Of a DNA stretch of 64,000 nt, positions 1 to 64,000 are shown in pieces (the stretch's first letter is position 1; each line of letters begins with the position of its first letter). Where the stretch lies: NCBI RefSeq assembly GCF_017744135.1, contig NZ_JAGHQU010000003.1, forward strand, positions 1 through 64,000, given 5' to 3'. A program made the translations under genes and the position numbers. Under the pieces are notes generated by a model. The model did no database searches and was not told where the DNA came from. It saw only the letters and a list, made by a program, of their open reading frames with translations. The DNA is from Endozoicomonas sp. G2_2. GTDB taxonomy: Bacteria; Pseudomonadota; Gammaproteobacteria; Nevskiales; Salinisphaeraceae.

Positions 1-23
1 AAGAACGACCGAAGAAAGAACTC

Positions 24-76
24 AGCGGGCTGACGCCCGCTGACTACGCTGCGCGGATGGCCGCAGAAGCGGCCAT
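24..76. repeat. Two short hairpins at the left edge, next to the cut end of the SDR pseudogene
   Basis: Two perfect inverted repeats lie side by side: agcgggc (24-30) with gcccgct (35-41), and atggccgc (57-64) with gcggccat (69-76). Homology of the neighbouring SDR pseudogene stops abruptly near position 128, so this DNA may be the end of a mobile or repeated element that continues left of the window, or a pair of terminators. No transposase frame is visible in the 76 bases available. The hairpins are seen directly; the mobile-element reading is a guess. Confidence 0.35.
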
Positions 77-511
77 TTAAACCCTGGGGCTCTGGATCGA
101 AACGCTACTGAAACCGGGGTATGGTCGCAGATGCGGCAGGGCGGCGCGGCAGCAGTAGAACACGCCGTCGACGTTGATGCGCATGACGCGCGACCAGTCG
201 TCGTCGCTGGCGTCCGGAATGCGCTTCTGCACCGCCACGCCGGCATTGTTGACCAACACGTCGATCTGGCCGAAGCGCTCGACCGTGGCGTCCATGAGAG
301 CGCGGACCTAGGCGTCGTCGGACACATCGGCCGGGTGAACCAGCACCTTGTCCTTGTTCGGCAGCTGGGCGGCGAGCTGCTCCAGCTTGTCCTGGGTGCG
401 GCCAACGAGCACGACGTTGGCCTGTTCGGGGGCGAAGCGTTTCGCGGTCGCGGCGCCGATACCGGAGCCGGCACCGGTGATGATCACGGCCTTGTCCGTG
501 AAGCGTTCCAT
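77..511 (-). pseudogene. Short-chain dehydrogenase/reductase (SDR) pseudogene, amber codon and truncated 3' end
   Basis: The frame starts at ATG 511-509 with MERFTDKAVIITGAGSGIGA, a classical SDR start with the TGxxxGIG cofactor loop. It runs to VSDDA and meets TAG at 310-308. The same frame continues past the stop with VRALMDATVERFGQIDVLVNN, including the NNAG motif, so the stop replaces what is normally a CAG (Gln) codon: a single C-to-T change. Clear SDR sequence ends at AALPHL (about position 128). The remaining residues to the stop at 77 are unrelated, and the Ser and YxxxK catalytic region is missing. A full SDR is about 250 residues; only about 128 codons remain. The nonsense codon and the lost catalytic half together indicate a dead gene, and readthrough would not restore activity. 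It lies upstream of, and in the same direction as, nothing that would suggest an operon role. Confidence 0.85.
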
Positions 512-860
512 GCGTTGTCCCCGGTGGTTGGAATGACCAAAAAAAGCCGCGACGAACGGCCGCGGCGAGGGCGTGTTGTCGTGTGGCGCGGCCCCGCGTT
601 GTGGCCCAAATAGTGCCAGACAAGGCGCGTGGCGCCGGCCCTGGTCATTCCAGGGGCAAGCCGCGCAACGCCATATGGCGCTATTTGGGCCGCAACCCTC
701 GGGGCCAGCGTCCATTTTCCCGCGATACGGCGTTGCAGCACGCTCATGTAGCACAGCTACACAACGCGCACTGCGCCTTGTCTTGCGGAAAAATGGCCGC
801 TGGCGCGGCGTCGGGCCACACGGCAACACGCCCAATGGCTGTTACAACTACCAAGTTGTC
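512..860. repeat. Noncoding block with two adjacent long imperfect hairpins
   Basis: This stretch of about 350 bases holds no credible gene. It contains two nested inverted-repeat structures. Hairpin A pairs ggcccaaatagtgcc (603-617) with ggcgctatttgggcc (677-691), with one mismatch, and encloses an inner ccctgg/ccaggg stem. Hairpin B pairs 705-723 (ccagcgtccattttcccgc) with 785-803 (gcggaaaaatggccgctgg), with two mismatches, around an inner tgtagc/gctaca stem. Arms of 15-19 bp spaced by 60 bp suggest an intergenic repeat element or structured RNA rather than a terminator. Open frames crossing it are low-complexity shadows. Function unknown. Confidence 0.6.
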
Positions 861-892
861 GACGGATCGGGCCAAATCAAGCCCGATCCGTC
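861..892 (-). terminator. Hairpin terminator downstream of the betaine-synthesis genes
   Basis: A perfect 12-bp inverted repeat, gacggatcgggc (861-872) with gcccgatccgtc (881-892), surrounds an 8-base loop just beyond the SDMT stop codon. It lacks a strong U-tract on the minus strand, so it may be a weak intrinsic terminator or an mRNA-end stabiliser. Confidence 0.55.
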
Positions 893-900
893 GTGCTGGG

Positions 901-1737
901 CTACTGCTTGTCGAAGATCATGATGCCCCAGGCCAGGTGGCCGGCCTTGCCGGCATCGACCCAGTGTTGCAGGCCCTTCTTCATGTTGGCGATATAGTCG
1001 TTTGAAATCGCCGAATCGCGCAGATCGTCCTCCCGCGCTTCTAGCGTTTCACGAATCCCGCCGTAATGACGCGGCACCTGTTCGGTGTGATCCTCGAACT
1101 GGCGCAGCGCGAAGCCGAGCCGTTCGAGCTCGCGCCGGTAGAAACCGGGTGAACCCATGGTTTCCAGCTGGATGCGATCCAGCACCGGCCCGAGCACCCC
1201 GTCGGGGCAATCGTCCGACTGCATCGGGTCGGTGAAGATGAAGCTGCCGCCGGGTTTGAGCACCCGCGCGACTTCCTCGAGCACGCGGGTGCGGTTACCG
1301 GAATGCAGCATCGCGTCCTGCGACCAGACGATATCGAAGGTGTCGTTTTCATACGGCACGTTTTCGAAATCGCCATCGACGATGGTCACGAGCTCGTCCA
1401 GGCCGCGCTCGACGTTCTGTTTGCGGCCGCGCTCGTTTTGCACTTCCGACAGGTTCAGCGACACCACTTCGGCGCCGTAATGCTCGGCCATGTAGCGTGC
1501 CGAGCCGCCATAGCCGCCGCCGATGTCGAGCACTTTCGCGTCCTTGAGCTTGTCGCCGAGCTTGTCGCACATGCGTGCGACGGTCCGGTGGCTGGCGTCC
1601 ACCACCGGCTCCTCGTCAGACTGGTACAGCCCGATGTGGATATCCTCGCCGCCCCAAAGACGGGAGTAGAAGTTCTCGGCGTCGTCGCTGTTGTAGTACG
1701 CCTGGGCGGTTTGTACTGCCTCGGAATACTGCGTCAT
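901..1737 (-). CDS. Sarcosine/dimethylglycine N-methyltransferase (SDMT)
   Basis: A 278-residue SAM-dependent methyltransferase, close to the usual SDMT length. It has the class I SAM motif DIGGGYGGSARY (about residues 71-82), an acidic post-I region, and the motif-IV/V stretch WSQDAMLHSG followed by a LKPGGSF strand. Members of this family methylate sarcosine and dimethylglycine to glycine betaine, the last two steps of the route that starts from glycine. The gene lies 13 bases after the glycine/sarcosine methyltransferase gene on the same strand, the classic two-gene order in halophiles. Together the pair makes betaine in the cytoplasm at a cost of three SAM per molecule. A sterol-type or generic methyltransferase is the alternative, but the tandem partner makes SDMT most likely. 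Confidence 0.9.
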   Translation of the reverse strand: MTQYSEAVQTAQAYYNSDDAENFYSRLWGGEDIHIGLYQSDEEPVVDASHRTVARMCDKLGDKLKDAKVLDIGGGYGGSARYMAEHYGAEVVSLNLSEVQNERGRKQNVERGLDELVTIVDGDFENVPYENDTFDIVWSQDAMLHSGNRTRVLEEVARVLKPGGSFIFTDPMQSDDCPDGVLGPVLDRIQLETMGSPGFYRRELERLGFALRQFEDHTEQVPRHYGGIRETLEAREDDLRDSAISNDYIANMKKGLQHWVDAGKAGHLAWGIMIFDKQ

Positions 1738-1750
1738 GTTGCCTCCGCGA

Positions 1751-2614
1751 TTACTTGGATGCCTTGGCTTCGTCTGCGTCCTCGTCCTGAGGCCGATAGG
1801 CCTTTTCGGCCACGTGGATGAAGAAGTCCGGATCCTCTTCGCGGTAGCTGCTCTGGAAGTCCCCGTAGGTGGTCACCGACTGGAAGCCCACCTGGTGCAT
1901 CAGATCGTGCACATAGTTCTTGCGCAGCGGAAACATGTTGAGGTGGTAGACCGAGCCGTCGTCCGAGAACTCGTAGCGAAAGCGCGCCAGGCCTTCGTCG
2001 ATGTGCTCGGGCGCGGCGGATACGCCTTCGCCGCAGTAGTAGTACTTGTGGCCGGGCTTGGATTTGCCTTCGAGCAGCGCGTCGTAGTTGCGCTGGTCGA
2101 GGATCAGAATCCCGTCGTGCTTGAGCATGGAATAGAACTCGGCCAGCGTGCGACGCCGATCGTGTTCGTTGAAAATATGGGTGAAGGAATTGCCCAGACA
2201 GATGATGGCGTCGTAGCGCCCCACCACGTCGCGCGACATCCAGCGCCAGTCGCTGTGCACCGTGGACAGGATCATGCCGCGGTCGCGGGCGTTGTCGAAC
2301 GCCTTGGCGAGCATTTGCGGGCTGCCGTCGACGCTGGCGACCTCGAAACCGGCCTTCAGTAGTTGCACGGAGTGAAATCCGGTGCCTGTTGCTGCATCAA
2401 TAACGGAAGTGCAGCCGTACTTCTTCAGAACGTCGATGAAGAAGCTGCCTTCGCTGGCGGCCCGACCGTCCCAGTCGATGAGGTCGTCCCAGCGTTCCAC
2501 GAAGTCGTGGACATATTCGTGTTGATAGTGGTCGGTTTCGCGCACTTCGGTTGGCTGCTGGCCGAACTCCTGAGTGCGTTTGAACATCACGTTGTCGGTT
2601 GCTGCGTTTGTCAT
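1751..2614 (-). CDS. Glycine/sarcosine N-methyltransferase (GSMT)
   Basis: A 287-residue class I methyltransferase with a SAM loop VIDAATGTGFHSVQL (about residues 71-85) and the upstream signature RWDDLIDWDGRA (41-52), typical of bacterial GSMT. The family converts glycine to sarcosine and then to dimethylglycine. The C-terminal tail is acidic (EDADEAKASK end), as often seen in halophile proteins. It is the first gene of the GSMT-SDMT pair. The start is ATG 2614-2612 with a GGGGA ribosome site about 10 bases upstream on the minus strand. About 280 bases separate it from the divergent DNA ligase gene, so its promoter, presumably salt-responsive, should lie within 2615-2890; no convincing -35/-10 pair could be assigned there. 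Confidence 0.9.
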   Translation of the reverse strand: MTNAATDNVMFKRTQEFGQQPTEVRETDHYQHEYVHDFVERWDDLIDWDGRAASEGSFFIDVLKKYGCTSVIDAATGTGFHSVQLLKAGFEVASVDGSPQMLAKAFDNARDRGMILSTVHSDWRWMSRDVVGRYDAIICLGNSFTHIFNEHDRRRTLAEFYSMLKHDGILILDQRNYDALLEGKSKPGHKYYYCGEGVSAAPEHIDEGLARFRYEFSDDGSVYHLNMFPLRKNYVHDLMHQVGFQSVTTYGDFQSSYREEDPDFFIHVAEKAYRPQDEDADEAKASK

Positions 2615-2768
2615 ACACGAAATTCCCCGTCGCGGTGCGGTCGCGCCTCGACCCCTTGCCGCAATCTTTCAAATGGTCACTACTACCGTATGCAACCGAT
2701 GCGCCAGACTTCAATTCAGTTCGGCCATGTCGCTGTTCGGTCACGAGAACAGCCTGCCGGACGGTTGT

Positions 2769-2788
2769 GATCGGGACATGACCCGATC
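2769..2788. promoter_or_regulatory. Inverted repeat in the GSMT/ligase divergent region
   Basis: gatcggg (2769-2775) and cccgatc (2782-2788) form a 7-bp perfect inverted repeat with a 6-base centre, about 110 bases upstream of the ligase start. It could be an operator for either divergent transcript. There is no match to a site that can be named. Confidence 0.25.
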
Positions 2789-2895
2789 GGCTCATGAGCG
2801 CATTCGGGCGCCTTCGGTGCACGCATACCGTGCAATGCCAACGTTTTTGGGACGTCGTGGTGCAAAGCGGTCACAGGGCTCGGGGCTGCGCTGAT

Positions 2896-4530
2896 ATGCG
2901 ATCGTTCACTGCGCTCTACACACGTCTGGATGCCAGCACGGCGACCAACGACAAGGTCGCGGCCATGCGCGATTACTTCGCGAGCGCCCCGGCGGCGGAT
3001 GCGGCCTGGGCCGTGTCGTTCTTGTGCGGCCGGCGTATCAAGCGCCTCATTCCGTCGGCACGACTGCGTGAATGGACGGCCGAAGCCATCGACATGCCGC
3101 TCTGGCTGGTCGAGGAAAGCTATTCGGCGGTCGGGGACCTCGCTGAAACCGTGACCCTGCTGCTCGACGAGATCGAAACCGGCAGCGCGGGCCTGGATAT
3201 CGCCCTGCATGACTGGGTGGAGCAGCGCATCCTGCCGCTGCGTAACATGGACGACGATGCCCGTCAGGCGCATATCGTCGACTACTGGCGCGAGCTGCCC
3301 ACCGATGCGCGCTTCACCCTCAACAAACTGCTGACCGGCGCCTTTCGGGTCGGCGTATCGCGGCGTCTGGTCACGCGTGCGCTCGCCGAGACCGCTAATA
3401 TCGAGCCGGCGCGTATCGCCCATCGGCTAATGGGCCGCTGGCAGCCCACGCCGGACTTCTTCGAGCGGCTCGTTGATCCCGAAGACCGCGGCGAGGATGC
3501 CGCTCAGCCCTATCCCTTCTTCCTCGCCTCGCCGATCGAACAGGCGCCCATCGCAACGATGGCCGACCTCGGCGAACCCGCCGACTGGCATGCGGAATGG
3601 AAATGGGACGGTATCCGTGCCCAGCTCATTCGTCGCCAGGGCCAGTGCCATATCTGGTCGCGCGGCGAGGACCTGATGGAAGGCCGCTTTCCCGAGATCG
3701 AACAGGCAGCCGCCGAGCTGCCGGACGGCTGCGTGCTCGACGGCGAGATTCTGGCCTGGGTCGCGGGCGAACCACGGGCGCTGCCGTTCGCGCGCCTGCA
3801 GCGGCGCATCGGCCGGCTCAAGCCGTCGGCGAAGATGCAGGCCAATCATCCGGTACGGTTTCTGGCCTACGACCTCATGGAAGCCGGCGGGCACGATATT
3901 CGCGATACGCCGATCGAAGCGCGCCGCTCGCGGTTGCGCGACATTGTGGGCGAGCACGACGACAACGCGCGGATCACCCTGTCGGCGGACGTGGCGGCGG
4001 CAAGCTGGGACGAGCTCGCCGAACTGCGCGAACGCAGCCGTGAGTTCGCCACCGAGGGCTTCGTGCTCAAGCGCGCCGGCTCGCCTTACCGCGTGGGGCG
4101 TACCCGCGGCGACTGGTGGAAATGGAAGGTCGACCCGTATTCCGTCGACGCGGTGCTGCTCTATGCCCAGCCGGGCAGCGGTCGGCGTTCGAATCTGTTG
4201 ACCGACTATACGTTCGCGGTTTGGGACGGCGACGATCTGGTGCCCTTCGCCAAGGCCTATTCGGGGCTCACCGACGAGGAAATCGGCCAGGTCGACCACT
4301 GGATCCGTCGGCATACGAAGGAACGCTTCGGGCCGGTCCGCTCGGTCGAACCGACCCACGTTTTCGAACTGCACTTCGAGGGTATTCAGGCGTCCAACCG
4401 GCACAAGTCCGGCATCGCGGTACGCTTTCCGCGCATCGCACGCTGGCGTCACGACAAGCGTATTCAGGACGCCGACAGTCTCGACGGCGTAAAAGCGCTG
4501 CTTCCGGCCGAGGAAAAGGTAACGCCATGA
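2896..4530 (+). CDS. ATP-dependent DNA ligase (LigB/LigC-like, repair-operon type)
   Basis: A 544-residue ligase that seals nicks using ATP. An N-terminal helical DNA-binding domain covers about the first 200 residues. The nucleotidyltransferase motif I is EWKWDGIRAQL, with the AMP-accepting Lys at about residue 236. Further motifs are DGEILAW (III), EGFVLKR (IV) and WWKWKVDPYS (V), followed by an OB-fold C-terminal part. This is the family called cisplatin-damage-response ligase in other bacteria, which works alongside an Lhr-like helicase and a PdeM nuclease, both found downstream here. The start chosen is ATG 2896 (MRSFTALYTRLDAS), which matches the family's N-terminus; the longer open frame from 2794 adds unrelated residues. 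Its stop overlaps the next start (ATGA). The MBL-fold exonuclease that usually precedes this gene is absent. Confidence 0.93.
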   Translation: MRSFTALYTRLDASTATNDKVAAMRDYFASAPAADAAWAVSFLCGRRIKRLIPSARLREWTAEAIDMPLWLVEESYSAVGDLAETVTLLLDEIETGSAGLDIALHDWVEQRILPLRNMDDDARQAHIVDYWRELPTDARFTLNKLLTGAFRVGVSRRLVTRALAETANIEPARIAHRLMGRWQPTPDFFERLVDPEDRGEDAAQPYPFFLASPIEQAPIATMADLGEPADWHAEWKWDGIRAQLIRRQGQCHIWSRGEDLMEGRFPEIEQAAAELPDGCVLDGEILAWVAGEPRALPFARLQRRIGRLKPSAKMQANHPVRFLAYDLMEAGGHDIRDTPIEARRSRLRDIVGEHDDNARITLSADVAAASWDELAELRERSREFATEGFVLKRAGSPYRVGRTRGDWWKWKVDPYSVDAVLLYAQPGSGRRSNLLTDYTFAVWDGDDLVPFAKAYSGLTDEEIGQVDHWIRRHTKERFGPVRSVEPTHVFELHFEGIQASNRHKSGIAVRFPRIARWRHDKRIQDADSLDGVKALLPAEEKVTP

Positions 4531-4850
4531 ACGCCCACAGCGAACACGATCAAACCGCGCCGCACGCCGCCACGCGGCGCCACGTACGCTGGCAGGACAT
4601 GACCTGGAAGGATTATGTTCGCATCGCGGCGGGCGTCGTGATGTTCGTGCTCGGCATCGTCGGCCTGGTGCTGCCGGTGCTTCAGGGCGTGCTGTTCTTG
4701 ATCATCTCGGCGATTCTGCTCGCGCCATACTCGCGCTGGGTGTCCAAACAGCTGGACCGCGGCGAGCGGCGCTTTCCCTGGGTCGCCGCCAAGGCGCGTT
4801 CGATCACCCAGCGCTGGCGACGCAAGGCCGATCGGCATGATCCGTCCTGA
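4527..4850 (+). CDS. Small PGPGW-like transmembrane protein inside the repair operon
   Basis: A 107-residue protein starting at ATG 4527, overlapping the ligase stop by four bases (ATGA), so translation is probably coupled. After a polar, His-rich N-terminus there is one long hydrophobic hairpin, about residues 33-66 (IAAGVVMFVLGIVGLVLPVL, then FLIISAILLAPY), followed by a basic amphipathic tail rich in Arg/Lys. This resembles the putative transmembrane PGPGW family in length and layout. Its role is unknown. Its position between a ligase and a helicase that normally sit together is unusual, and could mean membrane tethering of the repair complex or simply a hitch-hiking gene. Confidence 0.75.
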   Translation: MNAHSEHDQTAPHAATRRHVRWQDMTWKDYVRIAAGVVMFVLGIVGLVLPVLQGVLFLIISAILLAPYSRWVSKQLDRGERRFPWVAAKARSITQRWRRKADRHDPS

Positions 4851-4875
4851 CGCTGCACTCTGATGATCGGCTCGG

Positions 4876-7401
4876 ATGAATAGGCTGGCGCGGCAGCCGG
4901 CTGCGCCGTCGGCCACCACCCGAATCGAAGACTGGTTCGCCGCGCGCGATTGGCAGGTCTTCGACTTCCAGCGCGAGGCCTGGGCAGCCTACGCGAACGG
5001 CGAATCGGGCCTGATCCATGCGCCGACCGGCACCGGCAAGACGCTGGCCGCCTGGTTTGGCGCGCTCGACCACTGGCTCACGACAACCGATGACGTCGAC
5101 GCCACGCCGGGCCTGACCGTGCTCTGGATCACGCCGCTCCGGGCGCTGGCCGCCGATACCACGGCGCATCTGGAAGCCAGTGCCGCCGAACTGGGGCTGA
5201 ACTGGACCGTGGAGCGGCGCACCGGCGATACCAAGAGCCATATCAAGGCACGCCAGCGCAAGAAGCTGCCGAGCGCGCTGGTCACCACGCCGGAAAGCCT
5301 GTGCCTGCTGCTGTCCTATGCCGAGCACGAAAAGCTGTTCGCTACCCTGGAAGTCGTGGTCGTCGACGAATGGCATGAGCTGCTCTCGACCAAGCGCGGG
5401 GTGCAGCTGGAGCTGGCGCTTGCGCGTCTGCGGGGTTTACGGCCGGCGCTGCGCACCTGGGGGCTGTCGGCCACGCTGGCCAATCTCGACGAAGCCGCGG
5501 ATGCGCTGACCGGCGGCGCGACGGCACGCTCGATTCGCGGCCTGGTTCCAGCCGAGACCCGGATCGAGGCGCTCGTTCCCGAGACCATCGAGCGCTTTCC
5601 CTGGGCCGGGCATCTGGGCACGCGCCTGGTCGAGCCGGTGATCGCCGCGCTCGAAGCCGCCGAGACCACGCTGTTGTTCACCAACACCCGGTCGCAGGCC
5701 GAGCTCTGGCATCAGGCGCTGCTGCGCGCGCGACCCGACTGGCTCGAATACATCGCGCTGCATCACGGTTCGCTGGATCGCGACCTGCGCGATCGGGTGG
5801 AAGCGATGATCGCCGACGGGCGGCTGCGTTGCGTGGTGGCCACGAGCAGCCTCGATCTGGGCGTGGATTTCTCGCCGGTCGACCAGGTGATCCAGATCGG
5901 CAGCCCCAAGGGTGTGGCGCGCCTGCTCCAGCGCGCCGGGCGTTCCGGCCATCGGCCCGGTGTGGCCAGCCGGATTCTGTGTGTGCCGACCCATGCCTTC
6001 GAGCTGGTCGAGATCGCGGCCGCGCGGCGCAAGGCGCTGGCCGGCGAGGTCGAGGCGCGCGAGCCGCTGGCCGGCGCGCTGGACGTGCTCGCCCAGCATA
6101 TCGTCACCCGCGCGCTGGGCAGCACGCGCGACGGCGGGGTGGACCAGACCTCTCTGCTTGCCGAGGTGCGCAGCAGCCGCGCCTACCGCGACTTGAGCGA
6201 TGCCGAGTGGCGCTGGACGCTGGATTTCGTCACCCGCGGCGGCGCGGCGCTTTCGGCCTATCCGGAGTTCCGGCGCGTCGAGGAGAACGACGGCCGCCTG
6301 CGGGTCACCGATCGGCGTATCGCCCGTCGGCATCGCATGACCATGGGCACGATCACCTCCGACGCGGCGATGAGCGTGCAGTTCGTTAAGGGCGGGCGGC
6401 TCGGCACGGTGGAGGAGCGCTTCATCGCCCAGCTCAAGCCCGGTGACGTATTCCTGTTCTCCGGGCGGCTGCTGGAACTCGCGCGTGTGCGTGATCTGAC
6501 CGCCTATGTGAAAACCGCCACGCGCAAGAACCGCCAGGTACCGCGCTGGGCCGGTGGACGCATGGCGATATCGGGCACGCTGGCGGACGCGATCCGCGCG
6601 CTGCTCGAAGCAGCCCGCGATAACGACTACCGCGAACCCGAGCTGGCCGCGATTCGTGATCTGCTGGAAATCCAGCGTCGCTGGTCGGCGCTGCCGGCCG
6701 CGCATGAGCTGCTCGTCGAGCACGTCACCAGCCGCGAGGGCCGGCACTGGTTCTTCTATCCGTTTGCGGGCCGGCTCGCCCATGAGGGGCTGTCGGCGTT
6801 GGTGGCCTGGCGGCTGGCGCGTATCCACAAGGCGTCGTTCCGGTTCTCGGTGAACGACTACGGCTTCGAACTGGTCACCCGTAATAAGGTCGACTTCAGC
6901 GAAACCGAGTTAAGGGCCGCGCTATCGCCGGACAATCTCGTCGAAGACCTCATGGCCTGTCTGAACGCCGCCGAGCTGTCCAAGCGGGCGTTTCGCGATA
7001 TCGCGCGCATTGCCGGTCTGGTATTTTCCGGCTACCCCGGCGCGCACAAGAGCGCACGCCAGGTCCAGGCCTCCAGCGGACTGGTGTTCGACGTGCTCAC
7101 CCGCTACGACGCCGACAACCTGCTGCTCGACCAGGCCCGGCGCGAAGTGCTCGAACGCGAACTGGAGTTCAACCGCGTGCATGCCGCGCTCGAACGCATC
7201 GCGCAGCAGTCGTTATGCGTCGCGAACCCGCCGCGGCTCACGCCGCTGGGTTTTCCGCTCTGGGTCGAGCGCGTGGCCAGCCAGGTATCGAACGAGTCCT
7301 GGCGTGACCGCGTCGAGCGCATGACGGTGCAGCTGGAAAAAGCCGCGGACAAAAAGCCGCGTAAGTCGACCGCAAGCGAACGCAAATGGGAAGGCAGATA
7401 G
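4876..7401 (+). CDS. Ligase-associated DEXH-box helicase (Lhr-Core type)
   Basis: An 841-residue superfamily 2 helicase. Walker A is APTGTGKT (residues 49-56), the box II motif is DEWH (164-167), motif III is LSATLAN, and the second RecA domain carries QRAGRSGHR (motif VI). After the RecA domains come a winged-helix-like region and the C-terminal domain shared with Lhr-Core proteins. These helicases are ATP-dependent 3'-to-5' translocases on single-stranded DNA, known to unwind RNA-DNA hybrids and to be encoded next to an ATP-dependent ligase and a phosphoesterase. It starts 25 bases after the membrane-protein stop, so it is most likely in one operon with the ligase. A stand-alone ATPase role is unlikely given the intact motifs. 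Confidence 0.93.
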   Translation: MNRLARQPAAPSATTRIEDWFAARDWQVFDFQREAWAAYANGESGLIHAPTGTGKTLAAWFGALDHWLTTTDDVDATPGLTVLWITPLRALAADTTAHLEASAAELGLNWTVERRTGDTKSHIKARQRKKLPSALVTTPESLCLLLSYAEHEKLFATLEVVVVDEWHELLSTKRGVQLELALARLRGLRPALRTWGLSATLANLDEAADALTGGATARSIRGLVPAETRIEALVPETIERFPWAGHLGTRLVEPVIAALEAAETTLLFTNTRSQAELWHQALLRARPDWLEYIALHHGSLDRDLRDRVEAMIADGRLRCVVATSSLDLGVDFSPVDQVIQIGSPKGVARLLQRAGRSGHRPGVASRILCVPTHAFELVEIAAARRKALAGEVEAREPLAGALDVLAQHIVTRALGSTRDGGVDQTSLLAEVRSSRAYRDLSDAEWRWTLDFVTRGGAALSAYPEFRRVEENDGRLRVTDRRIARRHRMTMGTITSDAAMSVQFVKGGRLGTVEERFIAQLKPGDVFLFSGRLLELARVRDLTAYVKTATRKNRQVPRWAGGRMAISGTLADAIRALLEAARDNDYREPELAAIRDLLEIQRRWSALPAAHELLVEHVTSREGRHWFFYPFAGRLAHEGLSALVAWRLARIHKASFRFSVNDYGFELVTRNKVDFSETELRAALSPDNLVEDLMACLNAAELSKRAFRDIARIAGLVFSGYPGAHKSARQVQASSGLVFDVLTRYDADNLLLDQARREVLERELEFNRVHAALERIAQQSLCVANPPRLTPLGFPLWVERVASQVSNESWRDRVERMTVQLEKAADKKPRKSTASERKWEGR

Positions 7402-7741
7402 AAGACAGGTTGTTGGCAGCGCGGGTTAGCGGCGTTGCCCACTTTCAACCGATGTGGCGTTAATCGAGTGGGGCCCCGAGTACGTATGGGTTCAGCCAGC
7501 GCGTGCATTCGGTCGAAAGCACGTTTGCCTCACGCAAAGGCGCGAAGACGCAAAGAACGACAGCCGGCTTTTCGATCGCGCGGGTCTGACTTGTTTTGGT
7601 GTCTTCGCGGCTTTGCGTGAAACCATCGCAAGCGCACGCATACCGGTGGAGTGGCCCGTCTAACCGGGGCGTCGGGCAACATCACGATCCTTTCTTTTTT
7701 ATTTGCGCTCTTCGCGTTCAGTTGCGGACTATCAAAAAGCA
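7402..7741. other. Intergenic stretch of about 340 bases with a palindromic repeat, no gene
   Basis: This gap separates the helicase from pdeM, genes that usually abut. Its centre holds a CGCAAAG-type palindromic repeat (listed separately), and a degenerate piece of the same motif may follow near 7697-7715 (tttgcgctcttcgcgttc). No coding frame here has credible start, composition or homology. The insertion probably splits a once-contiguous operon. Confidence 0.6.
7528..7623. repeat. CGCAAAG-type palindromic repeat, copy 1
   Basis: The left arm cctcacgcaaaggcgcgaag (7528-7547, continuing to 7556) pairs with the right arm at 7595-7621 (ending ggctttgcgtga). The arms are about 27 bp with few mismatches, around a spacer of about 40 bp. 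A second copy with the same arm sequence lies at 41543-41614. Such short palindromic units behave like MITE or REP-type intergenic repeats. Confidence 0.65.
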
Positions 7742-8446
7742 ATGACTCTCAGCGCGGAACACATTTCAAGCACGAGCCACGCAGCGCTGGAACTCGCCGG
7801 CGAGCGCTTGCTGCTGCGCGCGGATCACAGCGTCTACTGGCCGGCCGCACGCACGCTGTTGGTCGCCGATACCCATTTCGGCAAGGCCGGCGTGTTTCGA
7901 CAACAAGGCCTGGGGGTGCCGCGCGGCACGACCGATGCGGACCTGAACCGGCTGGGTGCTGCGTTGACCGAGACCGGCGCCGCGCGGCTGATCGTTCTCG
8001 GCGATTTCGTCCATGCGCCGCCGAGCGCTGATGCGCCCTGGCTGGCGCGCTTCGCGGCCTGGCGCGAGCGTTTTGCGGCTGTCGAGATGATCGTCACCCG
8101 CGGCAACCACGATCGCGCCGATCGACTGCCGATTGACTGCGATATCGGCTGGCATGCCGGCAGCCTGCTGGAAGCGCCGTTCGTGTTGCGCCACGAACCC
8201 GCGGCAGATGCCCGCGGGCCGGTACTCGCCGGGCATGTCCATCCGGTCGTGCGCCTGGGCGATGGCAGCGAAAGCCTGCGCGTGCCGGTGTTCTGGCGTC
8301 ATGCCGACGGGCTGATGCTGCCGGCGTTCTGCAGCTTTGCCGGTGGCGGGCGGGTGTCGCCGCGTGCAGGCGATCGCGTGTTCGTGGTCGGCGAGGGCGA
8401 GGTCGTGGAAGCGATGACGCCGGGCGGCCGGACGCGCGCTCAGTGA
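7742..8446 (+). CDS. pdeM: Ligase-associated DNA damage response endonuclease PdeM
   Basis: A 234-residue calcineurin-like phosphoesterase. The metal-binding motifs appear in order: DTHFGK (Asp43, His45), GDFVH (Asp88, His91), GNHD (121-124) and the late GHVHP. This family of manganese-dependent nucleases is encoded with the ATP-dependent ligase and Lhr-Core helicase in many proteobacteria, as here. The start chosen is ATG 7742 (MTLSAEHISS); the frame is open further upstream to 7703, but that adds a tail from repeat-rich DNA. Its end overlaps the MATE gene start by four bases (GTGA). Confidence 0.88.
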   Translation: MTLSAEHISSTSHAALELAGERLLLRADHSVYWPAARTLLVADTHFGKAGVFRQQGLGVPRGTTDADLNRLGAALTETGAARLIVLGDFVHAPPSADAPWLARFAAWRERFAAVEMIVTRGNHDRADRLPIDCDIGWHAGSLLEAPFVLRHEPAADARGPVLAGHVHPVVRLGDGSESLRVPVFWRHADGLMLPAFCSFAGGGRVSPRAGDRVFVVGEGEVVEAMTPGGRTRAQ

Positions 8447-9798
8447 GCCGGGCCGCAGCCGCACGCGGCGGCGCCAGACTGGATGAAGGCCCGATCGCGC
8501 GCCACCTGATCGCGCTGTCGCTGCCCATGGTCTGGGGCATTCTCGCGATGATCGCCTTCAACGTGGCGGATACCTTCTTCGTCGCGCGGCTGGGCACCGC
8601 GCCGCTGGCCGCGCTGTCGTTCACTTTTCCCGTGGTGATGACGGTTTTCTCACTCGCGCTGGGGCTGGGCATCGGCGCGGCATCGGTGATCTCGCGCACG
8701 GTCGGCCGCGGCGATCACGACGAGGTGCGGCGTCTGACCACCGACAGCATGTGGCTCGCGATGGCCATCGTGCTGGTGTTCATGGCCGCCGGGCTTGCAA
8801 CCATCGAGCCCCTGTTTTCGCTGCTCGGCGCCGGCCCCGAGACGCTGCCGCTGATCGTGGCGTATATGCAGATCTGGTATCTCGGCGCGCCGTTCGTGAT
8901 CGTGCCCATGATCGCCAACAACGCCATGCGCGCCTGCGGCAATGCCCGTCTGCCGAGCGCGATCATGGTGGGCAGCGCGGCGCTGAATTTCGTGCTCGAT
9001 CCGCTGCTGATCTTCGGACTCGGACCGGTGCCCGCGCTCGGCCTCCAGGGCGCGGCGATCGCGTCGCTGGCCGCCCGCGCGGCGGCTTTTGTATTGGCGG
9101 TTGCGGCGTTGCACTACCGCATGCGGCTCATCGTCTGGGCGCTGCCGCGCTGGCAGCACCTGCGCGTGTCGGCGCGGCGCGTTGCCGTTATCGCGCTGCC
9201 GGCCGCCGCGACCAACATGGTCAACCCGATCGCGGTGGCTGTCGTGACCGCCGTGGTGGCGAGCTTCGGCCCGGCCGCGGTGGCCGGCTTCGGCGTGGCC
9301 ACCCGCATCGAGGCGATCGCGGTGGTGCCGCTGCTCGCGCTCACGGCCGGCCTCGGCCCGTTGATAGGCCAGAACTGGGGCGCGTCCGAAGCCGGGCGCG
9401 TGCGCGCGGCGATGCGTATCAGCGCGCTGTTCTGCCTTGCCTGGGGGTTGGCGATCGCCGTGCTGCTGTTCGTGTTCGCCCCGCAGATCGCCGGCCTGTT
9501 CGAGGCGGATGCCGAAACCCGCGCCGCGGCGGTGACCTATCTGCGCTGGGTGCCGCCCACCTTTGCCGCCTACGGCGTGCTGATCTGCGTGAATGCGGCG
9601 TTCAATGCGGTGGGCCAGCCCATGCGGGCAACCGCGCTCATGCTCGGACGCACCTTCGGGTTGTTCGTGCCGCTGGCCGCACTTGGCGGCTGGCTGATCG
9701 GCCTTTGGGCGGTGTTTGCGGCCGCGGCCGTGGCCAACCTCGCGATGGGGCTCGTCGGCTACGCGCTGGCGCGTCGCCGACTCACCGCATCGGTCTGA
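8443..9798 (+). CDS. MATE family multidrug efflux transporter
   Basis: A 451-residue inner-membrane protein with about twelve hydrophobic helices in two similar halves, typical of MATE exporters. The N-terminal half carries the family pattern LPMVWGILAMIAFNVADTFF; the second half restarts near residue 235 with an ALPAAATNMVNPIAV helix. MATE proteins expel cationic drugs or metabolites in exchange for Na+ or H+. The start is GTG 8443, overlapping the pdeM stop by four bases, so translation of exporter and nuclease is probably coupled. This pairing is not part of the usual repair operon. The substrate cannot be read from sequence. Confidence 0.9.
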   Translation: MSRAAAARGGARLDEGPIARHLIALSLPMVWGILAMIAFNVADTFFVARLGTAPLAALSFTFPVVMTVFSLALGLGIGAASVISRTVGRGDHDEVRRLTTDSMWLAMAIVLVFMAAGLATIEPLFSLLGAGPETLPLIVAYMQIWYLGAPFVIVPMIANNAMRACGNARLPSAIMVGSAALNFVLDPLLIFGLGPVPALGLQGAAIASLAARAAAFVLAVAALHYRMRLIVWALPRWQHLRVSARRVAVIALPAAATNMVNPIAVAVVTAVVASFGPAAVAGFGVATRIEAIAVVPLLALTAGLGPLIGQNWGASEAGRVRAAMRISALFCLAWGLAIAVLLFVFAPQIAGLFEADAETRAAAVTYLRWVPPTFAAYGVLICVNAAFNAVGQPMRATALMLGRTFGLFVPLAALGGWLIGLWAVFAAAAVANLAMGLVGYALARRRLTASV

Positions 9799-9800
9799 CG

Positions 9801-10490
9801 CTACGGTGCGTCCTGTCCGCGCCAGGCCTCGAAACGATCGCGCTCGTCCTGGCTGGCGCTATTCCACCAGTACTTGAGCATCTGCAGCGACTGCGGCGGG
9901 GCGTTGTCCGGCGCCGGCTGCGGCCCGGGCGCCGCGCTGGCGTTGGCCGCCCCTTGTGCGACCGGCGCATACACCGTATTGCCGCGGCGGATGGTTTCGA
10001 CTTCCGGCTCGGCCACGCTGACCTGGCCGCTGACCGTTTCGCCGTTGCCGCGATTCTCGATCGCGAGCGTGGGCTCGGCCGCGAACGCTTCGCCGGCGGC
10101 CGGTGTTTCCGGGCGCTCGCCGACGACCGCGTAACGGCTGTTCGCGCTGGCCTGGAACGTCACCGTAATGGGTTCGGAGAGCACGCGCGTGTAGTCGTCC
10201 GTGCGGTCTGTGGTGTTTTCGATGAGATCGAAGTAGCGCAGGACCAACTCGTGCTTGCCGGGGGCCACCCGCAGGTTCTGGTCGCGCCCATCGAAGCTGT
10301 TGAAGCTGTCGCGCAGCACCGTGCCGTCGATCGCCTGGACCTGGAACTGATAGGGCACGAACAGTTCGGCGCTGGCCTGGTCGGCGCGCGCGCCGCTGTC
10401 GAGTTGCCGTACGCTGGCGCAACCGCTGGCCAGTAGAAGCAGAGCGCCGAACAGCAGGCAGGCAGACAGGCGTGAATCGATACGTGGCAT
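9801..10490 (-). CDS. DUF2057 family lipoprotein
   Basis: A 229-residue secreted protein. The signal peptide ends in a lipobox, LLLASGCAS, with Cys about residue 22 as lipidation site. The DUF2057 (YccT-like) domain follows: a glycan-protein-like beta domain with the pattern LRVAPGKHELVLRYFDL. The rest is a low-complexity Pro/Ala stretch and an aromatic C-terminus (LKYWWNSASQDERDRFEAW). Start ATG 10490 (MPRIDSR) was preferred over the longer open frame because it gives a proper signal peptide. Function of the family is unknown; location is predicted as periplasmic side of the inner or outer membrane. It converges on the MATE gene. Confidence 0.8.
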   Translation of the reverse strand: MPRIDSRLSACLLFGALLLLASGCASVRQLDSGARADQASAELFVPYQFQVQAIDGTVLRDSFNSFDGRDQNLRVAPGKHELVLRYFDLIENTTDRTDDYTRVLSEPITVTFQASANSRYAVVGERPETPAAGEAFAAEPTLAIENRGNGETVSGQVSVAEPEVETIRRGNTVYAPVAQGAANASAAPGPQPAPDNAPPQSLQMLKYWWNSASQDERDRFEAWRGQDAP

Positions 10491-10666
10491 GGCCGGTTCC
10501 CGAGAAGAGCGTGAATCGTGGCAGGCCGGCGCGTGTCGCAACGCGCGGCTGATGCACACGATGCGCACGCAACATGACATTTGCATGACAGTTGCGTGAC
10601 GCGGGACACGGCCGCGCTCGTCGCCTGGCTCGGCAGCCTTCGCACGCGGCAGGTAGAATCCCGCGC

Positions 10667-11464
10667 ATGCTTATCGCCATCGTTATCGGCGCCATTGCCG
10701 GCGCTACGTTCATGGGTCTGCCGGGCGCACTGCTCGGCGGCGTTCTCGGTTACTGGGCCGCGCAACTGATCGCCATGACCCTGCTCAAGGGCGCGCTCGG
10801 CACGATCCGCACCCAGTTCCTGAATTCGACGTTCGCCGTTATGGGCGCGCTGTGCAAGGCCGACGGCCAGGTCACGCGCGACGAGATTCGTGTCGCCGAG
10901 GAGCTGTTTTCCAAGCTGCGTCTGTCCGACGACCAGAAGGCGCAGGCCCGGGCGTCGTTCAATCGCGGCAAGGCCGCAGAGTTCGATCTCGACGCCGAAG
11001 TCGAGCGTTTCCGCAAGGTCGCGCGAGGCCAGCGCGCGCTGCACCAGATGTTCCTGCAGGTGCAGATCGCGGCGATCGCCGCCGACGGCAAGATCAGCAG
11101 CGCCGAGCACGACATGATCCTGCGGGTAGCGCGCGGGCTGGGTCTGTCGGATATGGAAATCCGCCAGCTCGAGGCGATGCTGTCCGGTCGCGGCGCGAGT
11201 GGGGCGTCTGGCGACGGCATGGGGTCCAAGGCCGGTGTCGATCCCAAGGAACAACTCGAGCAGGCCTATGCGGTGCTCGGCGTGGAATCGTCGGCCAGCG
11301 ACGGCGAGGTGAAGAAAGCCTATCGTCGCCAGATGAGTCAGAACCATCCCGACAAGCTGGCATCCAAGGGCATGCCGGAAAGCATGCGCGAGATGGCCGA
11401 AGAGAAGACCCGTGAGATCGGCGCCGCCTACGAGCGCATCTGCGAGGCACGCGGCATCAACTGA
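10667..11464 (+). CDS. djlA: Membrane-anchored co-chaperone DjlA
   Basis: A 265-residue protein, close to E. coli DjlA (271). One N-terminal membrane segment (about residues 3-30, Gly-rich) is followed by a TerB-like helical domain (LCKADGQVTRDEI...), then a short linker and a C-terminal J domain with the HPD motif (QNHPDKL). J domains stimulate DnaK ATPase; DjlA is linked to envelope stress signalling through Rcs in enterobacteria. Start ATG 10667 (MLIAIVIGA) fits the family; longer upstream frame residues are not credible. Confidence 0.92.
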   Translation: MLIAIVIGAIAGATFMGLPGALLGGVLGYWAAQLIAMTLLKGALGTIRTQFLNSTFAVMGALCKADGQVTRDEIRVAEELFSKLRLSDDQKAQARASFNRGKAAEFDLDAEVERFRKVARGQRALHQMFLQVQIAAIAADGKISSAEHDMILRVARGLGLSDMEIRQLEAMLSGRGASGASGDGMGSKAGVDPKEQLEQAYAVLGVESSASDGEVKKAYRRQMSQNHPDKLASKGMPESMREMAEEKTREIGAAYERICEARGIN

Positions 11465-11524
11465 ACCGGGCGGCTCGCCCGGGTGATCGGCGGTATACGA
11501 GAACAATAACGAAGGAGAAAAGAT

Positions 11525-11941
11525 ATGGGTCCATCGCTATGGGCATTGACCGGCTTTGCCGGCTGGACGCTGTTGCTGATCGGCGCCATGATCGCTTACC
11601 GCATCCCGCTCGTGCTGTCGATGCGCAAGCGGGCCGACGCCTGGACGCGCGGTCGCGAGGTCGATCAAGCGGCGGTCATGACGCGCCTCGAGGGCGCGTA
11701 TGCCAATTGCCTGGAAATGCTGCCGATATTCGCGTCGGTCGTGCTCGTGGCCGCGGTCGCGGACGCCGAGGCGATTACTGCCGGCCTGGCAGGCTGGTTT
11801 CTCGCAGCCCGCATCGGCCAGTCCGTCGCGCACATTATTTCCGTGCATCACCTGGTGATCTTTTTCGCTCGATTTCCATTCTTTCTGGTCCAGGTGCTGA
11901 TCCTAGCCTACTGGATCATCGCGCTCCTTCAACTGGGCTGA
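11525..11941 (+). CDS. MAPEG family membrane protein
   Basis: A 138-residue protein with four hydrophobic helices. It shows MAPEG features: an Arg-rich loop after helix 1 (RIPLVLSMRKRADAW), a conserved RLEGAYANCLEMLP segment in helix 2, and AARIGQSVAHI in helix 3. MAPEG proteins conjugate glutathione to electrophiles or reduce lipid peroxides at the membrane; bacterial members are mostly uncharacterised. A strong ribosome site (aaggagaaaag) sits 5 bases before the ATG. It stands alone, 60 bases after djlA. Confidence 0.85.
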   Translation: MGPSLWALTGFAGWTLLLIGAMIAYRIPLVLSMRKRADAWTRGREVDQAAVMTRLEGAYANCLEMLPIFASVVLVAAVADAEAITAGLAGWFLAARIGQSVAHIISVHHLVIFFARFPFFLVQVLILAYWIIALLQLG

Positions 11942-11956
11942 CCGACCGGCGCAGGC

Positions 11957-12844
11957 TCAGGTTGCCGTAGACTCCAGCCGCTCGAGAAACCATTGCAGTG
12001 CGCGGCCCGGCGCCGCGGTGCGCCAGAGCAGATGGGTACGCTGGCTATCGCGCGGTGTGGCCAACGGGCGTTCGACCAGGCGGCCCGCGGCAAGCGCTGT
12101 CTGGACCCAGGCCGCGGGGCAGTGGCCGATGCCCAGTCCCTGTTCGATCGCCTCGATCTTGCTGTGCATGGTGGTCACCGTCAGGCGCGGCTGGCCGTCG
12201 AGCAGTCCGGCGCTGCGTGCGGACAGATGGCGCGCGCTGTCGGCGACGACGACCGCCCGCCAGGCCCGCAGTTCGTCTTCGGTGAGCGGGTGTTCGATGG
12301 CGGCCAGAGGATGATCGGGCGCGCAGCAGAACAAGAACGTCACCTGCGTGAATGGCGCCCGGCGGATACCGGCGCCGGCCGGGGGTTCGGCCACGCCAAT
12401 CGCCAGATCCACGCGGTCCTCGATCAACGCCTCCCAGGTGCCGCCGAGCACTTCGCCGCAAACGCGCAGGTTGATGGCCGGGTGCGCACGCTGCAAGGCG
12501 CCGATTGCGGGCCATAGCTGTTGCGGTGCGATCAACCCGTCCACGGCGAGTCGCAGTTCCGGTTCCCAGTGGTCCGCCAAGCGTTGTGCCGCGGCGCCCA
12601 GTTCGCGGCTTGCGGTGAGAATACGACGGCCTTCGTCGAGCAGCAGTCGTCCGGCCGGTGTGAGCACCGCGCGATGGCCGCTGCGGTCGAACACCGCGAT
12701 GCCGAGATCGGATTCAAGCTGGCTGACCGTGTAGGAGACTGCCGAAGGCACGCGGTAGAGCGCGGCCGCCGCGGCGGCGAAGCTGCCGTGGCGTTCGATG
12801 GCGTCCAGCGTTTCCAGTGCTTCGAGTCTGACGGGATCGTTCAT
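11957..12844 (-). CDS. LysR family transcriptional regulator, divergent from pirin
   Basis: A 295-residue LysR-type regulator. The N-terminal winged helix-turn-helix (LEALETLDAIERHGSFAAAA... SAVSYTVSQLESDLG) covers about residues 5-65; the effector-binding domain follows. It is transcribed away from the pirin gene with 118 bases between starts, the arrangement typical of a LysR protein that controls its divergent neighbour. By context it likely regulates the pirin-wrbA-nitroreductase genes; the inducer is unknown. Confidence 0.9.
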   Translation of the reverse strand: MNDPVRLEALETLDAIERHGSFAAAAAALYRVPSAVSYTVSQLESDLGIAVFDRSGHRAVLTPAGRLLLDEGRRILTASRELGAAAQRLADHWEPELRLAVDGLIAPQQLWPAIGALQRAHPAINLRVCGEVLGGTWEALIEDRVDLAIGVAEPPAGAGIRRAPFTQVTFLFCCAPDHPLAAIEHPLTEDELRAWRAVVVADSARHLSARSAGLLDGQPRLTVTTMHSKIEAIEQGLGIGHCPAAWVQTALAAGRLVERPLATPRDSQRTHLLWRTAAPGRALQWFLERLESTAT

Positions 12845-12962
12845 GGGAAAGCGCCGGGGGTTTAGGGTTCAATTAATTTGAATGAGTATGCCAAAACGCT
12901 TCGCTTTTCTCGGTCGCGAGGGCGTCGTAACGTTTCGGTATTGGGTTATCGAGGTATAGATC

Positions 12963-13667
12963 ATGATTCAGGTCAGACCCGCAGAAGAACGTGGCCGCAT
13001 CGACGCCGGCTGGCTGAAGGGGCGCTACAGCTTTTCCTTCGGCGATTATCACGACCCGGCGCATATGGGCGTATCCGATCTGCGTGTGATCAACGATGAT
13101 CATGTCGCGGCGAACGCGGGTTTTCCGACCCACGGCCATCGCGACATGGAGATCGTCACCGTGGTGCTCGACGGCGAAATGGCACACGAGGATTCGATGG
13201 GCAACGGGTCGACCATTCGTGCCGGCGACGTGCAGGTGATGAGCGCCGGGCGCGGCGTGCGGCACAGCGAGTTCAATGCATCCGGCGAGCGCGAATCACA
13301 TTCGCTACAGATTTGGCTGTTTCCGCGCGAGCGCGGTATCGAACCGCGCTACGACCAGGCCCGGTTCGACGGCGAGCGCCTGCACAATCGCCTGCAACCG
13401 GTGGTATCCGGCGACGGCCACGACGGGTCGCTGAGCATCTGCCAGGACGCGATCATCTACCGCTGCCAGCTCGACGCCGGCGCACAGGTGGGCCATGCGG
13501 TCGATGCACCTCGCCAGTTCTGGGTCCAGGTCACGCGCGGTTCGGTGGAGGTGGCCGGCACGCAGCTGCACGAAGGCGACGGCGCGCGAATCGAGGGCGA
13601 GTTCAATCTCGTGTTCGACGGGTTGTCGGACGCCGATTTCCTACTGTTCGATCTGCGCGATATCTAG
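12963..13667 (+). CDS. Pirin family protein (YhaK-like)
   Basis: A 234-residue bicupin. Residues 1-110 form the N-terminal pirin domain with the metal-binding pattern [25 protein letters not shown] split across two motifs (HGHRDMEIV and GEMAHED). The C-terminal cupin includes [13 protein letters not shown]. Pirins of this type can oxidise quercetin-like compounds or act as redox sensors. First gene of a redox row: wrbA follows after 85 bases and a nitroreductase after that. Probably controlled by the divergent LysR gene. Confidence 0.88.
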
Positions 13668-13752
13668 TTCCCGGGCCGGGGCGGCAAGCTCTTGGTTCGA
13701 TTTCATGTCCACGGTGGCCCGATCGGGGCCGCTCGTTACAACGGAGCATTCC

Positions 13753-14355
13753 ATGAAGAAGATTCTCGTTCTCTATTATTCGATGTACGGCCATATCGAG
13801 ACGCTGGCCAACGCGGTCGTCGAAGGCGCTCGGAGCGTCGACGGCGTGGAAGTCACGCTCAAGCGCGTGCCCGAGACCATGAGCGCCGAAGCGCTGAAGG
13901 CGGCCGGCGCCAAGACCGATCAGACCGCGGCCGTGGCCGAGCCGGGCGAGATCGCCGAGTACGACGCGATCGTATTCGGCACGCCCACCCGCTTCGGCAA
14001 CATGGCGGGCCAGATGCGCACCTTCCTCGACCAGACCGGCGGGCTGTGGGCCAACGGCAAGCTGGTCAACAAGATCGGCAGCGTTTTCACCTCCAGCGCT
14101 ACCGGTGCCGGCAACGAAACCACCATCACGTCGTTCTGGAACACGCTGGCACATCACGGCATGCTGATCGCGCCGGTCGACTATGCGGGCGCACAGGCGT
14201 TGTTCGACATCTCCGAACTGCGGGGCGGTTCGCCCTACGGCGCATCGACCTACGCCGGTGGCGACGGCTCCCGTCAGCCGAGTGACAAGGAGCTTTCCAT
14301 CGCCCGTTATCAAGGCGAAAAGGTCGCAACCCTGGCCACCGCCCTGAACCTCTGA
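13753..14355 (+). CDS. wrbA: NAD(P)H:quinone oxidoreductase WrbA
   Basis: A 200-residue flavodoxin-fold enzyme, the standard WrbA length. The FMN phosphate loop is [12 protein letters not shown] near the N-terminus; the second FMN-contacting segment is [15 protein letters not shown]. WrbA performs two-electron reduction of quinones to hydroquinones, avoiding semiquinone radicals. Start ATG 13753 ([10 protein letters not shown]) with a GGAGC ribosome site in front. Context with pirin and a nitroreductase suggests a quinone or electrophile defence unit. Confidence 0.94.
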
Positions 14356-14395
14356 CACAGTTCGACGAGCCGAGACAGCGTCAAGCGGAGCGACC

Positions 14396-14992
14396 ATGAG
14401 CAAGAATGCGGCGACCGATCACCGGATCCACAACACGCTGGCGGTGCGCTGGAGCCCCTACGCGTTCAGCGACCGGCCGGTGCCGGCGGCGGATCTCGCC
14501 TCCCTGTTCGAGGCCGCCCGCTGGGCGCCTTCGTCCTATAACGAACAGCCGTGGCGCTATATCGTCGGGGTGAAGGGCGCCGGCAGTACCCACGAGCGCA
14601 TCGTGGAATGTCTGGCCGAAGGCAACCGGGCGTGGGCGCAGAATGCGCCTGTTCTGGCGCTCGGCGTGGTGGTTCGCAACTTCGTGAAGAACGGCAAGCC
14701 CAACAAGGCGGCCGAGCACGATCTGGGGCTTGCCTCGGCCAACCTGGTCACGGAAGCGACGACCCGCAAGCTGCACGTGCACCAGATGATCGGCCTCGAT
14801 CCCGAGGCTGCGCGTGCGGCCTTCGGCGTACCGGAAGAAGCCGAGGTATTCACGGCACTTGCGATCGGTTACCGGGAAATTTCGGCGCAGATGAACGAGG
14901 CGCTGACGGAACGCGATACCAAGCCACGCAGCCGCCGTCCGCTGGACGAGTTCGTCTTTACAGAACACTTCGGTACGCCGCTCCGATTCTAG
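14396..14992 (+). CDS. Nitroreductase family protein
   Basis: A 198-residue FMN-dependent oxidoreductase. The N-terminal R-W-S-P-Y-A-F segment and AARWAPSSYNEQPWRYIV are the usual FMN-binding signature of the family; LGLASANLVTEA and a C-terminal GYRE motif follow. The family reduces nitroaromatics, quinones or flavins with NAD(P)H. It lies 40 bases after wrbA in the same direction. Natural substrate unknown. Confidence 0.88.
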   Translation: MSKNAATDHRIHNTLAVRWSPYAFSDRPVPAADLASLFEAARWAPSSYNEQPWRYIVGVKGAGSTHERIVECLAEGNRAWAQNAPVLALGVVVRNFVKNGKPNKAAEHDLGLASANLVTEATTRKLHVHQMIGLDPEAARAAFGVPEEAEVFTALAIGYREISAQMNEALTERDTKPRSRRPLDEFVFTEHFGTPLRF

Positions 14993-15040
14993 TCGCGCAT
15001 ACCAGATAAAACCGTTCCGGCACGCGCTGTCGGGGTCTGC

Positions 15041-15064
15041 GGCTGTCGTTAATAAGCGACAGCC
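15041..15064 (+). promoter_or_regulatory. Inverted repeat upstream of the BCCT carrier
   Basis: ggctgtcg (15041-15048) and cgacagcc (15057-15064) form an 8-bp perfect inverted repeat around an AT-rich 8-base centre (ttaataag), about 42 bases before the carrier start. No T-run follows, which argues against a terminator for the nitroreductase gene and for an operator. A TetR-type (BetI-like) site is one possibility; no betI is in the window. Confidence 0.4.
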
Positions 15065-15105
15065 ATGTTACAGATAAAAAGGGAATTCAAGATCAAAGCA
15101 ACCGC

Positions 15106-17100
15106 ATGAGCGATAGCGAACCGGTAAAGGCGGGTATTAATCCGCCTGTGTTCTTTCCATCCGTCGTCCTGATCGGAGTGCTCGTCGTGTTCGGCGCGCT
15201 GTTTCCGGACATGGCGAATTCCTTCTTCAGCGGCATGCAGAGCTGGCTGATTGATACCTTCGGATGGCTCTATCTCGGCGCGGTCGGTGTATACCTGATC
15301 TTCTGCATCATGCTGGGGGTCTCCCGGTACGGGCAGTTTCGACTGGGGCCGGATCACAGCGAGCCGGATTTCAGCTATATCTCTTGGTTCGCGATGCTGT
15401 TCTCGGCGGGCATGGGCATCGGCCTGATGTTCTATGGTGTCGCCGAGCCGGTGCTGCACTACGCCAATCCGCCGCAGGGCACGGGCGAGACGGCAGAAGC
15501 CGCGCGCGAGTCCATGCGGATCACCTTTTTCCACTGGGGCATGCACGCCTGGGCGATTTATGCGGTCGTCGGTCTGTGCCTGGCCTACTTCAGCTTTCGT
15601 CGCAATCTGCCGCTGCGCCTGAGTTCGGCGCTGTACCCGCTGATCGGCAAGCGTATCTCCGGGCCGATTGGTAATGCGGTGGATATTCTGGCCGTGTTCG
15701 GCACGCTCTTCGGCGTGGCGACCTCGCTCGGTTTCGGTGCTCAGCAAGTCAATTCGGGTCTGAATTTCCTGTTCGACGTACCGGAAGGCCTGGGCACGCA
15801 GATCGTGCTCATCAGCATCATTACCGTCATGGCCACCACGTCCGTGGTGCTTGGTCTCGATGGCGGTATCCGTCGCGTGTCGGAGCTCAACCTGTGGCTG
15901 GCTGCGGCGCTGCTGCTGTTCGTGATCGTGATGGGCCCGACGCTGTTCATCTTTGAGTCGCTGACCCAGAACATCGGCAACTACATGTCCTCGATCGTGG
16001 ACATGACGTTCAATTCCTACGTCTACACCGGAGACGAGGGCACCGACGGCTTCATGAGCGGCTGGACGCTGTTCTACTGGGCCTGGTGGATTTCCTGGTC
16101 GCCGTTCGTGGGCATGTTCGTTGCCCGTGTCTCGCGCGGTCGCACGATCCGCGAGTTCGTAATGGGGGTTCTGCTGGTGCCGGTGGGCGCCACCTTCCTG
16201 TGGCTGACCGCCTTCGGCGACGGCGCGCTGAACATGATCATGAACGAGGGCGCGAGCAACCTGCTCGAGGCCGTGAACGCAAATACGTCCACGGCGCTGT
16301 TCGTCTTTCTCGAGCAGTTCCCGTTCACCTGGGTGACCTCGATCATCGGCACGCTGTTGGTTATCACCTTCTTCGTAACCTCATCGGACTCCGGTTCGCT
16401 GGTCATCGATATCCTCACCGCCAAGGATGGGGACGAGCCGCCGGTGTGGCAGCGCATTTTCTGGGCTGTGCTCGAAGGTGTGGTCGCAATCGTGCTGCTG
16501 GCCGCCGGTGGCATCGGCGCCCTGCAAGCTGCGTCGCTTGCATCGGCCTTGCCGATCACGGTGCTTCTGCTGGTGATGGCGTACTGCCTGTACAAGTCGC
16601 TGAGCATCGAGGCGGTCAAGCAGGAGAGCATGCGCCACATGATGAACACGCCGTCCAACGTGGCCGGCTTCGGTGGCGGCAGCTGGCAAACCCGGCTGCA
16701 GACACTGGTGACGTCGCCGCGGCGCAAGCAGATCGACGCGTTCCTCGTCGACGTGGTCAAGCCGGCAATGGATGCGGTCTCGAAGCAGTTCGAAGACAGC
16801 GGCATGAGCACCAAGATCAGCGTGGAGGATGACCGCTGCTATCTGGACGTCGACCACGGCGCCGAGATCGACTTCGTCTACGGCGTGCGTGCCCGCCGCT
16901 TCACAGCGCCGTCGTTCTACATGGGCGCGTTTGGCCGCAGCGAAGAGCAGGGCAAGAACCGCGAGCACTACCGTGCCGAGGTCTTCCTGCGCGAAGGCGG
17001 CCAGCAGTACAACGTCGTGGGCTACACGAAGGATCAGCTCATCGGCGATATTCTCGACCAGTACGAAAAGCATCTGCATTTCCTGTATCTGGTCCGCTAG
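15106..17100 (+). CDS. betT: BCCT family choline/betaine transporter, BetT-like
   Basis: A 664-residue secondary carrier with twelve predicted helices and a long cytoplasmic C-terminal domain, close to E. coli BetT (677). Family marks are GMGIGLMFYGVAEPVLHY and the Trp-box region FYWAWWISWSPFVGMF followed by RGRTIREFV. The C-terminal 140 residues (KISVEDDRCYLDVDHG onward, ending YEKHLHFLYLVR) match the BetT tail that senses osmotic stress. It imports choline or betaine as an osmoprotectant, complementing the betaine synthesis genes at 0.9-2.6 kb. No strong ribosome site is seen before ATG 15106, but it is the natural start. No betaine aldehyde or choline dehydrogenase is in the window, so substrate choice between choline and betaine is open. 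Confidence 0.88.
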   Translation: MSDSEPVKAGINPPVFFPSVVLIGVLVVFGALFPDMANSFFSGMQSWLIDTFGWLYLGAVGVYLIFCIMLGVSRYGQFRLGPDHSEPDFSYISWFAMLFSAGMGIGLMFYGVAEPVLHYANPPQGTGETAEAARESMRITFFHWGMHAWAIYAVVGLCLAYFSFRRNLPLRLSSALYPLIGKRISGPIGNAVDILAVFGTLFGVATSLGFGAQQVNSGLNFLFDVPEGLGTQIVLISIITVMATTSVVLGLDGGIRRVSELNLWLAAALLLFVIVMGPTLFIFESLTQNIGNYMSSIVDMTFNSYVYTGDEGTDGFMSGWTLFYWAWWISWSPFVGMFVARVSRGRTIREFVMGVLLVPVGATFLWLTAFGDGALNMIMNEGASNLLEAVNANTSTALFVFLEQFPFTWVTSIIGTLLVITFFVTSSDSGSLVIDILTAKDGDEPPVWQRIFWAVLEGVVAIVLLAAGGIGALQAASLASALPITVLLLVMAYCLYKSLSIEAVKQESMRHMMNTPSNVAGFGGGSWQTRLQTLVTSPRRKQIDAFLVDVVKPAMDAVSKQFEDSGMSTKISVEDDRCYLDVDHGAEIDFVYGVRARRFTAPSFYMGAFGRSEEQGKNREHYRAEVFLREGGQQYNVVGYTKDQLIGDILDQYEKHLHFLYLVR

Positions 17101-17127
17101 ACCGCGCGAATTCATTTGCGCAGATTG

Positions 17128-17158
17128 GCCCGGCGTTGCACGCAACGCCGGGCTTTTT
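17128..17158 (+). terminator. Intrinsic terminator of the BCCT carrier gene
   Basis: gcccggcgttg (17128-17138) pairs perfectly with caacgccgggc (17143-17153) around a 4-base loop, then a run of five T. It lies 28 bases after the stop codon. Confidence 0.9.
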
Positions 17159-17284
17159 CATGCGCGCCATGCAGCCTTCGAGGGCCGGTCGATCCCTGTC
17201 GGCGATGCGACGCCTGCGTGTCGGCGCTGCGGACAGGCGATGGGTTATGCTGGGCGCTTATTTGCCCGCGAGCTCTGCCTGCCG

Positions 17285-17944
17285 ATGAGACAGGATCCGT
17301 TTGCCGTGTCCAGCGTGCCGCCCATGATCAAGTGGCTCTTGATCGCCAACGGCCTGGGTTTTCTGTTCCTGCTGTATGCCCAGGAACCGGCCATGCAGTA
17401 CTTCGCGCTGTGGCCGTTCGGGGATTATCCGGTACGCACGTCCGCGGGTACCGGCAGCGTGGGGTTCGAGGTCTGGCAGCTGCTTTCCTACGGCTTTCTG
17501 CACGGCAGTTTCGGCCATCTGTTCTTCAACATGTTCGGTTTGTGGATGTTCGGCCGGGTGATCGAACAGGTCTGGGGCGGGCAGCGTTTTCTGCTGTTCT
17601 ATCTCGTCTGTGTCGTGGGTGCGGGGATCACTCAGGTTTTAACGCTCGCGCTGTTGTCGCCGGGTGAAGTGGTGCCGACCGTGGGCGCCTCCGGCGGCCT
17701 GTTCGGGGTACTGCTGGCGTTCGGTATGATGTTCCCCAACGCGCGCGTGATGCTTCTCATTCCGCCGATACCGATGACAGCCAAGTGGCTGGTCATCGGC
17801 TACGGCGCGCTGGAGCTGTTCTTCGGTGTGACCGGCACCCAGGCTGGCGTGGCGCATTTCGCCCACCTGGGCGGTATGGCGTTTGGCTTCGGCCTGATCA
17901 TGTACTGGCGCAAGCAGGGCGGCGGCCGCGGGCCGATGGCCTGA
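17285..17944 (+). CDS. Rhomboid family intramembrane serine protease
   Basis: A 219-residue membrane protein with about six helices. The catalytic Ser is in GASGGLFG (Ser136) and the paired His in HLGGMAF (His194); a conserved HGSFGHLFFNMFGLW lies in the second helix. Rhomboids cleave transmembrane substrates within the bilayer. The start ATG 17285 (MRQDPFAV) is chosen; an upstream in-frame ATG at 17239 and a later one at 17324 are possible. It is flanked by terminators on both sides, so probably a single-gene unit. Confidence 0.9.
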   Translation: MRQDPFAVSSVPPMIKWLLIANGLGFLFLLYAQEPAMQYFALWPFGDYPVRTSAGTGSVGFEVWQLLSYGFLHGSFGHLFFNMFGLWMFGRVIEQVWGGQRFLLFYLVCVVGAGITQVLTLALLSPGEVVPTVGASGGLFGVLLAFGMMFPNARVMLLIPPIPMTAKWLVIGYGALELFFGVTGTQAGVAHFAHLGGMAFGFGLIMYWRKQGGGRGPMA

Positions 17945-17951
17945 ACGAAAA

Positions 17952-17981
17952 ACGCCCGCTGACCCATCGGCCAGCGGGCGT
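17952..17981 (-). terminator. Terminator between rhomboid and ohr genes
   Basis: acgcccgctg (17952-17961) and cagcgggcgt (17972-17981) form a 10-bp stem. On the minus strand it is followed by TTTTCGTT, so it fits termination of the ohr transcript and may also serve the converging rhomboid gene. Confidence 0.8.
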
Positions 17982-18002
17982 GCCGTCGCCTGTCCGAAGG
18001 CG

Positions 18003-18431
18003 CTAGACCTCGACGTTGAGCGTGACGTCGATATTGCCGCGGGTCGCGTTGGAATAAGGGCACACCTGGTGCGCCTTGGCGACGAGGTCGTCGGCTTCGC
18101 TCTGCTTCATGCCGGGCAGAGCGATGTTGAGTGTCACCTCGATACCGAACGCGTCGCCCATCGGGCCGATGCCGACTTCGCCGTCGATCTTCGTGTCTTG
18201 CGGAAGCTGGATCTTCTCGTGACCGGCGACGACGGTCATGGCGCCGAGAAAGCATGCCGAGTAACCGGCGGCGAACAGCTGTTCCGGATTGGTGCCATCG
18301 CCACCTGCGCCACCCAGCGCCTTCGGGGCGCTCAGCGAAACGTCGAGTGCCTTGTCCGACGAGGTGGCGCGGCCATCGCGCCCGCCGGTCGCGGTGGCTT
18401 TCGCGGTATAGAGGACTTTATCCACGGACAT
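18003..18431 (-). CDS. Organic hydroperoxide resistance protein (Ohr, OsmC superfamily)
   Basis: A 142-residue OsmC-fold thiol peroxidase. The two redox Cys are in [12 protein letters not shown] (Cys60) and [11 protein letters not shown] (Cys124), the spacing and second-motif sequence of Ohr rather than OsmC proper. Ohr reduces organic hydroperoxides, commonly using lipoyl groups. Start ATG 18431 ([12 protein letters not shown]) was chosen over the longer frame. A GATTGCGCGCAATC palindrome about 50 bases upstream is a likely operator. No ohrR gene lies nearby. Confidence 0.93.
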
Positions 18432-18479
18432 CGTGTGCTCCTGATCGGTTGGGTTCTGGCTCACTATGGATCGCCAATT

Positions 18480-18493
18480 GATTGCGCGCAATC
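18480..18493 (-). promoter_or_regulatory. Candidate OhrR-type operator
   Basis: A perfect 14-bp palindrome, gattgcgcgcaatc, lies 49 bases upstream of the ohr start, inside an AT-richer patch. MarR-family OhrR proteins repress ohr genes through palindromes in this position. Palindrome and location are seen; the regulator is inferred. Confidence 0.5.
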
Positions 18494-18679
18494 TAAAAGC
18501 GCGGCAGGTGTTGGCGCGCCGGTGACGGCGACCTTGGCATTACAGACCCCATCCGCCCGACGTGGTAGAAAGGCCGGTGCGTCCGATGCGTTCGGGGCCG
18601 CGATAGAGGAACAACGATTCGACAGGGAGAGGGCCGATGCCGCGCCGGCGTCGCGCCGATCATCAGGAGTGAATAACGC

Positions 18680-19765
18680 ATGAAACGACGTCAATTCTTG
18701 GCCGGGGCTGCGGGGGCGGCTGCAGCCGCCAGCACCGTGTTTTCGCCGATGACCATCGCGCGCAACAAGAAATACAAGCTGGGCATGGTCACGTCCTGGC
18801 CGTCATCGATCGACACGCTGTTCGGTACCGCCGAGTTCATCGGCCGTTCGATCGAATACGCCACCGATGGCGATGTCGAGGTCGAGGTGTTCGCCGCCGG
18901 CGAACAGGTTGGCGGGCTGGAGGTGTACGACACGGTCTCCAGCGGCGCCTTTGCGATGGGACATACCGCCTCGTACTACTACATCGGCCAGGATCCGACC
19001 CATGCCTTCTTCACCGCCATGCCGTTCGGTCTCACCGGGCAGCAGCAGAACGCCTGGATCGAAGAAGGCGGTGGCGGCGATCTCTGGAACGAGCTCAACG
19101 GCCGCAGCAACCTCGTCGCCTTCCTGGCCGGTAATACGGGCGGCCAGACCGGCGGCTGGTTCAACAAGGAGATCAACTCGCCCGACGATCTCAAGGGCCT
19201 CAAGATGCGCTTCCCCGGCGTGGGCGGCCAGGTCATGGCGCGCGCCGGCGTGAACATTCAGAACCTGCCCGGCGGCCAGGTCTATTTCGCGCTGGAGCGT
19301 GGCGTGATCGACGCGGCGGACTGGGTCAGCCCCTACGACGACGAGATCCTGCAGCTGCACAAGGCCGCGAAGTACTACTACATGCCCAGCTGGGCCGAGC
19401 CGGGCGCCACCCTGGGGCTGTACGTCAACAACGACATCTTCAAGGATCTGCCCAAGGACATTCGGGAGACGATTCCGGTCGCCGCCAAGGCCGCGAACGA
19501 GCGCATGTTCGCGCAGTACATGGCGCGCAACGGCCCGGCGCTCAAGCGTCTGATCGACGGCGGCGCCCAGGTGCGTACCTTCCCGTCGGAAGTGCTCGAC
19601 CTGCTCAAGCGCTATACCGACGAGATCCAGCAGGAACACGCGGACAAGAACAAGCTCTACGCCAAGGTCTACGAGCAGTGGCAGGGTTTTCGCGACGACG
19701 TCCGGGCATGGACCGACGTGAGCGAATACAACTTCCTGCGCTATATCAATGGCGATCTGAGTTAG
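18680..19765 (+). CDS. TRAP transporter substrate-binding protein, DctP family
   Basis: A 361-residue periplasmic protein. The N-terminus is a twin-arginine signal (MKRRQFLAGAAGAAAAA), so export is probably by Tat in folded form. The mature part has the DctP/TAXI-distinct type II fold with patterns such as LKGLKMRFPGVGGQVM (about 170-187), which includes the conserved substrate-binding Arg. It resembles the monocarboxylate/2-oxoacid group of TRAP binding proteins. A clean AGGAG site is 9 bases before the ATG. The matching permease genes are on the opposite strand just downstream, an unusual convergent arrangement. Confidence 0.92.
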   Translation: MKRRQFLAGAAGAAAAASTVFSPMTIARNKKYKLGMVTSWPSSIDTLFGTAEFIGRSIEYATDGDVEVEVFAAGEQVGGLEVYDTVSSGAFAMGHTASYYYIGQDPTHAFFTAMPFGLTGQQQNAWIEEGGGGDLWNELNGRSNLVAFLAGNTGGQTGGWFNKEINSPDDLKGLKMRFPGVGGQVMARAGVNIQNLPGGQVYFALERGVIDAADWVSPYDDEILQLHKAAKYYYMPSWAEPGATLGLYVNNDIFKDLPKDIRETIPVAAKAANERMFAQYMARNGPALKRLIDGGAQVRTFPSEVLDLLKRYTDEIQQEHADKNKLYAKVYEQWQGFRDDVRAWTDVSEYNFLRYINGDLS

Positions 19766-19801
19766 AGCCGGTCGCGATCCGGGCGAACGGCTCGCGCGAT
19801 C

Positions 19802-19834
19802 AAGCCGCGGTCATGTCAGTGGCCGCGGCTTTTT
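19802..19834. terminator. Terminator between convergent TRAP genes
   Basis: aagccgcgg (19802-19810) pairs with ccgcggctt (19823-19831), followed by T-rich sequence on the plus strand; the complementary aa before the stem provides little U-run on the minus strand. It mainly ends the dctP transcript. Confidence 0.85.
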
Positions 19835-19839
19835 CGTGT

Positions 19840-21213
19840 CTATTGCTGTACGGCGTCGCTGAGATGCGGCAGCCACAGCACGAGCTGCGGGAACTGCCAG
19901 AGCAGAATCAGCGCGAACAACTGCAGGCCGATGAAAGGCACCACGCCGCGATAGATGTCGGCCGTGCGAACCGACGGCGGCGCGACCCCCTTGAGATAGA
20001 ACAGCGCGAAGCCGAACGGCGGGGTCAGGAACGACGCCTGCAGATTGACCGCGATCAGTACCGCGAACCAGAGCGGATCGACCCCCAGCTGGATCGCGAT
20101 CGGCGTGATGACCGGCACCACGATGAAGCTGATCTCGATGAAATCGACGAAAAATCCGAGCACGAAGATCGTGAGCATCGTGAAGAACAGGAACGCCAGG
20201 GTGCCGCCCGGCAGGTTCAGCAGGATCTCCTCGACCAGCTGCGGGCCGCCGAGCGAGGCGAACACCATGGTGAAGGCGGTGGCGCCGAGCAGGATGACGA
20301 ACACCATGGCGGTGAGCTTGACGGTCTGGTCCATCACCGCGCGCAGTGCATCCCAGTCGAGGCGCCGGTTGATGATGGCAAGCAGGGTGGCGCCCAGGGC
20401 GCCCATGGCGCCGGCCTCGGTCGGCGTGGCGATGCCGGCGAAGATGGTGCCGAGCACGATCAGGATCAGCGCCAGTGGCGGCGCCATCGTCCCCAGCACC
20501 CGCAGCAGCAGGCGCCCGCGGCTGATATCGCGTTCGCTGGCCGGCAGCGCCGGCGCGCGTTCGGGATGGCGCAGCGCGACGTAGACGATCCACAGCACGA
20601 ACAGGCCCGACAGCATCACGCCCGGGATGAAGGCGCCGAGAAACAGGTCGCCCACTGAAACCTGCATCTGATCGCCGAGGATGATGAGCACGATGCTCGG
20701 CGGCACGATCTGGCCGAGCGTGCCGGATGCCGCGACGGTACCCGAGGCCAGGCCCTTGTCGTAGTTGTATTTCAGCATCACCGGCAGCGCAAGAACGCCC
20801 ATGGTGACCACCGAGGCCCCGACCACGCCGGTGGAGGCGGCCAGCAGGGTGCCCACGACCACCACCGAGATCGCCAGGCCGCCGCGTACGCGCCCGAACA
20901 GCAGGCCCATGGTCTGAAGCAGGTCGGAGGCCAGGCGCGACTTCTCCAGCATCACGCCCATGAACACGAAGAACGGCACGGCGACCAGTTCGTAGTTGTC
21001 CATGATGTTGCCGAAGATGCGCCCCGGCAAGATGTTGAGCCGCGCCATGCGGAACGCGGGTTCCCAGGGCAGGGCGATGCCCATGTCCGGGAGCATGTCG
21101 CTGCCGATGAGCGTGAACAGCACCGCCGTGCCGCCGAGCGTGAAGGCGACCGGGTAGCCGATCAGCAACATGCCGATCGCGGCCGCGAACATCCATAGCG
21201 CGAGGTAATCCAC
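19840..21213 (-). CDS. TRAP transporter large permease, DctM family
   Basis: A 457-residue inner-membrane protein with about twelve to thirteen hydrophobic helices. DctM patterns include PFFVFMGVMLEKS near helix 2-3 and ASGTLGQIVPPSIVLIILG, the conserved helix-5 segment. It is the ion-coupled channel half of a TRAP system. The start is GTG 21213 (MDYLALWMFA), four bases after the small-permease stop, so the two are translationally coupled. Its binding protein is presumably the convergent dctP gene at 18680. Confidence 0.93.
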   Translation of the reverse strand: MDYLALWMFAAAIGMLLIGYPVAFTLGGTAVLFTLIGSDMLPDMGIALPWEPAFRMARLNILPGRIFGNIMDNYELVAVPFFVFMGVMLEKSRLASDLLQTMGLLFGRVRGGLAISVVVVGTLLAASTGVVGASVVTMGVLALPVMLKYNYDKGLASGTVAASGTLGQIVPPSIVLIILGDQMQVSVGDLFLGAFIPGVMLSGLFVLWIVYVALRHPERAPALPASERDISRGRLLLRVLGTMAPPLALILIVLGTIFAGIATPTEAGAMGALGATLLAIINRRLDWDALRAVMDQTVKLTAMVFVILLGATAFTMVFASLGGPQLVEEILLNLPGGTLAFLFFTMLTIFVLGFFVDFIEISFIVVPVITPIAIQLGVDPLWFAVLIAVNLQASFLTPPFGFALFYLKGVAPPSVRTADIYRGVVPFIGLQLFALILLWQFPQLVLWLPHLSDAVQQ

Positions 21214-21216
21214 GGC

Positions 21217-21789
21217 CTACAAGCCTTCCGTTTCCTGGGTGGCGCGATGGGCTTCGTTATCGGTGAAACCCGGCTCCTGGACCAGATAGGCCACGTTCTT
21301 GATGATCTCGCTGATGCCCTGGAGAATGAGCATGGCGAACGCCACCAGCATCACGGTCTTGATCGGATAGCGCGGCAGTCCGCCGGGGTTCGGGCTCTGC
21401 TCCATCACCGCCCACGAGCGCTCGACGTAGCCGATGCAGAAATACAGCCCGAAGATGCAGAAGGGCACCAGAAACACCAGCGTGCCGAAGATATCGATCC
21501 AGGCCCGGGTGCGCGGGCCCAGCCGGCTGTAGATGATGTCCACGCGCACATGCCCGTCGGCGCGCAGCAGATATGCGGCACCGAGCAGAAAGATCAGGTC
21601 GAAGGCGTAGGTCTGCAGCTCGAGATAGACGTTGGCCGACAGCTGCACGCCGAGATACTGGCCCAGGTAACGGGTGATTACGTTGTAGGCGCCGATCAGC
21701 ACCATGGCCACGGTGAGCCACCACATCGTGCGGCCCACCAGGGTCGACAGGCCGTCGATCGCGCGCGCCGCGCCCAGCAGAATATTCAT
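21217..21789 (-). CDS. TRAP transporter small permease, DctQ family
   Basis: A 190-residue protein with four hydrophobic helices typical of DctQ; helix 2 region carries LELQTYAFDLIFLLGAAYLL and the DGHVRVDIIY motif follows. Start ATG 21789 (MNILLGAARAIDG), preceded by a GGAGG-like site; a longer frame adds Arg-rich residues that look non-native. First gene of the dctQ-dctM pair. Confidence 0.92.
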   Translation of the reverse strand: MNILLGAARAIDGLSTLVGRTMWWLTVAMVLIGAYNVITRYLGQYLGVQLSANVYLELQTYAFDLIFLLGAAYLLRADGHVRVDIIYSRLGPRTRAWIDIFGTLVFLVPFCIFGLYFCIGYVERSWAVMEQSPNPGGLPRYPIKTVMLVAFAMLILQGISEIIKNVAYLVQEPGFTDNEAHRATQETEGL

Positions 21790-21991
21790 CAATTTCCTCC
21801 GGGCGCGTCGTCGGGCCGAGGGGCAGCCAGGCTGCACAAGCCGGCGATTCTAGCTGACCGCGCGGCGCGACCCCAAGCTGGCGGCTCGGCGCCGTGTCCG
21901 ATTGATGCGGCCCCGGCGACGCGCGCTGCGGTCATCGCCGACGATCTGCGGCATATTGGACAGCGCAAGTGAACCGGCAGGGGATGCAGCG

Positions 21992-23941
21992 GTGCAGGAC
22001 TACGAAAAACTCGGGGCCTTCTATCTGGGCCGGGAGCACGATCTCGCCTCGGGAAAAACCGGCACGGCGCCACTGCTCTACGACGCCAAGGATCTGACCA
22101 CCCACGCCGTGATCATCGGCATGACGGGCAGCGGCAAGACTGGCCTCGGCGTCGGTTTGATCGAGGAGGCCGCGATCGACGGCGTGCCCGTCATCGCGAT
22201 CGACCCGAAAGGCGATCTTGGCAATCTGTTGCTCACGTTTCCCGATCTCGCGGCGGCGGATTTCGAACCCTGGGTCGATCCGGCTGCCGCCAGCACTCGC
22301 GGCAAAACGATCGCGGCTCACGCCAGCGCACAGGCCGAACTTTGGCGAAAAGGGCTGGCGAGCTGGAATCAGGACGGTGCACGGATCCGCCGGCTCAAGG
22401 AGGCGGCGGAGTTCGGCATCTTCACGCCGGGTAGCACCGCGGGTATTCCCATTTCGGTGCTCAGTTCCTTCGATGCGCCGAGCGCCGCGCTACGCGACGA
22501 CGCGGAAGCCTTTGCCGAGCGGATCCAGGCGACCGCGATCTCGATTCTCACCCTGCTGGGTATCGATGCCGACCCGCTGTCGAGCCGCGAATACATCCTC
22601 ATCTCCAATATCCTGCAGCACAGCTGGCAGGCAGGGCGCTCGCTCGACTTGCCGGGCCTGATCGGCGCGATTCAGTCGCCGCCGATTAAGCGTATCGGGG
22701 TGATGGACCTGGAAGCCATGTTTCCCGCCCAGGATCGCTTCGCGCTGGCCATGCAGCTGAACAACCTGCTCGCTTCGCCGGGGTTCGCAACCTGGATGCA
22801 GGGCCAGGCGCTGTCCGCACGCTCGCTGTTCTATACCGATGAAGGTCGGCCGCGCGTTTCGGTGCTGTCGATCGCGCATCTCACCGACGCGGAGCGCATG
22901 TTCTTCGTCACGCTGCTGCTCGGCGAGATCATCGCCTGGATGCGCGCCCAGCCGGGCACATCGAGCCTGCGGGCCGTGCTCTACATGGACGAGCTGTTCG
23001 GTTACATGCCGCCGACCGCCAATCCGCCGTCCAAGACCCTGTTCCTGACGCTGCTCAAGCAGGCGCGGGCCTACGGGCTGGGGCTGGTGCTGTCGACCCA
23101 GAACCCGGTCGATCTCGACTACAAGGGCCTGTCCAATACCGGGACCTGGTTCATTGGCCGGCTGCAGACCGAGCGCGACAAGAACCGCGTGCTCGATGGC
23201 CTGGAAGGTGCAGGCGCGGGCGGCGGACCGTTCGACCGCGGCGCCATGGCGCAGACGCTTGCCGGCCTCGGCAAGCGCGTGTTCCTGCTGCACAACGTGC
23301 ACGAGACCGAGCCGGTGGTCTTTCATACCCGCTGGGCGCTGTCGTATCTGCCGGGTCCGCTCACGCGCGAGCAGATTCGCCGGCTGACCCGGGCGAGCGC
23401 TCCGGCCGTGCCGGTCGAGCCGCCGCCAGCCGCCGCCAGCCGCCGATCCGACGCCCCGGGCCGCTGTCGACCAGGCGGCGACGACCACCACGGCGCGCCC
23501 GGTACTCGACCCCGGTATCCGCCAGTATTTTCTGCCGGTCACCACGCCGGGCGACGGGCCGCTGACCTATTACGCGCAGGTGGTTGGAGCCGCCGAGGTC
23601 TTCTTTGTCAGCCGTACCCACGATATCGACGTGCAGCGGGCTTTCGTGTTCGGCGCGGAGCCTGTCGACGGGCCGGTGGCACTCGACTGGGATTGGGCGG
23701 AGCCGATCGCCATCGATATCGCCGCTCTCGAGGATCAGCCACCGGCGGATGCGGCATTCGGGCCGCTTGCTGCGCCGGCGCGCCGAGCGTCCGCCTATCG
23801 TGGCTGGGTGCGCGACTACAAGACCTGGCTGCGCACCGCTCAGGCGCTCACGCTCTATCGCAGCAAGACATTCAAACAGGTCTCTGCGCCCGGCGAGAGC
23901 GAAGCGGATTTTCGCATCCGGCTGCAGCAGTTCGCGCGTGA
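21992..23941 (+). CDS. HerA/DUF87-like ATP-binding protein, frameshifted (N-terminal part)
   Basis: The ATPase half of a HerA/FtsK-like protein. It starts with [14 protein letters not shown]; Walker A is [11 protein letters not shown] (about residue 45 onward), [14 protein letters not shown] follows, Walker B is [10 protein letters not shown], and the sensor-like stretch is [21 protein letters not shown] 21992 is taken as start with AGGGGA in front; an in-frame ATG at 21902 is possible. True homology ends near residue 480. From about 23440 the frame is out of register because of a 10-bp tandem duplication (23421-23440), and the remaining residues to 23941 are a shifted, Arg-rich tail. The intended C-terminus continues in another frame to 24431. 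Cellular role of this family is unknown; HerA relatives pump DNA or power membrane machines. Confidence 0.8.
23421..23440 (+). repeat. 10-bp tandem duplication causing a frameshift
   Basis: Two exact adjacent copies of cgccgccagc (23421-23430 and 23431-23440), with a partial third (cgccga). Ten bases shift the frame by +1. Removing one copy joins the upstream and downstream frames perfectly and gives a single gene of 810 codons. Confidence 0.85.
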
Positions 23942-24431
23942 GCGCCGGGACCTGGAAGTCGGCAAGCTGCGGGCCCGCTACGAGAAGAGCGCCGGCCGGC
24001 TGCGCGAGCGCCTGCGCGCGGCCGAGCGCGACGTCGAGGAACAGAAAGCCCAGGCCAATCAGAAGAAGATCGAGAGCGCGCTGTCGATCGGCGGCGCGCT
24101 GCTGGGCGCCTTTCTCGGGCGAAAGCGCTTGAGCAGCCGCACGGTCAGCCGGGTGGGCACTGCCGCACGGCGTGCCGGCTATGCCGCTAGAGAGATGCGC
24201 GACGTGCGCGAAGCACAAGCCGAGGCGGCCGAACTGCAGGCCCGGCTCGACGCCGAGGGCGAGGCGTTCGCCGCGGACGTGGCGCGCCTGGAGGGCGAGA
24301 TCGACGCCCAGGCCGAGGCGCTCGATACGGTGCAGGTGCGCGCCCGCAGCAGCGATATCGATATTCGTTTCGTCGCGCTGCTGTGGTCGCCCTATCGGCG
24401 CGCGGCTGACGGGCGCACGCGTCCCGCCTGA
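23441..24431 (+). pseudogene. C-terminal part of the frameshifted HerA-like ATPase
   Basis: Downstream of the duplication the reading continues in a different frame: [18 protein letters not shown], then [15 protein letters not shown], a beta-rich segment, and a long charged helical region (about 23900-24330, rich in Arg, Glu and Ala, predicted coiled coil) enclosing IESALSIGGALLGAFLG. The segment ends with RFVALLWSPYRR and a stop at 24431. Related full-length proteins have this order after the ATPase domain. The frame could be used alone only from an internal GTG such as 23580, so it is best seen as the severed half of one gene. Combined length without the extra 10 bp is 809 residues, normal for the family. 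Confidence 0.75.
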
Positions 24432-24465
24432 TCGGGGGCGCTACGCGCGGACATACCGCGGACAT

Positions 24466-24498
24466 AAAAAAGCCCGATGCGCCGAGGGCGCACCGGGC
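24466..24498 (-). terminator. Terminator of the acylase gene
   Basis: gcccgatgcgcc (24472-24483) pairs with ggcgcaccgggc (24487-24498) with one mismatch; on the minus strand TTTTTT follows directly. It ends the acylase transcript. Confidence 0.88.
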
Positions 24499-24515
24499 AC
24501 GTCGTGATGCCGTTG

Positions 24516-27233
24516 TTATTCGGCTTCGTCTTCGGTTTCGGCCGCCACCGAGGCCTCGATGGTCTCGACCTGCAGCGCCTCGTCGTCGGTGATATCGGCC
24601 TGCGTATAGAGCAGCTTGCGATAGTTCTTGGCCGAGTAGCGCAGATCCTGATCCTGGAAATTCGCGGAACTCGGATCGTCCGACTGGCCGTAGCTGATCA
24701 GCCCGTAACCCTGCGGGCCTTCGTCGGTGAAGCTCAGGCCGAAGTGCCAACTGGTGCCGTAGGCAATCCGCCAGCCTTCGTTGTCGGCGCTCGACAGGCT
24801 GCCCGTGTTCGGGATGGTGCCGGCGGGCGCGACGCGCGGATAGCGGGTGCCATCCTCCACGCGACCCGTATCTGGACGCACGATGTTGAAGCCGCCTTCC
24901 AGGTTCTGGTTGCCGTGCCATTCGATCGGGCTGCCGGACGGCGCCGGCGTGCCGCCGGGCGGGGTGCCGGCCGACTGCTGCTGGCGTTGCACATCGCCCA
25001 GACGCGCGTCGTAGGCGATGTTCACCTGGTCCAGTCGGTTCAGGCCGCGAGCCAGCGAGGCCAGCATCGGATCCTGGGCAACATCGGCCGGCGCTTCGTT
25101 CGGCGTGCTCGGCGTGGTTGCCGGGTTGGTCGGGTCGAACGCCACCGAGAACTCGCTCGGGAAGGCCGGGTCGTAGTCGCCGATGAATACACGGAAAACG
25201 TGGGCACCCCGGCTGTCCACGTCGTATATGCCGTCCCAGTTGGCCAGTGCGGTGCAGCCCTCGGCCACGGAACGGCTGCTGCTGTCGTCGGTAGCAATCG
25301 GCGTGGTGCCGGCCGCGTCACACCGGGTCAGCAGTTCGTCGAGCAGCGTCTCGGCGTAGTAGGCGCGGTTGGAATAGAGCGCCTTGATGATCTCCTCGCC
25401 GGTGAACTTGCCGTCGCTGCCGGCCGGCGCCACCGTGGACAGGCCGGTATCGGTCGGGTTCTCCAGCATCGCCAGGCCCATACGGGTACGCGGCGAGAGA
25501 ATGCTTTCGGTCGGCCCGAAGAGCGGCGAGAACCCGGTCAGGAAGGCGTCCGGGTTGGTCGCCCAGTAGCTGTCGTTCGAGTTCTGGACATAATCGCGGC
25601 GTTCGAGCTTGGGCATGCCGTCATAGGCGATACGCCCGCCGCAATCGCCCTCGACCCAGTCGTTCAACCCGCGGCTGCCGTCGAGAAGCGTCACACCGTT
25701 GGCGAACAGGCCGCCGACCACCGGGTTCGTGTTCGCCCGTGCCTGGAACGCCTGCAGCGCGCCGCCGGACAGGTTGGGTACCGACGTGCCGTCGATATAG
25801 AAGGCCTGGCCGGAATCGTCGGCGTACATCGTGTTGACCCAGAGCACGCTGCCGCAGCTTTCGAACGGCTGCTGGAACTGGTCCACGTTGCGCGCGCGGC
25901 CCATGTTCAGCCACTGATCCACGACCAGACGCGCGGTATCGGCGTTCGCATCGCGATAGGTGAACGCCGTGGGACGACCGGCGAAGGTATTGCCCCACGC
26001 CGGAAGATTGCCGTTGATGACGTTGCCGGCCAGCATCGGCCCGTGTTCCGAGTAGTAGAAATCACGCTCGAAGGTCGCCGTCTGGCCGCCGCCGACATTG
26101 ACCTGGATGGAAATCGTCTTTTGCGTGATGGGCTTTTCTTCGCCGTCCTTGATATAGGTCAGATTGTCGCCGGACTTCAGCGTGAGGTCGTAGAGCGTGA
26201 AATGCTGGGCCGTGGACACGGTATGCGTCCAGGCGATGTTTTCGTTGAAGCCGATCAGCGGAATCACGACGCCGATCAGGCCGGCGCCATTGACGTCGTA
26301 GACGCCCGGCACCGTGATCTGCATCTGATAGAGCCGGCGGTTACCGGTATACGGAAAGTGCGGGTTGGCCAGCAGGGCGCCCTTGCCGTTCTCGGTCAGC
26401 TCCGAGCCAATGCCCCAGCCGTTGCTGCCCATGCCGCGGTCGTTGTAATTGGTCTTGAGCCCGAGTGCTTGCGGCGTTAGACGTGCGACGCTGGCCGCCA
26501 GCCGGTTTGCCTCGGCGGGATTGGCGCTTGCGCTCGCTGCCGGCATGGCCATCGTGGGCGCTGGACTCGTGCCGGGCGGTACCGCAGCAAAAAGAGGCCC
26601 CTGAACGAAGTTGTCGCCGCTCGCGTAGAGCGCGACCAGCTGATAGTAGGCATAGACGTCTTCGGCGCTGATCGGCCGTACCCAGGGCGCCTGATTGCAC
26701 TTGGCGGGCAGATCGGCCGGCGCGGTCTCGTCGACGTACTTGTTATAGCCGGCGGCGAAGCCGCGAAGCATGGCCTGCGAAGGCGCCGAGATTTCATCGA
26801 ACTCGGCCTGCGCTTTTTCGAGCAGGCCCAGCGCCTTGTAACTGAAATCCGTGACGATGTTGATGCCGACGGGCAGCGCGGCGGCGACGTCCGGGCCCGG
26901 GCCGTAGAACATGGCCCGCTCGCCGCGCGCACGGATGATCGAGTCGGCGATCAGGCAGACATTGTCGCGTGCCTGCACATAGCCGGAGCCGAACGCCGCG
27001 GATTCGAGGTTGTCGGCGGTGATATGCGGCACGCTGCCGGTGGTGGTCTGAATACGCGCACTCAGCGCGCCGTCCGGTGCATTGATCTGGCTGTCGCTCA
27101 GCGCCGGCAGGCCGTTGCCGCTGCCACCGCCCGAGTCGCTGTCGCTATCCGATGAGCAGCCGATCAGGCCGGCCGACAGACACAGCGAAATGCCGGCCAC
27201 CAGCACCGGCCGCTTCCAGTGAATTGTTTTCAT
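24516..27233 (-). CDS. Penicillin acylase family lipoprotein (possible acyl-homoserine-lactone acylase)
   Basis: A 905-residue Ntn-hydrolase. The signal peptide ends at a lipobox (AGLIGCSS, Cys26), so it is likely membrane-anchored, followed by a Ser/Asp/Gly-rich linker. The small (alpha) domain precedes the autocleavage site GSNGWGIG, where Ser270 becomes the N-terminal nucleophile after processing; LLANPHFPY and the beta-subunit motifs follow. Members cleave amide bonds of penicillins, cephalosporins or N-acyl-homoserine lactones. At the C-terminus there is an acidic tail (EAEDEAE-like). Start ATG 27233 (MKTIHWKRPVLVAG) gives the signal peptide; the longer frame is rejected. Substrate is not determinable from sequence; the family layout is nearer to AHL or aculeacin acylases. 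Confidence 0.88.
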   Translation of the reverse strand: MKTIHWKRPVLVAGISLCLSAGLIGCSSDSDSDSGGGSGNGLPALSDSQINAPDGALSARIQTTTGSVPHITADNLESAAFGSGYVQARDNVCLIADSIIRARGERAMFYGPGPDVAAALPVGINIVTDFSYKALGLLEKAQAEFDEISAPSQAMLRGFAAGYNKYVDETAPADLPAKCNQAPWVRPISAEDVYAYYQLVALYASGDNFVQGPLFAAVPPGTSPAPTMAMPAASASANPAEANRLAASVARLTPQALGLKTNYNDRGMGSNGWGIGSELTENGKGALLANPHFPYTGNRRLYQMQITVPGVYDVNGAGLIGVVIPLIGFNENIAWTHTVSTAQHFTLYDLTLKSGDNLTYIKDGEEKPITQKTISIQVNVGGGQTATFERDFYYSEHGPMLAGNVINGNLPAWGNTFAGRPTAFTYRDANADTARLVVDQWLNMGRARNVDQFQQPFESCGSVLWVNTMYADDSGQAFYIDGTSVPNLSGGALQAFQARANTNPVVGGLFANGVTLLDGSRGLNDWVEGDCGGRIAYDGMPKLERRDYVQNSNDSYWATNPDAFLTGFSPLFGPTESILSPRTRMGLAMLENPTDTGLSTVAPAGSDGKFTGEEIIKALYSNRAYYAETLLDELLTRCDAAGTTPIATDDSSSRSVAEGCTALANWDGIYDVDSRGAHVFRVFIGDYDPAFPSEFSVAFDPTNPATTPSTPNEAPADVAQDPMLASLARGLNRLDQVNIAYDARLGDVQRQQQSAGTPPGGTPAPSGSPIEWHGNQNLEGGFNIVRPDTGRVEDGTRYPRVAPAGTIPNTGSLSSADNEGWRIAYGTSWHFGLSFTDEGPQGYGLISYGQSDDPSSANFQDQDLRYSAKNYRKLLYTQADITDDEALQVETIEASVAAETEDEAE

Positions 27234-27434
27234 TTTCTCCCCCGTTATATGTCCCGAGTTGGACGGCTCGATATTAGCCAAGTCGAACGGGATTTGCACG
27301 CGCCATGCATCGGCAGGTCGATACGACGCTTTGCGGGCCAAAACATGCCGTTAGCGCGCGTGGGAGGCGTGCCGCCGCAACTATATTTGCGCGCGTTTGC
27401 ATCCATGATCGCGTCGCGGCGTTATAGTATTTCC

Positions 27435-27932
27435 ATGAACAGAAAAATCGTCGCTCTCGCAATCTGTGGCGCGCTGCTCAGCGCCTGTGCCAGCGGTCCG
27501 GCCTACCGGGCGGCCGTGGAGCCGGACGACTACGGCTATCGCGATACCCTGCTCACGTCGGATCGTTACCGGGTGAGCTTTGCCGGCGATTACGGCATGG
27601 CCCGGGAAACGGTCGAGAATTTCGCGCTGTTTCGCGCCGCCGACCTTGCCGTGAACCGGGGTGCCGAGCGGTTTCGCATCAACTCACGCGAGACATCGCC
27701 GGTGACCAGCCACTCCGGCGGCGGGCCGAGCACGAGCATCGGCTATGGCTGGGGCTATCCGTTTTGGGGCACCAGTGTCGGCTATTCCACCGGCGGCGCG
27801 AGCCGTACGCGCTACGAGACGGTGCTCGAGATCCAGGTCGGTGACGACGTGCCCGAACAAGGGCAGGATGTCTACAACGCGACCGAACTCAAGCGCAATC
27901 TTTCGGCGTCTGTCGCGGCCGATGGTGGCTAG
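27435..27932 (+). CDS. Small lipoprotein of unknown function (CC0125/CC1285-like)
   Basis: A 165-residue exported protein with a lipobox (GALLSACAS, Cys about 17). The mature part has a beta-rich domain with the pattern YRVSFAGDYGMARETVENFALFRAADLAV, seen in a family of small alphaproteobacterial and gammaproteobacterial lipoproteins, then a Gly/Ser/Tyr/Trp-rich segment. No function is known. It is divergent from the acylase gene with 200 bases between, which must hold both promoters. Confidence 0.7.
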   Translation: MNRKIVALAICGALLSACASGPAYRAAVEPDDYGYRDTLLTSDRYRVSFAGDYGMARETVENFALFRAADLAVNRGAERFRINSRETSPVTSHSGGGPSTSIGYGWGYPFWGTSVGYSTGGASRTRYETVLEIQVGDDVPEQGQDVYNATELKRNLSASVAADGG

Positions 27933-27969
27933 CCAATAGCCGCTTGGCGCGCCTGCCTCGCCTGCGAGG

Positions 27970-28320
27970 CGGGGCGCGCTGGAGGATGTTGGCCAGGGTG
28001 TCGAACGGGGTCGCGGACGTAGAGTCGTCGCACACCGACGGTCCGCTGACCGGATCGTACTCGGTGGCATGGCGGCCGCGCGTATGCGCTCAGTAGCGGC
28101 GTCCGGATCGTCCGCTTCGATAGAAAGATCCGGTGCCGGCGTGTGTTCGAGCCGCTTTAGCTCGCCACGCTGACCTGTACCCGCGCCTGATCGTGGTTGC
28201 CGTAGGTGCGAAGCCCGCCGTGATCGATCAGCGTTTCCAGACCCGGGATGTCGCGATAGAAACGATCCGCTGTCACCGGCGTAGGCGTACGGATATTCGC
28301 GGTAATGCGTTGGCCTTCAT
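27970..28320 (-). pseudogene. Decayed VOC family (glyoxalase-like) gene
   Basis: Read on the minus strand from ATG 28320 (MKANALPRISVR), family features survive only by switching frames: FYRDIPGLETLIDHGGL (VOC first half), QVSVAS followed at once by a stop, then APDLSIEADDPDAA, a fragment EYDPVSGP, GVRRLYVRDP in another frame and FDTLANILQRA in the last. These are the ordered parts of a single VOC domain of about 120 residues. At least three frame breaks and a stop make it non-functional. It is not on any long open frame and is easily missed. It lies directly downstream of the TonB operon in the same direction. Confidence 0.72.
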
Positions 28321-28369
28321 GGGCTTGGCTCCTGGGGCAGGGTATGCCGAACCTGAACCGAGAGCGTGA

Positions 28370-29254
28370 TCAACGCAGCTGGAAACGTACCGGCACGGTC
28401 AACGCCAATCGCTGCATGGAGACGCTGTCGGGCAGCGCGGGCATGGGGTTGGCCTTGCGGATCATGTCGCGCACGGCCTCATCGAGCAGTTCGTGGCCGG
28501 AGCTTTCACGAATTTCCCAGTCCAGCACGCGGCCATTGCGGTCCATGACGAAATACAGCAGGACCGTGCCTTCCTGACGCAGGCGGCGGGCGCGGCGTGG
28601 ATAGTCCTTGTAGCGCTGCAGCCAGGCGCTGAGCTCGCTCTGGTAGTCCGGCGGTGTGTCCGACACGCTGCCGGTGGTGCCCTGTTGCGTGCGTTGCGCG
28701 GTCTGTGCCGCCTGCGCCGGGGCGTTGTCCTGATCCTGACCGCCCGCCGGCTCGGCGCTTTGCGAGCGCTGTGCGCTGCGCGTGGGCTCGGGCGGCGCGG
28801 GTTCGCGTTTGGGCTGCGGACGCGGCTCCGGTTTCGGCTCCGGTCTGGGCGTCGGCTTCGGTTCGGGCTCTGGCTGTGGTTCGGGTTCCGGCTCGGGCTC
28901 CGGCTCGGGCTCCGGCACTGGTTCCGGTTCCGGTACCGGCGTTGGTTCAGGCTCGGGTTCCGGCGTCGGCTCAGGTTCGGGTTCGGGTTCCGGCTCAGGT
29001 TCGGGTTCGGGTTCCGGCTCGGGCGGCGGTGCGTCCTCTTCCGGGGGGTCGTTTTCTTCCGCCGGTGCGTCGGCGGCGACCTGCTCGGGTTTTGGTTCGC
29101 CCTGTTCCGGCGCGAGCGCGATACGGACACCGCTGGCGCCGCTCTGGGTGGACGACAGGGTGTCCTCCACCTGGAAGCGGATCAGCAGAGCCGCATGGGC
29201 GACGAGGGCGATCGCGAGCACGACCAGCCAGTGGCGCAGACCGATACGTTTCAT
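28370..29254 (-). CDS. TonB family energy transducer
   Basis: A 294-residue protein. One N-terminal transmembrane helix (about residues 8-25, [15 protein letters not shown], with the SHLS-like His21) anchors it in the inner membrane. A periplasmic spacer follows, made of Pro-Glu repeats (about residues 73-155), then Pro-Lys/Arg segments. The C-terminal TonB domain (about 215-294) contains [20 protein letters not shown] and GHELLDEAV. TonB transmits proton-motive force from ExbB/ExbD to outer-membrane receptors. Start overlaps the second exbD by four bases (ATGA). Confidence 0.9.
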
Positions 29255-29652
29255 GGGTCCTGGTGACGTGTCAGTAGATCCACCTCGCTGATGCCCGCAC
29301 GTCGAAGCGCGGTGAACAGGCCAGTGAGCGACTCGGCCTTGATGCCGCCGTCGGCCCGGATCTGCAGCGGCTTGTCGTCGGGCCAGTCGGCGAGCGCGTC
29401 GGCCAGGCCATCACGCTCGATCGGTTCACCGGCAAAGGCGAGCCGGCCGTCGGCGGCCACGGCAAGAACCTGGCGCTGAAGTTGGGCCGCCTTCTGTGTT
29501 TCGGCCGTGTCCGGCGCGGTCAGTTCGAACGGGGGATTCTGTGCCAGCACGCCCGCCAGCATGAAAAAGATCAACAACAGAAAAACGATGTTGATCAGCG
29601 GCAGCACGTTCTCCTCGGTCGAGCGAGGCCGTTTTGGTGGCGGCACGATCAT
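29251..29652 (-). CDS. ExbD/TolR family biopolymer transport protein (second copy)
   Basis: A 133-residue protein with one N-terminal helix containing the essential Asp-region pattern [18 protein letters not shown] (here with N at the usual Asp-like site: PLINIVF) and a periplasmic domain. It overlaps both neighbours by four bases. The missing acidic residue at the position usually written PLIDVVF is notable: the other ExbD keeps it. This copy may be a structural or substrate-specific partner. Confidence 0.85.
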
Positions 29653-30059
29653 GGTCTGGAACTGTTCGATCCGGTGGCCAGCGACATCGGTGCGACGCCC
29701 GCGCCCGAAAGCGCATCGAGCGCGCCGACGGTCACATCCAGTGTGGCCTGGGCGTCGGGCTGCACGATCACGGCCGAAATTTCGTCGTTGTCGCGTGCGC
29801 TGTTCAACCGGCGCGCCAGTTCGCGCGGGCTGTCATAGCGGCGACCGTCGTAGTTCAGCCCGCCCTCGGCATCGACGCGCACCACGGCTGGCGGCGTTTC
29901 GCTGGCGGGTGCTTCGGTGGTGCCGGTCGCCAGCGTGATCGGGCGCCAGTCGGTGAAGCTCGTCGCCAGCATGAAGAACACCAGCAGAATGAACACCACG
30001 TCGATCAGCGGCGTCAGGCTGATCGTGTGCTTGCGTCGTTCGAAGGTCTCGATATGCAT
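29649..30059 (-). CDS. ExbD/TolR family biopolymer transport protein (first copy)
   Basis: A 136-residue protein with one N-terminal helix, LTPLIDVVFILLVFFML, which keeps the proton-carrying Asp (Asp in PLIDVVF), followed by a periplasmic domain. It lies 35 bases after the ExbB-like gene. Together with the second ExbD it may form a mixed dimer in the proton channel. Confidence 0.9.
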   Translation of the reverse strand: MHIETFERRKHTISLTPLIDVVFILLVFFMLATSFTDWRPITLATGTTEAPASETPPAVVRVDAEGGLNYDGRRYDSPRELARRLNSARDNDEISAVIVQPDAQATLDVTVGALDALSGAGVAPMSLATGSNSSRP

Positions 30060-30094
30060 GTCGGGCGTCGATCGGCGGACGGGTCGACCGATCT

Positions 30095-30817
30095 CTAGGC
30101 GTGCGCTGCCGACGTTCTGGGCGTGCCCGCACGCTGGGCGTTATCCGCCGGCGCCTGGCTGGACAGCCCTGCAGCCTCGTGACGGGTGAAAAAGCGGGTG
30201 AGCGCGTCCTGCATGTCTTCGTGCAGGCGCTCGACCACGCGTTCACACCAGTTCAGTGCGACCACGGCCGGAATCGCCACGACCAGGCCTACGGCCGTGG
30301 TGAGCAACGCTTCCCAGATACCGTTGGACAGTACCGAGGGGTCGACCTGGCTGCCGGCGTTGGCCAACTGCTGGAAGGCCGTGATCATGCCCATGACGGT
30401 ACCGAGCAGGCCCAGCAGCGGCGCCAGCGAGCCGATCACCTCGAGCGGGCGGAAATAACTGCGCATCTGGCTCAGGTGCCGGGCGCCGACGCGGGCCGCT
30501 TCTTCGCGCACGATGCTCACGCTGGCGCCGGAGGAAACACCGCGCATGGCCACAGCCAGGGCATCGGCGATGGGGTTGCGTTCGTCGGCGAGCGCGGCGA
30601 TGGCGCCGTCGCGGTCGCCCGAGCGCCACTGATCCAGCGCCGGCGTGATGAAGCTGCGCTTGCCGACCCGGACGCTGGCGTACTGCCAGCACTTGAGGAG
30701 CACGATGGCCAGGCCGACCACCGACATCGCGACGAGCACGGCGACGACCGGGCCGCCCAGACGCAACAGGTCGAACAGACCGGCGAAATCGAAGACCGCG
30801 GAACTCTCTGGTGTCAT
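30095..30817 (-). CDS. MotA/TolQ/ExbB family proton channel protein
   Basis: A 240-residue protein with three hydrophobic helices in the ExbB layout: helix 1 near residues 15-40, then a long cytoplasmic part, then LLGLLGTVMGMITAFQQLA (helix 2) and ALLTTAVGLVVAIPAVVALN (helix 3). It forms the pentameric channel that, with ExbD, uses proton flow to energise TonB. First gene of the exbB-exbD-exbD-tonB operon. A Fur-like site lies about 80 bases upstream. Confidence 0.9.
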   Translation of the reverse strand: MTPESSAVFDFAGLFDLLRLGGPVVAVLVAMSVVGLAIVLLKCWQYASVRVGKRSFITPALDQWRSGDRDGAIAALADERNPIADALAVAMRGVSSGASVSIVREEAARVGARHLSQMRSYFRPLEVIGSLAPLLGLLGTVMGMITAFQQLANAGSQVDPSVLSNGIWEALLTTAVGLVVAIPAVVALNWCERVVERLHEDMQDALTRFFTRHEAAGLSSQAPADNAQRAGTPRTSAAHA

Positions 30818-30892
30818 TGCAGCTTTCCCAACTGAGTGGCGTGGCGCGCAGCGCGCGACAACGCCCGGTAGTATGAATCAAACCGCACCTAG

Positions 30893-30913
30893 ATGCGAAC
30901 GATTATTATTAAC
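30893..30913 (-). promoter_or_regulatory. Possible Fur box upstream of the ExbB-ExbD-TonB operon
   Basis: On the minus strand the sequence aataataatcgttcgc (30910-30895) matches 12 of 16 positions of the Fur core aatgataatcattatc. It is an AT-rich patch in GC-rich DNA, 80 bases before the operon start. This fits iron repression of a TonB energising set. It also lies upstream of acs, where it is less meaningful. Confidence 0.45.
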
Positions 30914-31064
30914 GGCTGCCGTTGTGCCGTAGCCCGCGCACTTTGAATCGGCCGGCGCTCCAGGCCGTGTCGGCACTGCAACATGCGCCTTTCGTCTTAT
31001 GCAGACAGGCTTTTTAAGTGCGTATGCTGATTTCCAAGTTGCAATCGATGCATTTGGAGACTTT

Positions 31065-33020
<1,956 letters not shown>

Positions 33021-33080
33021 CGTCGAGGCGATCTGCAGCGGCGGCGCCACCCGGCGCTGCCGCCCAAGATCACAGGGGGT

Positions 33081-33128
33081 GGCCGGCCCGGTGTTGCGCA
33101 TTGCGCACGCCGGCGCCGGCCTTTTTTA
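33081..33128 (+). terminator. Intrinsic terminator of acs
   Basis: A long GC-rich hairpin, ggccggcccggtgttgcgca (33081-33100) with its near-perfect complement ending at 33121, is followed by a run of six T. It separates acs from the thiolase gene. Confidence 0.88.
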
Positions 33129-33257
33129 TGCGCGCCAGTGCCCGGCATGCGAGGCCCGTCGGCCTGCGTGTTGTCCCGCCCGCGACGATTTTTCGTAACA
33201 TGGCGAGCCTCATGCCGCCTCGCGGCCATCGACTCTGCATCCCAGGAGTACTCGCAA

Positions 33258-34439
33258 GTGAAGGACAACATCGTCATCGCCGCCGCCGGGCGTACCGCCA
33301 TCGGCCGTTTCGGCGGCACCCTGGCCGGCATCCCCGCGACCGAACTCGGCGCCCACGCCATCCGCGCGCTGCTGGCGCGTCACGACATTCCGGTCGATGC
33401 GGTCGATGAAGTGATCATGGGCCAGGTGCTCGCGGCCGGTGCCGGTCAGAACCCAGCTCGCCAAGCCTCGATCCGGGCCGGTCTCGGCGATGCCACGCCG
33501 GCGATGACCATTAACAAGGTCTGCGGCAGCGGTTTGAAAGCGGTGATGCTGGCTGCCCAGGCCGTCGCCATGGGCGATGCCGAGCTGATCGTGGCCGGCG
33601 GGCAGGAGAACATGAGTTCGGCACCGCATGTGCTGCCGAACTCGCGTAACGGCAAGCGCATGGGCGACTGGGAACTGGTCGACACCATGATTCGCGATGG
33701 CCTCTGGGACGCCTTCAACGGCTATCACATGGGCCAGACCGCCGAGAACGTGGCCGACAAATACCGGGTCTCGCGCGAAGAGCAGGACGAATTCGCCGCG
33801 CGTTCGCAGCAGCTGGCCGAGGAAGCGCTCAAGCACGGGCGTTTCGAGGACGAAGTGCTGCCGATCGAGGTGCCGCAGAAGAAGGGCGATGCCATCCAGT
33901 TCGCGCGCGACGAGGGCCCGCGGCCGGGCGTGACCGCCGAAGGTCTGAGCGGCCTCAAGCCGGCCTTTACGCGTAACGGCACGGTCACGGCCGGCAATGC
34001 CTCGGGCCTCAACGACGGCGCCGCGGCGGTAGTCGTCACCACGCGCAAGAAGTGCGAAGCGCTGGGCCTCACGCCGCTGGCATCCATCGCCGGCTATGCC
34101 AATGCCGGTGTCGATCCCGCACTGATGGGTATCGCGCCGGTGTCGGCCACCCAGCGTTGTCTCAAGCGTGTGGGTTGGGACGTGGCCGATCTCGACCTGA
34201 TCGAAGCCAACGAGGCGTTTGCCGCCCAGTCCGTGGCCGTCGGCCGTCAGCTGGAATGGGATCTCGCCAAGGTCAACGTCAACGGCGGCGCGATCGCCTT
34301 GGGGCACCCCATTGGTGCATCGGGCTGTCGCGTGCTGGTGACGCTGATCCACGAAATGATGCGTCGCGATGTGCAAAAGGGCCTGGCGACGCTGTGTATC
34401 GGCGGCGGACAGGGTGTCGCGCTCGCGCTCGAGCGCTGA
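33258..34439 (+). CDS. Acetyl-CoA C-acetyltransferase (thiolase)
   Basis: A 393-residue thiolase. The nucleophile is in [11 protein letters not shown] (Cys89); the C-terminal [10 protein letters not shown] and CIGGGQG segments carry the catalytic His and second Cys. It condenses two acetyl-CoA to acetoacetyl-CoA or cleaves it. The start is GTG 33258 ([13 protein letters not shown]) with AGGAG nine bases upstream; no Met gives a better fit. Gene name phaA or atoB cannot be decided, since no reductase or CoA-transferase gene is adjacent. Confidence 0.93.
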
Positions 34440-34467
34440 TCCGGCGTCGGGGCGAAAAGTTCGATAC

Positions 34468-34501
34468 GCCCTAAATAATTGTTATCGCAATTATTTAGGG
34501 C
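34468..34501. repeat. Perfect AT-rich palindrome after the thiolase gene
   Basis: gccctaaataattg (34468-34481) and caattatttagggc (34488-34501) form a 14-bp perfect stem with a 6-base centre. The A+T content stands out from the surroundings. No U-run follows, so it is either a poor terminator or a protein-binding site. Confidence 0.6.
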
Positions 34502-34660
34502 CGCCGGCTGGCGTGGCTGCCGGCCGCTAGCGCATGGGTCGCTGATTCTGGCCCTGCTTTTGCATTAACGCAGGCGTACAGCGATCCTTGCGCCGTGTTG
34601 TTCTCCTCCAATACGTCTGCGCCCAAGTTTTTCTGCTTAGTCGCTGTGCAATCGCGGCTT

Positions 34661-34694
34661 CCGGCCGGCGCGTCGCGCCGGCCGGTTTTCTTTT
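34661..34694 (+). terminator. Plus-strand terminator between thiolase and TolC genes
   Basis: ccggccggc (34661-34669) pairs with gccggccgg (34677-34685), followed by ttttcttttttg. It would end transcripts from the thiolase gene or from a possible small RNA in 34502-34660. Confidence 0.8.
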
Positions 34695-34713
34695 TTGCGG
34701 TCGGGGTGACGCG

Positions 34714-36369
34714 CTACTTCTGCCACGACAGAGTCGGTGGCTGCTCGCCCGGCGCATCGATGAGCCGGCGTGTGAGCAGGCTGCCGTTGGCTACATGCAA
34801 ATCGATCAAGGCCTGCCGATAGGCGATGAAGGCATTGATCCGGTCCAGCCGCGCGCTCAGAAGATCACGTTGCGCCTGGGCCACAAGCAGCCCGGTCGAG
34901 CGGCCGACATCGAAGCGCGCCTGTTCGGCGTCCAGCGTTTCCTGCTGCAGGCGCACGGTCGCCGCGGTGGCTTCGATCTGGGCGGCGGCGCGCTCGGCCT
35001 CGATCACCGCATAGCGGACCTCCGCATCGATCACCCGTTCCAGGTTCTCCAGGCTGGCCTCGGCCTGGCGCACGCCCGCCCGTGCGCCGCGATCGAGCGC
35101 GCGGCCTGCGCGATTGCCGAGCGGATATTCGAATTCCAGCGCGCCGGACAGGTCGTAGGTGTCGCCGCCGTCGAGTTCGTCGTAGGCGCCACCGTAATTA
35201 CGGGCGAAGCCCGTCTGGCCGAGCGTGACGAACAGATCGAGGCGTGGCAGCAGCCCGTTACGGGTCGCCACCACTTCCAGTTCGTTGCGGGCCACGTCGA
35301 GGCGCGCCTGATTGAGTTCCGGCCGGCGCCGCTCGGCGAGCGCAACGTAGTCGGCCGGCGCATCCAGCGGCGCCGCGTCGGTCACCACGTCGGTGGTTGG
35401 CGTCAGCGCGCGCTGATAGCGGATCTCGTCGGGAATGCTGATCAGCTGGAGCAGGCGAATGCGCAGGCGCTCGGCCTCCGCGCGGCCGTCGATGAGGTCC
35501 TGTTGCCGGCGCGCGGCTTCGGCGGCAAACGCGGCCTGTTCGACCCGCGCCACCGTGCCGGCCTCGATGCGCAGGCGTGCTTCGCGCGACTGCTGCTCGG
35601 CTACCGCCAGCGCGTTCTGCAGGATATCGATTCGCCGGCGCGCGCCGAGATAATCCCAGTAGGTGGTCTCCACATCCGCGACCAGGGCGGTGACGAAACC
35701 GCGCAGCTCATAGGCCGAGGCCAGCGTGTCGGTACGCGCCTGACGCAGGGCGACTAGGTTGCTGCGGATGCCGAAACCCCGCAACAGCGCCTGGGTGAGC
35801 GTGAGCCCCAGACGGGTGCCGGCCTGTTGCGGCGAACGGTTGGATGTGGACAGGTCCTGTTCGAGGCTGAGTTCCAGTTCGGTGCCGGTGGGCAGGGTCT
35901 GACGCACGCCCACGCGCGCGAGTTCGTCGTCGCTGCGCACGTCGAAGTTCTGCTGGATATCCTCCGACACCCGCTGGGCGACCTCGCGCGAGGTCTCGAC
36001 GCGCGCGAAAACGCTCGGGTCGAACACGGCCCGCTCGACCGCGGCGAACGTGCCCGTGATCAACGGCTGCAGGCGCTGGGCCGTCAACGACGGGTTGTGT
36101 TCGAGCGCAAGCGCCACGGCCTGCTCGACGCTCAGATCCAGCGAATTGCGGCCGCCCGTGCGGGCCCGCCTCGCCATATCGGCCATATCGGCGAGATTCG
36201 GGCTGGCCGCGGCCTGGTTTTCTGCGGGCGCCGGGCTGGTTTGCGCTGTCGGCTCGCCCGGCAGCGGCTTCTCCGGCCAGACGAGCGCCTGCGGGTTCAG
36301 CACCGCGAGTGCGGGCGGGGCCGCGACGGCGAGCAGTACCGCGACCAGCGCTTGTCGATGAACACGCAT
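34714..36369 (-). CDS. TolC family outer-membrane efflux protein
   Basis: A 551-residue exported protein with a signal peptide (AVLLAVAAPPALA). Two repeats of the outer-membrane efflux domain follow, with heptad-rich helices such as LSVEQAVALALEHNPSLTA, matching TolC/OprM-type trimers. A Pro/Ala/Gln-rich stretch lies between signal and first domain. Start ATG 36369 ([11 protein letters not shown]) overlaps the RND pump stop by one base. It is the last gene of an adaptor-pump-channel operon. Confidence 0.88.
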   Translation of the reverse strand: MRVHRQALVAVLLAVAAPPALAVLNPQALVWPEKPLPGEPTAQTSPAPAENQAAASPNLADMADMARRARTGGRNSLDLSVEQAVALALEHNPSLTAQRLQPLITGTFAAVERAVFDPSVFARVETSREVAQRVSEDIQQNFDVRSDDELARVGVRQTLPTGTELELSLEQDLSTSNRSPQQAGTRLGLTLTQALLRGFGIRSNLVALRQARTDTLASAYELRGFVTALVADVETTYWDYLGARRRIDILQNALAVAEQQSREARLRIEAGTVARVEQAAFAAEAARRQQDLIDGRAEAERLRIRLLQLISIPDEIRYQRALTPTTDVVTDAAPLDAPADYVALAERRRPELNQARLDVARNELEVVATRNGLLPRLDLFVTLGQTGFARNYGGAYDELDGGDTYDLSGALEFEYPLGNRAGRALDRGARAGVRQAEASLENLERVIDAEVRYAVIEAERAAAQIEATAATVRLQQETLDAEQARFDVGRSTGLLVAQAQRDLLSARLDRINAFIAYRQALIDLHVANGSLLTRRLIDAPGEQPPTLSWQK

Positions 36370-39300
36370 CAGGCGGCGCTTGCCCGACGGGCCGGCCAAG
36401 CGCGATGCACGCCGGTATAGACCACCGGAATCACCACCAGGGTGATCAGCGTGGCCGTGGTCATGCCGCCGACCACCGCCCGTGCCAGCGGCGCCTGCGA
36501 CTCCGAGCCTTCACCGGCGCCGATTGCCAGCGGCACGAGGGCGAACACGGTCGTTGCCGCGGTCATGAGGATCGGGCGCAGGCGTCGACGCCCGGCTTCG
36601 CGTACGGCCGCCGTGGCATCCATGCCCTCGCGCTGCAGCAGGTTCGCCTGATCGACGATGAGAATGGCGTTGTTGACCACGATGCCGATCAGCATCAGAC
36701 AGCCGAGCATCGATTGCGAGTTGAGCGTGGTATTCGTGAGCATGAGCATGGCGACCACGCCGATCAGCGCCAGCGGCACCGTGACCATCACGATCAGCGG
36801 GTCGACGAGCGATTCGTACAGACAGGCCATGACCATATAGACCAGCAGCAGGGCCAGGGCGACGTTCACGCCGATTTCGCGAAACGCGGCGACCTGGGCC
36901 TCGTATTCGCCGACCAGTTGCAGATCGTAGTTGGCCGGAATCGCGATCTCGTCGAGCGCGACCTGCACATCGGCCACCACCGAACCCAGATCCCGGCCGG
37001 CGATGTTGGCATCCACGCTCACGATACGCTGCTGGTTGCGCCGATCGATTTCGACCGGGCCCTCGGAGGCCACGACCCGGGCCACGTCATCGAGCTTGAC
37101 CCGCGTACCGTTCACGCCCGGCACTGGCAGATCCAGAATCTGGTTGGCGCTCACCTGCATCGGGTTGGCCAGCTGGACGCGCACCCGGACCTCGTCGCCG
37201 TCGTCGAGAAAGTAACCCGCGTTGGTACCCGCGATCGCGGTTTCGACGGTCTGGCCGATGGCCGCAACCGTCACGCCGAGATCGGCCGCCGCGCTGCGGT
37301 CGATGACGATCTCGCGCTGCGGCGCGGCGCCTTCACGCGAGGCGCGCAGATCGGTGATGCCCGGAATCGACAGGATGCGTTCCTGCACGCGGGCGACCAG
37401 ATTCTGCAACACGTCGAAATCGTAGCCGCGCACTTCAATTTCCAGGCTGCCGCCGTCGCTGCCGATATCCAGCATGCGAAAGAAAAACGGCTGACGAATG
37501 CCCACGCGCACGTCGGTATCCGCCAGCTTGCCGATGGCGCCGCGCAGATCGGCCGCCACCTGCTGGCTGGTTCGGCTGCGCGCCGATGCCGACGGTAGTT
37601 CGATGCGGATATCGGCCTCGGCGCCGCCGTCGGCGCGATAGCCGCCGGACCCCACGCTGGTCACCACCGACACGGCCTCGGGCACCACGCGGCGTACGAT
37701 CGCCTCGGCTTTTCGTGTCTGCGCGTCGAGCAGGCCCAGCCGGGTGCCGGCGGGCATCTGCAGGCTCACGCGTACTTCGCCTTCGTCGGTGGCGGGCATG
37801 AATTCGCTGCCCAGCTGGGTAAAGCCGATCAGCGCCGCCAGGGTGGCGACCACGGCCGCGCCGACCACGCGCCGCGGCGCGGCCAGGGCGCTTTCGAGCA
37901 GGCGCCGGTAGGCGCTGTCTATGCGTGCATACAGCTGGCTGCCGGTGCTCGCGACCCGTTGCATGGCCACCCGCTGCGGCGCACGCCGGGCGCCCACGAA
38001 ACGGGCGGTGAGCATGGGCATGGCGGTGAGCGCAACGATCAGCGAACAGGTCAGCGCCAGCGCGACCACGATTGCCAGTTCGCGGAACAGCTGGCCGGCC
38101 AGTTCGCGGGCGAACAGCATGGGAATGAAGATCGCCAGGGTGGTCAGCGTGCTGGCCACGATCGGCCCGATGATCTCGTTGCTGCCCGCCACCGCGGCCA
38201 CGTGTGCGGATTCGCCCAGTTCGGCGCGCCGGCGCTGTATGTTTTCGAGTACCACGATGGCCGAATCCACCATCATGCCGACGCCGAGCGCGAGGCCGCC
38301 GAGCGTCATCAGGTTGATGGTGTAGCCGAAGCCGTACATGAGCGCGAATGTGGCGATCAGCGACACCGGGATCGCCACCGACACGGCAAGTGCGGCGCGC
38401 AGATGGCCCAGAAACACCAGCAACACCACAAAGGCCAGCACGCTGCCGTAGACCAGTGCGCGCGAGACGTTGGCGATCGAGCGGTTGATGTAGTCCGCGG
38501 TATTGAAAAACGGCGTGATCCGCACCTGCGGGAATTCGCGGTTGAGGCGTTCAACCTCTCGCGTGATGCGTTCGGCGACCTCCACCGTGTTCGCGCCCGA
38601 CTGCTTGCGTACCCCCATGCGCACGCCGCGTTCGCCGTTGATGCGGATCAGGCGGGTCTCGCGTTGCTGGGTGTCGCGCACCTGCGCAATGTCGCCGAGC
38701 GTGATCGGCGTGCCTTCGCGCACGAGCACGACCGCACGGCGCAGATCGTCGAGATTCTTGAACCGGCCGGGCGTACGCAGCGCCAGCTCTTGGTTGCCGA
38801 TCTCGATCGAGCCGGCGGGCAGGTTGCGGTTGGCGGCATCCAGCGTGTCGCGGATATCGGTGAGCGACAGGCCCAGGGCGCGTACGCGGTCGATATCCAG
38901 ATTGACCTGGATCTCGCGTTCGGGCTCACCCCAAACCTCGACCGCGGCCACGCCCGGAATCTGCTGCAGGCGATAGGAGAGCTGGTTGTCGATCAGCCGG
39001 CGCAGCTCGATCGGGTCGATACCGCTGGCCAGACCCAGCCCCATGACCGGCAGATCGGAGGTATCGAACTTGCGGATACGCGGGCGGCCGGCGTCGTCGG
39101 GCAGTTCGTCGAGCTCCGAGAACAGGCGATCGCGCACATCGTTGGCGGCGGCATCGATATCGGTGCCCCAGCCGAAGCGCAGGGTTACATCGGCGGTGCC
39201 CTCGACCGAGGTCGACTCCATGTCTTCGAGCCCGGGCGTGGCGCCCACGGCCTGTTCCACACGCCGGGTGACCAGCTCCTCCATGGTTTCGGGGCTGGCG

Positions 39301-39461
39301 TTCTCGTAGTCGACCGAGACCGTGAGCGTCGGCGTTTCGATGTTGGGCAACAAATCGACCGGCAGTCGGCTCAGGGCCACCCCGCCCAGCAGCAGGGCGA
39401 TGGCCATGACCATCGAGGTCGCGACCGGCCGCGCGACCGAAAACGCCGGCAGGGTTCTCAT
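36369..39461 (-). CDS. RND family efflux pump permease (AcrB/MdtB-like)
   Basis: A 1030-residue inner-membrane pump, the standard RND length. It has twelve predicted helices, two large periplasmic loops, and family segments such as [20 protein letters not shown] near the N-terminus and [19 protein letters not shown] (the proton-relay helix 4 with two Asp-like positions). RND pumps extrude drugs, bile salts or metals in a tripartite complex with the adaptor and TolC partner encoded on both sides. Substrate not inferred. It overlaps the adaptor stop by four bases (ATGA). Confidence 0.93.
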
Positions 39462-40651
39462 GCGTCGCCGGGCGCGTCGGCCGCGCTATCCGCGCTGGCA
39501 TCCAGCGCCACGCCGATGCCGTCCTCGAGCTGGGCCTGGCCGAGTGTCACCACCGGGCCGTCGAGCGTGGTCGGGGCACGCAGCGCGATCCGGTCATCCT
39601 GGGTGAAGGCGACGTCGACCGGCACGAACCGCGCCGTGGTATGGGCCGTGTCGACGACGAACACGCCGTCGCGTCCGTCGCGACGTACCAGCGCGGCACG
39701 CGGGACGACGAGTGCGTCGTCGAGCCGATCGGCCACGAGGCCGACCTGCACGAACATGCCGGGGGCGAGACGGCCCGACGTGTTGGGCACGCTCAGTTCG
39801 ACACGCGCGCGCCGGGTTTCCGGATCGAAGACGGGCGCGATGCGGGTGATCTCGGCGTCGTAGCTCGCGCTTGCCGCACCCGCGATGCGCAGGCGCGCGC
39901 GCTGGCCAGCCGCCAGAAGCGGGTAGACGGCTTCTGGCACCTGGATGACCGCGGTCAGCGGGCGTACCGACACGATGCGCAGCAGCGGCGTGTTGGCGGC
40001 CACTGTGTCGCCGGGTTCGACCATGCGCTCGCCCACCCGACGGCGGCTGTCGGCTTCCGGCCAGTTGGCGCGAATTTCGGTATAGCCGAGACGAATCCGC
40101 GCGGTTTCCACCTGCGCTTTCGCCTCGGCTATCGAGGCCCGCGCGACCGACCGGGCGGCATCGGCGTTGGCCGCTTCGGCATCGGCGGCATCCAGTTCGG
40201 CGGTGGCAGCAATGCCCTTGGCGTTGAGCGCGCGGACGCGTTCGCGAGTGCGTCCGGCCGTGCGGGCGTCGCTGCGGGCCTGCTCGTACTGCGCTCGGGC
40301 GACCTGCAGCCGCGCCTCGGCCTCGGCCAACGCCTGGCGATATTCCTGATCGTCGAGAGTGACCAGCGTATCGCCGCTGGCCACGGCATCGCCGATATCC
40401 ACCGCCACCGATTCGATCCGCCCGGCGATCTTGGGGGCGACGGTGAGCTGGGCACTGGGCTCGAGGCTGCCCGAGTATTCGCGAATATCTTCGACATCCG
40501 CCTGCTGTGCCGGGCTGGTTTCGACCGCGACCCGGCCGGCCGGCGTTTCGGTTCCGAGGCCGGTTTCGGTCGGCATGCCGTAGACCGTGATCACGAGCAG
40601 TGCGATCACGATGCATGCGCCCGCGGCCAGCAGCGCGCCGCGGCGCGTCAT
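39458..40651 (-). CDS. RND efflux periplasmic adaptor (HlyD/MFP family)
   Basis: A 397-residue membrane-fusion protein. An N-terminal membrane anchor (about residues 5-25) precedes a lipoyl/barrel-sandwich domain (SAQLTVAPKIAGRIESVAVD) split by an alpha-helical hairpin rich in Ala/Glu/Arg, then a beta-barrel (IRIVSVRPLTAVIQVPE) and a membrane-proximal end. The first gene of the adaptor-pump-TolC operon. There is no regulator gene next to it. Confidence 0.9.
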   Translation of the reverse strand: MTRRGALLAAGACIVIALLVITVYGMPTETGLGTETPAGRVAVETSPAQQADVEDIREYSGSLEPSAQLTVAPKIAGRIESVAVDIGDAVASGDTLVTLDDQEYRQALAEAEARLQVARAQYEQARSDARTAGRTRERVRALNAKGIAATAELDAADAEAANADAARSVARASIAEAKAQVETARIRLGYTEIRANWPEADSRRRVGERMVEPGDTVAANTPLLRIVSVRPLTAVIQVPEAVYPLLAAGQRARLRIAGAASASYDAEITRIAPVFDPETRRARVELSVPNTSGRLAPGMFVQVGLVADRLDDALVVPRAALVRRDGRDGVFVVDTAHTTARFVPVDVAFTQDDRIALRAPTTLDGPVVTLGQAQLEDGIGVALDASADSAADAPGDA

Positions 40652-40864
40652 GCGCCGGGTTCCGCGGTCAGGGCCACAGGCGGCATCCAGTGTTTCATCG
40701 ACACAGTATCGTGCAGAACGGGCGGCGCGCTGCAGCGTTGCGCGGCGCGATATTTATCCGGTAAAACAAGTGCAGCGTGTTTCAACGTGCGGTCATCAGG
40801 CCGTGTCATGCTGGCTTCTGCAGCGAAACGATGCGAAGCGCGAAACAGGAGTGAACGGTTCGTG

Positions 40865-41434
40865 ATGACGATTCCACGCATACTAAAGCTCGATGCGGGC
40901 GGTTTGCCCGTGGAATGGGTGGACTGGCGCGAGGCGGTCAGTCTTTATTTCACGGACAAGATTGCATGGGAAGCCGGCAGCGAGAAAATCCGGCTGCGCG
41001 GCGGACGTTCCCGCGATACCGGTATTCGCAGCCATCTGGAGATCGATTCCATCATCGCGGTACGCGATCGTTCGCATCGATTTGCCCGTAACCTGGTGCC
41101 GGCGTTGACGCGGCGCGAACTGTTCCATCGCGACGGCGGCCTGTGTCTGTATTGCGGTACCCGCCTGAGCTTTTCGCAGATGCAGATCGAGCATGTCGTG
41201 CCGCGCTCCAAGGGCGGCGAACATGCCTGGACCAACGTCGTGTCCACCTGCGAAGGCTGCAACCGGTTCAAGGACGACCGCACCCCGGAACAGGCCGGCA
41301 TGAGCCTGCTCGCCTTGCCCTACGAGCCCAACCTCGCGGAATGGCTGATCCTGGCCAACCGGCGCATCCTTGCCGACCAGCAGGCCTTTCTGGAACGGCT
41401 CGCGCCCAAGCGCAAGGCGCGCTTCGACGGCTGA
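40865..41434 (+). CDS. HNH endonuclease
   Basis: A 189-residue protein. The N-terminal half (LKLDAGGLPVEWVDWREAVSLYF) is a domain frequent before HNH in proteobacteria. The HNH domain has two zinc-finger Cys pairs (CLYCG and CEGC) around MQIEHVVPRSKGGEHAWTNV. Such stand-alone nucleases of unknown role occur in many genomes. Start ATG 40865 with GGAG upstream; GTG 40862 is an alternative. It is divergent from the efflux operon. Confidence 0.85.
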   Translation: MTIPRILKLDAGGLPVEWVDWREAVSLYFTDKIAWEAGSEKIRLRGGRSRDTGIRSHLEIDSIIAVRDRSHRFARNLVPALTRRELFHRDGGLCLYCGTRLSFSQMQIEHVVPRSKGGEHAWTNVVSTCEGCNRFKDDRTPEQAGMSLLALPYEPNLAEWLILANRRILADQQAFLERLAPKRKARFDG

Positions 41435-41542
41435 TTTGCGGCGGAACAAGTCCGCTACAAGCTATGACGATTGAGATGCCGGCGGACGCGCCGTATCCGA
41501 ATATGCGTGCGCGGCCCATATCTGCTCGCCTAATTCACTTGG

Positions 41543-41614
41543 CCTCACGCGAAGCCGCAAAGACGCGAAGACAAACACGTTCTTGATCTTTGCGCCTTGG
41601 CACCTTTGCGTGAG
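41543..41614. repeat. CGCAAAG-type palindromic repeat, copy 2
   Basis: The left arm cctcacgcgaagccgcaaag (41543-41562) continuing agacgcgaagac pairs with the right arm at 41589-41614 (tttgcgccttggcacctttgcgtgag). It uses the same arm motif as the copy at 7528, with internal changes. It lies in a gap of about 215 bases between the HNH and DUF4197 genes that holds no other feature. Confidence 0.65.
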
Positions 41615-41652
41615 CCATAGTGCTGCGGAGTGGGGCCTGCCACCGCAGCAGA

Positions 41653-42408
41653 CTACCGGGACACCGTCGAAAACACTTTCTTCACGATCGCGGAGCCGGT
41701 CTGTGCGGGGTTGGCACGGATCTTTTGCTCCTGCTGGCCGATCACCGCGAACAGGCCGTCCAGCGCCTGCTGGGTGACATAGTCGTTGACGTCCAGATTC
41801 ATGCCCGGCACGAACTGCAGCATGGGCTTGGCCTTGGAGGTCAGCGACTCGTAGCGCGATACCGCCTGCGATTGGGCCGTGGTATTCGCGATGATCGGCT
41901 CGAACTTCGCCGCCAGGTCGTCGCCGGCCTTGTCGCGCAGGTATTCGGTGGCCGCAGTGTTCGAGCCCTGCAGGATGTCGTAGGCATCGGCCACGCTCAT
42001 GTTGTTGATCGTTTCCCGCACGATCGGCCCCGCTTCGGCGGTCGCCTGCTCGGCGGCGCGATTCATCGACAGCTGGAAGCTGTCCATCTGGTTGCCGAAA
42101 CCGGCGCCGCGCAGCATGGTCGAGGTCTTGTCCATCCAGCCGGGCAAGGGAATACGGCGGGCGGCATCGCCCCAGAAGCCGTCGGTCTGGCCGAGCTGGG
42201 TGACCGCGGCCGATGCGCCGTCGGCCAGCGCGGCACGCAGGCCCGACACGACCTCGCTCTCGGGCAACTGCTGTGCGCTGCTGTTGCCGTTGGCGCCCTC
42301 CATGCTGCCCATGAACTGCTTGAACCGATCGCCCAGGCTCTGGGCGCCGACTGCCGAGGAGGCCGCCAGCGCGCCGCTGGCGATGAGGCCGATGAGTGCA
42401 CGTCGCAT
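41653..42408 (-). CDS. DUF4197 domain-containing protein
   Basis: A 251-residue exported protein with a signal peptide (RRALIGLIASGALAASSAVGA) and a DUF4197 domain recognised by LPESEVVSGLRAALADG, RIPLPGWMDKTSTMLRGAG and the C-terminal ALDGLFAVIGQQEQKIRANP. Family function is unknown; periplasmic location predicted. Stands alone, divergent from mobA. Confidence 0.88.
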   Translation of the reverse strand: MRRALIGLIASGALAASSAVGAQSLGDRFKQFMGSMEGANGNSSAQQLPESEVVSGLRAALADGASAAVTQLGQTDGFWGDAARRIPLPGWMDKTSTMLRGAGFGNQMDSFQLSMNRAAEQATAEAGPIVRETINNMSVADAYDILQGSNTAATEYLRDKAGDDLAAKFEPIIANTTAQSQAVSRYESLTSKAKPMLQFVPGMNLDVNDYVTQQALDGLFAVIGQQEQKIRANPAQTGSAIVKKVFSTVSR

Positions 42409-42518
42409 AGTCGCGTAGTCCGTTGTTTCGTCTTGCGGCAGCGATCATACCGCGAGGTCGCGCACGGCAAGCGAACACGCTGCGGCGAACGTTGTCGATG
42501 CGCGACGGCAGGCAGACA

Positions 42519-43115
42519 ATGCAGGCCATGACACCCACACGCGAACAGATCACGGCCGGCATCCTCGCCGGCGGCGCCGGGCGCCGGCTCGGCGGTATCG
42601 ACAAGGGGTGGTATGTGGTGGGCGAGCGCCCGCTGATCGAACACACGATCGCGCGGGTGGAGCCGCAGGCCGCGCATGTCGTCATCAGTGCCAATCGCTC
42701 GCGGCGGCGGTACGGCGCGCTCGGCTGGCCGGTGGTCGGCGATGCCGACGACAGCTATCGCGGTCCGCTCGCGGGTATCGCGCAGCTGTTGCAGGCCGCG
42801 CCCACGCCCTACCTGCTCGTGGTGCCGGTGGACACGCCGCAACTGCCGGGTGATCTGGCCGACCGGCTGGCCGCCGCGATGGCTGTAAATATCGATCTGT
42901 GCGTGGCCCGCTGCGGCGGTCGTCGGCAGCCACTGCATGCACTGATCCGGTGTGAACGTGCTGCCGGCCTGCGCGAGGCGCTCGCGGCGGGCGTCGCGCG
43001 GGTGGTCGACTGGCAGGACGGATTGCGGACCCGCGTGGTGGATTGGCCGGACTGCCAGGCCTTTGCCAATATCAACGCGCCGGTGGATGCGCGGCAACTC
43101 GCCGGCCTGCGCTGA
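42519..43115 (+). CDS. mobA: Molybdenum cofactor guanylyltransferase MobA
   Basis: A 198-residue nucleotidyltransferase. GILAGGAGRRLGGIDKG is the GTP-binding loop; later LLVVPVDTPQLPGDL and QPLHALIRC are family motifs. MobA attaches GMP to molybdopterin to make the MGD form used by formate dehydrogenases, which fits the fdhF gene nearby. The exact start is uncertain: ATG at 42498, 42519 and 42528 are all in frame and none has a strong ribosome site. Confidence 0.9.
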   Translation: MQAMTPTREQITAGILAGGAGRRLGGIDKGWYVVGERPLIEHTIARVEPQAAHVVISANRSRRRYGALGWPVVGDADDSYRGPLAGIAQLLQAAPTPYLLVVPVDTPQLPGDLADRLAAAMAVNIDLCVARCGGRRQPLHALIRCERAAGLREALAAGVARVVDWQDGLRTRVVDWPDCQAFANINAPVDARQLAGLR

Positions 43116-43165
43116 CTGCAGCGCATATTCCCCCGTCGCAGCGTCTATCCATCACGAGTCGTGAC

Positions 43166-44449
43166 ATGCCCCAGTCTTCCGAACAGTCTGCCTTTCGCCC
43201 GTCGCCGGAAAACACGCCCATGCCGCTCGCCCAGGCGCGGGCGCGCATCGTCGACGCGATTACCCCGATCGCCGACACCGAGCGGGTGGCGCTGCAAAAC
43301 GCGTTGCACCGGGTGCTGGCGGAGCGGGTGATCGCCGGCGTCAACGTGCCGGGCGCGGACAATTCCTCCATGGACGGTTACGGCTATCGCGCCGGTGATG
43401 TCGACGTCGATGGCGCGGCGCTCGATGTCGTCGGCGAAAGCCTTGCCGGACATCCCTTCGCCGGGCGGGTCGGCGCGGGCCAATGTGTGCGCATCATGAC
43501 CGGCGCCGTCGTGCCGGACGGCGTGGATACGGTGGTCATGCAAGAGAACACCCGCGCCACAGGCGAGCGCGTGGTGATCGAAAAGCGCCCCGCCTCGGGC
43601 AGCAACATCCGCGCGGCCGGCGAGGATCTGCGCGCCGGCACGACCGTACTTGCGCCAGGCCATTATCTGCGGCCTGCGGATATCGCCGTGCTCGCGTCGG
43701 TGGGCGTGGCCGAGGTGTCGGTGGTGCGTCGGCCGCGGGTCGCCTTCTTTTCGACCGGCGACGAGCTGCGCCCGGTCGACGGGCCGGCCGGCCAATCGCT
43801 GGCGCCCGGCGAGATCTACGACAGCAACCGCTACGGGCTGGCGGCACTGATTTCGGAACTGGGCATGGAGGGCGTCGATCTCGGTGTGGTCGGCGATTCG
43901 CCGGCCGCGCTGCGCGAGGCGTTTCGGAAGGCGGCGGTCTGCGATGCCGTGGTGACCAGCGGCGGTGTGTCCGTGGGCGCCGCAGATTTCGTGCTCGACG
44001 TGCTCGGCGAGCAGGGAACCGTCGACTTCTGGCGGGTAGCGATCAAGCCCGGTAAACCGCTGGCCTTCGGCACCCTCGGCCATGCGCGGTTTTTTGGCCT
44101 GCCCGGCAACCCGGTATCTACCGCGGTGACTTTCATCCAGATGGTGCGCCCGGCGCTGGTCCGCATGGCTGGCGCGACGCCGGCCGAGCCGATTCGCCTG
44201 GCGTTGCCGACGCTGGCGGATCTGCGCAAGAGTCCCGGTCGCGAGAATTTCCTGCGTGCGCGGCTCGTCAACCGCGACGGGCGCGCGGCCGTGGAGCCGG
44301 TCGATCACCAGGGCTCCGGCGTGATGCGCTCGATGAGCCGGGCCGACTGTTTCATCGTGTTGCCGGCCGCGCAGAACGACGTGCCCGCCGGCGAGATCGT
44401 GCCGGTCGAGCCGTTCGCGCAGACGATCTGGGGCCAGCCGGAGAGCTGA
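43166..44449 (+). CDS. moeA: Molybdopterin molybdenumtransferase MoeA
   Basis: A 427-residue protein with four MoeA domains: PLAQARARIVDAI (N-terminal), NVPGADNSSMDGYGYR (substrate-site loop), the central MoCF-biosynthesis domain with TSGGVSVGAADFV, and a C-terminal beta domain. It inserts molybdate into the AMP-activated cofactor. It follows mobA by 50 bases in the same direction, forming a cofactor unit for the dehydrogenase downstream. Confidence 0.94.
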   Translation: MPQSSEQSAFRPSPENTPMPLAQARARIVDAITPIADTERVALQNALHRVLAERVIAGVNVPGADNSSMDGYGYRAGDVDVDGAALDVVGESLAGHPFAGRVGAGQCVRIMTGAVVPDGVDTVVMQENTRATGERVVIEKRPASGSNIRAAGEDLRAGTTVLAPGHYLRPADIAVLASVGVAEVSVVRRPRVAFFSTGDELRPVDGPAGQSLAPGEIYDSNRYGLAALISELGMEGVDLGVVGDSPAALREAFRKAAVCDAVVTSGGVSVGAADFVLDVLGEQGTVDFWRVAIKPGKPLAFGTLGHARFFGLPGNPVSTAVTFIQMVRPALVRMAGATPAEPIRLALPTLADLRKSPGRENFLRARLVNRDGRAAVEPVDHQGSGVMRSMSRADCFIVLPAAQNDVPAGEIVPVEPFAQTIWGQPES

Positions 44450-44529
44450 GCGTTATCGGGTTTCGCCGCCTGCCCGGACCGGCGCCCCAACTTTGGTCGC
44501 ATAAATGCTTGGGTGCGCCATACAGCTGC

Positions 44530-44545
44530 TAGGGTAACTCCCCTA
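44530..44545 (+). promoter_or_regulatory. Inverted repeat before the OFA carrier gene
   Basis: TAGGG (44530-44534) and CCCTA (44541-44545) form a 5-bp inverted repeat separated by 6 bases, about 45 bases upstream of the carrier start. The spacing would suit an activator site; the factor is unknown. Confidence 0.3.
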
Positions 44546-44588
44546 ACTCGTACGCGTTGCGCCGCGACGCTCGCTGGCAGGGGGATGA

Positions 44589-45950
44589 ATGGCCGGTTTC
44601 TTCGACAAGTCCAATACGGTGGCAAAGCCCGGTTTCAACCGATGGATGGTGCCGCCCGCCGCACTGTGCATTCATCTGTGTATCGGTCAGGTTTATGCCT
44701 TTTCGGTATTCAAGATTCCGCTGACCCAGGTTATCGGCGTAACCGAGTCCGCCAACGGCGACTGGTCGCAGGCCACGCTCGCCTGGATCTTTTCCCTCGC
44801 GATCGCCGCGCTCGGTCTGGCGGCGGCCTTTGGTGGCCAGTGGCTGGAGCGGGTCGGCCCGCGCAAGGCCATGGCGCTTGCAGCCGCCTGTTTCGGCGGT
44901 GGCTTCATCATCTCGGCTTTCGGCGTGTGGACGCACCAGATCTGGCTGATCTACCTCGGCTACGGCGTGATCGGCGGCATCGGGCTGGGCATCGGTTATA
45001 TCTCGCCGGTATCGACGCTGATCAAGTGGTTTCCCGACCGGCCCGGTCTGGCGACCGGCATGGCGATCATGGGCTTCGGCGGGGGTGCGATGATCGGCTC
45101 GCCGCTGGCGACGTCGCTGATGGCGTTCTTCTCGGGCCCGGAATCGGTCGGCGTCGGTTCGACGTTCGTTGCCATGGGCATCATCTACTTTGTATTCATG
45201 ATGATCGGCGCGCTGATCGTGCGTATCCCCGCGAAGGACTGGAAGCCGGAAGGTTTCGATCCCGAGCGTGACGGCAAGCAGGACAAGATGATCACTAATC
45301 ATCATGTCCACGTGAACCAGGCGATGAAGACGCCGCAGTTCTATTTCATCTGGCTGGTGCTGTTCATGAACGTCACCGCCGGCATTGCGCTGCTCGAGCA
45401 GGCGTCGCCGATGGCCCAAGAGATGGTGGGCACGAGTGCGGCGGCCGCGGCCGGTTTCGTGGGTGTGCTGTCGATCTTCAACATGGCCGGACGCTTCTTC
45501 TGGGCGTCCACGTCCGATTACATCGGCCGCAAGATGACCTATGTCATCTTCTTTGTGCTCGGCATGCTGCTCTATGCCGCGGTGCCCACGGTCGCGGCCA
45601 GCGGCAACATCGTGCTGTTCGTGCTCGCCTGCTGCATCATCGTGTCGATGTACGGTGGCGGTTTCGCCACCGTGCCGGCCTATCTGCGCGATATCTTCGG
45701 CACCATGCACGTGGGCGCGATTCACGGCCGCCTGCTCACGGCCTGGGCGGCTGCGGGTGTCGTCGGCCCGGTGCTGCTCAATCAGCTGCGCGAGGGTCGC
45801 ATCGAGGCCGGCGTGGCGCCGGCGGATGCCTACACCACGACGCTCTACATCATGGTGCTGCTGCTGGCCGCGGGGCTGGTGTCCAACCTACTCGTGCGTC
45901 CGGTGGCGGACAAACATCATTACCGGGGTGATCCGAGCAATCCCGAGTAG
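44589..45950 (+). CDS. OFA family MFS transporter (oxalate/formate antiporter type)
   Basis: A 453-residue major-facilitator protein with twelve hydrophobic helices. OFA family marks are FNRWMVPPAALCIHLCIGQVY at the N-terminus and VERVGPRKAM-like motif A (here LERVGPRKAM). OFA carriers exchange formate, oxalate, lactate or related anions. A strong site AGGGGGA precedes the start. A 44-residue single-helix partner gene follows 85 bases downstream, and formate dehydrogenase follows that, which supports formate or oxalate as substrate. Confidence 0.88.
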   Translation: MAGFFDKSNTVAKPGFNRWMVPPAALCIHLCIGQVYAFSVFKIPLTQVIGVTESANGDWSQATLAWIFSLAIAALGLAAAFGGQWLERVGPRKAMALAAACFGGGFIISAFGVWTHQIWLIYLGYGVIGGIGLGIGYISPVSTLIKWFPDRPGLATGMAIMGFGGGAMIGSPLATSLMAFFSGPESVGVGSTFVAMGIIYFVFMMIGALIVRIPAKDWKPEGFDPERDGKQDKMITNHHVHVNQAMKTPQFYFIWLVLFMNVTAGIALLEQASPMAQEMVGTSAAAAAGFVGVLSIFNMAGRFFWASTSDYIGRKMTYVIFFVLGMLLYAAVPTVAASGNIVLFVLACCIIVSMYGGGFATVPAYLRDIFGTMHVGAIHGRLLTAWAAAGVVGPVLLNQLREGRIEAGVAPADAYTTTLYIMVLLLAAGLVSNLLVRPVADKHHYRGDPSNPE

Positions 45951-46035
45951 CGCTGGGCGGCGGGCGCGGCCAATTCGTGCCCGCCCGCTCCATGAAACTA
46001 CGGATTGATCAATCTGCATAATGCAGGAGACAATA

Positions 46036-46170
46036 ATGAATACTGAAGCCACCTCAGCCGCCACCACGCCGACATGGCAGATCGCCGCCCTCTGGGCCAT
46101 GGTCACGATTCCTGCGCTCTGGGGGTTCTGCGAGACGCTGGTCAAGGCGCTGCGCCTGTTCACGGGTTGA
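46036..46170 (+). CDS. MFS transporter small subunit (44-residue single-helix protein)
   Basis: A 44-residue protein too short for ordinary ORF calling: MNTEATSAATTPTWQIAALW, then a hydrophobic helix (about residues 14-39, AMVTIPALWGFCETLVKALRLF) and a Gly stop. An AGGAGA ribosome site lies 5 bases before ATG 46036. Such one-helix proteins follow OFA-type MFS genes in many proteobacteria and are annotated as MFS small subunits. It probably sits in the membrane beside the carrier. No biochemical role is established. Confidence 0.75.
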   Translation: MNTEATSAATTPTWQIAALWAMVTIPALWGFCETLVKALRLFTG

Positions 46171-46201
46171 ACGATCGCTCGGCCGGCGTTACCGGCTGAC
46201 G

Positions 46202-46232
46202 GCCCGTCGTGTTCGGCACGGCGGGCTTTTTT
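46202..46232 (+). terminator. Terminator after the OFA carrier unit
   Basis: gcccgtcgtg (46202-46211) pairs with cacggcgggc (46217-46226), one G-T pair, then TTTTTT. It ends the carrier plus small-subunit transcript, so fdhF starts a separate unit or is partly attenuated. Confidence 0.85.
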
Positions 46233-46351
46233 CGTCTGCTGGATGCAGCGCTGAAACGGGCCGACACGAATCGTGCGTACGTCGATGGGCGATCAGGTTG
46301 AGCACAGGCACGGGCCGGTACGCCGGCCATGGGACCCACAGGAGACCCCGC

Positions 46352-49348
46352 ATGGATGACGTTGCAGAGCAGATCGAGATCACCGTCGACGGCCAGGCCG
46401 TGCGCGCCCGGCCCGGCCAGTTGCTGCCCGAGGCGCTGGAGGGCACCGGTATCTATCTGCCGCATGTCTGCTATCACCCGAGCCTCGGGCCGCTGCAGAC
46501 CTGCGATACCTGTTTCGTGGAAATCGACGGCAATCTGGTGCGCGGCTGCAGCGTGGCGGTCAAGCCGGGCCTGGATGTCACCATCGAAAGCGACACCGCG
46601 CATGCCGCGCGGCATGAAGGCATTGATCGCATCGCCTCCAATCACGATCTGTACTGCTCGGTTTGCGACAACAACAACGGCAACTGCGACGTGCACAACG
46701 CCGTGCGCGACATGGCCGTGCCGGGCCAGCACTACGAATACCGCGGCAAGCCGTACGAGAAGGACTATTCGAACCCCTTCTATATCTACGACCCGGACCA
46801 GTGCATCCTCTGCGGGCGCTGTGTCGAGGCCTGTCAGAACCTGCAGGTCAACGAAACGCTGTCCATCGATTGGTCGCGCGATCGCCCGCGGGTGATCTGG
46901 GACGACGACGTGCCCATCGAGGATTCGTCGTGTGTTTCCTGCGGCCACTGCGTGACCGTATGCCCCTGCAACGCGCTGATGGAAACCTCGATGATCGGCA
47001 ACGCCGGGCCCATGACCGGGCTGTCGCCGCAGGCACGCGGGCGCTTCCAGCAGCTCGGCCGCTCGGCGATCGATCTGGTGAAGGCGGCCGAACACACCAC
47101 CGGCTTCGGGCCGATCTTCGCGGTGTCGGAAGTCGATGCTGCCATGCGCGAGACCGAGCTCAAGCGCACCAAGACGGTCTGCACCTATTGCGGTGTGGGC
47201 TGCTCGTTCGAGATGTGGACCCGCGATCGTGAGCTGCTCAAGGTTCAGCCGCAGCCCGAAGCGCCGGCCAACGGCATCTCCACCTGTATCAAGGGCAAGT
47301 TCGGCTGGGGCCATATCAACAGCGAACATCGCCTGACCAAGCCGCTGATCCGCGACAACGGTGCCTTTCGTGAAGCCGAGTGGGACGAGGCGTACGCTTT
47401 GATCGCGCGCCGCTTCAACGAGATTCGCGACGCCCATGGCGCCGACGCGCTGGCGTTCATCGCCTCCTCGAAATGCAGTAACGAGGAAGGCTATCTCATG
47501 CAGAAGTTCGCCCGCGCGGTGATGGGCACGAACAATATCGACAATTGCTCGCGCTACTGCCAGGCGCCGGCCACCGAAAGCCTGTGGCGCACCGTGGGTT
47601 ACGGCGCGGATACCGGCTCGATTGCCGATCTGGAAGCCGCCGAGCTGTTGATCATCGTCGGATCCAACACTGCCGAGAGCCATCCCGTGATCGCCACGCG
47701 GCTCAAGCGCGCCAAGAAACTGCGCGGTCAGACGCATCTCGTCGCCGATCTGCGCAAGAACGAAATGGCTCAGCGTGCCGACATGTTCGTCAAACCCGAG
47801 CCGGGCACCGACATGATCTGGCTCAACGCCGTGGCCAAGACCATCATCGAGATGGGCCGCGCGGACGATGCGTTCATTCAGAAGAACGTCGAGCACTACG
47901 ACGACTATGTGAAAAGCCTCGAGCCGTTCACCATGGAATTCGCCGAGCAACGCTGCGGGCTGTCGCGCGACGAGCTCGATCGCATGGTCGACATGGTTCT
48001 GGAAGCCAATACCATCTGCGGCATCTGGGCCATGGGCGTGACCCAGCACACTATGGGTGCGGACACCGCCACTGCGCTGTGCAACCTGCTGCTGGTGACC
48101 GGCAACTTTGGCAAGTTCGGCACCGGCGGCTATCCCATGCGCGGCCACAACAACGTGCAGGGCGCGAGCGACATGGGCTGCATGCCCGATCGTTTCCCCG
48201 GCTACGATTTCATCAGCGACGACACCGTGCGCGTGCGCTACGAAGACGCCTGGGGCGTTGAGCTGCCCACCGGCAAGGGCCTGAACAACCACGAGATGGT
48301 CACCACCATCCACGATGGCGATCTGAAGTCGCTGTATGTGGTCGGCGAGGACATGGGCATCGTCGATTCGGACGCGCTGCACGTGCAGTCGGCGTTCGAG
48401 AAGCTCGACTTCATGGTCGTGCAGGACATGTTCTTTTCGCGCACCTGCGAGTACGCGGATGTCGTGTTGCCGGCCAGCCCCTCGGTCGAGAAGGAAGGCA
48501 CCTTCATCAACACCGAGCGGCGTATCCAGCGGCTCTACGAGGTGTTTCCGCCGCTCGGCGACTCGCGTCCGGACTGGCGTATCCATACCGAGCTGGCCCG
48601 CGCCATGGGCGCGGACTGGCAGTACAGTCATCCGTCCGAGATCTTTCACGAGATGGCGTCGCTCGCCGACATGTTCGCGGGCGCACACTACGACGCGCTC
48701 CAGGGCTTCAACTCCCAGCAGTGGCCGGTCGCGGCAGACGGCACGAGCCAGGCGAATCTGTACTCCGACGGCCAGTTCCATTTCGACAGCGGGCGGGCGC
48801 GTTTTCACCCGGTGCACTGGAACGAGCCCACCGACCAGCCCGACGACGAGTTCGATCTGCACCTGAACAACGGCCGCCTGCTGGAACATTTCCACGAAGG
48901 CAATCTCACCGACGAGACGGCGGGCATCGTGTTCAAGATCGAGCGCAGCTTCGTGGAGGTGTCGCCCGAACTGGCCGCCGAGCGCGGCGTGAAGGCCGGC
49001 AGCATCGTGCGCCTGGTCTCGCGGCGCGGCGCGATCAAGGTCAGCGTTGAGGTCACCGACCGTGTGCAGGGCAAGCAGATGTACATGCCCATGCACGGCA
49101 AGAAGAACATCGAGGCGATCAACGTGCTCACCAGCTTCGAGTCGGACAAGGACACCGATACGCCGGCCTACAAGGAGCTGGCGGTGAAGATGGAAGTGCT
49201 CAGCGTCGACGGTCATCCGCCGCTCAAGGCGAACAACCAGCGCAACGCCACGCCGAACCCGGTCAGCGGCGTTCAGGTCAATCAGAAATGGCAGCGTGAC
49301 GACTACAAGCGCCCGCCGAAGGCGCGCCCGGTCGACAGCGGGCTGTAA
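46352..49348 (+). CDS. fdhF: Formate dehydrogenase catalytic subunit (molybdopterin, cysteine type)
   Basis: A 998-residue iron-sulfur molybdoenzyme. Residues 7-80 form a [2Fe-2S] ferredoxin domain (CYHPSLGPLQTCDTCF); a NuoG-like His/Cys cluster domain follows (HDLYCSVCDNNNGNC), then two [4Fe-4S] binding motifs (CILCGRCVEAC and CVSCGHCVTVCPC), then the bis-MGD domains with CTYCGVGC. The active-site position has NCSRYCQAP, Cys403, with no UGA/Sec codon. This fits the family of cytoplasmic formate dehydrogenases with an attached ferredoxin part (YrhE/FdhA type). A strong AGGAG sits before ATG 46352. DUF1641 protein and FdhD lie downstream; no FdsB-like NAD subunit is here, so the electron acceptor is unknown. 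Confidence 0.93.
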   Translation: MDDVAEQIEITVDGQAVRARPGQLLPEALEGTGIYLPHVCYHPSLGPLQTCDTCFVEIDGNLVRGCSVAVKPGLDVTIESDTAHAARHEGIDRIASNHDLYCSVCDNNNGNCDVHNAVRDMAVPGQHYEYRGKPYEKDYSNPFYIYDPDQCILCGRCVEACQNLQVNETLSIDWSRDRPRVIWDDDVPIEDSSCVSCGHCVTVCPCNALMETSMIGNAGPMTGLSPQARGRFQQLGRSAIDLVKAAEHTTGFGPIFAVSEVDAAMRETELKRTKTVCTYCGVGCSFEMWTRDRELLKVQPQPEAPANGISTCIKGKFGWGHINSEHRLTKPLIRDNGAFREAEWDEAYALIARRFNEIRDAHGADALAFIASSKCSNEEGYLMQKFARAVMGTNNIDNCSRYCQAPATESLWRTVGYGADTGSIADLEAAELLIIVGSNTAESHPVIATRLKRAKKLRGQTHLVADLRKNEMAQRADMFVKPEPGTDMIWLNAVAKTIIEMGRADDAFIQKNVEHYDDYVKSLEPFTMEFAEQRCGLSRDELDRMVDMVLEANTICGIWAMGVTQHTMGADTATALCNLLLVTGNFGKFGTGGYPMRGHNNVQGASDMGCMPDRFPGYDFISDDTVRVRYEDAWGVELPTGKGLNNHEMVTTIHDGDLKSLYVVGEDMGIVDSDALHVQSAFEKLDFMVVQDMFFSRTCEYADVVLPASPSVEKEGTFINTERRIQRLYEVFPPLGDSRPDWRIHTELARAMGADWQYSHPSEIFHEMASLADMFAGAHYDALQGFNSQQWPVAADGTSQANLYSDGQFHFDSGRARFHPVHWNEPTDQPDDEFDLHLNNGRLLEHFHEGNLTDETAGIVFKIERSFVEVSPELAAERGVKAGSIVRLVSRRGAIKVSVEVTDRVQGKQMYMPMHGKKNIEAINVLTSFESDKDTDTPAYKELAVKMEVLSVDGHPPLKANNQRNATPNPVSGVQVNQKWQRDDYKRPPKARPVDSGL

Positions 49349-49380
49349 GCGCTTTCATTCACGGACTTCAGGACTTTGCC

Positions 49381-49884
49381 ATGGCAGAACAGATTCACTA
49401 TCGCCCCGCCGAGGCCAAACGGTTTCGCGAGGAAACGCTTGACGAGTTCGAGCGCCTGCAAGGGCGCGTCGCCGAGATCAATGGTCTGCTGGATGAGCTT
49501 TACGACTCCGGTCTGATCCGCTGGATCAAGGATTTTGCCGGTGCCTTCCCGCAGATATCGAGCATCGCCGTGGAGGGCATGAACACGCCCGAGGGCCATG
49601 CGGGCATGCGCAATCTGCTGGTGGTCGCCAAGCAGCTCGGCAAGATCGATCCGGACCAGCTCGAGCGCACCTTCGAAGCCGCGAACGCCGGGCTGGCCAA
49701 GGCCGGCGAGCCCGCTAGCGAGGACACGCCCTACAACCCGCCCGGCATGACCGGCGTGTTCAAGCTCCTGCACGACAAGGAACTCTGGGCCACGCTGTCG
49801 CCGCTGATTGCGGGCGCGAAAGCGTATTCCGAAGCCCAGCGGCGTCAGCAGAGCGAAGACAAGTCGGACAGCGAAAAGAGCTGA
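49381..49884 (+). CDS. DUF1641 domain-containing protein
   Basis: A 167-residue cytoplasmic protein with several amphipathic helices and the DUF1641 pattern GLLDELYDSGLIRWIKDFAG and GMTGVFKLLHDKELWATLSP. Genes of this family regularly follow fdhF-type genes of the kind upstream (33-base gap), as YrhD follows YrhE in Bacillus. It is presumed a subunit or chaperone of this dehydrogenase; mechanism unknown. The C-terminus is highly charged. Confidence 0.88.
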   Translation: MAEQIHYRPAEAKRFREETLDEFERLQGRVAEINGLLDELYDSGLIRWIKDFAGAFPQISSIAVEGMNTPEGHAGMRNLLVVAKQLGKIDPDQLERTFEAANAGLAKAGEPASEDTPYNPPGMTGVFKLLHDKELWATLSPLIAGAKAYSEAQRRQQSEDKSDSEKS

Positions 49885-49909
49885 GGCCGCGGGCGCGCCG
49901 CGGCTGGGG

Positions 49910-50857
49910 TCAGATCACGCCCAGAGCTGTCAGCGTGAATACGCCGGCCGTGATGGTCGCGCTCGCGGCCAGCGTGGTCACGGCGACGATGTTCGCGGCC
50001 AGGCGCGCATTGCCGCCCATCGCCTGCACCATGATGAAGCTGGCCGCGGCCGACGGCGTGGCGAAGAACAGATAAAGCAGGCCCAGCTCGCGGCCGGCGA
50101 AGCCGCACAGCCAGGCCGCGAGCGTGGCGCCGGCGGGAAAGATCACCATCTTGATCAGCGACGCCGAAAAGGCGATCCCGCGTGCCTCGTAGAGCGCGCC
50201 CAGCGAGAGCGTGCCGCCAATACAGATCAGCGCCAGCGGCAGGGTGAGGCGGGCGAAATACTCGCCGGATGTCATCAGCCACTCCGGGATCGGCGCGCCG
50301 ATCGCCGCGACCGGAATCGCAACCACGGTGCCGATGATCAACGGATTGGTGGCAATGCCGCGGCTGATGCTGCGCCAGTCCGCCTGCTGGTCCGGCTGAT
50401 ACCAGGTGAGGATGAGCACCGACAGCGTGTTGTAGAGCAGGATGACGAGGCCGACGAGAATGCCGCCCGCCGACAGGCCAAAATCGCCGTACATGCTCGC
50501 CGCCAGCGCCAGGCCGACGATGCCGCAGTTGCCGCGAAACGCGCCCTGGACATAGACGCCGCGTTCGATCCGTTCCACGCGCCAGATCGCCCAGAGCCAG
50601 GTCAGGCCGAAGCAGGCGAAGGTCGCCACGGTGAAAAACGCCATGAGCCCGGGCAGCAGCGCCTGCGACAGATCTGCTTTCACGATGCTGATGAATACCA
50701 GCGTCGGCATGCTGCCCTTGAACACCAGCGTCGAGGCGGTATCGATGAAGCGATCGTCGATCCAGCCGGCTTTCTTGAGCCCGATGCCGAGGAAGACCAT
50801 CGAAAACACCGGCAGGGTGACGTTGAGCGTCTGCAGAAAGACAGCGAAAAGATCCAT
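49910..50857 (-). CDS. AEC family (auxin efflux carrier type) transporter
   Basis: A 315-residue membrane protein with about ten hydrophobic helices in two inverted halves; GAFRGNCGIVGLALAASMYG is the characteristic conserved segment of bacterial AEC carriers, and ATPSAAASFIMVQAMGG is its counterpart. Bacterial AEC proteins export or import organic anions such as malate, malonate or related compounds. Start ATG 50857 (MDLFAVFLQTLNV); residues before it in the longer frame are spurious. It converges on the DUF1641 gene and sits inside the formate cluster. Confidence 0.85.
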   Translation of the reverse strand: MDLFAVFLQTLNVTLPVFSMVFLGIGLKKAGWIDDRFIDTASTLVFKGSMPTLVFISIVKADLSQALLPGLMAFFTVATFACFGLTWLWAIWRVERIERGVYVQGAFRGNCGIVGLALAASMYGDFGLSAGGILVGLVILLYNTLSVLILTWYQPDQQADWRSISRGIATNPLIIGTVVAIPVAAIGAPIPEWLMTSGEYFARLTLPLALICIGGTLSLGALYEARGIAFSASLIKMVIFPAGATLAAWLCGFAGRELGLLYLFFATPSAAASFIMVQAMGGNARLAANIVAVTTLAASATITAGVFTLTALGVI

Positions 50858-51038
50858 GACGAGATCGCGCGGGTGAGGAACGGGAGAATGGAAAATGCGT
50901 TGCACGCGGCGTGCCGGATTGCCGGTGGGCCCGGCATGGTCGGCGCGGCGCTGCGATGCGCGTGCAGAATACACGGGTCCATACCACACGCCCCGCAATC
51001 AACGCCCGCAGTACGGGTTGATCGGTTACCGTAAGCGC

Positions 51039-51905
51039 ATGAAATCCAGCGACAGCGCCGACTCCCGAACCACGTCCGAGCCCCCGCGCGCCACCGCGCA
51101 GGCGCGCCAGGTCGTGCGTATCCGCGCCTATGGTCGCGATGGGTTTGGCGCACGTGACGACACGCTGGCGGTCGAACGCGCGCTGGAGATCCACGTTGCC
51201 GGCGCCGATCCGCTGATCACCATGCGCACGCCCGGCGCCGACGCCGAGCTCGCCGCCGGGCTCATGCACGGCGAGGGCGTGATCCGCTCGCGCGACGACA
51301 TCGTCTACCTGCGGCCCGCGCCGGGCGAGGACGACGTGATGCGGCTCATGCTCAAGCCCGAGGCCCGCGCGCGCCTCGACCGGGTCGAGCGCAACACGCT
51401 GGCCACCAGCGCCTGTGGCGTCTGTGGCAAACCGAGTTTTTCGCCGCCCACGCCCGGCAACGACGGTTCGGCTGCGAGCGGGCCGGGGCAGGTCACGCCT
51501 GAGCTGTTGCTTTCGCTGCCCGAGCGCATGCGTGCGGACCAGGGCGTGTTCGACGCCACCGGCGGGCTGCATGCGGCGGGGCTGTTCGATGTCCGGGGCA
51601 CGCTACTGTCGATTCGTGAGGACGTGGGCCGCCACAACGCCCTCGACAAACTCATCGGCGCGGCGCTGCTCGAAAACCGTCTGCCGTTGTCCGACGGCAT
51701 CGTCATGCTGTCTGGGCGCGCCAGCTACGAGCTGTTGCAGAAGAGCGTGATGGCGGGCGTGCCGATCGTGTGCGCGGTGTCCGCACCCAGCAGCTATGCG
51801 GTGGCGTTGGCTGAACAGTTCGGCGTGACGCTGGTGGGTTTTCTGCGCGGACACCGCTTCAACGTATATACCCATCCGCAGCGTCTGGCCGGCGTCGACG
51901 ACTGA
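51039..51905 (+). CDS. fdhD: Formate dehydrogenase accessory sulfurtransferase FdhD
   Basis: A 288-residue protein with the CGVCGK motif (Cys126, Cys129) that passes sulfur to the molybdenum cofactor of formate dehydrogenases. LAAGLMHGEGVI and EDVGRHNALDKLIG are further family marks. Its presence confirms that the large molybdoenzyme is a formate dehydrogenase. Start ATG 51039 (MKSSDSADSRTTS). It is divergent from the AEC gene. Confidence 0.95.
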   Translation: MKSSDSADSRTTSEPPRATAQARQVVRIRAYGRDGFGARDDTLAVERALEIHVAGADPLITMRTPGADAELAAGLMHGEGVIRSRDDIVYLRPAPGEDDVMRLMLKPEARARLDRVERNTLATSACGVCGKPSFSPPTPGNDGSAASGPGQVTPELLLSLPERMRADQGVFDATGGLHAAGLFDVRGTLLSIREDVGRHNALDKLIGAALLENRLPLSDGIVMLSGRASYELLQKSVMAGVPIVCAVSAPSSYAVALAEQFGVTLVGFLRGHRFNVYTHPQRLAGVDD

Positions 51906-52051
51906 TCCGTGCCGCGTTGGCGTGCCCTGTGCGGCCTCGATCGCATCGTGCCACTTTCGCCGCATTGCTGCCTGTTGCAGCGGTCTGGTATTTCTGGCGG
52001 TTGAACCGTCGCGTTCGCGCGGCTCGCGCTTTTCAACGATGAGGTGAACAA

Positions 52052-53119
52052 ATGGCCAGAAATATGGCGAGCAAGGCCAGTCTCTGGGTGGCGACCGTCG
52101 CCTGCGCCGGACTGCTGCTGGCAGGCTGCGGCAGCGGCGACGACGCGGATCAGGTCGATGCCAAGAGCTCGGCCGAAGGCCAGAGCAGCGAGCCGGTAAG
52201 CCTGATCTTCGGTACCGGCGGCACCTCGGGCAGCTACTACCCGATCGGCGGTGCGCTCAAGCGCGTGTTCGAGCAAAGCGAGCAGATTGCCGGCGTTCAG
52301 GTCGTGTCCACCGGCGCGTCGGTGCAGAACATCAACAACATCGAGGACGGCACCAACCAAATGGCGCTGGTGATGAGCGACGTGGCCTACGACGCCATCA
52401 ACGGCCAGGGCCAGTTCGCCGATCGCAAGGCCGACATCCAGACCGTTGCCGGGCTGTATCCGAACGTGGTGCAGATCGTGGCGACCGCCAACAGCGGCAT
52501 CGATAGCGTGGCCGACATGAAAGGCAAGCGCATCGGCGTCGGCAAGGTGGGCTCCGGCGTCGAGCAGAGCGCCAAGAAAGTGCTGGAAGCGGCCGGCATG
52601 ACCTATGACGATCTCGCCCGCGTGAGCCATACCGGCTATGCCGACAGCGTGACGGAAATGAGCAACGGCAATCTGGACGCTGCGTTCTTCACCTCGGGCG
52701 TGCCCAATTCCAGCATCACGGGGCTCATGCAGAACACCGACGTGAACTTCGTCAACGTCGACGGCGAGACCGCCAAGAAACTGCTGCAGGATTACCCCTA
52801 CTACGAGAAATACGAGATTCCGGCCAACGCCCCCGAGCGCTATGACCTCGACGGCGCCGTGAACACGGTGGCGATCCGCAACCTGCTGATCGTACCCGCG
52901 TCGATGTCGGATCAGGTCACCCGCGAGCTGGCCAAGCGTTTTTACGAGTATCTCGGCACCGACAAGGTTTCCGTCGGCGCGCTCAAGCAGTTCGACCGCG
53001 AACGCATGGACGAGGACGTCGTGGTGCCGGTCGCCGCCGGCGCGCAGGCGTTCTACGACTCGATCTCGGAAGGTGGCGACAGCGGCGAGTCTGAGGCCAG
53101 CGAGGACAACGCCGGCTGA
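52052..53119 (+). CDS. TAXI family TRAP transporter solute-binding protein
   Basis: A 355-residue lipoprotein (lipobox LLLAGCGSG, Cys26), which is common for this subgroup. The TAXI fold is seen in FGTGGTSGSYYPIGGALKRVF near the N-terminus of the mature part and GVGKVGSGVEQSAKKVLEA. The C-terminus is acidic (EGGDSGESEASEDNAG). TAXI proteins bind glutamate or other small organic anions for a fused TRAP permease. First gene of a three-gene operon with DUF1850 and the permease. Confidence 0.92.
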   Translation: MARNMASKASLWVATVACAGLLLAGCGSGDDADQVDAKSSAEGQSSEPVSLIFGTGGTSGSYYPIGGALKRVFEQSEQIAGVQVVSTGASVQNINNIEDGTNQMALVMSDVAYDAINGQGQFADRKADIQTVAGLYPNVVQIVATANSGIDSVADMKGKRIGVGKVGSGVEQSAKKVLEAAGMTYDDLARVSHTGYADSVTEMSNGNLDAAFFTSGVPNSSITGLMQNTDVNFVNVDGETAKKLLQDYPYYEKYEIPANAPERYDLDGAVNTVAIRNLLIVPASMSDQVTRELAKRFYEYLGTDKVSVGALKQFDRERMDEDVVVPVAAGAQAFYDSISEGGDSGESEASEDNAG

Positions 53120-53140
53120 CGTGCCGGGTAGCGCGCGCCG

Positions 53141-53674
53141 ATGACGGCAGGTCGCCGGCGGGTCCTCGTCGGCGCCAGCGTCGCGTCGGCGCTCGTCGTG
53201 CTGGCGCTCGCCGCGAGCCTGTGGCCCGTTCACTGGCTCGTGGTGCGCGACGACGCCGGCCTGCGGTTCGCCTTTCAGGCCGATGACGGCTCGCGTTTTT
53301 CGCTCGCCTGGCGCCATTCGGTCGAACAGGAAGACTGGATCGAGACCTTCGCCGTGCGCGACAGCGCCATCGTGCTCGTCGCTACGCGCTTCAAGACCTT
53401 CGGGGCCGGCGTGCCCGCCGCTGCCGGTCGCCGCACGAGGCTCGAAAACGGCTGGGTGGTCATGGACGGTATCGATCGTGTGGTCGACCCCTACGCCGTC
53501 CAGGCGGCGGCCGCCGAAAGCTACCGTGTGCGCTGGGACGAGGGCCGCTGGTTCGCGCTTTCGCGGGCTTCGACTTCGCCCATACTTCGTTTCGCCGTGA
53601 TTCGCGCGCCGCTGACCGCGGTGATCGGCGGTTTGCTGCGCGTCTGGCGCGCCCCTGCAGCAGGATTGCCATGA
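53141..53674 (+). CDS. DUF1850 domain-containing protein
   Basis: A 177-residue protein with one N-terminal hydrophobic helix (LVGASVASALVVLALAASLW) as signal or anchor, then a beta-rich periplasmic domain with FSLAWRHSVEQEDWIETFAV. DUF1850 genes are placed almost always between TAXI and fused-permease genes, as here, so the protein is thought to assist that transporter. Its stop overlaps the permease start (ATGA). Confidence 0.88.
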   Translation: MTAGRRRVLVGASVASALVVLALAASLWPVHWLVVRDDAGLRFAFQADDGSRFSLAWRHSVEQEDWIETFAVRDSAIVLVATRFKTFGAGVPAAAGRRTRLENGWVVMDGIDRVVDPYAVQAAAAESYRVRWDEGRWFALSRASTSPILRFAVIRAPLTAVIGGLLRVWRAPAAGLP

Positions 53675-55866
53675 GTTCAGATACCCGCCACGCCGAGCCG
53701 GTCGAACCGGAAGTGGCCGACCCGGAAACCCTGGAGAAGTACGACCGAGAAAGCCGGGTGCGCCATGCGCTGCCACGGCGGGTGATGCAGTTCGTCGTGG
53801 CGGTGTGCGTGATGCTGGCGCTGTTTCATCTCTACACGTCGTTTTCCGGGCCGCTGGTGGACGTCGTTCAGCGCAGCATCCATCTGTACACGCTGCTCGG
53901 GCTGACCTTCGTGATCTATCCCTGGGCGATGCGCGGATCGCGCGAGCGCGTGGCCATCGGCGACGCGATACTGGCGGTGGCCGCGTTCGCGATCGGCATC
54001 TACATGGTGTTTGCTGCCGATCGGGTGATCGCCTCGGCGGGGCGGATCAACACGCTGGATATGGTCGTCGGGCTGGCCGCGCTCGCGCTCGTGGTCGACG
54101 GTGCGCGGCGAGTGACCGGCTGGGGGTTGCCGGGCCTGGCCGTGCTGTTTCTGGCTTACGGCTTCTACGCCAAGCTGTCGTTCTATCCTCAGCTCAACGG
54201 CGATATCGTGCTGGCGACCACGCGCCAGATCGTGTCGCATCTGGTGTATATCACCGAAGGCCTGCTGGGGACGGCAATCGCGGTGTCGGCCAGCTATATC
54301 ATTCTGTTCATTCTATTTGGCGCCTTCCTGGTCAAGTCCGGGCTGGGGCGGCTGTTCAACGATCTGGCCCTGGCGCTGGCCGGGCCGTCGAAGGGCGGAC
54401 CGGCCAAGGTGGCCGTGGTGGCCAGCGGCTTTCTCGGTTCGATCAACGGGTCGGCGATCGCCAATGTGGTAACGACCGGTGCGTTCACCATTCCGCTGAT
54501 GAAACGCACGGGCTACAAGGCCAATTTCGCCGGCGCGGTCGAGGCGGCTGCCAGTGTGGGTGGCCAGATTCTGCCGCCGATCATGGGCGCGGCGGCTTTC
54601 ATCATGGCCGAGGTGTTGGGCGTGCCCTACACGCAGATCATGCTCGCCGGCATCATCCCGGCGCTGCTGTTCTATCTGGGTATCCTGTTTCAGGTGCACT
54701 TGCGGGCCTCGCGCAACGGTCTGCAGGGCATCCCGCGTGCGCAACTCACGCCGCTGAAAACCGTGCTGCTCGAGCGCGGGCATCTGCTGCTGCCGATGGT
54801 CGTGCTGCTGTGGCTGATCTTCGACGGCCGCGCGCCGTTTTTTGCCGCGTTCTGGTCGGTCGCGGCGACGGTTCTCATCTGCGGCACGCGGAGGGTCGTG
54901 GTGGGCCTGACGCTCGTGCTCGTCGCACTGGTCTTTGAGCCACAGATCTGGGCGTTGGTCGATGGTCGCCCGCTGCCGGGGCTGCCGACGGACCGGCTCT
55001 GGCTGTTCGCCATCATCGCCGTGCCGGTGGCGATCAATGCGATCCGCACGCGCATGGGGTTGCAGTCCGAAGTCATGGATATCGCCGAGTGTCGCGACGC
55101 GATGACCGAAGGCGTGCGCAACTCGATCCCGGTAGCGATCGCCTGCGCCGCGGTGGGTATCGTGGTGGGCATCGCGACGCTGACCGGCATCGCGCTCGAC
55201 GCCGCCGATGCCGTGGTCAACCTCGGCCAGGCCATTCCATCCGAAATGCTGCGTCTGCTGGTCACGCTCGCGCTCACCATGGGCGCGTCGATCGTGCTCG
55301 GCATGGGGCTGCCGAGCATTCCCTGCTACATCATCACCTCGACCATGGCCGCGCCGATATTGCTGCAGCTGCCGCTGTTTCGTGAGCTGGCCGGCTCCGG
55401 CGATACCGCGATCTTTGTGGCGCACATGTTTGTGTTCTACTTCGGCATCTTCGCCAATCTCACGCCGCCGGTCGCGCTGGCCGCCTATGCCGGGGCGGGC
55501 ATTTCGGGCGGTTCGCCGAACGCCACCGGCGTCCAGGCCATGAAGCTGGCGATCGCGGGTTTTGTGGTGCCGTACATGTTCGTGTTCGCCCACAGCATGC
55601 TCATGATCGACGCGACCTGGCTCAACGTTGCCACCGTCGCGGCGACCGGCATCGTCGGGGTGCTGCTGTTGGCCGTAGCGGTCGAGGGCTATTTGCGGCG
55701 CGAGCTCAGTGCCGTCTGGCGTGTGCTGGCGCTGGCCGGGGCGCTCGCGCTGATCTATCCGGGCTGGCTCAGCGATGGCTTCGGTGCCGCGGTCGCCGTG
55801 GCGCTGTTCGCGATGGGCAGCGCCGGCAGCGGTCGATCCGGAACGCTATCGATGGCGCGTGGCTGA
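53671..55866 (+). CDS. TRAP transporter fused permease (DctQ-DctM fusion, TAXI type)
   Basis: A 731-residue inner-membrane protein with about eighteen hydrophobic segments: four in the DctQ-like part (residues about 35-160) and the rest in the DctM-like part, with GSINGSAIANVVTTGAFTIPLM and AASVGGQILPPIMGAAAFIMAE as the family signature. It is the ion-coupled permease for the lipoprotein encoded upstream. Overlaps DUF1850 by four bases. Confidence 0.92.
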   Translation: MSSDTRHAEPVEPEVADPETLEKYDRESRVRHALPRRVMQFVVAVCVMLALFHLYTSFSGPLVDVVQRSIHLYTLLGLTFVIYPWAMRGSRERVAIGDAILAVAAFAIGIYMVFAADRVIASAGRINTLDMVVGLAALALVVDGARRVTGWGLPGLAVLFLAYGFYAKLSFYPQLNGDIVLATTRQIVSHLVYITEGLLGTAIAVSASYIILFILFGAFLVKSGLGRLFNDLALALAGPSKGGPAKVAVVASGFLGSINGSAIANVVTTGAFTIPLMKRTGYKANFAGAVEAAASVGGQILPPIMGAAAFIMAEVLGVPYTQIMLAGIIPALLFYLGILFQVHLRASRNGLQGIPRAQLTPLKTVLLERGHLLLPMVVLLWLIFDGRAPFFAAFWSVAATVLICGTRRVVVGLTLVLVALVFEPQIWALVDGRPLPGLPTDRLWLFAIIAVPVAINAIRTRMGLQSEVMDIAECRDAMTEGVRNSIPVAIACAAVGIVVGIATLTGIALDAADAVVNLGQAIPSEMLRLLVTLALTMGASIVLGMGLPSIPCYIITSTMAAPILLQLPLFRELAGSGDTAIFVAHMFVFYFGIFANLTPPVALAAYAGAGISGGSPNATGVQAMKLAIAGFVVPYMFVFAHSMLMIDATWLNVATVAATGIVGVLLLAVAVEGYLRRELSAVWRVLALAGALALIYPGWLSDGFGAAVAVALFAMGSAGSGRSGTLSMARG

Positions 55867-55938
55867 CTACGGGCCAAGCCGGCGATCGCCCGGGCCTGTT
55901 AGGATTTGCGCGTTCATTCAACACGGCAGTAGCAAGCC

Positions 55939-56139
55939 ATGACCAAGAATCTCACCGACTGGGAAACGCTGGAACGAGACGAAACCCGCGGTTTCGAGAC
56001 GATCGGCATCGAAAACGAGGACGGCTGGGAAATCGAAGTCCGCTTCGATGACAACACCGAGTCCCGTCGCACCGATCGCAGGCCCAAAACGCGCGAGGAA
56101 GCCATTCAGACAGGCCAGGAACTGGCCAAGATGGGCTAG
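55939..56139 (+). CDS. Small acidic protein of unknown function
   Basis: A 66-residue, strongly charged protein with many Glu and Asp (for example DWETLERDE and GIENEDGWEIEV). No signal peptide or membrane segment is seen, and no family is recognised. Coding bias and independent position, followed by a terminator, support a real gene. The acidic composition would suit a cytoplasm adapted to salt. The ribosome site is weak. Confidence 0.55.
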   Translation: MTKNLTDWETLERDETRGFETIGIENEDGWEIEVRFDDNTESRRTDRRPKTREEAIQTGQELAKMG

Positions 56140-56158
56140 TACGCCTGTTTTGACGCGC

Positions 56159-56206
56159 GCCCGGCCCCTCGTCGTCGCACCGATGACGAGCGGCCGGGCT
56201 TTTTTA
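56159..56206 (+). terminator. Terminator after the small acidic protein gene
   Basis: gcccggcccctcgtc (56159-56173) pairs with gacgagcggccgggc (56185-56199), one mismatch, followed by seven T (56200-56206). Confidence 0.88.
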
Positions 56207-56333
56207 TGCCTGGCGCAAGGCAGAACGCTGCGCGTTCCAGTTCGGCGCGACGACGTTCCGGATTTGACTTGTGATTGGAAAAGTATGATTTTCTAAAGTC
56301 CAGGTTTCATCACCCATGTCATCCGGAGCCGTC

Positions 56334-57224
56334 ATGTCCACAGCCGCCGAAAACATCAAGCACACCGACGATGGCAAGCCCGACGTCGTACCCGAACGGC
56401 GCGACCTGCATTTCCTGCCGCCGGAAGACCGTATTCACGACTGGCACAAGCTCGGTGCGCACATGACCCAGTTCATGAACGCGCTGTCGCTGTTCTTTCC
56501 CGCCGGTGAGCGCATGTTCATCGATGCCGTGCGCGACTACCGCGAAGAGATTCCGGACCCGGATCTGAAAAAGGCCGCCACGGCATTCATCGGCCAGGAA
56601 GCGATCCACAGTCGCGAGCACAAGGAATACAACGAGCTCATGGCGCGCCAAGGCCTGCCGGCCGAGCAGCTGGACGCGTTCGTTTGGTCGTTTCTGGATT
56701 TCATCAAGAAGCGCACGCCGCGCTCGTTCCCGCTGTCGGCCACGATCGCGCTCGAGCATTTCACTGCGCTCATGGGTAACTCGATTCTCGACAACCCGGA
56801 TGCCATTGTCGGCTCGCAGGAGGACTACACGCGCATGTGGCAGTGGCATGCGCTTGAAGAGATCGAGCACAAGTCGGTCGCCTTCGATGTCTACGACCGC
56901 TGCGTGGGGCGCGGCCCGATCGCCTATGCCGAGCGCGCCGTCGGCATGGTCGCCGCGACAACGATCTTCTGGCCGCTGGTCGCGTATTTCTATTACCGCA
57001 TGACGCAGGCCAGCGAGGCGTGCCGCAAGGAAGGCTGGCGTGGCCATCTGCGCGTGTTCAACACGCTGTTTGGCCGGCCCGGCGTGCTGCGGCGTCAGCT
57101 GCCCGAGTGGGCATCGTACTTTCGCTACGGTTTTCACCCGTGGCAGCAGAACAACAGCCATCATCTGAAGATGATCGATGCACTGGTCGAAGAGACCGAG
57201 GGCGCTTACGCCACGAAGCACTAG
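56334..57224 (+). CDS. PF10118-type metal-dependent hydrolase
   Basis: A 296-residue protein with ferritin-like metal-binding motifs: QEAIHSREH and later LEEIEHKSVAF, each supplying Glu and His for a di-metal site. This family is annotated as predicted metal-dependent hydrolase; function is not known. Start ATG 56334 (MSTAAENIKHT) is preferred, with GGAG six bases upstream; an in-frame ATG at 56316 adds six residues. A GC-poor stretch (56264-56300) before it probably contains the promoter. Confidence 0.85.
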   Translation: MSTAAENIKHTDDGKPDVVPERRDLHFLPPEDRIHDWHKLGAHMTQFMNALSLFFPAGERMFIDAVRDYREEIPDPDLKKAATAFIGQEAIHSREHKEYNELMARQGLPAEQLDAFVWSFLDFIKKRTPRSFPLSATIALEHFTALMGNSILDNPDAIVGSQEDYTRMWQWHALEEIEHKSVAFDVYDRCVGRGPIAYAERAVGMVAATTIFWPLVAYFYYRMTQASEACRKEGWRGHLRVFNTLFGRPGVLRRQLPEWASYFRYGFHPWQQNNSHHLKMIDALVEETEGAYATKH

Positions 57225-57355
57225 CGATGAGCAGTCGGTGGGCTCGAGTGTGTGCCTTGTCCGCGAGTGCAATATTGCGGGTGATCTTGTGCAGGCAGGA
57301 TCGTGGTTCTCGCGGGCGCGTTTGGATGAACTGCGCTGGTTGATTTTTACCTGAG

Positions 57356-57961
57356 GTTTCGCGCTGCTGCGCGAGTCACTTTTATTTGCTTGCCCAAATA
57401 AAAGTAACCAAAACAAAGGGCACCCTGTCTTGCGTCGGCGCTACGCGCCGATGCCCTGCGCGGCTTCGTCCGCAAGCGGGCCAGCCGGAAACTCGCTGCG
57501 CTCAGACATCCGGCTGTCTTATCCGCTTGTGGCCTCCACTGCTCGGCGCTACGCCCAAGGGGACCGAATACAGACAAAGACAGGCTCGCTATCGCTTCGC
57601 CAAGGTCGCGAAGCGATATTCCTCGGAAAAAGCCGAAGGCGAGTCCGACCGGAACGTAGCTAAACACCGCAACTTCGACTTGGCAGCTGTTTCAACTCGG
57701 TTGCTGAGTAGGCCGCGCTGTATTCGGGTCCCGTTTGGCGCGACGAGAAGCACAGGGCCGAAGGGTGTCCGGCGCATGCGCCGGTGCGGCCAGCATGTTT
57801 GAGGATCGCCAAAGCGATCCGAGTTCTGGCCGCATCCCTTCGGACCGAGCATCGCAGTGAACCGGCGCGCTGCGCGCCGGCGCGTAATCCGGGTGTCTTT
57901 TTCCTTTGCTTACTTTCTTTTGGACAAGCAAAAGAAAGTGAGTCGCACAGCAGTGCGAAAC
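57356..57961. mobile_element. 606-bp noncoding element with 70-bp terminal inverted repeats
   Basis: The left end gtttcgcgctgctgcgcgag (57356-57375, arm to 57425) and the right end (57891-57961, finishing cagcagtgcgaaac) are inverted copies of each other over about 70 bp with roughly 75 percent identity by eye. Both arms contain a TTTGCTTG(C/T)CCAAA core. The interior is GC-rich and has short inverted stems but no credible gene; the longest frame (57386-57802, 138 codons) has shadow-like composition. This has the form of a MITE or structured intergenic repeat. Similar motifs are known in intergenic DNA of several gammaproteobacteria. No clear target duplication is visible, so mobility is inferred only from shape. 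Confidence 0.6.
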
Positions 57962-58039
57962 AAAAGGTTCGACAAACTCGTGAGTACTACGCCACCGAGT
58001 CCAGGTAGCCGCAGCGGGGGCGGCCTGGCAGCGCGAACG

Positions 58040-59005
58040 CTATCGCACCGGCTCGCGCCGTTTCGCTGGCGCACTCACCACGATCACGCCACTGATGATC
58101 GCGATACCCCCCACGATGAAGTTCCACGTCAGCGCCTCGTCGAGCAGGAGCGCGCCGAACAGCACGCCGAAAACGGGCGACAGAAATGAGAACACGCCCA
58201 GCCGCGAGGCGAGATAACGTCGTAACAGCGCGAACCACAGCAGCAGCACGCCGAAGGCGATACCCAGGGTCTGGAAGGTCATGCTGGCGAGCACGGGGTC
58301 GGTGACGTGAATATCCGACAGGTCGCCCATGACCGCGGCGAACGGCAGCAACAGCAGCCCCGCGATCACGAGTTGGTAGGACAACGTCAGCGTGGGCGGC
58401 TGCTCGGACAGCTTCGTGGTGCGGATGACCACCGTGGTGGCCGCCCAGCCCATGCCCGCCATCGTGCCGAGAATGTCGCCGATGATCAGCGACGACACGG
58501 CGGGCCCGTCTGCGCTGCTGCCGGCGCCGGTCGGCGCCATGGCCAGCACGATGCCGGTAAAGGCGACCGCAATGCCCACCCAGTGCCGTACCCCGAGCTG
58601 CTCGCCGGGCACGAGAAAATGCAGGCCGAGCGCGGCAAACACCGGCGCGGTGTAGAGGAAAACGGACATATGCGAAGCCGTGGTATAGCCCAGCCCGAGC
58701 GCGACGAAGCAGAATTCGCTGGCAAATCCGAGGCCCACGGCCACGCCCGGCCAGAACACCGCGCGTGCATCGGCGACGCGCACGCCGCGTGCATAGGCCA
58801 CGGCCATGACCAGAAACGCCGCCAGCGTTGAGCGAATTGCAATCTGCGCCAGCGGCGCGATATCCGCGGCCACCCATTTGATGGCGACCTGCTGCAGGCC
58901 CAGCGCCAGACAGAACACCAGCATCAGCAGGCTGCCCTGCATATCGAGCGCGCGCCGCGTCGCCTGCGGGGAAAAGGTTTTAAAAGTGTCTGCGCGCGTG
59001 CTCAT
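58040..59005 (-). CDS. DMT superfamily (EamA) transporter
   Basis: A 321-residue inner-membrane protein with ten helices in two EamA repeats. Family segments include LVFCLALGLQQVAIKWVAADI (repeat 1) and FLSPVFGVLFGALLLDEALTW (repeat 2). EamA carriers export or import metabolites; substrate unknown. Start ATG 59005 (MSTRADTFKTF); ATG 58942 (MQGSLLML) is an alternative that begins just before the first helix. It is divergent from a LysR regulator with 103 bases between starts, a common regulator-transporter pair. Confidence 0.9.
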   Translation of the reverse strand: MSTRADTFKTFSPQATRRALDMQGSLLMLVFCLALGLQQVAIKWVAADIAPLAQIAIRSTLAAFLVMAVAYARGVRVADARAVFWPGVAVGLGFASEFCFVALGLGYTTASHMSVFLYTAPVFAALGLHFLVPGEQLGVRHWVGIAVAFTGIVLAMAPTGAGSSADGPAVSSLIIGDILGTMAGMGWAATTVVIRTTKLSEQPPTLTLSYQLVIAGLLLLPFAAVMGDLSDIHVTDPVLASMTFQTLGIAFGVLLLWFALLRRYLASRLGVFSFLSPVFGVLFGALLLDEALTWNFIVGGIAIISGVIVVSAPAKRREPVR

Positions 59006-59108
59006 GGCAATACGGTCGGCCCCGGGGAACAGGCGCACAGCTAAGCACCGGGCAAACAGCTGTGCAAACCATTAAACTGCAAGACCAGGCTCAGGAAAAT
59101 TCAATCGC

Positions 59109-60044
59109 ATGATCGAGCGGCTGCCGTTAAACGCTCTGCGCGCCTTCGTGTTCGCGGCGCGCCATGAAAGCTTCAAGGCGGCAGCCCTCGATCTGCATGT
59201 CACGCCGGGTGCGATCAGCCGCCATATCAAGCAGTTGGAAGGCGCGCTCGGGGTCGATCTGTTTATGCGCCATCCGCACGGTGTGAGCCTGACCACGCGC
59301 GGTGCACGGCTTGCCGATGAAGCAGGCGACGCCCTTGCCGCGTTGTCGCGCAGCGTAGAGGTGGCCTGCGCCAGGCCGCGCTCGGCACCGCCGCTTACGG
59401 TCAGCGCATCGCCGTCGCTTATCCAGCACTGGCTGTTGCCGCGTCTTGCCGACTTCGAAAATCGCCATCCCGGCGTCGATCTCGCGCTCGAGGCGAGTGC
59501 CAATCTCGTCGAGCCGGCCTGGCGCGCGGATCGTGCGCAGGTCAGCATTCGCTACGGGCAGGGGCCGTGGCCCGGGGTGCGGTGTACGCCGTTGATGGAC
59601 GAAACCCTCTTTCCGGTATGTTCGCCTGCGCTGCTCGAGCGTGGCCCGCCCCTGGAGACCCCGGCGGATCTCGCGCGGCACACGCTGCTGCACGTGACCT
59701 GGTTGTCGAATCAGGCCGAGCTGTTCCCCGGTTGGCGCGCCTGGCTGGACGCTGCCGGGGCCCCGGACGTGGCGGTGCCGGTGCATCGGCGCTATTCGCT
59801 GTTCGGACTGGCCCTCGACCAGGCAATTGCGGGGCGCGGCGTGGCGCTGACATCGAGCGTGCTGGCGGCAGACCGGTTGGCCAGCGGCGTACTGGTGCGC
59901 CCGTTCGGTGATCGCTTCGCGCTGGCCTCGCCGTTTTCCTACGATCTGCTCATGCCTGCGCACGGCGAGGCCCCGCCCGCGGTGGCCGCGTTCACCGAAT
60001 GGCTGGTGGCGCAGGCCGCGCATTTTCGCGGTGACGCGCGCTAG
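59109..60044 (+). CDS. LysR family transcriptional regulator (GcvA-like), divergent from EamA transporter
   Basis: A 311-residue regulator. The N-terminal HTH (LPLNALRAFVFAARHESF... AISRHIKQLEGALG) is the GcvA subgroup type, followed by the effector domain. It probably controls the divergent EamA carrier and its own gene from the shared 103-base gap. Inducer not known. Confidence 0.9.
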   Translation: MIERLPLNALRAFVFAARHESFKAAALDLHVTPGAISRHIKQLEGALGVDLFMRHPHGVSLTTRGARLADEAGDALAALSRSVEVACARPRSAPPLTVSASPSLIQHWLLPRLADFENRHPGVDLALEASANLVEPAWRADRAQVSIRYGQGPWPGVRCTPLMDETLFPVCSPALLERGPPLETPADLARHTLLHVTWLSNQAELFPGWRAWLDAAGAPDVAVPVHRRYSLFGLALDQAIAGRGVALTSSVLAADRLASGVLVRPFGDRFALASPFSYDLLMPAHGEAPPAVAAFTEWLVAQAAHFRGDAR

Positions 60045-60174
60045 GCACGGGCCGGAAATGGCGCGCTCCTGGCGCGGTCAAAACCGGTGGCGCGCAAGCG
60101 AGGGTTCAGATCGGGCGCCGTATCAGGTCTAATGCGCGCGTATTCAACGTTGCCGGCCGTACAAGGAAGCTGCC

Positions 60175-60807
60175 ATGGACGAGAACGTCACCGTCATCAA
60201 CCACCCACTGATCGCGCACAAGCTCACGCTGATGCGCCGCAAGAACTCGTCCACCCAGAAATTCCGCAGTCTGCTGCGCGAAGTCGCCCATCTGCTGACC
60301 TACGAGATCACCCGCGATCTCGAACTCACCACCGAGCTCATCGAGACCCCGCTGCAGGAAATGGACGCGCCCACGCTGGCCGGCAAGAAGCTGTGCTTCG
60401 TGTCGATCCTGCGGGCGGGCAACGGCCTGCTCGAAGGCATGGTCGAACTCATGCCCTCGGCGCGGGTCGGGCATATCGGCATGTTCCGCGATCCGGATTC
60501 GCTGCAGGCCGTGGAGTACTACTGCAAAGTACCCCAGGATATCGGCGAGCGCCGCGTGATCGTGGTGGACCCGATGCTGGCCACCGGCAATTCGGCGATC
60601 GCCGCCATCACGCATCTCAAGAAGCAGGGCGCACAGAACATGAAGTTCCTGTGCCTTCTGGCCGCGCCGGAAGGTGTGAAGGCCTTGCGCGAGGCACATC
60701 CGGACGTGCCGGTGTTCACCGCGGCCATCGACGACCGCCTGGACGAGCACGGTTATATCCGCCCGGGGCTGGGTGACGCGGGCGATCGGATGTACGGCAC
60801 GAAATAG
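60175..60807 (+). CDS. upp: Uracil phosphoribosyltransferase
   Basis: A 210-residue enzyme, the standard length. The PRPP loop is [11 protein letters not shown] (131-141). It salvages uracil to UMP with PRPP. Clear AAGGAAG ribosome site before ATG 60175. A uracil/xanthine-type permease gene lies 520 bases downstream on the same strand, an expected partner, though a small lipoprotein gene on the other strand is between them. Confidence 0.96.
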
Positions 60808-60883
60808 CCGCTTGGGGGTGGATTGCGATTGCCAGCGGGCTACTCGCAGCCTTCGCTGGCAACGGATCTTGCCGACGTGGTGT

Positions 60884-60915
60884 CGCCGCGCCCGGGCCGT
60901 GGGCCGGGCGCGGCG
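60884..60915. terminator. Perfect GC-rich hairpin after upp and the small lipoprotein gene
   Basis: cgccgcgcccgg (60884-60895) and ccgggcgcggcg (60904-60915) form a perfect 12-bp stem around 8 bases. No T-run follows on either strand. It lies between converging gene ends and could act as a weak bidirectional terminator or mRNA end structure. Confidence 0.5.
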
Positions 60916-60922
60916 CGCTGGC

Positions 60923-61135
60923 CTATCGCGCCCCCGCGCCTTGGCCCATTCTCACGTGCTGCGTGGTGCAGTCCTTGTTGGAAACGGTGCCCATGAACGC
61001 GTTCATTTGCACGCTGCATTTGTCGACGTTCATACCCCCGGCGCCGTCACTCGAAATATTGGTCACGAACGGCCCGGCGGTGGTGCAACCGGTGATCGCG
61101 AGCGCGGCGACGGCAATCAGACTCAGACGTTTCAT
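60923..61135 (-). CDS. Small secreted lipoprotein of unknown function
   Basis: A 70-residue protein with a signal peptide and lipobox (ALAITGCTTAG, Cys17). The mature part, about 53 residues, holds two Cys (VDKCSVQM and NKDCTTQH) that could form a disulfide. Similar tiny lipoproteins of unknown role occur in several gammaproteobacteria. The signal peptide and lipobox argue for a real gene. Confidence 0.65.
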   Translation of the reverse strand: MKRLSLIAVAALAITGCTTAGPFVTNISSDGAGGMNVDKCSVQMNAFMGTVSNKDCTTQHVRMGQGAGAR

Positions 61136-61330
61136 ATTTCCCCAGGTTTTTGTGTTTTCAGCTAACGAACGGATCGATTCCTGCAGCGAGCTTGTGCTGC
61201 CGATTGGGATCGATCACCGGTATCGTGCGGCATGCGAGAATGCCGCGTCGATACGCGGTCTATATCGGCACGGTTGCGCGCCGATAAAGCGCGGTATAAC
61301 CAACCAAAACCGTGGAGCGATCTGCGACTG

Positions 61331-62593
61331 ATGTCTGATCCAGCAGCCCCTGATTCCGCTTCTATGGCCTATCGTTTTCGGGTCCGCGACGGCCTTCTCG
61401 GGGCGCAGATGCTGTTCGTGGCTTTTGGGTCGCTGGTGCTGGTGCCACTGCTCACCGGGCTGGATCCGAACGTGGCGCTGTTCACGGCCGGGCTCGGCAC
61501 GCTGATCTTCCAGATCGTCACCCGTGGGCGCGTGCCGGTGTTTCTCGCGTCGTCTTTCGCCTTCATCGCGCCGATCATCTACGGCGTGGAAACCTGGGGG
61601 ATTCCCGGCACGCTGTGCGGGTTGATCGCGGCAGGCGGCGTCTACATGCTGCTGAGCCTGGTCATTCGTCTGCGTGGCGTGGGCGTGGTTACGCGGCTGC
61701 TGCCCGCGATCGTGACCGGGCCGGTGATCATGGTGATCGGCCTGGTGCTCGCGCCGGTGGCGGTCAACCTCGCCATGGGGCTGGACGGCAACGGCAACGA
61801 GCAGCTGGTCGCCGCCGGCCCGGCGATGACGGTTTCGTTCATCGCGCTCGCGGTGACGGTGGCCGTTTCCATGCTCGCGCGCGGATTCCTGTCGCTGGTG
61901 CCGATTCTCTGCGGCGTCGTGGCGGGGTATCTCGCCAGCCTGCCGTTCGGGCTGGTCGATTTCGCGCCGGTTGCCGATGCGCCGTGGTTCGCGGTGCCCA
62001 ACTTCGTGGCGCCTGAGTGGAACTGGCAGGCGGTGCTGTTCATGATTCCGGTCGCGATCGCGCCGGCGATCGAGCACTTCGGCGATATCGTGGCCATCCG
62101 CTCGGTAACCGGGCGCGATTACCTTAAAGATCCCGGCATCGACCGCACCATGCTCGGCGACGGCCTGGCGACATCATTGGCCGCCTCGCTCGGCGGGCCG
62201 CCCAATACCACCTATTCAGAAGTCACCGGCGCCGTCACCCTTACAAAAGCCTACAACCCGGCTTTGATGACCTGGGCCGCGGGCTTCGCCATCGTCTTCG
62301 CCTTCGTCGGCAAGCTCGGGGCGTTGCTTGCCAGCATTCCCACGCCGGTGATGGGCGGCATCATCGTGCTGCTGTTCGGCGCGATCATTGTGGTTGGCAT
62401 GAACAGCCTGGCGAAGTCCGGCGAGGAACTCACCGAGCCGCGCAATCTGGCGGTCGTGGGCATCATTCTGGTCACCGGCGTCGGCGGACTGAGCTTCTCG
62501 GCTGGGGAATTCACGCTCGAAGGTATCGCCCTTGCCGGGGTGCTCGGCGTCGCCCTCAACTTTGTGCTGCCGAGAACGCGCGCCGCGCGCTAG
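61331..62593 (+). CDS. NCS2 family uracil/xanthine permease
   Basis: A 420-residue membrane protein with fourteen predicted helices in the UraA fold. Family segments are LGTLIFQIVTRGRVPVFLASSFAF near helix 3, AIAPAIEHFGDIVAI (helix 8, with the substrate Glu) and SLGGPPNTTYSEVTGAV (helix 10). Proximity to upp suggests uracil rather than xanthine. Start ATG 61331 (MSDPAAPDSAS) is preferred over the longer open frame. Confidence 0.92.
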   Translation: MSDPAAPDSASMAYRFRVRDGLLGAQMLFVAFGSLVLVPLLTGLDPNVALFTAGLGTLIFQIVTRGRVPVFLASSFAFIAPIIYGVETWGIPGTLCGLIAAGGVYMLLSLVIRLRGVGVVTRLLPAIVTGPVIMVIGLVLAPVAVNLAMGLDGNGNEQLVAAGPAMTVSFIALAVTVAVSMLARGFLSLVPILCGVVAGYLASLPFGLVDFAPVADAPWFAVPNFVAPEWNWQAVLFMIPVAIAPAIEHFGDIVAIRSVTGRDYLKDPGIDRTMLGDGLATSLAASLGGPPNTTYSEVTGAVTLTKAYNPALMTWAAGFAIVFAFVGKLGALLASIPTPVMGGIIVLLFGAIIVVGMNSLAKSGEELTEPRNLAVVGIILVTGVGGLSFSAGEFTLEGIALAGVLGVALNFVLPRTRAAR

Positions 62594-62675
62594 AGAGCCG
62601 CGGCTGCCGCCGCAATATTGACAGCGTGCGATGTAACGGTATTAACTGCGGCGTTGCAACAGACCGGAGGAGTCC

Positions 62676-64000
62676 ATGCCGCAGCAGTCCGCACGCACGT
62701 CCGAGGCCGTCGACCGGGATGCTCTGCACCGCGACGTTATCGTCATCGGCGCCGGGTTTTCGGGTATCAACGCGGGGATCCGTCTCAAGGCCGAGGGCAT
62801 TACCGATTTCATCATCCTCGAGCGGGCAGACGATGTCGGCGGCACTTGGCGTGACAACACCTACCCGGGTTGTGCCTGCGACGTGCCCTCGCATCTGTAT
62901 TCCTACTCCTTCGAGCAGAACCCGGACTGGTCGACGACCTATTCCGGTTCGGCGGAAATCCAGGCCTATATCCAGCACTGTGCCGAGAAATACGGCCTGC
63001 ACGAACACCTGTATTTCGGCGTGGGCATCGCGCACGCCGCCTTCGACGACGACCGTGGGCTCTGGCATCTAACGGCCGACGACGGGGCCGTATACACCGC
63101 GCGCGCAGTGATTTCGGCGGTGGGCGGGCTCGTCGAGCCGTCCACGCCGAACTTCGCTGGCATGGACGCATTCACCGGCGAGATCATGCACACCGCGCGC
63201 TGGAAGCACGATGTATCGCTGGCCGGCAAGAAGGTCGTGATCATCGGCACCGGCGCCAGCGGTATTCAGGTGATTCCGTCGATCGCACCGGAGGTCGATC
63301 GGCTGACCGTCATTCAGCGCAGCGCGCCCTACGTACTGCCCAAGGCCGACAAGGCCCTGCCGGAACTGATGAAGAAAACGTTTCGGCGTCTGCCGTTTGC
63401 GCAAACCGCCTTCCGACGCGCGATCCTGGCGATCACGGAAGGGCTGGTCGGCCCGGCCGTGATTCTCGACTCGCCGCTGGCCACCGGCATGAAGAAGCTC
63501 GCCCTCTGGAACATGCGCTCGGCGGTCAAGGATCCGGTGCTGCGCGAAGAACTCACGCCGGACTACGAAATCGGCTGCAAGCGGGTGCTGTTCGCCAGCA
63601 ACTACTATCCCGCGCTCACCCGGGACAATGTGTCGGTGGAGACCGAAGGCGTGGATCGTTTCACCGCCAACGGCGTACGTCTCGCCGACGGGCGCGAGCT
63701 CGAAGCCGACGTCGTGATCACCGCGACCGGCTTCAAGATCAATATCGCCGAGCCGCCGTTTCCCATTTTCGGTAACAACGGTGAATCGCTGGCAGACAAA
63801 TGGGCCGGGCCGGGCGGCAAGGCCTACAAGGGCGTGGCCACGGCCGGCGTGCCCAACTGGTTCTTCATGCTTGGGCCGAACACCGGGCCCGGTCACACCT
63901 CGGTGCTTATTTATACCGAAGCCCAGGCGCGCTATATCACCCAGGCGATCCGTACCCTGCTGAAGCAGGATCTCACCGCCATCGCGGTCAAACCGAAAGT
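62676..64000 (+). CDS. Flavin-containing monooxygenase, Baeyer-Villiger type (3' end beyond the window)
   Basis: An open frame of at least 441 codons starting at ATG 62676 with AGGAG in front. The FAD loop is GAGFSG (25-30), followed by GGTWRDNTYPGCACDV, typical of class B flavoprotein monooxygenases. The Baeyer-Villiger fingerprint FxGxxxHTxxW is present as FTGEIMHTARW (166-176). A second Rossmann loop GTGASG (191-196) binds NADPH. These enzymes insert oxygen into ketones or oxidise nitrogen or sulfur compounds with NADPH and oxygen. The C-terminus is missing, so size cannot be checked. It stands 82 bases after the permease gene, possibly in one operon. Confidence 0.88.
   Translation, partial: MPQQSARTSEAVDRDALHRDVIVIGAGFSGINAGIRLKAEGITDFIILERADDVGGTWRDNTYPGCACDVPSHLYSYSFEQNPDWSTTYSGSAEIQAYIQHCAEKYGLHEHLYFGVGIAHAAFDDDRGLWHLTADDGAVYTARAVISAVGGLVEPSTPNFAGMDAFTGEIMHTARWKHDVSLAGKKVVIIGTGASGIQVIPSIAPEVDRLTVIQRSAPYVLPKADKALPELMKKTFRRLPFAQTAFRRAILAITEGLVGPAVILDSPLATGMKKLALWNMRSAVKDPVLREELTPDYEIGCKRVLFASNYYPALTRDNVSVETEGVDRFTANGVRLADGRELEADVVITATGFKINIAEPPFPIFGNNGESLADKWAGPGGKAYKGVATAGVPNWFFMLGPNTGPGHTSVLIYTEAQARYITQAIRTLLKQDLTAIAVKPK

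Follow-up and report, generated by a model that had tools for sequence, protein, structure and literature searches.

The window, that is, the whole stretch of DNA analysed (64,000 nucleotides), is contig 27 of a draft genome of 33 contigs and 3.73 Mb. Its forward strand carries a gene for an ATPase of the HerA/FtsK superfamily that is distributed over two reading frames, with a short tandem array where one frame gives way to the other. The gene starts with the GTG at 21992, and the purine-rich sequence ggcaggggatg just before this codon is a putative ribosome site. The features referred to below are the following:

21992-23941, forward strand: upstream frame of the broken gene, from the GTG to the first in-frame stop codon (649 residues)
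23418-23445, forward strand: array of period 10 with the unit AGCCGCCGCC, in the Ala/Pro-rich linker (Tandem Repeats Finder, lag scan)
23420-23941, forward strand: out-of-frame tail of 173 residues, rich in Arg, Ala and Gly, without family similarity
23445-24431, forward strand: downstream frame, comprising the remainder of the linker and then the C-terminal domain of the family, a coiled-coil hairpin with beta elements (tblastn)
23580-23582, forward strand: GTG, the first ATG, GTG or TTG of the downstream frame, 45 codons after 23445

The tandem array and the two reading frames

Two exact copies of cgccgccagc, described in the earlier note as lying side by side, were found by direct reading of the sequence at 23421-23430 and 23431-23440. 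Tandem Repeats Finder bore out these copies and placed them in a slightly longer array at 23418-23445, with period 10, 2.8 copies of the unit and 100% matches, and the lag scan revealed an 18-base perfect run at lag 10. No other array in the window combines a period between 4 and 30 that is not a multiple of 3 with a run reaching max(period,18). When the window was simulated 100 times with an order-2 Markov model, no lag-10 run of this length appeared; the simulations were drawn from the composition of the whole window and not from that of the GCC-rich linker, and therefore understate local chance. The array is located inside the coding region, and its unit number alters the reading frame. Within the source genome the 20-base double unit has a single occurrence, and it is absent from all 13 other genomes of the genus, only one of which, G004, possesses the gene. 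Furthermore, no array whose period lies between 4 and 30 and whose run reaches max(period,15) was detected in 337,153 readable bases of the source genome, surveyed as 17 other stretches amounting to about 9% of the genome after three masked stretches had been dropped. A second short repeat (24446-24466, period 11, 1.9 copies) lies directly past the stop codon of the gene.

The upstream frame is open from 21854 to 23941 and the downstream frame from 23388 to 24431; both are open together over 23388-23941. Past the array, the sequence of the family C-terminus is found in the +1 frame, up to 24431, a claim of the earlier note that the frames, third-position GC and tblastn uphold. Third-position GC amounts to 0.834 for the upstream and 0.815 for the downstream frame, and would be 0.549 if the upstream frame were continued past the array. 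In tblastn, relatives carry the downstream-frame part in one frame with the motor, and this part shares 47-48% identity with the two closest relatives. When one unit is discounted, the reading from GTG 21992 to 24431 amounts to (24431-21992+1-10)/3 = 810 codons including the stop codon, or 809 residues, in agreement with the 810 codons previously calculated. Among the 649 residues of the upstream frame about 476 represent family sequence, and the remainder is the out-of-frame tail, whose composition (R 19%, A 17%, G 15%) looks like that of an out-of-frame translation. Searches for further signals gave no Rfam match within 20000-26000 and no sigma-70 promoter-like site within 21700-24600.

Motor, linker and C-terminal domain

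In Pfam, the N part of the window's gene matched HerA_C with 30.6 bits (cut-off 22) and DUF87 with 29.9 bits (cut-off 23.2). Concordantly, the best VIA-align match of a structural model of the intact relative L017 was HerA of Sulfolobus solfataricus (Z 25.7, rmsd 3.3, 318 residues), and the motor also aligned with VirB4, the DndH C-domain and the HerA parts of the Sir2/HerA and DUF4297-HerA complexes. Sequence searches of the upstream part against solved structures returned weak HerA-type matches (best E 3.1e-07), and PHROGs yielded two motor matches. A Walker-A-like motif, GMTGSGKT, is located at residue 43 and is preceded by 42 residues; as the upstream frame opens at 21854, at most 46 further codons could be added before GTG 21992. 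In HerA, an N-terminal HAS barrel precedes the motor. No counterpart of this N-terminal part was found before the motor, since the alignment begins at HerA residue 119, which pairs with residue 8 of the L017 model. Moreover, the upstream part scored far below the cut-offs of the NCBIfam equivalogs helicase_HerA (14.6 vs 970 bits) and HerA_antiphage (28.5 vs 800 bits). The previous designation as HerA-like thus holds at the level of the superfamily, as seen in Pfam and in the fold, but does not extend to HerA itself. The best PADLOC match was mad8 (E 5.5e-14, 50.4 bits, residues 35-445), a hint toward the MADS defence protein Mad8 that we regard as a lead only.

In the L017 model (29 sequences, mean pLDDT 81.8) the motor comprises approximately residues 1-471, residues 474-493 fall below pLDDT 50, and beta elements are arranged around a long helical hairpin beyond this linker. 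Residue 476 of the window's protein, directly before the array codons, matches L017 residue 475, which places the duplication in the flexible linker. In the relatives, the linker measures 46-97 residues in the block compared, with 25% Ala and 17% Pro, and because it is variable in length, duplications within it should be tolerated if they are in frame. The linker that contains the array is thus variable and rich in Ala and Pro, and it joins a HerA/FtsK-type motor to an uncharacterised C-terminal domain.

The C-terminal domain has a size of about 300 residues, and the model of the window's own C part reached a mean pLDDT of 87.9. Foldseek comparison of the C part with the PDB gave nothing at E <= 0.001 (best E 0.021), and the search of PHROGs with this part returned no match. 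The window's own C part matched no Pfam family; the C-part alignment hit 10 families, each through one of 30 members, and these hits look like coiled-coil noise. A profile of the C part searched against solved structures found two weak coiled-coil matches (best E 0.028). The conserved C part (window 23493-24428) includes a Gly-rich sequence, GALLGAFLGRK, near the tip of the long helical hairpin.

Intact relatives and genomic context

We compared the gene with 90 relatives, consisting of L015 and L016 from the same organism family, the best 80 of 127 in genome contigs, and 8 from a class-wide sample. In 79 of the 90, a single open gene runs through the linker, with 770 residues or more counted from the start of the match, confirming the earlier view of a single gene of family size. 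In ten relatives the available stretch ends ahead of any stop codon, and in three of these (L018, L019 and L044) the C part has by then begun, without a change of frame. The only frame-broken relative, L077, derives from an Acidobacteria MAG; its frame break (2797 onward) occurs at the linker by a different lesion, and its C part is shortened. A two-gene architecture was rejected in view of the 79 single-gene relatives.

These comparisons also bear on the idea that two stable polypeptides are produced, or a full-length protein by programmed +1 recoding. Either would be consistent with the overlap of the open frames over 23388-23941 and with domains that form separate folds in the models. However, the first start codon available downstream, GTG 23580, lies 45 codons past 23445 and, judged by eye, has no Shine-Dalgarno-like sequence in the 20 bases before it, and termination-reinitiation does not fit an upstream frame that stops only at 23941, far beyond this GTG. 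As to recoding, no obvious slippery site was seen by eye, 79 relatives read one frame without it, and the frame change is not conserved, the other relatives either reaching the end of their stretch (10) or being broken differently (1). We therefore rejected programmed recoding and consider this family of explanations highly improbable.

The closest relatives, L015 and L016, share 76% and 74% identity with the window over the upstream part. A comparison with relatives, proposed in the earlier note, was informative insofar as both genes are intact and their linkers lack the repeat, but these linkers have diverged too far to reveal the ancestral allele. In pairwise comparisons of the upstream part, identity was 76.9% for window-L015, 74.7% for window-L016 and 74.2% for L015-L016; for the C half the corresponding values were 46.4%, 49.2% and 42.1%. 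Where a column is conserved in 80% or more of the relatives, the C half of the window keeps 0.879 (median 0.939; 11 of 80 rows lower), and at the same columns L016 keeps 0.879 and L015 0.848. Since L016 scores the same as the window and L015 lower, the retention of 0.879 looks like divergence of the whole lineage and not like decay. Judged from these sequence comparisons, the C half displays no clear decay or relaxed drift, which suggests that the frame shift is probably recent. An old pseudogene, or a gene in decay, is unsupported given this conservation.

The ATPase family occurs in distant phyla and is patchy within the order. Of 85 genomes of the order, 3 contain its C part, and high-scoring matches to the upstream part came from 2 of the 14 genomes examined in the genus, namely the source genome and G004. 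When the window region 21837-24516 was compared with L119 (G003), L120 (G007) and L121 (G005), the genes for a TRAP-transporter dctQ-like protein and an acylase were found to be adjacent in these loci, with 140-197 bases between match ends. The two genes that flank the ATPase gene in the window are thus direct neighbours in three other species of the genus, so that a gain or loss of the ATPase gene has taken place here. The copy in G004 adjoins the same acylase gene and has an osmC-like gene on its other side, with no TRAP match within the stretch examined. HerA helicases have NurA, Sir2 or DUF4297 genes as adjacent partners. For the present family, a survey by clusters of neighbouring genes at 73 of 82 loci (those longer than 7 kb, many loci being cut by contig ends) revealed no recurrent gene partner: the family itself was present in 71 of the 73 loci and the next largest cluster, among the clusters listed, in 6. 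A conserved operon partner, considered as a clue to function, was not found among the ten largest clusters listed.

Two further observations concern neighbouring genes. The acylase gene is matched by two neighbouring or overlapping pieces in G013 (L115/L117) and in G002 (L116/L118), which suggests frame breaks there too. Moreover, the gene at 28370-29254 of the window, TonB-like by appearance only, contains a degenerate repeat (28824-29024; period 6, 12, 24) that encodes an acidic Pro-Glu stretch.

Probable origin of the duplication and comparison with known systems

An artefactual account would be an assembly or consensus error, in which the true genome is one unit shorter and the gene intact. 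It would be in line with a family that is nearly always intact, with the coding signature kept downstream of the array and with the draft state of the genome in 33 contigs. On the other hand, the 28-base array is unique in the source genome. An array of 28 bases is well below typical read length, and a miscount of one 10-base unit is therefore unlikely. In the available part of PMC12817950, short-read miscalling of tandem repeats is described as mattering mainly when the array exceeds the read length. Sequence quality was checked by matching ORFs from four same-genus loci to the window; 34 matched, and three of these did so in two frames: the broken ATPase gene, one ORF spanning two window genes, and one that appears to be an antisense ORF across two genes. 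Only the ATPase gene thus has a frame change that is not ascribable to separate genes or to an antisense ORF, and overall we regard an error of this kind as unlikely. In G004, one open frame (L016 16618-18900) corresponds to two distinct genes of the window (8443-9798 and 10592-11464) and may reflect a fusion, or an error of sequence, in that genome.

We favour a recent 10-bp tandem duplication that frame-shifted one chromosomal HerA/FtsK-type ATPase gene between the motor and the C-terminal domain, and assign this reading a probability of roughly three in four. On this reading, the duplication would be private to the isolate or its lineage, truncating, and revertible at low frequency. Discounting one unit leaves an 18-base stretch in which AGCCGCCG occurs twice, as an 8-bp direct repeat at 10-bp spacing; in a one-unit allele this repeat would constitute a natural slippage substrate for gaining a unit, and replication slippage on it most likely added one. 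The resulting two-unit allele would encode the motor followed by the 173-residue Arg-rich tail, lacking the C-terminal domain, and its product as sequenced is probably altered or without function. The frame would be regained if one unit were lost or two were added, but not if one were added, so that the change is revertible in principle, presumably at a low rate. According to the part of PMC4022640 available, spontaneous short tandem duplications in pneumococcal capsule genes revert, and for an insertion no longer than 9 bp the reversion frequency is expected not to exceed about 1e-5. In view of this figure, occasional reversion is plausible without an evolved switch.

The earlier note had offered a reversible on/off switch, a recent mutation and an assembly error side by side. 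The recent mutation is favoured by the absence of the repeat from the two closest relatives and by a C half without clear decay; no positive evidence was obtained for the switch. An evolved contingency (phase-variation) locus, in which changes of the 10-bp copy number turn the ATPase on and off within the population, requires a hypermutable tract together with strain-to-strain variation, and such a tract is usually conserved. Several properties of the locus would suit it: the unit is not a multiple of 3, the array is located in a tolerant linker exactly between the domains, loss of one unit regains the frame, and the C half is without clear decay. Moreover, spontaneous short duplications that toggle genes are described in the part of PMC4022640 available, and frameshift switches in an environmental bacterium in that of PMC12501158. 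Against this, the array has 2.8 copies only, compared with the long or homopolymeric tracts of known switches, L015 and L016 lack the repeat, the double unit is absent from the 13 other genomes of the genus (with the gene only in G004), and no further such array was found in the 337,153 readable bases of the source genome. Searches of the literature gave, among the matches listed, no title on phase variation of a HerA ATPase, and for phase variation in Salinisphaera no relevant match. Such a switch is mechanically possible but without positive support, and we consider it improbable. The same applies to a young contingency switch, in which one versus two extra units would toggle the ATPase between its full length and a motor-only form with a basic tail, both states being present in the population of an environmental gammaproteobacterial lineage; the toggled ATPase, which is sporadic in its occurrence, would possibly be defence-related.

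As a mutation, the favoured recent duplication is ordinary, a short tandem duplication breaking one gene in one sequenced genome. It nevertheless illustrates cleanly how an 8-bp direct repeat already present in a GC-rich linker of Ala and Pro codons can give rise to a frame-breaking, potentially revertible duplication exactly between two domains, and if both alleles were found, a HerA-like ATPase would join the genes that may switch by slippage. The ATPase family is interesting in itself, given its occurrence in distant phyla, its patchy distribution and its conserved C-terminal domain without a significant fold match in the PDB. With the members of the HerA/FtsK superfamily (HerA, VirB4, the DndH C-domain, Sir2/HerA and DUF4297-HerA) it shares the motor fold. 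Unlike HerA, it lacks the N-terminal part and carries instead the 300-residue C-terminal domain, for which no significant PDB fold match was obtained.

With regard to the mechanism, the array resembles swrA and slrC of Bacillus subtilis, in which the repeat number in the coding region shifts the frame; in the part of PMC12501158 available, the tracts of both genes are 8-base homopolymers, and ortholog frameshifts amount to 15.5% for swrA, which is an accepted switch, and 2.6% for slrC. In contrast, one of 90 relatives is frame-broken here (L077, by another lesion), and the repeat is private to the source genome. A second parallel is provided by short duplications in pneumococcal capsule genes such as cap3A. 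As in the array described here, a short direct duplication within the ORF breaks the gene in cap8E/wchA and tts and can be lost by slippage or recombination (Waite et al. 2001, 2003, as cited in the part of PMC4022640 available). Reversion and phenotype were measured for the capsule genes, whereas the present case is known from the sequence of one genome and involves 2.8 copies of a 10-bp unit in the linker of a HerA-like ATPase.
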